Assembly: GCA_904420465.1 (NCBI GenBank)
Contig: CAJFVL010000009.1
Span: 1-40,360, forward strand
DNA: 40,360 bases
From: an uncultured Clostridium sp.
Lineage (GTDB): Bacteria; Bacillota; Clostridia; Oscillospirales; Oscillospiraceae
Direction: 5' to 3'
The notes beneath the pieces are model-generated. The model was not told the DNA's origin. It made no database searches and saw only the letters and a program-made list of their open reading frames with translations. Every line of letters starts with the position of its first letter. The stretch's first letter is position 1. Below, in pieces: positions 1-40,360 of this stretch. Both the position numbers and the translations under genes were made by a program.

Positions 1-103
1 CGGCACGGAACGCGGCTGCCGGATCGCCGCGACCGGATGGTATGGAACCTGCGGGAGCATTTTCCGAATGGTTCGTGCGGAAACCGCTGCAATACCTATT
101 GAA

Positions 104-151
104 AACACCATTGACATCTGAACCCCTCAAGGTACGGACATCAATGGTGTT
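104..151 (-). terminator. Inverted repeat, terminator-like
   Basis: The 11-base arms AACACCATTGA (104-114) and TCAATGGTGTT (141-151) are exact reverse complements around a 26-base loop. On the minus strand the stem is followed by TTTTC, and the stop codon of the minus-strand coding remnant lies in the first arm. This fits a degenerate rho-independent terminator for that remnant. The loop is long, so folding in vivo is uncertain. Confidence 0.4.
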
Positions 152-332
152 CTTCTTGTTTCCCTTGATTTACAAGGGATTTAGGACTCCGATGGACACT
201 CTTCTTTTCGGACATTCTTGTATGGATCCTGCCATCATCATCCCGTAGGTGGATATAGGGGCGATCACGAAAGGCTTTGATGGTATCGGCATAAAGGGAA
301 GTTTGGATTGCTTCAAGGCTGTATTCTCTCTT
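141..332 (-). pseudogene. Unidentified coding remnant without a start
   Basis: A minus-strand frame stays open for about 64 codons and ends in TGA at 143-141. It contains protein-like sequence such as YSLEAIQTSLYADTIKAF and RDRPYIHLRDDDGRIH. There is no in-frame ATG near its 5' side, and a stop lies just upstream at 335-333, so it looks like the 3' end of a broken gene. A hairpin directly overlaps the stop codon, as expected for a gene end. I do not recognise the family. Chance openness in AT-rich DNA is possible. Confidence 0.3.
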
Positions 333-744
333 TTAATTATGATCATGCACATAAAAGTGCACTAGAATTAAAAAAAGCAACTCTTTTGGGACGATATGGA
401 ACCTACCATGATCCTGCTAACTGAAGATCGGCATGTGGGCATATCTACACTGTGTATATTTAAACAGGTCTAACAAAAAGCCAGCTCTGGCGGTCTCCAT
501 AAAATTCGTGCGCAGAAGAAATAGCCAATGTCAAATACGTCGGATGCGGGACAGAACTGGAGCGTTTGTCGGACCGGATAATCGTCCTCTCGTCGTCCTC
601 TCGCCAGAGAAAGGGGCGCACTGTTTGAATTTCTGAGTTAAAATTTGAAAATTTCTGGCCTCAATGCGATAAAAGCGCTCCTTACATCATTAGAAAACAT
701 AAGGCGTAAAAATACCTGATCATAATCCAAACTATCTGTAAAAC

Positions 745-907
745 ATGATAAAGAAGAAATGGAAAAACATTCTGGCTAACAGAACCGCTTACTGCCATAT
801 TCGCTGGGGCAGTGGTGATTCCTACACTGGCCACTATCGGTAGCTGGATGGTACGACCGGACTATCAAAGCATGAAGGTGACGCTGGGCGAGGGTAAGGT
901 AGAATAA
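745..907 (+). pseudogene. Frameshifted small membrane peptide remnant
   Basis: An ATG at 745 starts MIKKKWKNILANRTAY and runs into TAG. Another frame over the same stretch carries the hydrophobic sequence AIFAGAVVIPTLATIGSW and then MVRPDYQSMKVTLGEGKVE up to TAA at 905-907. Joined by a single-base shift near 780, the pieces would make a roughly 53-residue peptide with a lysine-rich start and one membrane span. This is an inference from reading frames only. No ribosome-binding site of good quality precedes the ATG. Confidence 0.25.
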
Positions 908-1053
908 AGGACCTGTTGACACGACCATTTCAAATGGGGTGGGTATTTTTTGCTGAACGGAGACCTTGGTTCCATAGGTAACCCAGCCGCATGACCTTCA
1001 GGTGGTGAAACTGCTAAAATACGGTCCATTGTCTGAAACGGGCTGGTATCTTC

Positions 1054-1081
1054 TTGCCTTTATACACTTCTATGGTATACT
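1054..1081 (+). promoter_or_regulatory. Sigma-A type promoter for the sigma/LRR gene
   Basis: TTGCCT (1054-1059) and TATACT (1076-1081) are separated by 16 bases. They lie about 80 bases before the proposed start of the ECF-sigma fusion gene. The -10 box matches consensus at five of six positions, the -35 box at four. Confidence 0.5.
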
Positions 1082-1160
1082 AAAAGTCGAGTGAGAGCGA
1101 GCAAACAGGGACATGCCTGTGGAATGTGTCCAAGAAAAGTGTGTGGAGGAGAGCAAAAGG

Positions 1161-3002
1161 ATGGAATTGACAGAACTGGTGCGAAAGGCCCAAGGGGGCG
1201 ACCAGGAGGCAATGAGCCAGCTGTATCAGCAGACCTGCCAGCGGGTCTACGCCCTGGCCCTCCGGCTGACCAGCGACCCGGACCGGGCCATGGATGCGGT
1301 GCAGGAGAGCTACCTCTCCGCCCTGCAGAACCTGGACAAGCTGCAGAAGCCGGAGGCGTTTCTCCACTGGATGTTCCAGATCACGGCCAACTGCTGCCGC
1401 AAATTCCACAACCGGGAAAAACGCTATGTCTCCCCGGAGCAGGATGAGGAGGAGAACAGCTATTTCGACTCTATCCCCGACCCGGATGAGAAGCTCCTGC
1501 CCGAGGCGGCGGCGGACAGCGGGGAGACCCGGCGTCTGGTCATGGAGCTGGTGGACCGTCTGCCCCAAGAGCAGCGGGAGTGCGTGGTCCTGTACTACTT
1601 CTCCGAGTGTTCGGTGGAGGAGATCTCCCGTCTGCAGGCGTGTACGGAAAACACGGTGAAAAGCCGGCTGAACTACGCCCGGAAGAAACTGAAGGAGGGA
1701 GTTCTGGCCCTGGAGGCCCGGGACGGGATCCGTCTGCACTCCTTCGCGCCCATCGGGCTGCTGCTGGCCTGTACCGGCGAAGAACTCCCTGCCTCGGCTG
1801 CTTTCCTCCACGCTTGGCAGAACGTGGCGGCAGGCCTTGGGACGGCCGGGGCCGCGGCGGCCTCCACTGCGGCGGCAGCCGCCTCGGCGGGGGAGGCGGC
1901 CGGAACGGGTGCAGCGGCCGCCGCCGGGGGTCAGGCCGCCGGTACAGGCGCGGCGGCCGCAGCTTCCGGGGGCCACACAGCCGCCGGTGCCGCGGTGAAG
2001 GGGGTGGCCGGGGCACTGAAGATGAAGATCGCCGCCGGCGTGGCCGCCGGGGCGGTGCTGGTGGGCGGCATGGGGATCGCCCTGAACCAGTCCCCCGCCG
2101 TCACCTTCGCCGACCCGGCCTTCGAGCAGAACATCCGCGTCCTGCTGGACATACCCTCGGGCGCCATCCGGGAGAGCGATCTGGAGGATATCCCATCGCT
2201 TTCTATATGCGGCGACGGAATGTCGATTTACTCCTATGAAGCGGAGGAGGGCACTGGGCCGGTGAGCAGCCTGGAGGACCTGTCGCTGTTTCCCGATCTG
2301 TGGCGGGTGGATTATCAGATCTCAGATGATGGCGCGCTGCTGGAGACCCTGCCGGTCAGCGACACTATCATATCGCTTAGTGTCAATGTGAATGACGCAG
2401 AGGGGCCGGGGATATCGGACCTGTCCTTTTTGGATCAACTGCCCCAGCTGACAAGGCTGAACGCCCACCTGTCCCCCGGGACGGACCTGACCCCGGTGGA
2501 ACAAAAGACGACCCTGAACAACTTGAGCCTGCAGCTGGATGGGAACGACACGCTGGATGTTTCCCAGCTGACCAACCTCCGCGTCTTGGACTTTTGGGGG
2601 GCGCAGGACATTGAGATCGCCTTGGAAACCTCCTCCGATCTGCCGGAATTACAGTATCTGTATCTGCCGGGCGGCTCCCGGCTGGTCTCCTCCCTGGATA
2701 TCCTGTACCATATGCCGGCCCTGGAGTTTTTGAATTTGAACGCCGCAGCGGACACCGATCTGACGCCGCTGGGCCAGCTGGAGCATCTGAGGGCGGTGGA
2801 ACTGGACTACAACGGCCGCCCGATCGATCTGACCCCGCTGACCCAGTGCCCCAATTTGGAGGTGTGCTATATCGCTAATATCCCGGAGGATACTCCGCTG
2901 CCGCCGGAGCTCGCCACGAAACTTGGAAGTTTCGAGCAGGTTCAGGACATCTCTTCTGCCATCCACAGTGAGATAAGTCAGGAGATCCGCTCCAGCAGCT
3001 GA
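1161..3002 (+). CDS. ECF-type sigma factor fused to TM segment and leucine-rich ectodomain
   Basis: Residues 1-180 form an ECF (sigma-70 family) RNA polymerase sigma factor. Region 2 is about 10-85, with DRAMDAVQESYLSAL and FLHWMFQITANCCR. Region 4 is about 125-178, with LPQEQRECVVLYYF and TENTVKSRLNYARKKL. An Ala/Gly-rich linker of about 80 residues follows, then a hydrophobic span (about 288-308, IAAGVAAGAVLVGGMGIAL). The C-terminal 300 residues start with ADPAFEQNIRVLLDIPSG, an internalin-like cap, and continue with leucine-rich repeats (LRVLDF, LQYLYL, LEFLNL, LRAVELDY). The architecture predicts a membrane-held sigma factor with an outside sensor. The start at 1161 is chosen for GGAGGAG nine bases upstream; an in-frame ATG at 1113 has no good site. 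No separate anti-sigma gene is adjacent. Confidence 0.85.
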   Translation: MELTELVRKAQGGDQEAMSQLYQQTCQRVYALALRLTSDPDRAMDAVQESYLSALQNLDKLQKPEAFLHWMFQITANCCRKFHNREKRYVSPEQDEEENSYFDSIPDPDEKLLPEAAADSGETRRLVMELVDRLPQEQRECVVLYYFSECSVEEISRLQACTENTVKSRLNYARKKLKEGVLALEARDGIRLHSFAPIGLLLACTGEELPASAAFLHAWQNVAAGLGTAGAAAASTAAAAASAGEAAGTGAAAAAGGQAAGTGAAAAASGGHTAAGAAVKGVAGALKMKIAAGVAAGAVLVGGMGIALNQSPAVTFADPAFEQNIRVLLDIPSGAIRESDLEDIPSLSICGDGMSIYSYEAEEGTGPVSSLEDLSLFPDLWRVDYQISDDGALLETLPVSDTIISLSVNVNDAEGPGISDLSFLDQLPQLTRLNAHLSPGTDLTPVEQKTTLNNLSLQLDGNDTLDVSQLTNLRVLDFWGAQDIEIALETSSDLPELQYLYLPGGSRLVSSLDILYHMPALEFLNLNAAADTDLTPLGQLEHLRAVELDYNGRPIDLTPLTQCPNLEVCYIANIPEDTPLPPELATKLGSFEQVQDISSAIHSEISQEIRSSS

Positions 3003-3035
3003 CTTGCCCATCCCTAAGCCAACCGAACAAGCCGA

Positions 3036-3071
3036 GGCCCCGCGCAGCCCAGTGCTGCGCGGGGCCTTTTT
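3036..3071 (+). terminator. Strong rho-independent terminator
   Basis: The 13-base arms GGCCCCGCGCAGC (3036-3048) and GCTGCGCGGGGCC (3054-3066) pair perfectly around a 5-base loop and are followed by TTTTT. The hairpin lies 34 bases after the stop of the sigma/LRR gene and ends that transcript. Confidence 0.9.
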
Positions 3072-3355
3072 GCCGCCCTGCCGGGCAGTGGTTTTCCTCC
3101 TCAAAAAATTTTTTCAAATTTTTTCAAAAACCTAAAACCTGACCGGGGGCTGGTGGATCTTACTGGTGTGAGCGGCGGAGCGCTCACCCCCGGCGGCGGG
3201 GCGGTGGACACATCAAAAACAGGGGAGCGGGCTCCGGGAATCGGAGAGAACTCCCAAACAGGCTGACCTGCCCCACCCCCGCCGCCGGGCGGTCAAACAA
3301 GGCCAGCAAACGGAGGGCGCGTCGGCCGCCCGAGAAAGAAAGAGGAGGAAACAAT
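3072..3355. other. Intergenic, no gene seen
   Basis: A T- and A-rich stretch at 3105-3135 is followed by GC-rich sequence with a small hairpin (GTGAGCG at 3168-3174 with CGCTCAC at 3181-3187). Two inverted CCGCCGCC-type tracts lie near 3192 and 3282. It presumably holds the promoter of the next gene, but I cannot place -35 and -10 boxes with confidence. Confidence 0.4.
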
Positions 3356-4327
3356 ATGTTCGATCTGCTGTTGAATGGAGCCGAGGAGATCACCGCCTCC
3401 GCCCTGGCGATCCTGGGGCTGTTCCTGGCAATCCCCGGAGCGATCCAGTGCTTCTTCGGCTACCGCGTCTTAAAGCTGTACATCACCGTCATCGGGTTTC
3501 TGGCGGGGCTGCTGGGCTTTTCCATCATCGGCGCCCTCGCGATCGGGTCCCTGGGCCCCGGCCTGCTGGTGGGACTGCTGGGCGGAGTGCTGATGGCTTT
3601 TATCGCCTTTAAGCTGCACAAGCTGGCGGTGTGTCTGGTCAACGGGGCCAACGCCTTTCTGGCCGTGGCGGTCCTAGGGTTCGCCAGCGGTGTGGAATAC
3701 GCGCTGCGCTGTCTGGAACCCGCCGCCATCGAGGAGCATTTGGGCGCCGGCCTGCTCGTGGGGCTGGTGGCCGGCGTCATCGTGGCCGTGCTCACCGCCC
3801 TCCTGTACCGGCCGGTGGTCATCCTCTCCACCGCCCTCCAGGGCGGCGTGTTCCTGGGCTGCGGGCTGTGCATGATGCTCTTCGCCCTGGATATGATCCC
3901 AGCGGCCTTCCTGCTGTGCGCCCTGCTGGGCGCGGCCTTCCAGTTCTACAACACCCGGGCGGAGGGACGGGCCGCCAAGCAGGCCAAGCGGGAGGCCCAG
4001 CAGCGGCTCCAGCAGGACCCCAAAGCCCAGGCCCAGGCCAAGGTGAACAAACGGTACTTCCTGCTGATGTCCCTGGCCACGATTGTGATGATGGTCATAG
4101 ACCAGATTTATGGCCGGCCGGCCATGATCCTGTTTTGTATCGTACTCTGCCCGATCATGCGTGTCGTGGCATATTGGACGATGAAGCGGGGATACCCCGA
4201 GGAGATGGCCTCGGTCACGCTGGGCTATTTCCTCACCCACCCCTTCAAGAAGTTCGTCACCTACGGCGAGAGCCAGCCTGCCGCCGGGGAGGATAGCGCC
4301 GCCGGAGAGAGGCCGGAGGGGCGGTGA
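3356..4327 (+). CDS. Multi-pass membrane protein, DUF4203-like
   Basis: The 323-residue protein has about six to eight hydrophobic spans in its first 200 residues, rich in Gly and Ala (GLFLAIPGAIQCFFGY, GFLAGLLGFSIIGALAIG, GLLVGLLGGVLMAFIAF). This resembles the TMEM198/DUF4203 type. A charged stretch follows (about 200-235, KQAKREAQQRLQQD), then two more spans and a short charged tail. The start follows AGGAGGAAACAAT, a good ribosome-binding site. The next gene, a lipoprotein, begins 88 bases downstream on the same strand, so the two may be co-transcribed. Substrate and function are unknown. The family call rests on the glycine-rich repeating spans and is moderate. Confidence 0.7.
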   Translation: MFDLLLNGAEEITASALAILGLFLAIPGAIQCFFGYRVLKLYITVIGFLAGLLGFSIIGALAIGSLGPGLLVGLLGGVLMAFIAFKLHKLAVCLVNGANAFLAVAVLGFASGVEYALRCLEPAAIEEHLGAGLLVGLVAGVIVAVLTALLYRPVVILSTALQGGVFLGCGLCMMLFALDMIPAAFLLCALLGAAFQFYNTRAEGRAAKQAKREAQQRLQQDPKAQAQAKVNKRYFLLMSLATIVMMVIDQIYGRPAMILFCIVLCPIMRVVAYWTMKRGYPEEMASVTLGYFLTHPFKKFVTYGESQPAAGEDSAAGERPEGR

Positions 4328-4415
4328 GATGTAAGATCAGTAGACAAGCGAAAAAATTCAGGTATATTTAAGACAACAGAGGCACACAGCGCTGCCTCTG
4401 AGGGAGGAAATGAGA

Positions 4416-5840
4416 ATGAAAACAAGAAAAAGACTTCTGGCACTGTCCCTGTCTGCCATGCTGATGCTGACCGCCTGCGGCGGGAACGGCGCTTTCAGCA
4501 GGGACAAGTCCTCTGAGAACGACAGCGCCTCCGTCGGACAGAGCCAACAGGAGGAGATGGGGGCGCCGGCGAAGGATCTGGACCAGACCCAGCCGGCGAA
4601 GGATCTGGACCAGGCCCGGCCGTCGGAAGAGCCGGAGGAACCCGTATCCGGCGCCGTCTCCGGGGAGGGAACCGGCGGCCAGACCCAGCCGGCCGGTCCG
4701 GCCCTCAGCGCCCAGGCCATGTCCGCCCTGGATGAGGTCACCTATTTCGGCGACCGGAGCCGCTGCGCCATGTCCCGGGAGCAGCTTGCGGCCTACGGCC
4801 AGTTTGCGCTGGCCTATGACGAGAACGATGAGGGAAACGGCGGGAGCAGCACATCCTACGCCTTCCTGGCGGACTTCGACGGGAACGGGGACCCCTATCT
4901 GGTCTTTGTCCACCCGGCCCCCGGCATGGGGGCCTACGCCCCCGAGGTGTACGCCTATGTGGACGGCCATGTCCAGATCGTGTGCTCCTGCTGGGATGGC
5001 AGTGCCAGCGGAGGGTATTTGGAAGAATTAAAAGACGGCCGCGTCTTGTATGTGTCATGGGAGATGATAGAACCTACCGGGTACTACGAAAATAACGTGG
5101 CCTACTATTACAGCCAGATCTCCGGCGGCAATCTGGTCCCGGTGGACGAGCCGGGAGAGGAGGACTACGGCGGGACCGGGGCATCCCCCTCCCTGTATGA
5201 GCTGTGCAATCCCGGCTGGGATGGCAGCGAGATCTGCTCCTCCACCGACGAGGCGACCGCCGCCCTGCTGCTGGCCGCCAAGGGCAACGCCGCCTCCGAC
5301 CGGGAGCAGATGGCGGCGGCCATGGTGGACCTGCTGCTCTCCGCTGACCCCTACGGCGGCCTGGATGGGTTCCTGCAGGCCAAGCTGGTGGACCTGGACC
5401 AGGACGGCGTGGAGGAGATGTTCACCCTGTCCAGCTTGGGTGCGGCGACACTCTACTCCTGGCAGGGCGGGGCCCTTCAGGAGAAATTCGTGGGGGCCAA
5501 CGCCGGCGGGACCTTGCGATGGTACCTGTGCCGGGACGCCGAGACCGGGGAGCTGGGGATCGAGTATGAGTCTATGGGCGGCGGGTACCCCGACTTTTCC
5601 AGCTGGACCTACTACTACCCCAGCCGCACGGAGGAGATCAGCACTTGGGACGAAATTGCCGGTGTGAACGGCACGGTCACCCAAACGCACTACGATATAG
5701 GCGATACAGAGGTCACCAAAGAGCAGTTTGACGCGGCGGCGGCCCGCCACCAGCGGCTGGAGACCCTCGACGGCGGGGCGGACGTCCAGGACGGGCGGCA
5801 GGCGACCGTGGACGCGCTGCTGGCGATCCTGGCCCAGTAA
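4416..5840 (+). CDS. Surface lipoprotein with calcium-loop-like repeats
   Basis: The N-terminus MKTRKRLLALSLSAMLMLTAC is a lipoprotein signal peptide with lipobox LTAC and lipidated Cys21. A low-complexity acidic linker (about 22-100) contains a tandem nine-residue repeat (PAKDLDQTQ, PAKDLDQAR). Two later segments, LADFDGNGDPYLVF and LVDLDQDGVEEMF, have the D-x-D-x-D/N-G pattern of EF-hand or FG-GAP calcium loops. This suggests an extracellular, possibly beta-rich protein. The ATG at 4416 is preferred because GGAGG lies eight bases upstream; the ATG at 4410 is too close. No enzyme motif is visible. Co-transcription with the upstream membrane protein is possible. Confidence 0.75.
   Translation: MKTRKRLLALSLSAMLMLTACGGNGAFSRDKSSENDSASVGQSQQEEMGAPAKDLDQTQPAKDLDQARPSEEPEEPVSGAVSGEGTGGQTQPAGPALSAQAMSALDEVTYFGDRSRCAMSREQLAAYGQFALAYDENDEGNGGSSTSYAFLADFDGNGDPYLVFVHPAPGMGAYAPEVYAYVDGHVQIVCSCWDGSASGGYLEELKDGRVLYVSWEMIEPTGYYENNVAYYYSQISGGNLVPVDEPGEEDYGGTGASPSLYELCNPGWDGSEICSSTDEATAALLLAAKGNAASDREQMAAAMVDLLLSADPYGGLDGFLQAKLVDLDQDGVEEMFTLSSLGAATLYSWQGGALQEKFVGANAGGTLRWYLCRDAETGELGIEYESMGGGYPDFSSWTYYYPSRTEEISTWDEIAGVNGTVTQTHYDIGDTEVTKEQFDAAAARHQRLETLDGGADVQDGRQATVDALLAILAQ
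4566..4619 (+). repeat. Two 27-bp tandem repeats in lipoprotein linker
   Basis: Two 27-base units (4566-4592, 4593-4619) share CCGGCGAAGGATCTGGACCA and differ only near their 3' ends. They encode nine residues each in the linker of the lipoprotein. Because the unit is a multiple of three, copy number can change without breaking the frame. Confidence 0.85.
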
Positions 5841-5895
5841 GCGGGGCGGGAGGTGTTTGGGCCCGGCCGCAGACCGGCTCCCCGATCCCGCGCTC

Positions 5896-5934
5896 AAGTC
5901 GGAGCAAGCGCTGCAGCGCTTGCTCCGACTTTTG
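5896..5934 (+). terminator. 36-bp perfect palindrome, terminator-like
   Basis: AAGTCGGAGCAAGCGCTG (5896-5913) is followed at once by its exact reverse complement (5914-5931), then TTG. The structure lies 55 bases after the lipoprotein stop and can act as a terminator in either direction, although the T-run is short. A fully loopless 18-bp arm is longer than a terminator needs, so a repeat-element origin is also possible. Confidence 0.6.
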
Positions 5935-6292
5935 TATCAGGGCATCCCCTCGCCGGATGATCGGGGTTTTGCACTGCGCATTCACTTAACGGCGGATCTC
6001 CCCTCCGCAAAATGTAAAAAAGCACCCAGCCACCAAAACCTACCGTCTGCATTTTTGGCACACAAAGCCTACAAGTTGAAGTTTTCAAACAGACTGTGCT
6101 ATCGTTCAAAATAAAAAAGTTTTTCGATTTGTACTGCATTTGCGGAACAGGTTGAGAAAATGGGGTCAGCGGTGTTCACGCAGGCTGTTTTTTGTTCTAT
6201 TTAGTAAAGCGGGCATTTGTTTTTTGGAAAACACCCGGTTTAAGCCTTGCAAACAGCGCTTTGAAAAATAACAGAGAATGGGGCAAATTGAA
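5935..6292. other. AT-rich intergenic, no gene seen
   Basis: No frame here has protein-like content with a start and ribosome-binding site. Base composition is clearly lower in GC than the genes on the left. The stretch abuts the IS remnant and probably belongs to the same rearranged zone. Confidence 0.4.
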
Positions 6293-6550
6293 GCGACCCC
6301 GAAAAGTTAGACAATATTTTTGAAGGAATTGTTCAAGCAGTTGAAAGGGCTTGTTGCCTGTGGATGACAGGCAGCAAGCTCTTTCGGTTTGCCTTGATTC
6401 TATAGAGAATCACCTCTGTTCCATCTGGTATCGTCTCAAACGCCTTCTCCAGCATAGAAGTTATCATGCCCAATACTGACCGGTCTGAGATGGTATAACT
6501 GACCAGATAACCGTTGTGCAAATCCAAAATGGGCGAGAGATACAAAGCAA
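6293..6550 (-). mobile_element. IS3-family transposase C-terminal remnant
   Basis: Read on the minus strand, about 6550-6380 encodes YLSPILDLHNGYLVSYTISD and then LGMITSMLEKAFETIPDGTEVIL. This is the rve integrase core of IS3/IS150-group OrfB transposases. After VIL the expected SDQGWQYQ segment is missing and the frame ends in unrelated residues, so the catalytic core is broken. The sequence near 6294-6312 (GACCCCGAAAAGTTAGAC) resembles the terminal repeat of such elements and would be the transposase-3' end. The opposite end of the element is absent: at about 6550 the sequence changes to transketolase coding DNA. Not functional. Confidence 0.8.
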
Positions 6551-6669
6551 AAGCCGGCCACCCGGGCGGATCTCTCTCTGCAGTGGAAATTGTCACTGCA
6601 CTCTATTTCCATGTACTTAACATTGATCCCAAGGAGCCAAAAGCACCAAATCGTGATCGCTTTATCCTA
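6547..6669 (+). pseudogene. Transketolase N-terminal subunit fragment
   Basis: The plus strand encodes KAGHPGGSLSAVEIV, ALYFHVLNIDPKEP and NRDRFIL. These match the thiamine-diphosphate-domain start of the split (N-terminal) transketolase of Firmicutes, which normally continues with SKGHAAPALYA. Here it is cut off at about 6666 and meets TGA at 6670-6672. The 5' side is cut at about 6547 by the IS3 remnant. About 40 codons remain and no start is visible. The right junction falls in ATCCT, the bases preceding the GGDEF coding sequence, compatible with joining at a short shared sequence. Confidence 0.8.
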
Positions 6670-7208
6670 TGACTGGACTGCTGAACAAATCGGCCATGGA
6701 GGAGCAGATGGCGGTATGCCTTGAACAGATTCCAAGGACAGGCGGCGCCACTCTGTTCCTCCTTGATGTGGATGACTTCAAATCCATCAACGACCGCTTT
6801 GGCCACCTCTGCGGAGATCTTGTTTTAATCGCAGCAGCCGCCGAGCTGAGGGCCGCCTTCCCAGACGCCCGCGGGATCGGAAGAGTCGGCGGCGATGAGT
6901 TTGCCGCTGTGTTTGACCGGCCACTTCCCGCGGAAACCGCAATGGAAATGGGCGCCCGGCTGGCAAAATGCCGCGCCCCGCTTCAGAGCTGGAACGATAT
7001 GGCGGTTTTCGGATGCAGCGTCGGCATCTGTGTCTGCAGCCGGACCTCCGTCTCCTGCGGACAATTTTATCAGGAGGCAGACCAGGCTCTTTACACTTCA
7101 AAGCAGCAGGGAAAGGCCCGGTGCTCATTCTGCAAAATTGAGGAGGGACCTGCTGTGGAGCCGGAGACAGCGTCCGGTTCTTCAGAGACATCCGGATTCA
7201 GGACATGA
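6669..7208 (+). pseudogene. Diguanylate cyclase (GGDEF) domain lacking its N-terminal half
   Basis: The frame encodes a nearly complete GGDEF domain: MTGLLNKSAMEEQM (the usual D-x-L/M-T-G-L-x-N entry), FLLDVDDFKSINDRFGH (metal and nucleotide binding), RVGGDEF (signature intact) and EADQALYTSKQQGK. GGDEF domains make cyclic di-GMP from two GTP. No RxxD inhibitory site is seen before GGDEF. The sensory or membrane part that normally precedes it is absent, replaced by the transketolase and IS3 remnants, and no ribosome-binding site precedes the ATG at 6669. It is therefore most likely a 5'-truncated pseudogene, though a soluble GGDEF protein could still be made if transcribed. It runs convergently to the LarA gene. 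Confidence 0.8.
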
Positions 7209-7246
7209 TGAGGCCAGCTGCGGGCTGCTTCACAGCACCTTTCCCC

Positions 7247-8530
7247 TCATCGGCGCCTCCCTGCACTGATGATCGTGCTGACTCCCTCCGGAATCACGGT
7301 AATTTTCCCGGGAAATCCCAACAGCCGGTCGGCCAAAGAAACGGCTTCCTCAAGGCTGTGCGCCGGCAGCATGTGGAGCGACCGCACCAGCTCATCCGGC
7401 GCTTCACTGATCAGAATAACGCGAAAATTCTCCAAGATTCTGGCTAAAATTTGACTTTGCCACTGATCCGCCTGTGTTTCATCACTTGGCACCGCCCTGA
7501 TCCGCTCCAAAATATGGCCGGCGTCCTGCTCCTGTGCAAAGGTTTGGAAGAAGGCTTCTCCCCCCGCCCCGTCCTCACAGGCAGCCGCCATAATGATAAC
7601 GCTGCCCGGAATTCCCGTCGCCTCGGCAGTACACAGCCCCTTTACCGTCTGATAAATGTTCTGGTCCAGCGGGTAACCATTGTTTGTGGTAATAACAATT
7701 TCCGCCGGCTTGGCGGGCACACGGCACAGCCCAGCCAGAAATTCCGCTCCCTTCCGGTGGGCCAGGTCGCAGTCTCCGGCAAAGGAGGCGACAATTTGGC
7801 GGTCTGAGTTGATCACCACATTCACAATGAAACCCAGCCCCGCCTTTCGTGCAGCAAACAGCATATCTCGATGGATAGGATTTCCGTCTAAAATGCCGCA
7901 CCGGGCTTTGGGATCGTCTATAAATTGGGCACAGTGGTTGGCGTAAACAGTTTGTCGACCAGCCACCCCGGGCAGAACACTTTTCCGCCCTCCGGAAAAG
8001 CCAGCAAAGAAGTGGGGCTCGATGAAGCCCTCGCTCACCAGCAGATCGGCCTGGGTCGCCAGCCTGTTCAGGCGCAGCCTTCCTCCGCCCGGCAGTGTGC
8101 CCAGATCCACCATGGACGCCTCGTCTGCGCTGTCATGGATGACGATGCGCTCCTCCGCTACAATCTGGGGACCGAATTTTTCCTCCAGCTCCGCCCTTGT
8201 GGGGCCGCGGTGGCAGCCGGTGGCAATTAAAATGGTAATCTCCGCCTCCGGATTTCCTCTGCGGATCTCCTCCAGCATCTGTGGAACGATAATTTTGCTG
8301 GGTACGGGACGGGTGTGGTCGCTGGCCAGCAGCACCACCCGCCTTTTCCCCCGGGATAATTCGTGCAGGGGACTACTTCCAATAGGGCTGCGCAGGCTCT
8401 CCTCCACCAGCTCCCGCGGCCCGGCCGCTGGGCGGTAGGCGTCAATGCCGCTTTTCAGGACCGCTTTGACCCGGCTGTCGGGAAGCGCCCCCTCCAGTAC
8501 CCCCCTTCCGTAGGGAAGCCGAATGTCCAT
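7247..8530 (-). CDS. larA: LarA-family 2-hydroxy acid racemase
   Basis: The 427-residue protein belongs to the nickel-pincer-nucleotide lactate racemase family, which interconverts D and L 2-hydroxy acids through transient hydride transfer. Residues equivalent to those of Lactiplantibacillus LarA are present: D71 and R74 (SDHTRP), H107 (ATGCHRGP), H173 and K183 (EPHFFAGFSGGRKSVLPG), H199 (YANH), Q294 and K297 (NIYQTVKG). The substrate need not be lactate, since the family includes racemases for other 2-hydroxy acids. It is the last gene of the minus-strand run dctP-dctQ-dctM-lactonase-larA and starts 15 bases after the lactonase gene. The cofactor genes larB, larC and larE are not in this window and must be elsewhere if the enzyme is active. 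Confidence 0.88.
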   Translation of the reverse strand: MDIRLPYGRGVLEGALPDSRVKAVLKSGIDAYRPAAGPRELVEESLRSPIGSSPLHELSRGKRRVVLLASDHTRPVPSKIIVPQMLEEIRRGNPEAEITILIATGCHRGPTRAELEEKFGPQIVAEERIVIHDSADEASMVDLGTLPGGGRLRLNRLATQADLLVSEGFIEPHFFAGFSGGRKSVLPGVAGRQTVYANHCAQFIDDPKARCGILDGNPIHRDMLFAARKAGLGFIVNVVINSDRQIVASFAGDCDLAHRKGAEFLAGLCRVPAKPAEIVITTNNGYPLDQNIYQTVKGLCTAEATGIPGSVIIMAAACEDGAGGEAFFQTFAQEQDAGHILERIRAVPSDETQADQWQSQILARILENFRVILISEAPDELVRSLHMLPAHSLEEAVSLADRLLGFPGKITVIPEGVSTIISAGRRR

Positions 8531-8545
8531 GGTTTTCTCCCCTCC

Positions 8546-9280
8546 TCAGTCCATGTGCAGCAGCATTTCCCGGTTCCCGCCGTTGATTGTGATTCCCTGT
8601 CCGAAGACCAGGCGCTTGTCGTTTCCTCCTTCGGCCAGGACCTCCCCCTCCTTCAGGGTCACCCAGCCGTCATGCCCCGGAAGAACACGGGTACCCGCCG
8701 CTTTGATCCGGCGCAGGCTGCTTTGGGTGGCGGGCGGGTCCATGGACATCTGGACCTCCTCCGTCAACAGCTCCCCCCGGTTTTTCGCCGCGTCTCCTGC
8801 CAGAACCCAGGTCTCTCCCCCGTCCTGCCGCACTATATAACTGCAGCTGCCCGGCGTGTGGCCCGGGGTGAGCATGGCGGTAATTCCGGGAACAACCTCC
8901 TCCCCGTCCTCCACCAGGCGCAGCCTGCCGCTGTCCCGCAGCACACGGACCGCCGCGTCCTCGATAAACAGGTCCCGCCCGGCGCTGTTGGCGTACTCCC
9001 ATTCCTGTCTGGACACCACAAACTGGGCATTGGGATAACGGTCCACATTACAGGCGTGGTCAAAATGGAGGTGGGTCAGCAGAACATGGTCCACATCCTG
9101 GGGGCTGACCCCGTATTTTCCCAAGATCTCATTGTAATTCTGGCGCAGGCCGACAAATCCGGTATCCAGCACCATGGTGTGCGTCCCGTCCCGGAGCAGG
9201 GCCCAGGTTCCCCATCCCAGATAGCCCACCTCCAGCTTGCCGGAAAATCCGCTGAAAAGCACATCTATTTGTACGCTCAT
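8546..9280 (-). CDS. Metallo-beta-lactamase-fold hydrolase, N-acyl-lactonase-like
   Basis: The 244-residue protein has the complete metal-binding set of the fold: HLHFDH (70-75), H141 in TPGHTPGS, D163 in AGDAAKN and H203 in LPGHDG. Its layout resembles the AttM/AhlD quorum-quenching lactonases, which open the lactone ring of acyl-homoserine lactones. In this setting, between a TRAP transporter and a 2-hydroxy acid racemase, opening a hydroxy-acid lactone is a reasonable guess, but the substrate cannot be read from sequence. Thioesterase or other hydrolase activity is possible. It is downstream of dctM beyond a hairpin and immediately upstream of larA. Confidence 0.82.
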   Translation of the reverse strand: MSVQIDVLFSGFSGKLEVGYLGWGTWALLRDGTHTMVLDTGFVGLRQNYNEILGKYGVSPQDVDHVLLTHLHFDHACNVDRYPNAQFVVSRQEWEYANSAGRDLFIEDAAVRVLRDSGRLRLVEDGEEVVPGITAMLTPGHTPGSCSYIVRQDGGETWVLAGDAAKNRGELLTEEVQMSMDPPATQSSLRRIKAAGTRVLPGHDGWVTLKEGEVLAEGGNDKRLVFGQGITINGGNREMLLHMD

Positions 9281-9303
9281 GTTTATCCTCCTGACTGATG
9301 ATG

Positions 9304-9333
9304 AAAGCGGCGGTCCCAGGGGGCCGCCGCTTT
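9304..9333. terminator. GC-rich hairpin between dctM and lactonase gene
   Basis: AAAGCGGCGG (9304-9313) pairs with CCGCCGCTTT (9324-9333) around a 10-base loop. Read on the plus strand it is followed by a T-run, so termination would be stronger against antisense transcription. On the minus strand, the direction of the genes, the tail is weak. It could partly end the TRAP transcript or stabilise its 3' end. Confidence 0.55.
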
Positions 9334-9355
9334 TTTGTCTTGTTTCTTGTTACCT

Positions 9356-10648
9356 CTAACCTCCGGTACTGCCGTAGAACAGGTTTGGCAGGAAAAGGGA
9401 GATGGTCGGAATGTATGTGACGAGCAACAGAATGACGAGGCTCGCCAGGATCAGCGGCCAGACCTTCTTGCAGATGCCGGTCACCGTCACGTCACCGATG
9501 CTGCAGGCCACAAACAGGTTCAGGCCCACCGGCGGCGTCACGTTGCCGATGGCCAAGTTGACAATGAACACAACGCCCAGTGCCACCAGGTCATAGCCCA
9601 GCTCCTTGGCAACCGGCACAATAATCGGGCACAGGATATAAATTGCCGAGGTGCTGTCCACAAAGCAGCCTGCAATCAGGAGGATGATATTGACCAGAAG
9701 CAGGAATGTGACCTGGTTTCCGGACACGGAGGCAATCAGTTCGGAGCATGTCTGGGTAATTCCGCTGGTGGAACAGAACCAGGCAAACAGGGATGCGCCG
9801 GCGATGATAAGCATGATATTTCCGGAACCCACAACGGAGGAACGGAACAACTCGTACAGCTCCTTGAGGCGGACCGTCTTGTAAATAAAAATACCCACGA
9901 TGATGCCGTAAACACAGGCCACAGCGGCGGCCTCTGTCGGGGTAAAGATGCCGGAGTAGATGCCGCCCAGAATGATGACCGGCATCAGAATAGCGGGCAC
10001 AGCATCTATGAACGCAGCCCACACTTCCTTTGCGCTGGCCTTCTCCTCCTGCTTGATATCCCATTTGCGGATCATGATCAGGGAGACAATGATCAGCGCC
10101 GCGCCGAACAGCAGGCCCGGAATGATACCGGCCATAAATAGGTTGGTGATGGAGACGCCCGTCACCAATCCGTACATGACGAAGGGAATGCTGGGGGGGA
10201 TGATGGTTCCAATGGAACCGCTGGTGGCCAGCAGTGCGGAGGGGAACTCCTTGCCGTAACCGTCCCGGGCCATGGCCGGAATCAAAAAGCTGCCCAAGGC
10301 CGCCACTGTGGCTGGACCGGAACCAGAGATGGCCGCAAAGAAGCAGGAGGCCACAACTGCCACGATGGCAAGTCCGCCCTTCCGGTGGCCGATCAGCGCC
10401 TTGAAGAAGCGGATCAGCTTGTCCGAAATCCCGGACTTCTCCATAATGTTGCCGGAAAGGATAAAGAAGGGAACCGCCAGCAACAGAAACTTGGCGATGC
10501 CGGAATACACCTGGGTAGGGAGAATAGACATGTCCAGTCCAAATTGCACCAGGCACAGGCAACTGGACAGCCCCAGCGCAACTGCAATGGGCACATTGAG
10601 AAAGCCCAGAACAAAGAAGCTGATGATCAGTGTCGCGGTAATGGACAT
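9356..10648 (-). CDS. dctM: TRAP transporter large permease
   Basis: The 430-residue protein is a DctM-type TRAP large subunit with about 12 hydrophobic spans (for example IISFFVLGFLNVPIAVALGL at the start). Typical family segments include VPFFILSGNIMEKSGISDKL, GGLAIVAVVASCFFAAISGSG, IPPSIPFVMYGLVTGVSI, FTPTEAAAVACVYG and TPPVGLNLFVA. It carries out sodium-coupled uptake of a carboxylate delivered by the DctP receptor. Its ATG overlaps the dctQ stop by one base (TAATG), indicating translational coupling. Family membership is clear. The substrate is not, because TRAP systems carry many C4 acids, sugar acids and keto or hydroxy acids. Confidence 0.95.
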   Translation of the reverse strand: MSITATLIISFFVLGFLNVPIAVALGLSSCLCLVQFGLDMSILPTQVYSGIAKFLLLAVPFFILSGNIMEKSGISDKLIRFFKALIGHRKGGLAIVAVVASCFFAAISGSGPATVAALGSFLIPAMARDGYGKEFPSALLATSGSIGTIIPPSIPFVMYGLVTGVSITNLFMAGIIPGLLFGAALIIVSLIMIRKWDIKQEEKASAKEVWAAFIDAVPAILMPVIILGGIYSGIFTPTEAAAVACVYGIIVGIFIYKTVRLKELYELFRSSVVGSGNIMLIIAGASLFAWFCSTSGITQTCSELIASVSGNQVTFLLLVNIILLIAGCFVDSTSAIYILCPIIVPVAKELGYDLVALGVVFIVNLAIGNVTPPVGLNLFVACSIGDVTVTGICKKVWPLILASLVILLLVTYIPTISLFLPNLFYGSTGG

Positions 10649-11163
10649 TACTTCTCACCTTCCTTCTTCCCGTGCTCCTCACGGATCTCCTTGATTCCCT
10701 TGATAATAAGGCACACTGCTCCCACCATCAGGGCTGCCCCGCCGATGGGCACGAAGGAGCCAAAGATTGCCTCCGGCCATCCCAGGGCCGCCGTGCGCAT
10801 GTTGAGTCTCAGCTCGCTCTGCACCATCTCAATGCCATAGTACAGCAGCAAAAAGCCAAATATCCCGGTGAAGATTCCCTGGATAATTGTGACGTACTTC
10901 TGACACTTGACAGGGAGCAGGTCGGTGACTAGGCTGATCCCCATTGCCTTCCCATCCTTCACACCCAGCGCTGCCCCAAGCAGAGATACCAGAATGAACA
11001 GTCCGCAGGTTAACTCCTCAGTGAAGGCCCAGGAGGTTGGCAGAAGGTACCGGCTGACTACATTTCCAAATGCAATCACCAGCATTATAAAAAGACCCAG
11101 AACGCCAATTACCTCAAACAGGCGGCCGGAAATAAAGTCCCACAGGCCCTTGATCCATTTCAA
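10648..11163 (-). CDS. dctQ: TRAP transporter small permease
   Basis: The 171-residue protein has four hydrophobic spans (GVLGLFIMLVIAFGNVVSRY, EELTCGLFILVSLLGAALG, GIFTGIFGFLLLYYG, VPIGGAALMVGAVCLII). It shows the DctQ pattern of an aromatic-Thr-Glu-Glu motif (AFTEELTCGLF) and GVKDGKAMGI. DctQ pairs with DctM to form the membrane part of the transporter. It lies between dctP and dctM, and its stop overlaps the dctM start. A hairpin separates it from dctP. Confidence 0.92.
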   Translation of the reverse strand: MKWIKGLWDFISGRLFEVIGVLGLFIMLVIAFGNVVSRYLLPTSWAFTEELTCGLFILVSLLGAALGVKDGKAMGISLVTDLLPVKCQKYVTIIQGIFTGIFGFLLLYYGIEMVQSELRLNMRTAALGWPEAIFGSFVPIGGAALMVGAVCLIIKGIKEIREEHGKKEGEK

Positions 11164-11204
11164 AGCAAACCACCTCTATAAAATCAAGCATTAATTTTTT
11201 AATG

Positions 11205-11233
11205 ACCCCTCCCGGCCAAGCGCCGGGAGGGGT
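11205..11233 (-). terminator. Hairpin between dctP and dctQ
   Basis: ACCCCTCCCGGC (11205-11216) pairs with GCCGGGAGGGGT (11222-11233) around CAAGC. On the minus strand it is followed by CATTAAAAAATTAA, with no proper T-run. Such hairpins after binding-protein genes commonly protect or partly end the transcript so that the receptor is made in excess over the permease. Full termination is unlikely. Confidence 0.6.
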
Positions 11234-11257
11234 GCTATCTGCCGCAGGCCCGCTGCT

Positions 11258-12292
11258 TCAGCTGCGGAACAGGTCCAGATACTCCTTACCTACGGATGCC
11301 TCGTAGGCGTCAATCACAGGCTGCACAGCCTCCACAAATTTCGCCCGGTCCTCATCAGTCATCGGGTTAACGGTGCAGCCAAACTCCTCAACCAAGCGGG
11401 TCTGGGCCGACTCATTGGCGGCGCGGGTCTCCTCGATGTTCCAGGTCTGGCACTCCTTAAATACCTCATCAAAGATCTGGCGCAGGTCATCGGGCAGAGA
11501 ATTATAGAACTCGGCATTTACCGTAACCACGCCCGGGTCCATAACCCAGCCGCAGTCATAGTAGTACTTGCACACATCATAGATGGTATTGTCGATCATG
11601 ACCTGATAGGGAGCCTCCATGCCGTCCACAGTCCCCTGCTGCAGGCCAGTGTACATTTCAGACCAGTTCATGGCCATGGGATCGGCCCCAATCGCCTTCA
11701 GTGCGTCCAGGTGCAGAGGAACGGAGGCCACCCGGATTCTCATGCCCTGAATGTCATCGAAGGAGGTCAGCGGCTTGTTCGTCGCAATAGGACGCGGGCC
11801 ATACTCCACCAGACCAATCATTTTCAAGCCCAGATTTTCAAACTCCGCGGCATAGGCCTGACCGCCCTCAGCATACTGCAGCTCGTCAATAATCTGCTCG
11901 CTGCTGTCATAGAAGAAGGGGATGGCCCAAATACCAAGCTTATCATCCATAACCTGCCACAGCATGGAAGAACGGCAGTCCACCTGAACCACATTGTTGA
12001 TCACGTTCTCCAGGCCCTTTTGCTGGTTGCCGCCGGCCAACTGGGCATTGGCGTAGACCTCCATTTTCAGGCGTCCGTCAGAGCGCTCATCCAGCATCTC
12101 AGCCATTTTTACCCCCATCTGGTACCAATAGGACGCCTCGTTGAGCACACACTCAAATTTGAAGTTGTAAACGTCCTGCTCTTCACCGGTCCCCCCACCG
12201 GACCCGGAAGTTCCTGAATTGTTGCCGCCGCATGCGGACAGAACCGGCAGTGTCAGTGCAAGCGTCAGAAGCAGTGCAAGGGCTTTTTTCAT
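11258..12292 (-). CDS. dctP: TRAP transporter substrate-binding lipoprotein
   Basis: MKKALALLLTLALTLPVLSAC is a lipoprotein signal peptide with Cys21 as lipid anchor. A Ser/Gly-rich linker and a DctP-type receptor domain follow (FKFECVLNEASYWYQMGVKM, NAQLAGGNQQKGLENV, MRIRVASVPLHLDALKAIGADP and WSEMYTGLQQGTVDGMEAP). The conserved arginine of the carboxylate-binding motif is in MRIRVAS. The start at 12292 is chosen for AAGGAG eight bases upstream. The longer frame back to 12382 begins inside a palindrome and lacks a ribosome-binding site. It is first in the transporter operon, downstream of two palindromes and a likely promoter. The ligand is presumably a hydroxy or dicarboxylate. Confidence 0.93.
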   Translation of the reverse strand: MKKALALLLTLALTLPVLSACGGNNSGTSGSGGGTGEEQDVYNFKFECVLNEASYWYQMGVKMAEMLDERSDGRLKMEVYANAQLAGGNQQKGLENVINNVVQVDCRSSMLWQVMDDKLGIWAIPFFYDSSEQIIDELQYAEGGQAYAAEFENLGLKMIGLVEYGPRPIATNKPLTSFDDIQGMRIRVASVPLHLDALKAIGADPMAMNWSEMYTGLQQGTVDGMEAPYQVMIDNTIYDVCKYYYDCGWVMDPGVVTVNAEFYNSLPDDLRQIFDEVFKECQTWNIEETRAANESAQTRLVEEFGCTVNPMTDEDRAKFVEAVQPVIDAYEASVGKEYLDLFRS

Positions 12293-12362
12293 GTTTGTTT
12301 CTCCTTCCTCATTCTCTTTTTTCTGAGAAAGCCTTTTCAGCCCTCCTATTTTGTGGAATATG

Positions 12363-12408
12363 GTTTGTGTTTTAGTGGCCACTAAAACACAAACGCGGTA
12401 CCGCGTTT
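12363..12408. promoter_or_regulatory. Two overlapping perfect palindromes before dctP
   Basis: GTTTGTGTTTTAGTGG with its exact reverse complement forms a 32-bp palindrome at 12363-12394. AAACGCGGTACCGCGTTT at 12391-12408 is an 18-bp palindrome sharing four bases with it. They lie between the proposed promoter and the dctP start, so they would be in the mRNA leader. They could be operators acting as a roadblock, or hairpins in the RNA. Neither has a T-run on the minus strand. The arm lengths are far above chance expectation. Confidence 0.65.
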
Positions 12409-12463
12409 CCTTTTTCCAAAACAGTGCTTTTTTGACTGACTTCAGCTTTCTTCAGTGATAACA

Positions 12464-12492
12464 ACCTTACACAATTTTCCCTATTTTGTCAA
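12464..12492 (-). promoter_or_regulatory. Putative sigma-A promoter for dctPQM
   Basis: On the minus strand TTGACA (12492-12487) is a perfect -35 box and TAAGGT (12469-12464) a moderate -10 box, 17 bases apart. Just downstream a repeated CTGAAG (minus strand) lies around 12440-12455 and could bind a regulator. The weak -10 box suits activation by the upstream LysR protein. Confidence 0.5.
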
Positions 12493-12595
12493 GATCCGCC
12501 CCATCTCCTTTGCTCATATTTGTGCCATTCGACCAATCTCAATTCTCTTTTTTGTTAAACTATACAATCTTCATTTTATCGGCCAAATCTATATC

Positions 12596-13561
12596 TCACT
12601 GCTCAGATGGGGCCAGCTGCTTCCAGGCCTCTTTCATAATTTCTATAAAGGTAGCCACATGCGCAGGCGGCCTCTGGCCCTTTCGACGCATGAGGTAAAT
12701 GGGCACATGGGACATCGGCCCAGCACCTGAAATCGGGAAGGCGTTGCAGTCAGGGAAACTGCTCATTAACATGGGCAGTCTGGTGCTGCGGCAAAAAAAG
12801 GCGCCCAAATGGCAGGAGTAGATCGAGATAATCAGATCGGTCTTGTTGGTCTCAATATAGATATTGGGCTTGATTCCCGCAGCGTAAAAATACTCGTCCG
12901 CCATGCGGCGGAGCAACATTGGCCGCTTTTCCAGCAGAAAAGGGACCTGCGCAAACTCTCGCAGGTCAATCCCTCGCTTCGACCGCTCCCGCACCTCATC
13001 CGCACGGTCTCCAAAATAACGCTTTAAAACAACATCGGAGCAAACCACATAACTCCCCTCGTTCACTAAGAAGGTAAAGTCGATGCGGTCGCTCGGGTAC
13101 CGGCTGTCAAAACGGTTAAGCGCAGGTGCGATCAGAATATCCAGATCACCCTCACACAGCATTGGGATCATCTCGTCCATGGCCTTTTCAATAAACTGCA
13201 GCGTAATGTGAGGCCATTGGCGGTTAAACTTCGGCATCGCCAGCGGCAGGCACTCAGTTGCCCGCAGGGCGGAGATTCCTACCCGCAGCGTCCCCCTATG
13301 GTTGTCGCTGAGAGCGGACAGTCGGTTGACTACATATTCATTTTCTTTCAGAATCGCGGCGGCACTTTCAGCCAGAATCTTGCCGGCATCGGTAAGCTTC
13401 AGCTTTGGCTGACGCTCAAACAATGTGACATGATAATACCGCTCAAGTTTCTGAATCTGCAGGCTAAGCGCCTGCTGTGAAATATACAGCCGCTGGGCAG
13501 CACTGGTGATGTTCAGTTCTTTCGCAACCTCCAGAAAATATTCCAGGCTTTTTAAATTCAA
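12596..13561 (-). CDS. LysR-type transcriptional regulator
   Basis: The protein begins MNLKSLEYFLEVAKELNITSAAQRLYISQQALSLQIQKLE when started at the TTG at 13561. This is a typical LysR winged helix-turn-helix (about 1-60), followed by a substrate-binding domain to about residue 321. The TTG start is favoured by AGGGGGT just upstream; earlier in-frame codons lack a site. It is transcribed away from the D-2-hydroxyacid dehydrogenase operon and toward dctPQM, so it sits where it could control both. The inducer is probably the transported acid or its keto product. Downstream, 303 bases to dctP carry the promoter and palindromes listed separately. Confidence 0.9.
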   Translation of the reverse strand: MNLKSLEYFLEVAKELNITSAAQRLYISQQALSLQIQKLERYYHVTLFERQPKLKLTDAGKILAESAAAILKENEYVVNRLSALSDNHRGTLRVGISALRATECLPLAMPKFNRQWPHITLQFIEKAMDEMIPMLCEGDLDILIAPALNRFDSRYPSDRIDFTFLVNEGSYVVCSDVVLKRYFGDRADEVRERSKRGIDLREFAQVPFLLEKRPMLLRRMADEYFYAAGIKPNIYIETNKTDLIISIYSCHLGAFFCRSTRLPMLMSSFPDCNAFPISGAGPMSHVPIYLMRRKGQRPPAHVATFIEIMKEAWKQLAPSEQ

Positions 13562-13732
13562 AGTTACACCCCCTTTACACCTGCAATCCGGTCTAATTTT
13601 TACATCATTATAGAAAGTTATCGGGATTTTATCAATAAATCCGAAAAATACAGGCCGCAATTTGGAAGAATAGACAGAGGAGGTGCAACAAGGAAAACTT
13701 GTAACCTCGGCCGTTTCACCAAAAATAACTGT

Positions 13733-13761
13733 TTGCGCATAAAAATTTCGGTTGATATACT
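13733..13761 (+). promoter_or_regulatory. Promoter for the hydroxyacid dehydrogenase-tct operon
   Basis: TTGCGC (13733-13738) and TATACT (13756-13761) are 17 bases apart in the AT-rich gap between the divergent LysR and dehydrogenase genes. The -10 box is near consensus and the -35 box weak, as often seen at LysR-activated promoters. Confidence 0.5.
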
Positions 13762-13774
13762 TAAAATTAGAAGG

Positions 13775-13795
13775 AATCGGGAGAAACCGATTTTT
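13775..13795 (+). promoter_or_regulatory. Small leader hairpin with T-run
   Basis: AATCGG (13775-13780) pairs with CCGATT (13787-13792) around GAGAAA, followed by TTTGTTCTTTT. It lies just downstream of the proposed promoter. The stem is only six pairs, so it could be a weak attenuator or chance. Confidence 0.3.
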
Positions 13796-13845
13796 GTTCT
13801 TTTCTGAAAAGTATTGGTGTCTTGGTTGTTAAGGAGGGAGTTTTT

Positions 13846-14817
13846 TTGGCAATACGGGTTTTGATTCCCCAGCCAATTCAGGAAGAAGGCTATGATTACC
13901 TGCGGAGGCGCGGCTATGAAATCATAGATGGATGTGGAACCGAGGAAACGGACATTTTAGCGGATATCCCGTCGTGTGACGCCATCATTGTCCGTACTGC
14001 AAATATCACGGCAAAAATTCTGGAAGCTGCCCCCAAATTAAAAATTCTGGCGCGTCATGGAGCAGGCTATGATGGAGTGGACATTGAAGCCGCACGCAGA
14101 AACGGTACTCTGGTGGTAACCGCCGGAGGTGCCAACAGCATCTCAGTTGCCGAATTGGCGATCTTTTATATGCTGTACTGTTCCCGGAACTTCAAGCTGG
14201 TCCAGAAAACATATATCCACGATTACAGCGGCGCCAAGAGAAAAATCCCCAAGTCAGAGCTGCACGGTAAAACGCTCGGACTGATTGGACTGGGCAACAT
14301 CGGCCTGCAAGTGGCGGAGAAAGCCGCTCTGGGCTTCCAGATGAAGGTTCTGGCCTTTGACCCATTTCAGAAGGGAGCGCTGCCCAGCTACGTCCAGTTG
14401 GTCAGCAAGCGCGAGGAAGTGTTTCGAAACAGCGACTACGTTTCCCTGCATGTGCCGGCAACCAAGGAAACCATTCACAGTGTTGGCACACAGGAGTTCA
14501 GCTGGATGAAGCCAACTGCCATTTTGATCAACACAGCCCGCGGCAGCATTGTAGATGAAGCCGCTCTGATCCGCGCTCTGGAAGATCATCAGATCGCGGG
14601 AGCCGGTCTTGACGTTTTGGAGAAAGAGCCGGTGGACCCAGAGAATCCGTTGCTTTACATGGATAACGTCCTGACAGCCCCCCACATCGGCGGGATGACC
14701 AGGGAGGCGGCCGTTCGGGCCTCGCTGACCTGCGCTAAGGCTATTGACGACTATTTCAGCGGCAAAGCTCCTCAGTTTGTCATTCCTGAGATGCGGGACA
14801 TGCTGCAAAAGGCATAA
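13846..14817 (+). CDS. D-isomer-specific 2-hydroxyacid dehydrogenase (SerA-like)
   Basis: This 323-residue protein of the D-2-hydroxyacid dehydrogenase family oxidises or reduces a 2-hydroxy/2-oxo acid with NAD(P). The nucleotide-binding GLGNIG is at about 148-153. The catalytic residues are R232 (NTARGS), E261 (LEKEP) and H280 (APHIGG). No ACT or other regulatory C-terminal domain is present, so it is not full-length phosphoglycerate dehydrogenase. The TTG at 13846 is chosen as start because AAGGAGG lies eight bases upstream. It leads the plus-strand operon with an RraA-family gene and a tripartite tricarboxylate transporter. SlcC, an (S)-sulfolactate dehydrogenase, is one characterised member found beside such transporters, but hydroxypyruvate, glyoxylate or other substrates are equally allowed by sequence. 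Confidence 0.88.
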   Translation: MAIRVLIPQPIQEEGYDYLRRRGYEIIDGCGTEETDILADIPSCDAIIVRTANITAKILEAAPKLKILARHGAGYDGVDIEAARRNGTLVVTAGGANSISVAELAIFYMLYCSRNFKLVQKTYIHDYSGAKRKIPKSELHGKTLGLIGLGNIGLQVAEKAALGFQMKVLAFDPFQKGALPSYVQLVSKREEVFRNSDYVSLHVPATKETIHSVGTQEFSWMKPTAILINTARGSIVDEAALIRALEDHQIAGAGLDVLEKEPVDPENPLLYMDNVLTAPHIGGMTREAAVRASLTCAKAIDDYFSGKAPQFVIPEMRDMLQKA

Positions 14818-14855
14818 GTTCCATACGTTCTATCAGTAGGAGGAGATCGATCGCT

Positions 14856-15559
14856 ATGTCTGTCGGAAAACGTATCTTTTTACAGCGCCACATGCCAGAT
14901 CCAGAAATCATGAAGGAATTTAAGACAATCCCCGCCTCCAATGTGGGCGATGTGATGAACCGAAATTCCGCCATGAATCCCAGAATCCACCTGGTCAGCA
15001 GCCCCAGCAACCAGATGATGGTGGGACCGGCTCTAACGGTCAAGTTGCGGGCAGGGGATAACCTAGCCCTCCACGCCGCCCTGAATATCTGCAGGGAAGG
15101 CGATGTACTGGTTGTCTCCAACGAAGGGGAGCAGGGCCGTGCACTGATTGGTGAGGTCATGATGGCTTACCTGATGTGTACCAAAAAGGTCGCGGGAATT
15201 GTGCTGGATGGTCCAATCCGCGATATTGACGAGATCGGAAAGTGTGGGACTTTCCTGTCTACGCCACTGGGACTACGCCCGGCGGTCCGTACAAAGAGGG
15301 ACCCGGTGAAATTAACGTGCCTATCAGCTGTGGGGAAGTCATGGTGGACCCCGGAGACATCATCCTGGCCGATCCAGACGGTGTGGTAGTCATCCCTCGA
15401 AGGGATGCTGCGGTGATTCTGGCTGATGCAAAGAAGTTCCAGGCCGCCGACGAGGCCAAGCTGGAAAAAAGCCGAAACGGGACCGCAAACCGGGACTGGG
15501 TGGAAAAATCTCTGCAGGAAAAAGGCTTTGAACTGATCGATGATACCTATGACAGCTAA
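14856..15559 (+). pseudogene. RraA-family aldolase/decarboxylase-like gene with a frameshift
   Basis: The first part (14856 to about 15240) encodes IPASNVGDVMNRNSAMNP, VGPALTVKLRAGDNLALHAA, ALIGEVMMAYLMCTKK and VLDGPIRDIDEIGK. The second part, in another frame from about 15242, encodes WDFPVYATGTTPGGPYKEGP and VMVDPGDIILADPDGVVVIP. Together they make one RraA-like protein of about 234 residues with the DGxxRD metal/substrate motif intact. Relatives cleave 4-hydroxy-4-methyl-2-oxoglutarate or decarboxylate oxaloacetate. One base is missing within GGAAAGTGTGGG at about 15238-15248; adding one restores a single frame. Both halves are otherwise clean, so the loss is recent or a sequencing error. 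AGGAGG precedes the start. Confidence 0.85.
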
Positions 15560-15606
15560 CTGGGCAGAGCGCCCATAAAAATCAAGTGTTTGGGGAGGGA
15601 GCGGCA

Positions 15607-16080
15607 ATGCTGGAAAAAATCAAAAAGATACAGGCCAACACCGCCGTCTGCGGCTTTTTCGTTCTGTTTTCAGCATTTTACTTCTATGAATCCATGAAGC
15701 TCAGCTACTGGGGCAGCCAGTTTGCCCCGGGTCCTGGCTTTATTCCCAGGTGGGCCAGCGGCGCGATGGTTGTATTATCCATCATTGCATTTATTCAGTC
15801 CTTTCGGGAAAAATCCATCACGTTGGGCGAGATGATGCCCAAGGAGCGCTCCTGTCGGGTCAACCTGTACGTCTGCTGGGGATGTTTGGTGTTCTTTGTG
15901 CTGGCTGTCAAGCACCTGGGATTCCTGCCCACGGCTTTCATTGTGCTGACTGCTCTGTTCAGCCGCGGCACCAGTTGGAAAAAAGCTGCTTTGATCGGTG
16001 CAATTGTTGCTGTATGCTGTTTTGTTGTGTTTAAGATTTTGCTTCAGGTCCAGATTCCCACCAACAAATTCGGCTGGTAA
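15607..16080 (+). CDS. tctB: Tripartite tricarboxylate transporter small subunit
   Basis: The 157-residue protein has four hydrophobic spans and the DUF1468/TctB layout, beginning MLEKIKKIQANTAVCGFFVL. FAPGPGFIPRWASGAMVVLS is the typical conserved segment near the second span. It forms the membrane part of a TTT transporter together with TctA. The start at 15607 follows GGGAGGGAGCGGCA. The next gene, tctA, starts eight bases after its stop, indicating co-transcription. Confidence 0.88.
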   Translation: MLEKIKKIQANTAVCGFFVLFSAFYFYESMKLSYWGSQFAPGPGFIPRWASGAMVVLSIIAFIQSFREKSITLGEMMPKERSCRVNLYVCWGCLVFFVLAVKHLGFLPTAFIVLTALFSRGTSWKKAALIGAIVAVCCFVVFKILLQVQIPTNKFGW

Positions 16081-16088
16081 GGAGGGAA

Positions 16089-17603
16089 ATGACTGTGTCT
16101 ACATTTGAACTACTGCTGCAGGGTTTAGCGACCGCTTTAAGCGGAATGAATCTGGTTTACTGTGCCGTCGGTGTAGTTTGCGGGATGCTCGTAGGCGTCC
16201 TTCCGGGCCTGGGCCCAACAGCAGGCACTGCGATTCTGCTGCCTCTTACCTTCTCCATGACGCCCACGGAGTCCATCATCATGCTGGCGGGCATCTATTA
16301 CGGCGCCATGTATGGCGGGACCATCACCTCTGTTTTGATCAATACTCCCGGTGAAACAGCCTCCGTCATCACCTGTCTGGACGGCTACCCGCTGGCGCGG
16401 CAGGGCCGTGCCGGAGCCGCGCTGGGTGTAGCTGCCATCGGCTCCTTTGTGGGCGGCACCATCGCCCTGATCGGCCTGTTGCTTGTGGGCCCCATTGTGG
16501 CAGAACAGGCGCTGAAGTTTGGGCCGCCTGAAAACCTGTGCCTGATCCTCCTGGGCCTGTCTCTGGTAATCAGCCTGCTGGGCCGGTCTGTGGTTAAAGG
16601 CCTTGTTATGGCGCTTCTGGGCATGATGCTCTCCATGGTGGGAATGGATACCTTTAACGGCACCGTGCGTTTTACCTTCGGCTCCTACAACCTGATTAGC
16701 GGTTTGGATTTCATTGCAGTGTCCATGGGACTGTACGCCATGACGGAGGTTTTCTCCAATTTGAGCCAGAATCTGACTGGTGCACAGAAGATTCCCAAAA
16801 TTGACAAAATGCTCCCGCATAAGGACGAAGTTCCCATTGTCACAAAGTCCATTCTGCGCGGTAGTTTTATCGGGTTTTTCCTGGGCCTAATCCCCGGACT
16901 GGGTGCAGCTATTCCCGCAGTCATCAGTTACAGTCTGGAAAAAAATCTCTCCAAACATCCGGAGAAGTTTGGTACCGGCGTGATTGAAGGGGTGGCAGGG
17001 CCAGAGACAGCCAACAACGCCTATTCCGGCGGCGCGCTGATCCCCATGCTCACTTTGGGGTTGCCCACTTCTCCCGCCATGGCCATGCTGATGGGTGCTT
17101 TCATCATACACGGCGTGGTACCCGGACCGACTCTGTTTACTGAACACCCTGACGTTGTGTGGCCGGTGGTTGCGAGTATGTTTATCGGCAACCTGATCCT
17201 GGTGATCATGAACCTGCCTCTGGCAAACGTCTGGGCCCAGCTGTCCCGCATTCCCAACAAGTACCTGTTCCCTGCAATTGTAATTGTGTGCCTGCTAGGC
17301 GTATACAGCATCAATTACAACATGTTTGATGTACAGGTTATGATTGTTGTCGGCTTTATCGCGTACTTTGTAAAAATGGCAGGCTTTCCGATGATCCCCC
17401 TGATTCTGACGATCATTCTGGGAGACCGACTGGAACTCTCACTATCCCAGTCCATGACGATGTTCCGGGGGGATATTACTCAGATTTTCACCCGCCCCAT
17501 TTGTGTGGTCCTGTTGATTCTGACTGCCATTTCGCTGCTGGTCGGCATCTTGGGTAAGCGCAAAATCAAAGAGACTGTGGGCGATGAAGAAGCCGAGATT
17601 TAA
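16089..17603 (+). CDS. tctA: Tripartite tricarboxylate transporter large subunit
   Basis: The 504-residue protein with about 12 spans matches Tct[21 protein letters not shown] near the N-terminus, [40 protein letters not shown] and [18 protein letters not shown]. The paired GxLPGLGP and GLIPGLGA motifs mark the duplicated halves of the family. It imports a carboxylate with a cation gradient after delivery by the TctC-type receptor encoded at 19352. GGAGG lies close before the ATG at 16089; a GTG six bases later has better spacing and may be the true start. Confidence 0.95.
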
Positions 17604-17645
17604 CACACGCCAAGAGAAAATAACCAGGCGCAAAGGAGGAGTATT

Positions 17646-18734
17646 ATGCAGGACATTGTAAACAGCGGATCGTACCGTCTGGCCCCGGAACAGGCGCGGC
17701 TGGCTTGCAGTCAAATTTTACAGAGTGTGGGTCTAAAGCAGGAGGATGCGGCTACCGTAGTGGACAACCTGCTCTTCGCAGATCTGCGGGGCGTATCATC
17801 CCATGGCATTTCGCGAATGAAGATGTATACTGACCGGGCGCGAAAAGGTCACTATAACGTGATGCCCAACATCCAGGTTGTTCACGATGAGGGCAGTTCC
17901 ATTTTGTTAGATGGCGACAACGGCTTTGGCGCAGTGATTGGAAAACATGCGATGGAGCTGTGCATTGCAAAGGCGAAGGAATATGGCAGCGCGGTCTGCT
18001 CGGTACGCAGAAGCAATCATTTTGGGGCCGCCTCCTATTACACTGCCATGGCGTCCTCCCAGGACATGATCGGCTTTTCCTGTACAAACAGTCCTCCAAA
18101 CATGGCCCCTTTTGGCAGCAGGGAATCCATTCTCGGGACTAACCCGTTCAGCGTTGCCCTCCCCGCCGGTAAGCATCCTCCCATGATTCTGGATATCGCC
18201 ACCAGCAATGTGGCCAGAGGTAATATTCTTAACGCAGCCAAGGAAAACAGACCCATTCCGGATGGATGGGCAATAGACAAGCACGGAAATCCTACCAATG
18301 ATCCCCAACTCGCCCTCCAGGGCAGTGTGCTCCCCTTCGGGGGTCACAAGGGCTCCGGGATTGCCATTGTCATTGACGCTATGTGCGGCATTTTGAGTGG
18401 CGCCGCCTTTGGCCGGCATATCAGCAAGCTCACCGGGGACACGCAAGGGACAGGGGCAAACATCGGACACTTCTTCATGGCGATTGACATTGCCGCGCTT
18501 CAGGACGTGGCCCAGTTCAAGGTCAGAATGGATCAAATGATCGACGAATTAAAGGCGGCGGAGAAAAGTGCCGGCGTGTCTGAGATTTTGGCACCTGGTG
18601 AGCTGGAGGCGCGAAAGTCCCAATATAACCAGAAAAACGGCATTGCAGTCAGCGGTGCGACACTGAAGGAGCTGCTCTCCCTGTGCGCTGAACTGAGCGT
18701 AGAGGAACATCTGCTGGACAGCCTTCTCAGTTGA
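17646..18734 (+). CDS. Ldh_2-family (malate/L-lactate/sulfolactate-type) dehydrogenase
   Basis: The 362-residue protein belongs to the Ldh_2 (LDH2/MDH2) oxidoreductase family, which uses an NAD(P) fold unlike the Rossmann dehydrogenases. Signature segments are ADLRGVSSHGISRM (H53), VRRSNHFGAASYYTAMA (H125), LGTNPFSVALPAG, MILDIATSNVARGNI and LPFGGHKGSGIAI. Known members act on L-malate, L-lactate, ureidoglycolate, 2,3-diketogulonate and (R)-sulfolactate (ComC). AAAGGAGGAG precedes the ATG. It shares an operon with a D-2-hydroxyacid dehydrogenase of opposite fold and stereopreference class. Two such enzymes can together racemise a 2-hydroxy acid through its 2-oxo form. Confidence 0.9.
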   Translation: MQDIVNSGSYRLAPEQARLACSQILQSVGLKQEDAATVVDNLLFADLRGVSSHGISRMKMYTDRARKGHYNVMPNIQVVHDEGSSILLDGDNGFGAVIGKHAMELCIAKAKEYGSAVCSVRRSNHFGAASYYTAMASSQDMIGFSCTNSPPNMAPFGSRESILGTNPFSVALPAGKHPPMILDIATSNVARGNILNAAKENRPIPDGWAIDKHGNPTNDPQLALQGSVLPFGGHKGSGIAIVIDAMCGILSGAAFGRHISKLTGDTQGTGANIGHFFMAIDIAALQDVAQFKVRMDQMIDELKAAEKSAGVSEILAPGELEARKSQYNQKNGIAVSGATLKELLSLCAELSVEEHLLDSLLS

Positions 18735-18761
18735 ACCGGAACGATAAAAGGAGAGATGTAC

Positions 18762-19334
18762 ATGCACAGCCAGCCAAAACCTTTGGATTGCAGCGACATT
18801 GAGGCGATTTTCCCCGAGATTGGGCAGATCAGTGACGCAGATCTGCGTCAGAAATGCAGCGATGTGCTGCTGGAGGCGTACCGCACAGGCGGCTGGGACT
18901 CCAGCAATGCCGAGAGCTGTCCTGTCTCCCTGCGGATTCAGAAGGACCAATTCAAAAATCAGATTGACCATGTGCATGCAGTGGTGCGGATTGCACTGGC
19001 AATGTACGACACGCTGGAGGAGGTCTACCATACTGACACTCATCTGCGGGACCTTGTTCTGGTGGGCGCATTGCTCCATGACGCGGGAAAATTGTTGGAA
19101 TTCACTATGAAAGACGGAGTCGCCGGCCACTCAGCCAATGCCGACCTAATTCGGCACCCCTTGAGCGGCGCCATTCTGGCGGCAAAACACGGTCTCCCCG
19201 ACTTGGTAATACACCTGATCGCCAACCACTCCTTTGAGGGCGAGAAATCAAAAAAGACCCTGGTATCCACCATTGTGAATCAAGCAGATGCGGCTGCGTT
19301 TTCCTATATCGTCATGCTCGATGAGCAAAATTAA
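18762..19334 (+). CDS. HD-domain phosphohydrolase-like protein
   Basis: The 190-residue protein has an HD-domain metal site: H70/H72 (QIDHVHAVVRIAL), H106-D107 (VGALLHDAGK), H132 (IRHPLSGA), H151 or H156 (IHLIANHS) and an Asp in VNQADAAAFSY. HD proteins usually hydrolyse phosphate esters, often nucleotides, but the substrate is not evident. The ATG at 18762 has AAGGAG eight bases upstream; the ATG at 18756 is too close. The position between a dehydrogenase and the transporter receptor, with 17-28 bases between genes, shows it is part of the operon. A role in processing a phosphorylated or activated substrate is only a guess. Confidence 0.8.
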   Translation: MHSQPKPLDCSDIEAIFPEIGQISDADLRQKCSDVLLEAYRTGGWDSSNAESCPVSLRIQKDQFKNQIDHVHAVVRIALAMYDTLEEVYHTDTHLRDLVLVGALLHDAGKLLEFTMKDGVAGHSANADLIRHPLSGAILAAKHGLPDLVIHLIANHSFEGEKSKKTLVSTIVNQADAAAFSYIVMLDEQN

Positions 19335-19351
19335 AAATTGGAGGGAATTTT

Positions 19352-20377
19352 ATGAAAAAGCTAACCGCATGCCTCATGGCACTTGTCCTTGCAGTTATGT
19401 CCGTGGGCTGCTCCAGCAACACTCCTGGTTCCGCCAGTTCTGGCGGAAGCGCATCAACTCCGGACACGTCCGGAAATTCCAGCACAGCTGATGATTTCAA
19501 TTATCCGGAGAGTCCCATTACCATTGTTGTTCCCTATGCCGCAGGCGGCGCTATGGACACCGGCGCCCGCTTGTTTGCAAAGTATGCCGAGCAGATCTGT
19601 GGCCAGTCCATTGTGATCAACAACGTGGCCGGCGGCAGCGGCTCCGTGGGCGCGATGGATGTGCTCAGCTCGGATGCAGATGGATATAAGGTTCTGATTT
19701 TCGATCCGGGTCCCGGCTTTGTCACCACCAGCAACAATGAGGTCCCCTTTGATATGTTGAACGACTTTGTGATGGCTGCCTGTCAGACAGAGGATATCCG
19801 AAATCTGGTTGTGCGTAAAGATGACTCCCGCTTCAGCACACCGGAGGAGTTTATCCAATATGTGAAGGACCATCCCGGTGAAATCAACGTAGGTGTGGCA
19901 GGCGCCTATACCGACGCCTCCATCGCTCAGGAATTGATTTCCCGAGCCGGCGGTTTGGAGATGATCAACGTAGCCTTCTCTGGCGCGGCTGAGGTTAAGA
20001 CCGCCCTTCTGGGCCAGCATGTTGACGCCGCCGCCCTGTCTGTCGGCGATTCTATCCCAATGCTGGCCAATGACCAAATTATGGTTGTCGGTGTCTGCTC
20101 CGCCGAGCGCAGTGATTTTATGCCTGACGCCCCCACCTTCCTGGAGCTGGGGATTGACGCTCAGTGGAGCACCGCCCGCGGCTACGCCTTCAAAGCAGGT
20201 ACTGACCAGCAGATTGTGGACTATTTCGCTGATCTGGTCAAGCAGGTTTCTGAAAACGAGGACTATATCAAAGAGTTGAATGACCTGGGCTACCCGGTTG
20301 TCTACCAGGACAGCGAGGAATTTACCCAGTTTGTCACAGAGAAGTTTGAGACGATTCAATCTGTCCTTGGGAGCTGA
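19352..20377 (+). CDS. tctC: TctC-type (Bug) substrate-binding lipoprotein
   Basis: MKKLTACLMALVLAVMSVGC is a lipoprotein signal peptide with Cys20, followed by a Ser/Gly linker and the Bug-family receptor domain. Recognisable segments are YPESPITIVVPYAAGGAMDT (the first ligand loop), IVINNVAGGSGSVGAMDV and VGVAGAYTDAS (the second loop). Bug receptors bind small carboxylates, often through water-mediated contacts, so the ligand cannot be predicted. It delivers substrate to TctBA encoded upstream. The gene is last in the operon, 17 bases after the HD gene, and is closed by a strong terminator. Confidence 0.93.
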   Translation: MKKLTACLMALVLAVMSVGCSSNTPGSASSGGSASTPDTSGNSSTADDFNYPESPITIVVPYAAGGAMDTGARLFAKYAEQICGQSIVINNVAGGSGSVGAMDVLSSDADGYKVLIFDPGPGFVTTSNNEVPFDMLNDFVMAACQTEDIRNLVVRKDDSRFSTPEEFIQYVKDHPGEINVGVAGAYTDASIAQELISRAGGLEMINVAFSGAAEVKTALLGQHVDAAALSVGDSIPMLANDQIMVVGVCSAERSDFMPDAPTFLELGIDAQWSTARGYAFKAGTDQQIVDYFADLVKQVSENEDYIKELNDLGYPVVYQDSEEFTQFVTEKFETIQSVLGS

Positions 20378-20457
20378 AAAACTAAGCCCCCCTATAATAT
20401 AGCCGCACTTTCTTGCGGTTGACAGGAAACGCAGGCCGAAAAGAATTCTGTTCACTT

Positions 20458-20501
20458 CATCAGGGAAACCGCCATCCGGCGGTTTCCCTGATGACATTTT
20501 T
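20458..20501 (+). terminator. Terminator of the tct operon
   Basis: CATCAGGGAAACCGCC (20458-20473) pairs perfectly with GGCGGTTTCCCTGATG (20478-20493) around ATCC, followed by ACATTTTT. This is a strong rho-independent terminator for the plus-strand operon. It may also serve the convergent aminotransferase gene. Confidence 0.9.
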
Positions 20502-20537
20502 ATTGTGCCGTGCATCCCAACCGCATGCGATTGCAAT

Positions 20538-21734
20538 TCAGTCCAGCCTAGAGAGAGCTGACTCAATCTGGTCCATTGCTTTCTCCAGGTTTTCCAGAGA
20601 ATTGGAGTAGGAAATCCGAACCGTATTGGGGGCGTGGAAGGCCTCTCCGGGCACCACGGCCACCAGTGCCTCGTCCAGGAGGAAGGCAGCGAAGTCTGTA
20701 CCATTTTGAATGACTCTGTCTCCGCAGTGCTTCCCCAGATAAAAGCTGATGTCCACCAAAAGGTAAAAAGCACCATGGGGCTGGGTGCATGAGAGATGGG
20801 AATGCCCGCAGATCCGGCGGTATACATAATCTCTACGCCGCTCAAAGGACCTGACCATTTGATTCAGGTCGTCCTGCGGGCCAGTCAGAGCGGTGCAGGC
20901 AGCCTTTTGGGCAATGGAACAGACACCGGAGGTAGTCTGGCTCTGAATGCGCATAACAGCTCGAATGATATCCCGCCGCGCTGCCACATATCCGACTCTC
21001 CACCCAGTCATGGCATAGGCTTTCGAAAAGCCGTTGACGGTCAGGGTTCGGCTCCAGACTTCAGGAGAAATAGAGGCCATGGAAAAATGCTTCATTCCGT
21101 CATAGATCAGTTTCTCATAGATCTCATCAACGATGACAAACAGATCGCGCCGCACAATCAATTCACCAAGCTGGCGCAGGTCTGCTTCCATATAGACGGC
21201 CCCTGTTGGATTGTTGGGCGTACAGATGATGACCGCCTTTGTCTTGGGTGTGATTGCAGCTTCAATAGCTTCAAGGTCCAGAGACCAGTCCGAACGACAG
21301 GGCACAGTCACAGGGACGGCGCCGGCCAGCTTCACAATATCCGTGTAGCTAACCCAGCAGGGCGTGGGCACAATCACCTCGTCTCCCCGGCTGCACAGCG
21401 CCAGAATCGCGTTGCAGATTGCCTGCTTGGCGCCGTTAGTCACACAAATTTCATCCACGGTATAGTTCAAATGATTGTCCACAGCCAGTTTGCGGGAAAT
21501 GGCGGTCCGCAGCTCCGAGATACCGTTAGTCAGGGGATATTTTGTAAAGCCATCCGAGATGGCTTGGATCCCCGCCCTCTGAATGTATACAGGTGTGACA
21601 AAGTCCGGCTCCCCTACATTGAGGGGAATGATTTGTCTGCCGGCCCGTCGAAGCTCATCCAGCCTTCTGCTGATGGCAACGGTGGCAGATTCGTTGAATT
21701 GGCTCAGCCTGTCTGACAATACAGATGTAGACAT
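20538..21734 (-). CDS. Class I aminotransferase (aspartate aminotransferase-like)
   Basis: The 398-residue PLP enzyme has the class I residues in place: NVGEPDF (39-45), TPNNPTGAVY with N174, D203 and Y206 in IVDEIYEKL, the Schiff-base K238 in NGFSKAYAMTGWRVGY, and the C-terminal carboxylate-binding Arg in NTVRISYSN. It moves an amino group between an amino acid and a 2-oxo acid. Close relatives prefer aspartate or aromatic acids. The start at 21734 is set by AAAGGAG eight bases upstream. It is transcribed divergently from a LysR gene that probably controls it. A link to the keto acid made by the neighbouring dehydrogenases is possible. Confidence 0.92.
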   Translation of the reverse strand: MSTSVLSDRLSQFNESATVAISRRLDELRRAGRQIIPLNVGEPDFVTPVYIQRAGIQAISDGFTKYPLTNGISELRTAISRKLAVDNHLNYTVDEICVTNGAKQAICNAILALCSRGDEVIVPTPCWVSYTDIVKLAGAVPVTVPCRSDWSLDLEAIEAAITPKTKAVIICTPNNPTGAVYMEADLRQLGELIVRRDLFVIVDEIYEKLIYDGMKHFSMASISPEVWSRTLTVNGFSKAYAMTGWRVGYVAARRDIIRAVMRIQSQTTSGVCSIAQKAACTALTGPQDDLNQMVRSFERRRDYVYRRICGHSHLSCTQPHGAFYLLVDISFYLGKHCGDRVIQNGTDFAAFLLDEALVAVVPGEAFHAPNTVRISYSNSLENLEKAMDQIESALSRLD

Positions 21735-21797
21735 TATTATATCTCCTTTTATGATATTTGAATGATCGAAGCAAAGTTTAAACGGCCTAATCACACA

Positions 21798-21840
21798 ATA
21801 TCAAGAAAGAAAAAGATTGTAAAGCCGCTTTTTTTGATAT
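21798..21840. promoter_or_regulatory. Imperfect inverted repeat between divergent genes
   Basis: ATATCAAGAAAG (21798-21809) and CTTTTTTTGATAT (21828-21840) form a near-palindrome in the 147-base gap between the aminotransferase and LysR genes. ATATCGATAT lies nearby at about 21856-21865. The position and dyad symmetry suit a LysR binding region controlling both genes. Confidence 0.4.
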
Positions 21841-21881
21841 ATAATTTTATCTATATCGATATTTTGTAAGGAGGTCATCCG

Positions 21882-22796
21882 GTGTATTATGAAGATGTAG
21901 AGACATTTTTACAGATCTACAACAGCGGCGGCATCTCTCAAGCAGCGGCAAGGATGTATCTGGCTCAATCCACGGTAAGCCAAAGGCTTCGGCGGCTGGA
22001 GACAGAGCGGAACAGCCAGCTGTTTATACGCCGAGCCGGGGTGCGCAAAATCTCCCTCACACCACAGGGAAAGGCCTTTCTCCCCCTAGCACAAAAGCTT
22101 GCCGAGGCCTGGGAAAACGCGGCACATGGCGCAGACGACGCCCCCCTGATTCATCTGGCAATCGGCAGCATCACGAGCGTTTATGACACCATGCTGTTCC
22201 GTCTGCTTCTTCCGCTCCTTCAGACAGACCCCAGGATCCAGATCACTACAGTTGTCCGCTCCTCCTCCGCTCTGTGTGAGATGGTGGAAAGTGGTGAGCT
22301 GGACTATGCTTTTGTAGGATACGGCATTCATTCATCATTTACACGCTGCATTCCAGTTTACCGAGAGGGCTATTACCTGGTTGTCTCGCCGGGCCTGCTT
22401 TTAACAGATGAACCGGTGGACGTCCGAGAGCTGACACGGCACCGGGAGTTGTTCTATCCCTGGGGAATCGAGTTCAGACGGTGGCACCAGCACATGATTC
22501 CGAAACAGCACCGACCCTACATGGATTGCGACACCCTCTCAGTTTATGAACAAATGGCAGCGCAAACAGAATTTTGGTCGGTCTGCCCGGCTTCCGCAGT
22601 GTACCACCTGGAGGAAAAGCAAATCCCATTTGACCGGCTTGAGCTGCAGGAGCCTCCGGAAGCAAGGACTGTTTTTTCCGTGCAGAGGCAGCCCATTGAA
22701 GAGAGCACGGATAAAAGCCGACTATTCAAAGCTTCCCTCACTGCATTTTGTGATAATCTCCCGGAAGGAATGGAGAAAATTGGGTCTGATGGATAA
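21882..22796 (+). CDS. LysR-type transcriptional regulator
   Basis: The 304-residue protein starts at GTG with AAGGAGG ten bases upstream. The N-terminal helix-turn-helix is MYYEDVETFLQIYNSGGISQ followed by AAARMYLAQSTVSQRLRRLE. The effector domain (about 90-290) includes LIHLAIGSITSVYDTMLF. It is divergent to the aminotransferase gene, the usual LysR arrangement for a regulator and its target. It is unlike the other LysR protein of the island in sequence, so the island seems to have two separate inputs. A hairpin at 22969 ends the transcript. Confidence 0.9.
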   Translation: MYYEDVETFLQIYNSGGISQAAARMYLAQSTVSQRLRRLETERNSQLFIRRAGVRKISLTPQGKAFLPLAQKLAEAWENAAHGADDAPLIHLAIGSITSVYDTMLFRLLLPLLQTDPRIQITTVVRSSSALCEMVESGELDYAFVGYGIHSSFTRCIPVYREGYYLVVSPGLLLTDEPVDVRELTRHRELFYPWGIEFRRWHQHMIPKQHRPYMDCDTLSVYEQMAAQTEFWSVCPASAVYHLEEKQIPFDRLELQEPPEARTVFSVQRQPIEESTDKSRLFKASLTAFCDNLPEGMEKIGSDG

Positions 22797-22968
22797 TACA
22801 GCCGCATGGGGGCGCCCGCTATACGGAGCAGCAGAGGCACCGCACTTGCATAATTCAAACCTCTCCAGGAAGAACTGTTATTTTGCGGCTCCTCGCCCTC
22901 ACCATCCTGGTAGCCTCTATCACTTCAGAGGCGGTCCGCCGTTTGTCCAAAACAAGTTAGACTATAAA

Positions 22969-23006
22969 AAACTTCCGCAGGGACAGTATCCTGCGGAAGT
23001 TTCTCA
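22969..23006. terminator. Bidirectional terminator between LysR and popT
   Basis: AAACTTCCGCAGG (22969-22981) pairs with CCTGCGGAAGTTT (22990-23002). It has an A-rich flank on the left and a short T-run on the right, so it can stop transcripts from both the plus-strand LysR gene and the minus-strand popT gene. The bases between 22797 and 22968 hold no recognisable gene. Confidence 0.8.
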
Positions 23007-23024
23007 TTTCAAAGCCCTGTGCCC

Positions 23025-23822
23025 TTATAGCTTGGACACCTGATAAACAACACAAAAGCCGGCCAGGAATGTGACCAGGCACACCAGAATCCCCAGCCCA
23101 CCGGGGACGCCGGGAAAGACACTGAGGACCGAGGCCAGCATAAACCCCAGAATGGTCAGGTAGGTCCCCCTGGGGTGCCGGGTCATCAGCCGGTCCAGCA
23201 GCTTGGCAGTGGAGATAATCCCCAGCGCCAGCCCCACGGCCAGAGGGATCAGAAAGGGGAAATAAAGGCCGTTCATAGCCTCCACCGTCTTGTCATACAG
23301 CCCAAACATCAGCAGCAGGTAGGACACACTGATACCGGGCAGTACCAGCGCCACAGCCGCCACCAGTCCGGCCGCCACCAGGTAAAGAGGATTTCCCGCC
23401 AGCCCGGCGGCATCCGTATCCTTCGGCAGCGGAATATAGGCGATCAAAAAGACAATCGCCATCCCGGCCGCCACATAAATCAGATCCTGCCAGGTAAAGG
23501 CATCCGCTCTGGCCTTATGGTAAATCATCGGCACACTGCCCGCTACCGCTCCCATAAAAAAGTAGCCCGCGGGGAGGGGAAACAGGTCGATCACGGCGAA
23601 AAGCGGCTTGGCAATCAGCAGCATCCCCACTCCCGCCCCCAGGCAGAACCAAAACAGAAACAGCAGGCTCTCCCGCTTATGACGGAGAAATCCGCTGACC
23701 GCGCCGATCAGCCGGTCATAAATGTCCATCATCATAGCCATCGTCCCGCCGCTGACTCCGGGAATCAACATGGTCCCTCCAATGACGGCCCCCTTGGCTA
23801 TTGTTATCACTCTGTCTTTCAA
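23025..23822 (-). CDS. popT: DUF368 membrane protein, undecaprenyl-phosphate translocase
   Basis: The 265-residue polytopic protein matches DUF368: GAVIGGTMLIPGVSGGTMAM near the N-terminus and the internal counterpart LVLPGISVSYLLLMFGLYD. Members (PopT) flip undecaprenyl phosphate back across the membrane for reuse in cell-wall and polymer synthesis. The repeated P-G-(V/I)-S motif reflects the inverted-repeat fold. It is last in a minus-strand group with ktrB and ktrA, 36 bases after ktrA. A link between potassium uptake and lipid-carrier recycling is not established and may be only co-transcription. Confidence 0.88.
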   Translation of the reverse strand: MKDRVITIAKGAVIGGTMLIPGVSGGTMAMMMDIYDRLIGAVSGFLRHKRESLLFLFWFCLGAGVGMLLIAKPLFAVIDLFPLPAGYFFMGAVAGSVPMIYHKARADAFTWQDLIYVAAGMAIVFLIAYIPLPKDTDAAGLAGNPLYLVAAGLVAAVALVLPGISVSYLLLMFGLYDKTVEAMNGLYFPFLIPLAVGLALGIISTAKLLDRLMTRHPRGTYLTILGFMLASVLSVFPGVPGGLGILVCLVTFLAGFCVVYQVSKL

Positions 23823-23858
23823 AATGGTATTCTCCCGCTTTCTGGTCCATTCGCCGCG

Positions 23859-24530
23859 CTAGGACTGAACGTCATGCTCAAACCGGTCGATTTTGTCCAT
23901 TTTTCCGATTACCGCTACAATATCCCCCTGGGCAAAGCGGTACTGAGGTGAAAATTCGACCGTTGTCTGGTGGTCCCGCTCGATGGCAATAATATTGATT
24001 CCATAGGTGCGCCGCACATCCAGCTCCTGGATGGTGTGGTCCAGCAGCACGCCCCCCACCTGAATTCGCCGCACCTCCACGTCGTCATCCAGAGAGATAT
24101 AGTCGATCAGGTTGCCCGAGATCAGCCGCTTGCCGATGCGGACCGCCATGTCGGACTCGGGATAGACCACGGACGCTCCCAGCTGCTTGAGCACCTCTCC
24201 GTGCTCCTGGCTGTTGGCCTTGGAGATCACATGGGGAATACCCATCTTGATGGCCACCATTGTGGTCAGGATGCTCACATCCATTTTCTCGCCAATACAG
24301 ATGGTCACCGCGCCGCAGTTCTGAATTCCGGTCTCCTCCAGGGTCTCCTCATTGAGGTTTTCCACCACGAAGGCATAGTCGGTATACTTGCGCACCGCCC
24401 GGACCTTCTGCTCATCCTTGTCCAGCGCAATAACCTCCCTGCCGGCCTCGGACAGGGTCTTGACCAGGGCCGAGCCGAACCGCCCCAGCCCAATTACGCC
24501 AAAGGATGTGATGTTACTTTGTTTTTTCAT
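23859..24530 (-). CDS. ktrA: Potassium uptake regulatory subunit, RCK domain
   Basis: The 223-residue cytosolic protein has an RCK_N nucleotide-binding fold (FGVIGLGRFGSALVKTL, with GxGxxG) over about 1-130. A C-terminal RCK_C domain follows (about 140-220), with DHTIQELDVRRTYGINIIAI. KtrA forms an octameric ring that gates the KtrB dimer in response to ATP/ADP, and in many Firmicutes RCK_C binds c-di-AMP. It starts 12 bases after ktrB, as expected for the pair. The remains of the GGDEF gene elsewhere in the window concern c-di-GMP and are unrelated. Confidence 0.93.
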   Translation of the reverse strand: MKKQSNITSFGVIGLGRFGSALVKTLSEAGREVIALDKDEQKVRAVRKYTDYAFVVENLNEETLEETGIQNCGAVTICIGEKMDVSILTTMVAIKMGIPHVISKANSQEHGEVLKQLGASVVYPESDMAVRIGKRLISGNLIDYISLDDDVEVRRIQVGGVLLDHTIQELDVRRTYGINIIAIERDHQTTVEFSPQYRFAQGDIVAVIGKMDKIDRFEHDVQS

Positions 24531-24541
24531 ACACAGATTTC

Positions 24542-25849
24542 CTATCCTATTGTAATAGATTCCTCTGTATAGCGGGCGCCGGCCTCCGGCCGGTTAATCC
24601 AGATGGACAGCAGCGTAAAGGCTCCCAAGCGCCCGATAAACATGGTCAGAATCAAAAGCAGCTTGCTGGGGACGCACAATCCCGGTGTAATTCCAGTGGA
24701 CAGTCCCACTGTGCCGAAGGCGGAGACCATCTCAAACAGCAGCTGGATAAAGGTACACCCCGGCTCCAGGATACACAGCAGAAAGGTCCCCACACATACC
24801 ACCAGCAAGGACAGCAGAGCAATCACCGAGGCCTTGCGCATCACCTCCGCCGGAAGGGTGCGGCGGAAGGCCCCCGGCCGCTGCTTGGTGAACACCGTGC
24901 GCACATCCTGCATCAGGGCAAAGAAGGTGGTGGTCTTGATGCCGCCGCCGGTGGAGCCGGGGGAGGCTCCAATGAACATGAGGAGGATCAGCACAAACAG
25001 CCCCGCGTCGGTCAGCTCCCCCATGGGATAGGTGGAGAAGCCGGCGGTGCGGGCGGACACGCTGTGGAAGAAGGCCCCCAGCCAGGTCATCTCCTCGGTG
25101 GCCTTCAGCAGCAGGGTGCCGGCCGCCAGCAGGGCGGCGGTGGTGGTGATGACCACCTTGGAGTGGAGGGTCAGCTTCCGAAAGGAGCCCCGGGCCCGCT
25201 GGATATCCAAAATCACCAGAAACCCCAGGCCGCCGAAGATGATCAGGCCGCTGGTGGTGAGGTTGAGCAGCAGGTCGGACTGGTAGGGGATCAGGTTCTG
25301 CAGGCCGCCCAGGATATCAAACCCCGAGTTGTTAAAGGCGGCGACAGAGTGAAACACGCTGGTCCAAAGGGCCCGGCCCAGCTCATAGTCCCGGCTGAAC
25401 ACCAGGAAGCTGAGAACCACGCCCGCCCCCTCGAAGCAGAGGGTGACCAGCAGCACCGCCTTGACCAGCCGGACCATCCCCTTGAAGGTGGAGACGTTGA
25501 GGGCCTCCTTTACCAGCAGGCGGCCCTTGAAGCTGACCCGCCTTCCGGCCGCCAGAATCAGGCCCACCCCCACCGAGGTGACCCCCAGGCCGCCCACCTG
25601 AATCAGCCCGGCCACCACGGCCTGTCCAAACAGGGTAAAGTGGTCATATACGTCGATGGCAATCAGCCCGGTGACGCATACGGCGCTGGTGGAGGTGAAC
25701 AGGGCGTCAATCAGCGTCACCTCCGCCCCGGGTTTGATGGAAATGGGAAGCATCAGCAGTCCGGCGCCCAGAAGAATCACCGCGGCAAAGCCCAGGGTGA
25801 TCAGCCGGCCGGGGGACTGCCGTTTCAGGAATGCAATGAATTGTGACAT
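24542..25849 (-). CDS. ktrB: Potassium transporter membrane subunit
   Basis: The 435-residue protein of the Trk/Ktr/HKT superfamily has four membrane-pore-membrane repeats. Selectivity-filter segments are visible as TSTSAVCVTGL, HSVAAFNNSGFDIL, HSVSARTAGFSTYP and EMVSAFGTVGLSTGI, each with the filter glycine. The loop GASPGSTGGGIKTTTF in the third repeat is the intramembrane gate typical of KtrB/TrkH. It imports potassium with sodium under control of KtrA. The start ATG is at 25849. A perfect inverted repeat immediately upstream separates it from the phosphate genes. Confidence 0.95.
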   Translation of the reverse strand: MSQFIAFLKRQSPGRLITLGFAAVILLGAGLLMLPISIKPGAEVTLIDALFTSTSAVCVTGLIAIDVYDHFTLFGQAVVAGLIQVGGLGVTSVGVGLILAAGRRVSFKGRLLVKEALNVSTFKGMVRLVKAVLLVTLCFEGAGVVLSFLVFSRDYELGRALWTSVFHSVAAFNNSGFDILGGLQNLIPYQSDLLLNLTTSGLIIFGGLGFLVILDIQRARGSFRKLTLHSKVVITTTAALLAAGTLLLKATEEMTWLGAFFHSVSARTAGFSTYPMGELTDAGLFVLILLMFIGASPGSTGGGIKTTTFFALMQDVRTVFTKQRPGAFRRTLPAEVMRKASVIALLSLLVVCVGTFLLCILEPGCTFIQLLFEMVSAFGTVGLSTGITPGLCVPSKLLLILTMFIGRLGAFTLLSIWINRPEAGARYTEESITIG

Positions 25850-25859
25850 GTCCGTTTAT

Positions 25860-25892
25860 CCGGGGCACAGCGGCCCAGCCGCTGTGCCCCGG
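25860..25892 (-). terminator. Hairpin after the pit operon
   Basis: CCGGGGCACAGCGGC (25860-25874) and GCCGCTGTGCCCCGG (25878-25892) pair perfectly around CCA, 20 bases beyond the stop of the DUF47 gene on the minus strand. The minus-strand tail is ATAAACGG, a poor T-run. It is still the likely boundary between the pit and ktr transcription units. Confidence 0.7.
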
Positions 25893-25911
25893 CTCTTTAA
25901 TCCTTTCCCCG

Positions 25912-26541
25912 TCAGGAGTTTTTCATAACCACACTCTCCACCGTGTCCGCCACATGCTCGCAGGCGTCCACACACTTCTCCATATAGGTGTAGATCTCCC
26001 GCCAGACAATGATCTCCAGAGGATCGGTGCAGGTGGTGTGCAGGGTGCGCAGGCTGGAGATAAAGAGAGCGTCCGCCTCCTCCTCCAGCGTATTGATGTT
26101 GACGATATGGGTGTGGAGGGTCTTGGAGTGCTTGAAATCAGCAAACTCCTGGGTCATCTTCTTCCCCTCCTCGCAGCAGCGGATCATGACCTCCGCCAGC
26201 TTCAGGGCGTCGGGACGGACCACCTGCACGTTGTTGCAGTAGAGGCGCAGCAGCACGTCCTCGATCTTGTCGGTGACCTCGTCGATATTCTGGCTCAAGA
26301 GCATGATATCCTCCCGCTCGATGGGAGTGATGAAGGCCTTGGCCAGCACATTGAGCATCTCATGCTTTTTCATGTCCGCGGCGTGCTCCAGGGCGTGCAT
26401 CTCGTCCAGCTCCTGCTTGATCTGCTGGGGGGCATAGCCGGACATGACCCGGTTGAGCAGCTGGGCCGCCTGACAGGCGTAATCCATGCAGGTGATGAAA
26501 GTCTCAAAGTAAAAGGAATCCTGTTTCTTTGCCATATCCAT
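25912..26541 (-). CDS. DUF47/PhoU-like Pit accessory protein
   Basis: The 209-residue, largely helical protein shows the DUF47 pattern of PhoU-like three-helix bundles (LDEMHALEHAADMKKHEML, FITPIEREDIMLLSQNIDEV and KCVDACEHVADTVESVVMK). The acidic/His clusters E-x-x-A-D and E-H-x-A-D at repeat positions are the usual metal-binding sites. Such proteins are encoded next to Pit transporters and are thought to control them. It starts 53 bases after pitA on the minus strand and is followed by a hairpin. No signal peptide is present, so it is cytosolic. Confidence 0.9.
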   Translation of the reverse strand: MDMAKKQDSFYFETFITCMDYACQAAQLLNRVMSGYAPQQIKQELDEMHALEHAADMKKHEMLNVLAKAFITPIEREDIMLLSQNIDEVTDKIEDVLLRLYCNNVQVVRPDALKLAEVMIRCCEEGKKMTQEFADFKHSKTLHTHIVNINTLEEEADALFISSLRTLHTTCTDPLEIIVWREIYTYMEKCVDACEHVADTVESVVMKNS

Positions 26542-26593
26542 ACTCCCTTATCTGTAGTCTTGGGGTCCTCACAGGCCGCCGCTCCCCCGTCTT

Positions 26594-27649
26594 TTATAGG
26601 ATGGCCATAAACAGCTTGGCCATGACAAAACTGATCAGGCCGCAGCCGGGGAAGGTGAACACCCAGGTGAGCATCATGTCCTTGACCACGCCGAAGTTGA
26701 TGGCAGACAGGCGCTTCACCGCCCCCACCCCCATGATGGCGCTGGTCTTGGTGTGGGTGGTGGACACGGGAATGCCGCCCACACTGGACAGCAGCAGACA
26801 GAAGGCGGCGGACAGGTCGGCGGAGAAGCCCTGGTATTTCTCCAGCTTCACCATATCCATTCCCACCGACTTGATGATCTTCTCCCCTCCCACGCTGGTG
26901 CCCAGGCCCATGACGCAGCTGCACAGAAGCATCAGCCACACCGGGATGATCACTCCCTCCACGCTGCTCTGCCCGTTGCAGAAGGCCATGCCCAGAAAGA
27001 GGACGCCGATAAATTTCTGACCGTCCTGGGCCCCGTGCATAAAGCTCATGGCGGCGGCGCCGAAGATCTGGGCCCCCTTGAAGAACCGGTCGGTGCGCCG
27101 CCGGTTCATATTGTAGCAGACGATGGTGACCAGCTTGCAGATGATCCACCCGCTGGCAAAGCCCAGGGCCAGGCTGAGAACCAGGCCGTAAATGACCTTG
27201 ACCCACTCGCCCCCGTTGACCCCGTCCAGGCTGTTGTGCATGGCGATGGCCGCTCCAGTCAGTCCGGCGATGAGGCTGTGGCTCTCGCTGGTGGGAATTC
27301 CGAAGAAGGAGGCCGTCACGCTGTAAACCACAATGGAGAACAGAGCGGCACACAGGGCGATGAGGGCGTCCTGTGTGTTGTTCCCAAAGTCTACCATGTT
27401 GCTGATGGTGGAGGCCACCGCGCTGTTGATCTGGGTCATGATCAGCACGCCCAGGAAATTGAACACAGCGCTGAGGAGGATGGCCTGCCGCGCCCCCAGG
27501 CACCGGGTGGTGATGCAGGTGGCAATGGCGTTGGGCGCGTCAGTCCATCCATTGACAAAGATCACCCCCAGGGTGAGCAGCACCGTGATGAGCATCACCG
27601 GGTTGGAGGTTACCTCCTGCACGAAATAGGATAGCGATACGTCCATCAT
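26594..27649 (-). CDS. pitA: Inorganic phosphate transporter, Pit family
   Basis: The 351-residue protein with about ten spans has both PiT signature repeats: VNGWTDAPNAIATCITTR in the first half and SVGGIPVSTTHTKTSAIMGVG in the second. It also has IPTSESHSLIAGLTGAAI and FMHGAQDGQKFIGV. Pit systems import phosphate, usually as metal-phosphate, with protons or sodium. It leads a two-gene operon with the DUF47 partner. A structured leader and a consensus-like promoter precede it, suggesting control at the RNA level. Confidence 0.95.
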   Translation of the reverse strand: MMDVSLSYFVQEVTSNPVMLITVLLTLGVIFVNGWTDAPNAIATCITTRCLGARQAILLSAVFNFLGVLIMTQINSAVASTISNMVDFGNNTQDALIALCAALFSIVVYSVTASFFGIPTSESHSLIAGLTGAAIAMHNSLDGVNGGEWVKVIYGLVLSLALGFASGWIICKLVTIVCYNMNRRRTDRFFKGAQIFGAAAMSFMHGAQDGQKFIGVLFLGMAFCNGQSSVEGVIIPVWLMLLCSCVMGLGTSVGGEKIIKSVGMDMVKLEKYQGFSADLSAAFCLLLSSVGGIPVSTTHTKTSAIMGVGAVKRLSAINFGVVKDMMLTWVFTFPGCGLISFVMAKLFMAIL

Positions 27650-27680
27650 ATATCCAATCTTCCCTCTCTTTCAGCAGAGC

Positions 27681-27800
27681 ACAAAAATAGCAGGACCTCT
27701 CGGATTGAAGTCCTGCCCATCAAAGAAAAAGGTCCGAGGCCTTCCCCTTTTGATCGACTGCTGTGAATAAATAGAGAGGCGGCCGGCCGCCCTCTATGAC
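27681..27800 (-). promoter_or_regulatory. Structured pitA leader with terminator and possible antiterminator
   Basis: On the minus strand a hairpin of ten pairs (27716-27707 with 27699-27690, loop AATCCGA) is followed by TATTTTT, a rho-independent terminator inside the leader. The upstream segment GGCCTCGGACC (27741-27731) can pair with TCCGAGAGG of the terminator loop and 3' arm, which would break the terminator. Further upstream are a hairpin closed by ATCAAA/TTTGAT and one with GGCGGCC/GGCCGCC arms. The layout is that of a transcription attenuator or riboswitch. It matches no riboswitch class I know, and no short leader peptide is obvious. Confidence 0.6.
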
Positions 27801-27830
27801 AGACTCCACCACTTATCCCAGCGTACTATT

Positions 27831-27859
27831 AAGATAGCATCAAACCTGTCGTTCGTCAA
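27831..27859 (-). promoter_or_regulatory. Sigma-A promoter for pitA
   Basis: On the minus strand TTGACG (27859-27854) and TATCTT (27836-27831) are 17 bases apart. This places the start of transcription near 27824, about 175 bases before the pitA start codon. Confidence 0.6.
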
Positions 27860-27882
27860 TAGTCTTTTCTTCGCTCCCGCCC

Positions 27883-27907
27883 AAAAAAGCAGGATATCCT
27901 TCATCCT
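27883..27907 (-). terminator. Weak terminator after GNAT gene
   Basis: On the minus strand AGGAT and ATCCT form a short stem around GAAGGAT, followed by GCTTTTTT. It overlaps the stop of the GNAT gene and would end the long minus-strand unit that includes recD2. The stem is short. Confidence 0.4.
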
Positions 27908-28623
27908 TTCCGTAAAAAAGCCGGATAAGGTCCCTGCATCCGGTAACCCAGCTTTTGGGCCAGGGCGGCGGAGGCCAGATTATGGGCGTCCCAGCCGGGG
28001 AAAATTCCCCGCTCCAGGCAGGCCAGAATCAGCCCTGCCCCGCAGGCCAGGGCCAGTCCCCGCCGGCGGCAGCCGGGCCGGGTGTCGATCTCGATCTCGA
28101 TGCCGCCCCGGCACACCGCGTAGGAGGAGGCTCCGGCCGCCAGTTCCCCCTCCAGAAGCACCGCCACGCCGATCCCCCGGCCCAGGTAGTCCTCCTCCCC
28201 GTCAAACAGGGCGCACAGGTCCCGGGACCAGTCCCAGGCCATGGCCTGGCGATACAGCTCCCCGTCCATGGGGGCCAGGCGGAACCCAGCCGGCAGGGCG
28301 GCGGCATACCGGGCCAGCCTGTCCCGGTCAAAGACGGGCGGCGGCTCCATTGCATACCGGGTCCAGGGAACGATTTTTTCTCCCCAGACCTGCTCCAGCA
28401 GTTCCTCCCAGTCCCGGTCCCAGGGAACCAGGATGGAGGCGGCCGACTCCCGGGCCAGCGCCCGGTCCGGCTCCCCGGCAAAGAAAGCGAAGTCCCCGAT
28501 CTCCGCCGCGGCGGACCGCCCGCCCTCCGCCGTCCGGACCCGGCCCATACAGCCCTGGAGGGCGGCGGAGATCATGGGCTTGTCCCAGCCCTGAAACAGG
28601 GGAGCGGCTTCCCTATCCGTCAT
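27901..28623 (-). CDS. GNAT-family acetyltransferase (GNAT_acetyltran type)
   Basis: The 240-residue protein has an N-terminal half with GDFAFFAGEPDRALARE and DRDWEELLEQVWG, as in the family that includes the zwittermicin resistance protein ZmaR. The C-terminal half is a GNAT fold with CRGGIEIEIDTRPGCRRRGLA (split here as CRGGIEIEID and TRPGCRRRGLA), containing the Arg/Gly-rich acetyl-CoA loop, and NLASAALAQKLGY. It probably transfers an acetyl group to a small molecule. Its ATG overlaps the recD2 stop (ATGA), so the two are translationally coupled. The substrate is unknown. Confidence 0.78.
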   Translation of the reverse strand: MTDREAAPLFQGWDKPMISAALQGCMGRVRTAEGGRSAAAEIGDFAFFAGEPDRALARESAASILVPWDRDWEELLEQVWGEKIVPWTRYAMEPPPVFDRDRLARYAAALPAGFRLAPMDGELYRQAMAWDWSRDLCALFDGEEDYLGRGIGVAVLLEGELAAGASSYAVCRGGIEIEIDTRPGCRRRGLALACGAGLILACLERGIFPGWDAHNLASAALAQKLGYRMQGPYPAFLRKG

Positions 28624-30800
28624 GTCTCCTCCTCCGCCAGCCGGGCCCGCAGGCCCGAGTACCGGCGGGTCTGGCGGTTGTTGGCCACCATGGAGGCCAC
28701 CGCCTGCTCGTCCCCCACAATGATAAACAGCTCCCGGGCCCGGGTGATGGCGGTGTACAGCACCCCCCGGGTCATCAGCCTGGGCCCCCCCTCCAGGGCG
28801 GCCAGAATCACCGCCCGGTATTCGCTGCCCTGGGCCTTGTGCACCGTGACGGCGAAGGCTGGCTCCAGCTCCCCCAGCATGTCGGGGGAATACTCCACCA
28901 CTTTCCCGTCAAAGTCCACGGTAACCGCCTCTCCCTGGACGGAGCGGATCACCCCGATGTCCCCGTTGAACATCCCCATGCCGGAGCGGACCCCCCCCTC
29001 CTCCCGCCAGAGGATGTCGTAGTTGTTCTTCACCTGCATCACCCGGTCCCCCGCCCGGAACACCCAATCCCCGAAACGGCGCTCCCCCTTCCCCTCCAGA
29101 GGCGGGTTCAGTGCCTGCTGAAGGGCCTGGTTCAGGGTCCGGGTCCCCGTCCCCCGGCGGCGGGTGGGAGAGAGCACCTGGATCTGGTCGGCGGGGATGC
29201 CCATGCGCTCGGGCAGGCGGCGGCGGCACAGGTCCACGATGGTGTCCAGGGCGCTCTGGGGGTCCCGGCGGGCCAGGAAGAAAAAGTCCCCCTGGTTCCG
29301 GCGCAGCTGGGGCAGCTCCCCCCGGTTGACCTGGTGGGCGCTGCGGACAATGGCGCTCTGGGCGGCCTGTCGGAAGATTTCCGTCAGGCGGACGGTGGGC
29401 ACCCGTCCGCTGCGGATCAGATCGGCAAACAGGCTGCCCGGCCCCACCGAAGGCAGCTGGTCCGGGTCGCCCACCAGCACCAGCCGGCAGTCCCCCCGCA
29501 GGGCGGCCAGGAGGGCGGCCATCAGGGGGACGTCCACCATGGAGGTCTCGTCCACAATGACCGCGTCCGCCTTCAGTGGGTCGTATGTGTCGTGGCTGAA
29601 CACCAGCCGTCCGGTGTGGGGGTCAAAGCCGGTCTCCAGCAGGCGGTGGATGGTGGAGGCCTCCGTCCCGCACAGCTCCCCCAGCCGCTTGGCCGCCCGC
29701 CCCGTGGGGGCGGCCAGGGCGGTATCCAGCCCCATCCCCTCGAACAGGGCCAGCACCCCCCGCAGACAGGTGGTTTTTCCGGTGCCCGGCCCGCCGGTGA
29801 GCAGCATCACCTGCCGGCGGGCGGCCAGCTCCACCGCCTGCCGCTGCTGGGGGGCGTAGGTAATGTGCTGCTCCCGCTGGATGCGACCAATCAGCGCGTC
29901 CAGCCCCTCGGGGGGCAGCAGCTCGGCCCGGCTCATCTCCCCGATGCGGTGGGCAATGAAGGTCTCCGCCTCGTACAGGGCGGGCAGGTACACCGCGTCC
30001 TGGCCCGCCACATGCTCGCAGTCCACCTCGCCCCGGCGCTCCAGGGCGTCCAGCCGCTCCTCCAGAACCTCTCCCCCGGCCTCCAGCAGCACGCCGGTGG
30101 CCTCCAGCAGCTTGCGCCGGGGCAGGAAGGCGTGGCCGTTGTCCAGATTGTGGGCCAGCTCGAACACCAGCCCGGCCTCCAGCCGCTGGGGGTCCTCCGC
30201 CCCCATCCCCAGGGACAGGGCCAGAGCGTCGGCCTGGGAGAAGTCTACCCCGAATTCCTCCCCCACCAGCAGATAGGGATTGGCCTTCAGCACCTCCAGA
30301 GCCACGTCGCCGTAGGCCCGGTGGAGCTGGGCGGCCAGCTCCAGGGGCAGCTGGTGCTCTCCCAGGAACTCGGCCAGCCGGCGCATCCCCATCTGGCGGC
30401 GGAAGGAGTCGCTGATCTGCCGGGCCCGCTTGGGACTGACGCCCCGGATTTTGGCCAGCTTTTCCGGCTCCTCCTCGATGACGGACAGGGCCTCCTCTCC
30501 AAACTCCTCGATAAGCAGGCGGGCGGTGGCCTTGCCCACCCCCTTCACTGCCCCGGAGGCCAGGTAGTGGTAGATCTCCTTCAGCCCCTGGGGCAGGCGG
30601 CGCTCCACCGTCTCCGCCTTGAACTGGGGGCCGTAGGTGGGGTGGCGCACCCACCGCCCCCGGACGGTGAGGTACTCCCCCGGGGCAACCCCGGGCATGG
30701 CCCCCACCACGGTCAGCTCCTCCCCCCGCTGGTCCAGGCGGAGAATGGTATAGCCGTTCTCCTCGTTCTGATAGATCAGGGCGGAGACGCTCCCCTCCAC
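28620..30800 (-). CDS. recD2: RecD2-type 5'-3' DNA helicase
   Basis: The 726-residue superfamily 1B helicase has an N-terminal OB-like region (about 1-70), a helix-hairpin-helix segment (about 80-130, SGAVKGVGKATARLLIEEFG and KIRGVSPKRARQI), and Walker A GGPGTGKT at 336-343. Walker B/DExx is VIVDETSM, with QLPSVGPG and the C-terminal FAVTVHKAQGSEY motif. This is the RecBC-independent RecD2 (YrrC) of Firmicutes, used in DNA repair and replication-fork upkeep. The GTG at 30800 is taken as start. GGAGGAG lies about 30 bases further upstream, so a non-standard start near 30820 is possible. It follows a small membrane protein gene and precedes a GNAT gene. Confidence 0.92.
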   Translation of the reverse strand: MEGSVSALIYQNEENGYTILRLDQRGEELTVVGAMPGVAPGEYLTVRGRWVRHPTYGPQFKAETVERRLPQGLKEIYHYLASGAVKGVGKATARLLIEEFGEEALSVIEEEPEKLAKIRGVSPKRARQISDSFRRQMGMRRLAEFLGEHQLPLELAAQLHRAYGDVALEVLKANPYLLVGEEFGVDFSQADALALSLGMGAEDPQRLEAGLVFELAHNLDNGHAFLPRRKLLEATGVLLEAGGEVLEERLDALERRGEVDCEHVAGQDAVYLPALYEAETFIAHRIGEMSRAELLPPEGLDALIGRIQREQHITYAPQQRQAVELAARRQVMLLTGGPGTGKTTCLRGVLALFEGMGLDTALAAPTGRAAKRLGELCGTEASTIHRLLETGFDPHTGRLVFSHDTYDPLKADAVIVDETSMVDVPLMAALLAALRGDCRLVLVGDPDQLPSVGPGSLFADLIRSGRVPTVRLTEIFRQAAQSAIVRSAHQVNRGELPQLRRNQGDFFFLARRDPQSALDTIVDLCRRRLPERMGIPADQIQVLSPTRRRGTGTRTLNQALQQALNPPLEGKGERRFGDWVFRAGDRVMQVKNNYDILWREEGGVRSGMGMFNGDIGVIRSVQGEAVTVDFDGKVVEYSPDMLGELEPAFAVTVHKAQGSEYRAVILAALEGGPRLMTRGVLYTAITRARELFIIVGDEQAVASMVANNRQTRRYSGLRARLAEEET

Positions 30801-30843
30801 CTCTTCCAGCTCTCTCTCTTCCAGAGGGATCTCCTCCCTTCCT

Positions 30844-31176
30844 CTAGGGCCCCGCTATGTACTCCTTCAGCTCTCCCGCCGGCCACAGAACCACCCCGGG
30901 CCACCGCAGGGTGAGACGCAGGGCCAGCTCCCGCCCCTGGGCCGTCAGGTCCACGTCGGCAATGACCACCGGACACTGGAGCAGGCCCAGGCTCCGCAGC
31001 CACATAAAGGCCCGCACCCCCTGCTCCAGCCCCTCGCCCTCCCCCCGTCCGGGCAGAAGGGCGTACACCGCCTGCCGGGGGATGGGACGCAGCAGCCGTC
31101 CGAACAGCCACCAGGCCAGCAGCCCCAGCCCCGCCGCACAGAGCACGGCCAGCAGCGCCTCAAAGAACCCTTCCAT
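30844..31176 (-). CDS. Small single-span membrane protein, unknown
   Basis: This is a 110-residue protein with one hydrophobic segment near the start (LLAVLCAAGLGLLAWWLFGRLL). A soluble domain follows, with PRQAVYALLPGRGEGEGLEQ, FMWLRSLGLL and CPVVIADVDLTAQGRELALRL. The last part looks like a short alpha/beta unit. The ATG at 31176 has GGAGG nine bases upstream, better than the earlier in-frame ATG. It lies 57 bases after the upstream GNAT stop and just before recD2, so it is in the same unit. I do not recognise a family. Confidence 0.65.
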   Translation of the reverse strand: MEGFFEALLAVLCAAGLGLLAWWLFGRLLRPIPRQAVYALLPGRGEGEGLEQGVRAFMWLRSLGLLQCPVVIADVDLTAQGRELALRLTLRWPGVVLWPAGELKEYIAGP

Positions 31177-31233
31177 CGGGCAACACCTCCGGGCCATCCT
31201 ATGCCGGCCCGGGGCGGGGGGTGCAGGCCCTCC

Positions 31234-31764
31234 TCACGCCCCGCAGTCTGCCATCACCGTGTCCCGGAGGAAGGCGGCAAAGTCCTGATACCGCGCCCGG
31301 CTCCAGATCTCCGGGCGGGTCATGACCACCAGGGGGTGGCCGCGATACCCCGCCCGATAGGGCGGATGGACGTGTGTCCAGGGGTTGGGGTGAAAGCCGC
31401 AGCGCTCGTAGAAGCTCTGGCGGCGGCGGGAGATCTCGTCCTCCGGCGGGTCGATCTCCAGCACCAGGGGCCTCCCCCGGCCGGCCAGCTGCTCCAGCGC
31501 TCCGCTGCCCAATCTCTGCCCCCGCAGGCCGGGGCGGACGGCAAAGTGCTCCACATAGAGGAAGTCCTTTCCCTCCCACAGCCCCATCAGCCCGGTGAAG
31601 GCGCCCCCCTCCTCCAATGCCCAGCAGCTATAGGCCGGGTGGGAGAGTATCCGCTCCTGCTTCTCCCGGGTGCGCTGTTCATGGATGGGAAAGCTGTTCT
31701 GGTACAGCTGGAACAGGGGTTCAAAGTCCGGAGCCGCCGGCGTCGTGATTCTTTTCCACTCCAT
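31234..31764 (-). CDS. GNAT-family N-acetyltransferase
   Basis: The 176-residue protein has the GNAT acetyl-CoA site in LYVEHFAVRPGLRGQRLGSGAL (V-x-x-x-x-R-G-x-R-L-G pattern), preceded by GLMGLWEGKDF and followed by RRQSFYERCGFHPNPWTHV, the usual C-terminal strand region. The acceptor substrate is not evident. It lies between uvrA and a small membrane protein gene in a minus-strand run. No secretion signal is present, so it is cytosolic. Confidence 0.82.
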   Translation of the reverse strand: MEWKRITTPAAPDFEPLFQLYQNSFPIHEQRTREKQERILSHPAYSCWALEEGGAFTGLMGLWEGKDFLYVEHFAVRPGLRGQRLGSGALEQLAGRGRPLVLEIDPPEDEISRRRQSFYERCGFHPNPWTHVHPPYRAGYRGHPLVVMTRPEIWSRARYQDFAAFLRDTVMADCGA

Positions 31765-31825
31765 TTCTTGTCTCCTTCTCTTGTTCCCCGCCCGGAGCGC
31801 AGCGCTGCTGCGGCGGGAGGCGTCG

Positions 31826-34651
31826 TCAGGACAGCATCCGCTTCAAATACTGTCCGGTATAGGACCGCTCACACTGAGCAACCTCCTCCGGGGTGCCGGT
31901 GGCTACGATGGTGCCGCCGCCGTCGCCCCCCTCGGGGCCCAGGTCGATGAGGTAGTCGGCCGTTTTGATGACGTCCAGGTTGTGCTCGATGACCACCACG
32001 GTGTTGCCCCCCTCCACCAGCTTCTGCAGCACCTCGATGAGCTTGTGGACGTCGGCGCTGTGCAGGCCGGTGGTGGGCTCGTCCAGGATATAGATGGTCT
32101 TTCCGGTGGACCGCTTGCTCAGCTCGGTGGCCAGCTTGACCCGCTGGGCCTCGCCGCCGGACAGCTCGGTGGAGGGCTGGCCCAGCTTCACATAGCCCAG
32201 GCCCACCTCCTCCAGGGTTTTCAGCCGGTTGTAGATGCGGGGCAGGTTCTCGAAGAAGGGCAGGGCCTCGTCCACCGTCATCTCCAGCACCTCGTAGATG
32301 TTCTTGCCCTTGTAGTGGACCTCCAGGGTCTCCCGGTTGTACCGCCGTCCCTTGCACACCTCGCAGGGGACGTAGATGTCGGGGAGGAAGTGCATCTCGA
32401 TCTTCAGCAGGCCGTCCCCCTGGCAGGCCTCGCACCGCCCGCCCCGGGTGTTGAAGGAGAACCGCCCCGGGCCGTAGCCCCGGCTCTTGGCGTCTGGGGT
32501 GGAGGCGAACAGGTCCCGGATGTCGTTGAACAGCCCGGTGTAGGTGGCCGGGTTGGACCGGGGGGTGCGGCCGATGGGGGACTGGTCGATGTTGATGATC
32601 TTATCCAGGAACTCCTCCCCCTCGATGCGGTCGTGTTTTCCCGCCCGGGTCTTGGTGCGGTTCAGGTCGGCCCCCAGCTTTTTGAACAGGATCTCGTTGA
32701 CCAGGGAGGACTTGCCGCTGCCCGACACCCCGGTGACGCAGGTGAAGGTGCCCAACGGAATCTGGACGTCAATGTTCCGCAGGTTGTGCTCCGCCGCTCC
32801 GAACACCTTGAGATAGTTTCCGTTCCCCTTTCGGCGCTCCGTGGGGACGGGGATTTTCTTTCGCCCGGCCAGGTAGTCCCCGGTGATGGAGCCCGGGGTA
32901 TTCATCACCTCCTCCGGGGTGCCGCAGGCCACGATCTGTCCGCCGTTGACCCCCGCCCCGGGGCCCACGTCCACGATATAGTCGGCCGAGCGCATGGTGT
33001 CCTCGTCGTGCTCCACCACCAGCAGGGTGTTGCCCAGGTCCCGCAGCTCCTTCAGTGTGGCCAGCAGCTTGTCGTTATCCCGCTGGTGCAGGCCGATGGA
33101 GGGCTCGTCCAGGATATACAGCACCCCCATCAGGGAGGAGCCGATCTGGGTGGCCAGCCGGATGCGCTGGCTCTCGCCTCCGGAGAGGGTGCCCGCCTCC
33201 CGGCTCAGGGTCAGATACTGCAGGCCCACGGAGCGCAGGAAGCCCAGGCGGTTTCTGATCTCCTTCAAAATCTGGGCGGCGATCATGGTCTGGGTCTGGT
33301 TCAGCTCCAGGTGCTCCATGAAGTCCAGGGCCTCGTTGACGCTCTTGCGGCAGTAGGTGTCGATGTCCAGCCCGCCCACCGTGACGGCCAGCGACTCCTT
33401 TTTCAGCCTCCGGCCGCGGCAGGTGGGACAGGGGCACTCGCTCATGCACTCCTCCAGCTCCCGCTTCACCGCGTCGGACTGGGTCTCCCGGTAGCGGCGC
33501 TCCAGGTTGTTGACGATGCCCTCGAAGGGCTGGTACAGGGTACCCTGGCCCCGGGGCTGGTCGTAGTGGAGGGTCAGGTTCTCCCCCTTGGTGCCGTAGA
33601 GGATCACGTCCATCACCTGGGGAGACAGGTCCTTCACCGGGGTGTTCAGCTTGAACTTGTACTTCTTGGACAGGGCATCGAAGTACATGCGGGAAATGCC
33701 ATCTGACTTGATGTTGCTCCAGCCGGAGGCGGTGATGGCCCCTTCGATGATGGACAGGTTCTTGTTTGGGATGATCAGGTCGGGGTCAATCTTCATCTGG
33801 GAGCCCAGTCCCATACAGGTGGGGCAGGCGCCGAAGGGGTTGTTGAAGGAGAACATGCGGGGGGTGAGCTCCTCGATGGACACGCCGCAGTCCTCGCAGG
33901 CGTAATTCTGGGAGAAGAGGATGTCCCGGTCCTCCCCCACCACATTGATGACCACCAGTCCCCCCGCCAGGTTGGAGGCCACCTCCACGCTGTCGGTGAG
34001 GCGGCGGGTGATATCCTCCCGGATGACCAGCCGGTCTACCACGATCTCAATATTGTGCTTCTTGTTCTTCTCCAGCTTGATCTCTTCACTCAGATCGTAG
34101 GCGATGCCGTCCACCCGGCAGCGGACATAGCCGGAGCGGCGGGCGTCCTCGAAGATCTTGGCGTGCTCCCCCTTCTTCCCACGGATGACAGGGGCCATCA
34201 CCTGGATGCGGGTGGCCTCGGGGAGGGCCAGCACCTGGTCGATGATCTGGTCGATGGTCTGCTGCTTGATTTCCTTGCCGCATACGGGGCAGTGGGGGGT
34301 GCCCACCCGGGCCCACAGCAGGCGCAGGTAGTCGTAGATCTCGGTCACCGTGCCCACGGTGGACCGGGGGTTCTTGCTGGTGGTCTTTTGGTCAATGGAG
34401 ATGGCGGGAGACAGGCCGTCGATGTAGTCCACATCGGGCTTCTCCATCTGGCCCAGGAACATCCGGGCATAGGAGCTGAGGGATTCCACATAGCGGCGCT
34501 GCCCCTCGGCGTAGATGGTGTCGAAGGCCAGGGAGGACTTCCCGCTCCCGGACAGGCCGGTGAGCACCACCAGCTTGTCCCGGGGGATGGTCACGTCGAT
34601 GTTCTTCAGGTTGTTCACCCGGGCGCCTTTGACAAAAATGTGATCTAACAT
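31826..34651 (-). CDS. uvrA: Excinuclease ABC subunit A
   Basis: The 941-residue length is that expected for UvrA, the damage-recognition ATPase of nucleotide excision repair. The first ATP site is [19 protein letters not shown] and the second [16 protein letters not shown]. Signature LSGGE motifs are present in both halves ([26 protein letters not shown]), as are zinc-binding Cys pairs (CPVCG, CEDCG, CPTCRG, CEACQG, CEVCKG). ATG at 34651 follows GAGGAATATTACT. It works with UvrB, whose gene end lies at the right edge of the window about 5.4 kb away. In many Firmicutes uvrB and uvrA are adjacent, so the intervening genes separate the pair here. Confidence 0.97.
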
Positions 34652-34690
34652 AGTAATATTCCTCGATTAAATTCCGATTAGTATTGAAAT

Positions 34691-35164
34691 TCAGCCCATA
34701 TCCTCCGGCCGGGCGGGCCGTTCCCAGTCCCGGGGCGGCCGGACATACCGCAGGAAATCGGGGCGCACCGCCCCGTATTTCCGGTAGTTTTCCCGCCCCT
34801 GGCAGAGGGTCATGCCGTGGTTCTCGTCGCTGGGGGCGTCCTCCCCCGGGTCGAACAGGTCGTTCTCCCAGAAGCACACCGGGCAGATGTAGGCCAGGGC
34901 CTCCTCCTTTGGAACAGGAAAGGTGAGATACCCGCAGCAGGGGCAGGGGTACTTCCCCGCGGGCTCGCCGGGCTCCGGCTCGGACTCCGGCAGAGACTCC
35001 CCCTCCTCCACGGGGACAGCCGGCCCGTCCGCCCCGCCGATCACAAGGCTGGCGTTGGCGGCCTGGGGCAGGCAGCGGAACTTCTCCCGCCTCGCGGCGC
35101 GGACGGCCCCCGTTCCCTCCGGCTGGCCGCACAGGGATTTCACAAATTCAGGTCTGCTGGCCAT
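34691..35164 (-). CDS. CPCC-family cysteine-rich protein
   Basis: The 157-residue protein has an N-terminal acidic, poorly ordered half. A CPCC domain follows: KYPCPCCGYLTF, then YICPVCFWENDLFD and ENHGMTLCQGRENYRKYGA. The two CxxC pairs suggest zinc binding. The domain is common as a single small protein in bacteria and has no settled function. The start at 35164 (MASRPEFVK) is chosen because an AGGAGG-like site lies eight bases upstream and the longer frame runs into the neighbouring gene. It is just upstream of uvrA in the same unit. Confidence 0.75.
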   Translation of the reverse strand: MASRPEFVKSLCGQPEGTGAVRAARREKFRCLPQAANASLVIGGADGPAVPVEEGESLPESEPEPGEPAGKYPCPCCGYLTFPVPKEEALAYICPVCFWENDLFDPGEDAPSDENHGMTLCQGRENYRKYGAVRPDFLRYVRPPRDWERPARPEDMG

Positions 35165-35181
35165 CGCGCGCCGCCTCCTCT

Positions 35182-35970
35182 TTACACTGTTACAGTGAGC
35201 GCCTGCCAGTACAGGAACAGGCATCCCCCGGCCAGCACCAGCCACTCGATGCGCTCCATGGCGATGTACCAGTCAGAAGGCTCGGCGTCCTCGATGTTCC
35301 GCACATGGCCCAGCAGACTCAGCCGGAAGAAAAAGCCCGGAAAGCAGATCTGAAACACGTTGAGCAGGGCCAGCAGAGTAATAAGCAGGTAGAGGAGGAT
35401 GCTCCCCCGGTGGACCAGCTCCGGGTCCAGCGCCACCCGGGCCAGGGCGGTCAGGCTGGGCTCGTGCTGCTCCTCCGGGCTGATCTCCCGGCCGTCCACG
35501 AACAGGACTGTGTCCGATCCCGAGGAGACGGAGAAACGGACTTCCATCCAGGGCTCGCCGTTCTCCTGATACAGCATCCCGAATGAGTCCCCCAGATAGC
35601 CGCCCCGGAACAGCACCCGGTCCCCCTGGGTGATCTCCAGGCCGGTCATGGAGGAACCAAAGCCCTCCGGCGCGGCGGCGGGGTCCTCCGTGACCTGCCA
35701 GGGGCCGTAGGCGTACGCCCCCCACTGGTAGGACACCTCCCCCTCGGGAGAGACGGTGAACCGGGCCGCCTCCCCGTCCACGGTCCCCTCGTAAGCTGAA
35801 AGGCCGCCCTCTGTCCCCGGGAACAGCAGGGAGCCGCCGTATTCCAGGCCGGACCGGTTGACGGCAAACAGGGTGGCGCAGAAAAAGGCCAGCATCTCCA
35901 GGACCATCACAACCAGCAGAATCCGCCGGTACCAGGACATTGCAGCCCACTTTGCTTTGACCGCGGTCAT
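35182..35970 (-). CDS. Membrane protein with extracytoplasmic domain, unknown
   Basis: The 262-residue protein has a first span (RRILLVVMVLEMLAFFCATL), then about 140 residues outside with Gly/aromatic-rich, beta-like sequence (VSYQWGAYAYGPWQV, RVLFRGGYLGDSFGMLY, TVLFVDGREIS). Two or three spans follow near the end (ILLYLLITLLALLNVFQICF, WLVLAGGCLFLYWQAL). The ATG at 35970 overlaps the stop of the EamA gene (ATGA), showing translational coupling. No family recognised. It could be a sensor or a surface-anchoring protein. Confidence 0.65.
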   Translation of the reverse strand: MTAVKAKWAAMSWYRRILLVVMVLEMLAFFCATLFAVNRSGLEYGGSLLFPGTEGGLSAYEGTVDGEAARFTVSPEGEVSYQWGAYAYGPWQVTEDPAAAPEGFGSSMTGLEITQGDRVLFRGGYLGDSFGMLYQENGEPWMEVRFSVSSGSDTVLFVDGREISPEEQHEPSLTALARVALDPELVHRGSILLYLLITLLALLNVFQICFPGFFFRLSLLGHVRNIEDAEPSDWYIAMERIEWLVLAGGCLFLYWQALTVTV

Positions 35971-36875
35971 GGCCCCGCCTCCTCTCTCGCCGGGGCCCGC
36001 TCCCGCAGCAGGAGCACCGCCCCCAGAATACACAGGATGCCCGTCCCCAGGGTGGGGCTCATGGGCTCACGGAACACCAGCACCCCCACCAGGGCGGCCA
36101 CCACCGGCTCCACCGCGGCCAGGATAGCGGCCCGGCCGCTCTCCACCCGGGCCAGCCCCGCCGTATACAGCAGGTAGGGCAGGGCGGTGGACATCACCAC
36201 CAGCCCCAGGGCGGCGGGGAGGGTCCCACCGGCCTGAAGGGCCGCCCCCAGCTCCTCCGGATTCAGAAAGACCAGGGACCCCGCCCCGGCAAAGACAAAG
36301 GTGTAGAGGGTAACGGTGTAGGGACTGTAGCGGGCCAGAGCGTACCGGCCGAAGATGGAGTACAGGGCGTAAAAGAATCCGGAGCCCAGCCCCAGGAGGA
36401 AGCCCTGGAGGGTGACCTGGGCCCCGCCCCCCAGCACCCCGGTGACCAGCACGCAGCCCCCGAAAGTGAGGGCCAGGGCAGCCAGCTTCCGCCGGGTGAG
36501 CCTCTCCCGCCACAGCAGGGCGGAGAGCACCACCACAAAGGCGGGGGAGGTGTAGAGCAGAATGGCCGCCACCCCCAGGGAGCACTGCTCCTGACAGCTG
36601 AAGTAGCACCAGGTAAACAGGACCACGCTCACCACCCCGGTGCCGAAGAACCAGCCCAGGTGCCGGGGGGACACCCGGAAGGCCCGCCGGTCCCACACCA
36701 GCAGCACCAGGGCCAGCACCGCCAGTCCCCCCAGGTTGCGCACCAGCACGATGCTCCGGGGGGACAGCCCCGCCCCCATCAGGGTGCGGTTGAACAGGCC
36801 GATGAGCCCCCACAGGGAGGCCCCCGCCAGCACCAGGGCGCTCCCCTGGGACGCGCACGCTCTCTCCCGCCCCAC
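35967..36875 (-). CDS. EamA/DMT-family exporter
   Basis: The 302-residue protein has ten hydrophobic spans in two EamA repeats: ALVLAGASLWGLIGLFNRTL opens the first, GFLLGLGSGFFYALYSIFGR the second, and AAVEPVVAALVGVLVFREP gives the usual C-terminal motif. Relatives export amino acids or metabolites. The start is GTG at 36875, with GGAGGG of the ybaK stop region acting as ribosome-binding site. It is coupled to the following membrane protein by a four-base overlap. Confidence 0.88.
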   Translation of the reverse strand: MGRERACASQGSALVLAGASLWGLIGLFNRTLMGAGLSPRSIVLVRNLGGLAVLALVLLVWDRRAFRVSPRHLGWFFGTGVVSVVLFTWCYFSCQEQCSLGVAAILLYTSPAFVVVLSALLWRERLTRRKLAALALTFGGCVLVTGVLGGGAQVTLQGFLLGLGSGFFYALYSIFGRYALARYSPYTVTLYTFVFAGAGSLVFLNPEELGAALQAGGTLPAALGLVVMSTALPYLLYTAGLARVESGRAAILAAVEPVVAALVGVLVFREPMSPTLGTGILCILGAVLLLRERAPAREEAGP

Positions 36876-36879
36876 TGCC

Positions 36880-37371
36880 TCAGCCCTCCACGGTGAGGTC
36901 GGCGGTGGACGCCCCCACCAGCTCCATCAGGTCGGCAGGGGACAGCTCCACCTGATAGCCAATCTTCCCCGCCGACACCATGATGGTGTCCAGAATCTCC
37001 GCCGTCTCATGAAAAACGGTGGGGTACTGCTTCTTCATCCCCACCGGGGAGCAGCCCCCGTGGACGTAGCCGGTGAGGGGGAGGAGTTCCTTCTGGTGGA
37101 GCATGGCGATGGACTTCTCCCCCACCGCTTTGGCCGCCTTTTTCAGGTCCAGGGTGTCTCCCACCGGGATGTCAAAGACATACAGCCCGCCGGAGGCCCC
37201 CCGGGCCACCAGGGTCTTGAACACCGCCTCCGGATCCTGGCCCAGGGAGCGGGCCACCGTCACCCCGTCCACCGCCCCGTTCTCGTGGTCATAGGTGTGG
37301 GGGGTGTAGGGGATGCCCCGCTGGTCCAGAATCCGCATCACGTTGGTTTTCTCTTCCTTCTGCTTGGCCAT
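36880..37371 (-). CDS. ybaK: Cys-tRNA(Pro)/prolyl-tRNA deacylase
   Basis: The 163-residue protein matches YbaK/EbsC editing deacylases, which hydrolyse cysteine or alanine mischarged on tRNA(Pro). Typical segments are GIPYTPHTYDHE, DPEAVFKTLVARGASGGLYV (with the catalytic Lys in FKTLV), LDLKKAAKAVGEKSI and GYVHGGCSPVGMKKQYPTVF. It starts on the last base of the upstream stop (TGATG overlap), so it is translationally coupled to that gene. The genomic setting gives no further hint. Confidence 0.93.
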   Translation of the reverse strand: MAKQKEEKTNVMRILDQRGIPYTPHTYDHENGAVDGVTVARSLGQDPEAVFKTLVARGASGGLYVFDIPVGDTLDLKKAAKAVGEKSIAMLHQKELLPLTGYVHGGCSPVGMKKQYPTVFHETAEILDTIMVSAGKIGYQVELSPADLMELVGASTADLTVEG

Positions 37372-37814
37372 CAGTCCGGGTCCCTCTCCTCTCTCAAAAC
37401 AGCCGTCCAGGCCGACATCCGCCTGCCGTGCTTCATGGACACCCCGGCGTTGTAATACCGGCCTCCGCCCTGAAGGGTGAGCACCTCGCAGCCCGAGTAC
37501 ACCCGGTCCGGGGAGACATAGCGGGACAGGATGCTCTCCCCGGCAAACTCAAAGGTGCCCTCCAGCACCCCCAGGACCGGGTTGACAGACCGCCAGGCCA
37601 GGGTGCAGGGGCGGTCCGTCTCCCGGATGACATAGTCGTTGGTGAAGCGCACCGGCTCGGGGCCGGCTACCTCCATCCGGCCCGTCAGGCGGCGCTCCGG
37701 GCCGTCCAGGACCAACTCAGACCACCCGTTCAGAGGGAAGGCCCGGCCCGCGTCGTCGTAATAGGTGCCCTCCGCCCTCCAGCGCCCGGGGCGGAGCAGA
37801 TAGGTGTGTTCCAT
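37371..37814 (-). CDS. Conserved-looking hypothetical protein
   Basis: The 147-residue protein starts MEHTYLLRPGRWRAEGTYYD and is predicted to be mostly beta-strand, with alternating hydrophobics (ELVLDGPERRLTGRMEVAG, FTNDYVIRE, LEGTFEFAGESILSRYVS, VYSGCEVLTLQGGGRYYNAG). It resembles a lipocalin-like or beta-barrel enzyme fold, but I cannot name the family. GGAGGAGG lies nine to ten bases before the ATG, inside the end of the RAYT gene. The stop overlaps the ybaK start by one base. Confidence 0.65.
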   Translation of the reverse strand: MEHTYLLRPGRWRAEGTYYDDAGRAFPLNGWSELVLDGPERRLTGRMEVAGPEPVRFTNDYVIRETDRPCTLAWRSVNPVLGVLEGTFEFAGESILSRYVSPDRVYSGCEVLTLQGGGRYYNAGVSMKHGRRMSAWTAVLREERDPD

Positions 37815-37815
37815 T

Positions 37816-38334
37816 TCAGCGCCCCTCCTCCGGGCAGTAATAGCGGTCCTCCCGCCATTTGGCGGGGTTGGTCTCGATGTAATCCCAAATACGCAGATAG
37901 TCGGCGTCGTTGCGGACCACATGGTCATGGTAGCCCTTTTGCCATACATCCATGTGGGCCAGTTTGGACACGGCCCGTTTCATTTGCCCCACAATAGTAG
38001 ACAGCCCTTTTGTAGGGGCGGATATCATCCGCCCGTTTTGCTCCCCCAGCGTTAACAGGATATGGACATGGTTTGGCATGATCACATATTGATCCAGGGT
38101 CACATTGGCATACCGGCGCGGCATCTCCAAAATGGCATTTTCCACGATCAGGCCCAGGTCAGATAATTGGATTGGACGCGGGCGGATGATATCCGCCCCT
38201 ACGCCCGTGTCAGGAACGTCCTCCACCCAAAACAAGGGCACCCGGTCCTTGGTGCAGATGGTGACAAAATAGCACCCCGGTTGTCCATAATCATACCCCC
38301 GCAGGCGGTTAGGCTTTCGCACGGGCCGCTCCAT
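37816..38334 (-). CDS. RAYT: REP-associated tyrosine (Y1) transposase
   Basis: The 172-residue protein opens with MERPVRKPNRLRGYDYGQPG, then CYFVTICTKDR. The HUH metal motif is NHVH (residues 88-91, in VIMPNHVHILL) and the catalytic Tyr152 is in IWDYIETNPAKW. RAYTs nick and join single-stranded DNA at REP palindromes and are usually single-copy, apparently domesticated genes. Two exact inverted copies of a 24-base palindrome lie inside this gene and encode residues about 45-52 and 100-108, away from the catalytic motifs. A third, variant copy is at 39718. The ATG is two bases after the XRE gene stop, so both are probably made from one mRNA. Confidence 0.92.
   Translation of the reverse strand: MERPVRKPNRLRGYDYGQPGCYFVTICTKDRVPLFWVEDVPDTGVGADIIRPRPIQLSDLGLIVENAILEMPRRYANVTLDQYVIMPNHVHILLTLGEQNGRMISAPTKGLSTIVGQMKRAVSKLAHMDVWQKGYHDHVVRNDADYLRIWDYIETNPAKWREDRYYCPEEGR
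38012..38035 (+). repeat. REP-like palindrome, copy A (inside RAYT gene)
   Basis: This is a 24-base unit of the form GTAGGGGCG, nine-base core GATATCATC, then CGCCCG. The arms GGGCGGAT and ATCCGCCC pair around a 3-base loop. It is the exact reverse complement of copy B at 38179-38202 and reads in frame in the RAYT protein as NGRMISAPT. Confidence 0.9.
38179..38202 (-). repeat. REP-like palindrome, copy B (inside RAYT gene)
   Basis: Identical to copy A but inverted relative to it, 143 bases away. On the plus strand it reads CGGGCG, core GATGATATC, then CGCCCCTAC. It encodes GVGADIIRP in the RAYT protein. Confidence 0.9.
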
Positions 38335-38335
38335 G

Positions 38336-38566
38336 TCAGGGGTTGACCTCACGGTTGTCCGTGCGGCCCAGCAGGTAATCCGCGGAGACATGGAAATAAT
38401 CTGCCAAAAAATTCAACATGGAAGCAGAAATATTGACCTTTCCATATTCGACTTTTTGGTAGTGGCTGGTAGTACACCCCATCTGTCCTGCCATATCCTT
38501 CTGCGTCAAGCCCGCCTCTTCACGCAGGTCTTTGAGCCGCTCTCCCAATATTTTCAGCAATTCCAT
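38336..38566 (-). CDS. XRE-family helix-turn-helix regulator
   Basis: The 76-residue protein is almost entirely a Cro/CI helix-turn-helix: LGERLKDLREEAGLTQKDMA, then GCTTSHYQKVEYGKVNIS, then FLADYFHVSADYLLGRTDN, which is the usual C-terminal segment. It is transcribed divergently from a small protein gene across a gap that contains a consensus promoter and two direct repeats, its probable operators. It is immediately upstream of the RAYT gene on the same strand, so it may control RAYT expression. No partner toxin gene is evident. Confidence 0.9.
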   Translation of the reverse strand: MELLKILGERLKDLREEAGLTQKDMAGQMGCTTSHYQKVEYGKVNISASMLNFLADYFHVSADYLLGRTDNREVNP

Positions 38567-38576
38567 AGCACACCTC

Positions 38577-38605
38577 TTGACACATCATTTAATTGCGCAT
38601 ATAAT
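38577..38605 (+). promoter_or_regulatory. Perfect-consensus sigma-A promoter
   Basis: TTGACA (38577-38582) and TATAAT (38600-38605) match consensus at all twelve positions with the ideal 17-base spacer. It drives the small plus-strand gene at 38649. Such a strong promoter normally needs a repressor, and the XRE gene starts 11 bases away. Confidence 0.85.
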
Positions 38606-38633
38606 CATTGCATAACATCATTATATTGCGTAT
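38582..38633. promoter_or_regulatory. Two direct repeats, probable XRE operators
   Basis: ACATCATTTAATTGCGCAT (38582-38600) and ACATCATTATATTGCGTAT (38615-38633) agree at 16 of 19 positions and are 33 bases apart, about three helical turns. The first covers the spacer of the consensus promoter. Binding there would block the plus-strand gene. A minus-strand TATAAT-like box for the XRE gene lies in the second. Confidence 0.65.
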
Positions 38634-38648
38634 CCGGAGGTTCTGGCG

Positions 38649-38897
38649 ATGAATCAATTTTATGAATGGCTCTATGACCACTACGCGGAGCCCAGGTATG
38701 ACGACAGCCGATTTCCCGCCGCCTATCAGGAGCAGAAGCGCAAGTGGAACGAACTGTCCCAAACGCTCTCCGACCACGAGCGAATTCTTATCCTGGATTT
38801 TCTCAGCAGTGTGCGCCTGCACTGGGGCACCCAGGCCCTCGCCTACGGGGTCCACATCGGACTGCTTCTGGGTTCAGAGCTGCCCGGGGAGATATAA
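38649..38897 (+). CDS. Small protein, DUF6809-like, unknown function
   Basis: This is an 82-residue helical protein, MNQFYEWLYDHYAEPRYDDS at the start. LSDHERILILDFLSSVRLHW and the hydrophobic end YGVHIGLLLGSELPGE follow. The layout resembles small DUF6809-type proteins common in Clostridia (a start with a short Leu/Tyr helix, a long charged helix, and an end in GxxLGxxL). GGAGG lies ten bases before the ATG. It is divergent to the XRE gene and has a perfect promoter, so its expression is probably controlled by the XRE protein. Function unknown. Confidence 0.7.
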   Translation: MNQFYEWLYDHYAEPRYDDSRFPAAYQEQKRKWNELSQTLSDHERILILDFLSSVRLHWGTQALAYGVHIGLLLGSELPGEI

Positions 38898-39010
38898 GCG
38901 CATCAGGCGTGGCTGCCCGCCTACCGCCCACGGTGTATGTTCGGAAACTTAGGCGCATGTTATCCTGCAGAAGTGAGAGATTCATCAACTGAGTAGAACG
39001 GCAGTGATGT

Positions 39011-39120
39011 CGTCGTCGCAAAGTCCATTTCACTCCGAACACCCTGGCGGGTATCCGTCGCTCCATTCCCTTGCTCCTCCTCTCCAAACCATGACCACTT
39101 CGTTGGGTCATGGTTTGGGG
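39011..39120 (-). ncRNA. Structured repeat element, copy 1
   Basis: On the minus strand it has a 13-pair hairpin (39118-39106 with 39096-39084, 9-base loop). A purine-rich linker with GGAGGAGCAAGGGA follows, then a nine-pair hairpin (39057-39049 with 39044-39036) and the tail GGACTTTGCGACGACG. The second hairpin has two G-U pairs when read on the minus strand that become A-C mismatches on the plus strand, so the RNA would be minus-strand. Copy 2 has the same plan. No promoter was located. It may be an RNA or a DNA repeat with dyads. Confidence 0.55.
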
Positions 39121-39415
39121 GCGGCCTTTGGCCGCCTTTCAAATAGACTCCATTCAAGAGGGCACCGCGCCGGCCGCAAGTGCCGGGGCACCCCTTCTAC
39201 ACTCCCGTAAACTAGGGGGTCCGGGGGAGTGGCGAGCGAAAGCCCGAGGCCGCAGGCCGAGGACTTTCCATCGAGCCATTCTCCCGGCGATTTTTTGGTT
39301 CCTTTTGCATCGCTGCAAAAGGAACTCGCCGCCGCAGCGGCGAAACCTCTGTTTCGTTTTTTTAGGGGATGTTCCGCCTGCGGGCGGGCTACTTTCCAAA
39401 GAAGGAAAGTAACCG
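39121..39415. other. Hairpin-rich spacer between the two structured copies
   Basis: No gene is supported. Perfect stems include TTCCTTTTGCA (39299-39309) with TGCAAAAGGAA (39314-39324), a CGCCGC/GCGGCG hairpin near 39326-39342, and ACTTTCC/GGAAAGT near 39391-39410. Together with copies 1 and 2 it may form one composite repeat of about 520 bases. The minus-strand open frame through it is low-complexity and unlikely to be translated. Confidence 0.5.
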
Positions 39416-39527
39416 CGTCGTCGCAAAGTCCGCTTTGTTCGGGACACCCAGGTTTGGGTATCCCTCACGCCGCTCCCTTGCTCCTCCTTTCCAACCATGA
39501 ACCGCTCCGCTGGGTTCATGGTTGGGG
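39416..39527 (-). ncRNA. Structured repeat element, copy 2
   Basis: It has the same order as copy 1, 405 bases away: a 13-pair hairpin (39525-39513 with 39503-39491, again a 9-base loop), the purine linker with GGAGGAGCAAGGGA, a nine-pair hairpin (39464-39456 with 39449-39441) and the tail GGACTTTGCGACGACG. Stem sequences differ from copy 1 on both arms in matching fashion. This is what selection on folding would give. Confidence 0.55.
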
Positions 39528-39795
39528 GCCAATAGCGAGCCTGCGGGCCCGGACCCAGGAGAGTTGCGCTGTTTCGTCGTCAATCCCGTCCGGCGCGGTG
39601 CCATCAGGAAGGGTGTCTAACCGTTATCGCTACCGCTCTGCTCAATAGACGGGACAGATACTTCTATAAGATGATCTGCGTCTAAGTGGTGCAACATACA
39701 TCGTGGGCAGTGGTCGGCGGGCGCACACTGTGCGCCCCTACGGAGAAAACGCGGGGCATGGACCCGCCCTGTGCGGGCAGAAAGAGGCGGCCCGG
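39528..39795. other. Intergenic, REP copy C only
   Basis: No gene is supported here. The stretch contains REP-like copy C and GC-rich short inverted repeats (for example CCCGCCCTGTGCGGG at 39763-39777). Short minus-strand open frames have no ribosome-binding site. Confidence 0.4.
39718..39741 (-). repeat. REP-like palindrome, variant copy C
   Basis: On the plus strand it reads CGGGCG, core CACACTGTG, then CGCCCCTAC: the same 24-base length and flanks as copy B with a different core. In both cores the outer three bases pair with each other (GAT/ATC, CAC/GTG), so the change keeps the hairpin. It lies in non-coding DNA 55 bases before the displaced uvrB end. Confidence 0.85.
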
Positions 39796-39868
39796 TCACT
39801 TTCCTCTCAGCTCGATAATTTGGTCTCGTAACGCGGCGGCCAGCTCGAACTCCAGCATCTTGGCCGCC
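39796..39868 (-). pseudogene. Displaced duplicate of the uvrB 3' end
   Basis: The minus strand encodes AAKMLEFELAAALRDQIIEL then RGK and TGA, identical in protein to the end of uvrB at 40016-40088, 220 bases away. The DNA differs at about a dozen positions, all silent, plus an identical 36-base stretch at the gene-internal side and 24 identical bases after the stop (39773-39796 and 39993-40016). The piece is cut off at about 39868 and has no start. It derives from a real uvrB, not from random similarity. Confidence 0.88.
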
Positions 39869-40015
39869 GCCCCACGGGCAAAGCCCGCGGGGACCCCAAT
39901 CATTTTATATCCTCGGCGGAAATGAATTCCGCCTGCGGCAATTCTCCGCTCCGCTTCGAATTGACGCGCCATCCGGCGCGCCCGCGCTGTGCGCGGGCAG
40001 AAAGAGGCGGCCCGG
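39869..40015. other. Hairpin-rich insert between the two uvrB ends
   Basis: No gene. It contains dyads such as GGCGGAA/TTCCGCC (near 39916-39934), CAATTC/GAATTG (near 39938-39963) and CCCGCGC/GCGCGGG (39981-39997). Its size and content suit a small non-autonomous repeat. Confidence 0.5.
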
Positions 40016-40360
40016 TTACTTCCCCCGCAATTCGATGATCTGATCCCGCAGTGCGGCGGCCAGCTCGAACTCCAGCATCTTGGCCGCCTCTTTCATCTCC
40101 TTCTCCAGCTTGGCGATGCGCTCGGCCTTCTGCTGCTTGGTCATCGCCTTCACCTCGCCCCGGCGCTCGGCGTCGTCCGCCTCGTCCTGGGCGGTGATAT
40201 CCAGCAGGTCCCGCACCGACTTGACCACCGTCTTGGGGACGATGCCGTGGGCCTTGTTGTAGGCGTCCTGCTTCTCCCGGCGGCGCTCGGTCTCGTCCAT
40301 GGCCCGGCGCATGGAGGGGGTGATGGTGTCGGCGTACAGGATGACCATGCCGTCGGCGTT
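40016..40360 (-). CDS. uvrB: Excinuclease ABC subunit B, C-terminal part
   Basis: The minus-strand frame is open to the window edge and ends in TAA at 40018-40016; the start lies outside. It covers the end of the UvrB helicase core (NADGMVILYADTITPSMRRA, then MDETERRREKQDAYNKAHG and VPKTVVKSVRDLL) and the C-terminal UVR coiled-coil motif (IAKLEKEMKEAAKMLEFELA), which contacts UvrC. UvrB verifies damage loaded by UvrA. The stop region is duplicated 220 bases downstream. uvrA is on the same strand 5.4 kb further on. Confidence 0.95.
   Translation of the reverse strand, partial: NADGMVILYADTITPSMRRAMDETERRREKQDAYNKAHGIVPKTVVKSVRDLLDITAQDEADDAERRGEVKAMTKQQKAERIAKLEKEMKEAAKMLEFELAAALRDQIIELRGK

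Follow-up and report, generated by a model that had tools for sequence, protein, structure and literature searches.

Two copies of a short folded sequence lie on the minus strand of the window (the whole stretch of DNA analysed here, 40,360 nt) and belong to a family that is real, large and apparently uncatalogued, which many related genomes contain, the richest of them in a few dozen copies. The element seems to combine an RNA-type fold with the behaviour of a mobile repeat. Our leading, still tentative, proposal is that it is a non-autonomous structured-RNA element that folds from the minus strand and whose insertion occurs through its 3' end, possibly by way of an RNA copy and with machinery acting in trans. 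Speaking for this proposal are covariation, the RNA-type hairpin 2, the pattern at the 3' end, duplicated gene ends lying flush with the element, a site at the presumed tpi gene, a sense bias relative to neighbouring genes and copies at the borders of RNA genes; speaking against it are the lack of RVT_1 matches in copy-rich genomes, the rarity of truncation, two loci that break the pattern (the pair L079/L080 and the tpi site of L121) and hairpin-1 loops of a stable-DNA type.

The preliminary description had placed the two copies at 39011-39120 and 39416-39527, and the limits given by the R1 covariance model agree with this to 1-2 nt: on the minus strand, copy 1 (109 nt) occupies 39010..39118 (114.6 bits; RNA fold z -6.1) and copy 2 (111 nt) occupies 39415..39525 (110.0 bits; RNA fold z -5.9), with 79% identity between them by BLAST. 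Copy 1 consists of (i) hairpin 1 at 39084..39118, 13-14 bp with the inner sequence AC-GAA-GT (R3, 73.4 bits; covariation of helix 1), and (ii) the linker AGAGGAGGA, hairpin 2 and the tail GACGACGA at 39010..39083 (RNA z -5.5, DNA z +0.4; pair counts), the linker pairing with the tail through tandem G·A. In copy 2 the corresponding parts are hairpin 1 at 39491..39525 (R3, 70.8 bits) and the linker, hairpin 2 and the tail GACGACGC at 39415..39490 (RNA z -5.7, DNA z -3.1), in which the DNA fold keeps the tip and the lower stems differ. The stem-1 sequences and the changes from C-G to G-C and from G-U to G-C in the second stem all read as previously reported, and the nine-pair second hairpin exists; it is only the tip of hairpin 2, the stem of which goes on below it. 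Measured against shuffled sequence, the plus-strand RNA fold has a z of -3.0 in both copies, compared with -6.1 and -5.9 on the minus strand. Copy 2 is carried by a larger dispersed repeat unit (39145..39723), the extent of which is shared in blocks with loci L065, L067 and L068 of the same genome; inverted-repeat comparison gives this unit imperfect inverted arms (39144-39185 / 39578-39619).

Across the family, hairpin 1 has the form CC...GG, with 13-14 bp and a small inner cap, usually GC-GNA-GC, and is followed by one A and then by hairpin 2, a single long irregular hairpin of short helices and G·A loops. At the base of hairpin 2 the linker GAGGAGGA is paired with the tail GACGACGA by tandem G·A steps between single G-C pairs, the inner step being wholly or partly Watson-Crick in about one third of copies; then come GCAAGG/CTTTGC (6 bp), two successive 2-bp helices and a 9-bp tip, with purine internal loops between them. 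The R1 model comprises 39 of 42 distinct copies, three divergent ones having been excluded by eye. When 40 named pairs were tested in 39 distinct copies, 88.8% of cells were paired and 27 pairs had double-sided changes. The covariation score was 0.404, compared with 0.137 in shuffles that ignore relatedness (0/500 reached 0.404) and with at most 0.089 in slid controls that retain it. One G·U pair is invariant (39/39 copies) and one U·G pair nearly so (36/39). The covariation supports the fold of one strand, the minus strand, as had been suspected from the two window copies. RNA energies reproduce the covarying helices of hairpin 2 in all five copies tried (z -5.4 to -7.2); with DNA energies the tip is kept, the 6-bp stem survives in two copies and the short helices are lost (z +0.4 to -3.1).

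By same-genus BLASTN, matches were found in 45 of 61 genomes, own genome counted. Searches with R1, in which copy numbers are lower bounds because part of each genome's candidates was scored, recovered, at E <= 0.01, at least 22 copies from the own genome, of which at least 16 reach E <= 1e-8. Matches occur in 29 of 33 same-genus genomes, the richest with at least 37 copies, in 108 of 150 same-family genomes (59 of 72 genera) and, phylum-wide, in 7 of 398 genomes, some of them from distant families in which the form is diverged. Among IMG/VR viral contigs three of four pattern scans were positive, and 26 loci yielded 47 R1 matches, some from overlapping records; the plasmid and phage collections gave no match. 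A pattern scan of genome contigs gave 17 matches, of which the one inspected looks coding and the other 16, from scattered organisms, were judged to be chance. For the analyses below, 166 R1 matches were reduced to a set of 152 copies by leaving out evident repeats; 150 copies collapsed by similar flanks to 99 distinct ones, which were used for flank, start-codon and orientation counts, and 34 of the 47 viral matches were carried on, 32 after collapse. Two arrangements were observed in passing: a regular array of four copies in one orientation with 230 nt spacing (G016:C1:324151-324948), and 3-5 element matches, mostly in one orientation, in the stretch examined of each of the viral contigs L285, L288, L289 and L363, L285 and L289 being one and the same contig. 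Moreover, 56 of 132 hairpin-1 matches in seven genomes have no recognised hairpin 2, pointing to more subfamilies with other second hairpins.

The comparison with Rfam proposed in the preliminary description gave nothing at the gathering threshold of Rfam 15 in the window, and 19 further loci gave tRNAs only; below threshold, five weak matches fall in 38900-39700, two of them overlapping the elements. Among the titles and abstracts that our literature search returned, none describes such a family. PMC8040213 reports 3161 motifs predicted from human (HMP2) microbiomes, and the present motif may already be among them.

With respect to mobility, we compared the ends of same-genome pairs with at least 86% element identity that lie outside the larger repeated units in which the element is found in G584 (a unit of ~300 nt), in G009/G026 and, for copy 2, in the window. 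Fifteen such pairs share 14-214 nt of 5' flank, and in 11 of them the shared 3' flank is only 0-5 nt; in the remaining four it is 9, 17 (score 2), 36 (two tRNAs, score 6) and 38 nt. When the single-element copy L154 of G584 is set against 11 unit copies one by one, the flank in common is 6-31 nt on the 5' side and 0-2 nt on the 3' side. The pair L079/L080, from a diverged subfamily, is reversed, with 1 nt of 5' and 66 nt of 3' flank shared, and several other same-genome pairs share little flank on either side. With an exact 3' end and a variable 5' side in 11 of the 15 pairs, the 3' end mostly behaves as one boundary of the mobile unit and the 5' boundary is loose, and from this exact common 3' end with variable 5' extensions in most near-identical copies we infer that the family is mobile. 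The earlier suggestion of a structured RNA or a hairpin-dependent mobile repeat is borne out by covariation, dispersed copies and the fixed 3' end common to most near-identical ones. The bases 3' of the element are biased, with G at +1 in 52, at +2 in 68 and at +4 in 57 of the 99 distinct copies. The frequent 5'-truncated copies looked for as a SINE-like trait were not found: in seven genomes, 5 of 81 hairpin-2 matches are without a hairpin-1 match, and four of these five still fit the full model.

The element is oriented with respect to its neighbours. By codon scoring, the upstream gene reads in the sense of the element in 48 and against it in 8 of 99 host copies (43 uncalled), and in 13 and 2 of 32 viral copies (17 uncalled), i.e. 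61 sense versus 10 antisense with 60 of 131 copies uncalled. For the downstream gene the sense:antisense counts are 38:15 in hosts (46 uncalled) and 19:4 in viral contigs (9 uncalled). Codon scoring was preferred to the longest open reading frame, whose signs were mixed and which was considered unreliable at high GC. Of 152 copies, 13 have RNA genes predicted by ARAGORN no more than 400 nt away; in 11 of the 152 the 3' end of the element either reaches into a tRNA or tmRNA gene or lies at most 3 nt from it, and four of these 11 occupy the same tRNA-Gln site in different genomes. Three further flanks hold what we take, by eye, to be two tmRNA starts and one 23S rRNA start.

In 26 of 146 copies the stretch just upstream of the element is duplicated flush behind it, compared with 2 of 144 when flanks were swapped. 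These duplicates start at most 4 nt into the 3' flank, are 23-136 nt long and 85-100% identical and, by reading, usually correspond to the last part of the upstream gene. Some of these cases are interdependent, since several genes turn up in more than one genome. Inspection by eye shows many duplicates running as far as the stop codon or to within a few codons of it; in L089 and L126 the duplicate finishes at a terminator-like T-run. Between the two duplicate junctions compared (L036 and L132), the reading frame that passes through the element differs. An alternative control with shifted flanks (17, 10, 3 and 10 of 146) was confounded, as long duplicates stay visible, and was replaced by the swapped flanks. 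The gene names tpi, SMC-like, ilvC-like and tnpB-like used here are presumptive, profile searches having supplied only uvrB, uvrA and RAYT. The tpi site could be aligned in 30 of 33 same-genus genomes. It is occupied in G009 and empty in the close relative G026 (99.3% identity over the 300 nt before the junction), and within G009 the identity between the two duplicates is 97.3%, compared with 94.6% between either of them and G026. Because they are closer to each other than to G026, the duplication looks local and recent; alternatively, the empty site in G026 reflects loss by recombination. In L232 the duplicates are likewise nearest each other (94.6%). In L121 they are 90.5% alike, the 5' one is nearer another genome (94.6%), and the changes at the protein level in the 3' one are what a decaying copy would show. 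The duplicates are thus mutually closest in two of three testable genomes; two more tpi loci, in which a second element interrupts the duplicate, were left out of scoring.

Combining these data, we suggest that the working form of the element would be a folded RNA read from the minus strand, that an RNA copy with the element at its 3' end would serve as template for insertion at a nick, and that the inserting enzymes would be supplied in trans. RNA-templated insertion at a nick would give a fixed 3' junction, a variable 5' end and a target duplication, and copies would persist where they are harmless, i.e. behind a restored gene end, beside stable-RNA genes and between co-transcribed genes. 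This scheme fits the anatomy best, and the missing reverse transcriptase is the main objection to it: at E <= 1e-5 no RVT_1 was found in G000, G009, G019, G027, G028, G032, G037 and G039 (at least 5-30 copies each). RVT_1 occurs in 22 of 33 genomes without tracking copy number and was not found in the own genome; of four copy-less genomes, three are without it and G050 has five matches. A reverse transcriptase may have been lost after the spread. The 120 of 146 copies with no flush duplication also count against the scheme.

Alternatively, the element could be a single-stranded DNA element, either REP/PATE-like with a Y1/HUH transposase or copied from its 3' end by a one-ended, IS91/ISCR-like rolling-circle mechanism, a reading that we consider unlikely. 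It draws on hairpin 1, which, unlike hairpin 2, folds with DNA energies and in which wobble pairs are rare (8 of 312 cells, columns 3-10). The hairpin-1 loop is readable in 124 of 152 copies and is GNA in 101 and GNNA in 14 (eight are GNRA); GNA and GNNA loops belong to a class that PMC4686876 describes as extraordinarily stable minihairpin DNA. A fixed end opposite a variable one would also suit one-ended copying, and the window holds a gene for a REP-associated tyrosine transposase, RAYT (37816-38391, minus strand; NCBIfam REP_Tyr_transpos, E 2.9e-20, 72.7 bits with a cut-off of 80). The short helices of hairpin 2, however, are absent with DNA energies, and the evidence on RNA versus DNA weighs towards RNA, not decisively. 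Nor does a partner follow the element: with a Pfam profile that scores RAYTs weakly and may miss some, no Y1_Tnp was found in the copy-rich genomes G009 (at least 30 copies) and G027 (at least 25), G041 and G050 have Y1 and no copies, and the 22 of 33 genomes with Y1_Tnp show no tracking of copy number. The RAYT of the window has its own GTAG-footed repeats inside the gene, where a perfect 24-bp inverted pair GTAGGGGCGGATATCATCCGCCCG lies at 38012-38035 / 38179-38202. RAYT was rejected as partner on these two grounds, the independence of Y1 counts from copy number and the separate family of GTAG-footed repeats. Finally, there is no clear replication-strand bias in the two complete genomes scored by hand from noisy sampled GC skew, in which 11 of 25 assigned copies are on the leading strand (7 of 12 assigned in G011, where 14 were found, and 4 of 13 in G010); in G007 the skew was too noisy and this genome was left out. 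By eye, a RAYT-like frame follows the duplicated SMC-like gene end in four genomes (L027, L031, L125 and, as a remnant, L132).

Two further readings appear improbable to us. In the first, the element is mainly a functional cis-acting RNA of 3'UTRs or intercistronic regions, with its own AGGAGG ribosome-binding motif, and is spread passively by recombination and phages. The sense bias to the upstream gene and the highly conserved linker would be expected of such an RNA, and four of the seven copies found outside the bacterial family (L084, L087, L090 and L091, from two genomes) end one nt ahead of an ATG that begins an open frame. Across the distinct copies, however, an ATG with an open frame at 0-5 nt is found in 6 of 98, compared with 25 of 864 shifted positions; no neighbour gene is common to the copies in the flanks examined, and recent same-genome copies are mostly unlike in the 3' flank. 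In the second, equally doubtful to us, the element is a homing cassette in which insertion is guided back to the same gene-end site by a short stretch, immediately 5' of the element, that repeats the target junction in inverted form. An inverted match of 12-26 nt to the junction region lies upstream of the element in 14 of 27 flush-duplicate copies; twelve of these matches cross the junction itself and begin 5-13 nt ahead of the element, and control windows from the same gene score lower in 13 of the 14 cases (those with a control), these 14 deriving from about six gene targets. Moreover, tpi, the SMC-like gene and the ilvC-like gene are each targeted in several genomes and, by eye, several tpi guides have a common mismatch and most empty tpi alleles are without the inverted copy. 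Against homing, 13 of the 27 cases have no inverted match, the junctions of other, partly homologous cases equal the score in 32 of 702 comparisons, and insertion itself could have generated the inverted copy; as a general rule, complementarity between 5' and 3' flanks was rejected, being not significant over the 99 distinct copies (p = 0.07).

Least probable, and in our judgement very doubtful, is the full scheme of a bacterial SINE-like element, in which a gene-less structured RNA would be reverse-transcribed in trans from its fixed 3' end and directed to gene ends by a guide on its 5' side, the target duplication rebuilding the end. Non-coding structure, a fixed 3' end and target duplications of variable length are shared with SINE-type retroelements and target-primed insertion, but no reverse transcriptase partner was found, truncated copies are rare and no poly(A) or simple tail was seen. 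Two other candidate partners were discarded. Copies L020, L040, L169 and L174 lie, by eye, at a tnpB-like 3' end; as the tnpB-like sequence seems to resume after the element, tnpB was taken as a target, and the idea of a tnpB right end was rejected. For IscB/omega-RNA, by reasoning, the orientation of the guide does not fit.

Among known systems, the REP/BIME repeats with their RAYT (TnpA-REP) are likewise short, non-coding, dispersed, multi-copy hairpin repeats, and a RAYT gene lies in the same window; the element differs from them by its two-hairpin RNA-type fold, by a copy number that does not follow Y1 and by lacking a GT[AG]G foot, no position exceeding 0.3 bits in the last 24 nt of the 5' flank in 99 distinct copies. 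ERIC/RU, BOX and other SLFs are structured intergenic repeats of about 100 nt, as is the element, which is probably set apart from them by having mostly one fixed end, a 5' extension of variable length, duplicated gene ends lying flush with it and inverted copies of the junction. PATEs and MITEs derived from IS200/IS605 are likewise small non-autonomous hairpin repeats, from which the element differs in having no defined left end or tetranucleotide and no terminal inverted repeats of its own, while the link of orientation to the lagging-strand template that marks IS200/IS605 was not clearly seen in the noisy assignment of two genomes; nor does it have the fixed-length duplications of DNA-transposon MITEs, its 5' ends being variable and its duplicates differing in length. 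According to PMC6006769, RAYT genes of subclass 2.4 hold double-foot REPs inside the gene, and the RAYT of the window is like them. What distinguishes the element from the repeat types compared here is its apparent insertion, through one fixed end, at the borders of genes.

If our leading proposal is right, a folded element that rewrites gene ends is present, in several to a few dozen copies each, in many genomes of a single bacterial family and lies between the genes of viral contigs as well; one-ended insertion of an RNA fold would then join the few known ways in which short bacterial repeats spread. The covariance model makes the element searchable and, even with an ordinary mechanism, the duplicated ends of genes such as tpi matter to annotators.

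A comparable arrangement is seen at the uvrB end in the window. The end of uvrB itself (39985..40088, minus strand, with its stop at 40016; UvrB profile matches) and its duplicate (39765..39868, minus strand) form a 104-nt direct repeat with 85% identity, and an inverted junction copy, GGCCGCCTCTTTC, lies in the former at 40000-40012, with its counterpart at 39780-39792. One nt before the duplicated end is the hairpin CCCCGCGGGCTTTGCCCGTGGGG (39870..39892, minus strand; DNA fold z -2.1), which resembles hairpin 1 alone, has no hairpin 2 and is matched by neither R1 nor R3. This hairpin is a possible reduced relative of the element. The uvrB 3' end is duplicated behind a hairpin in the same arrangement as in the flush-duplicate cases, which raises the possibility that smaller hairpins insert in the same way.
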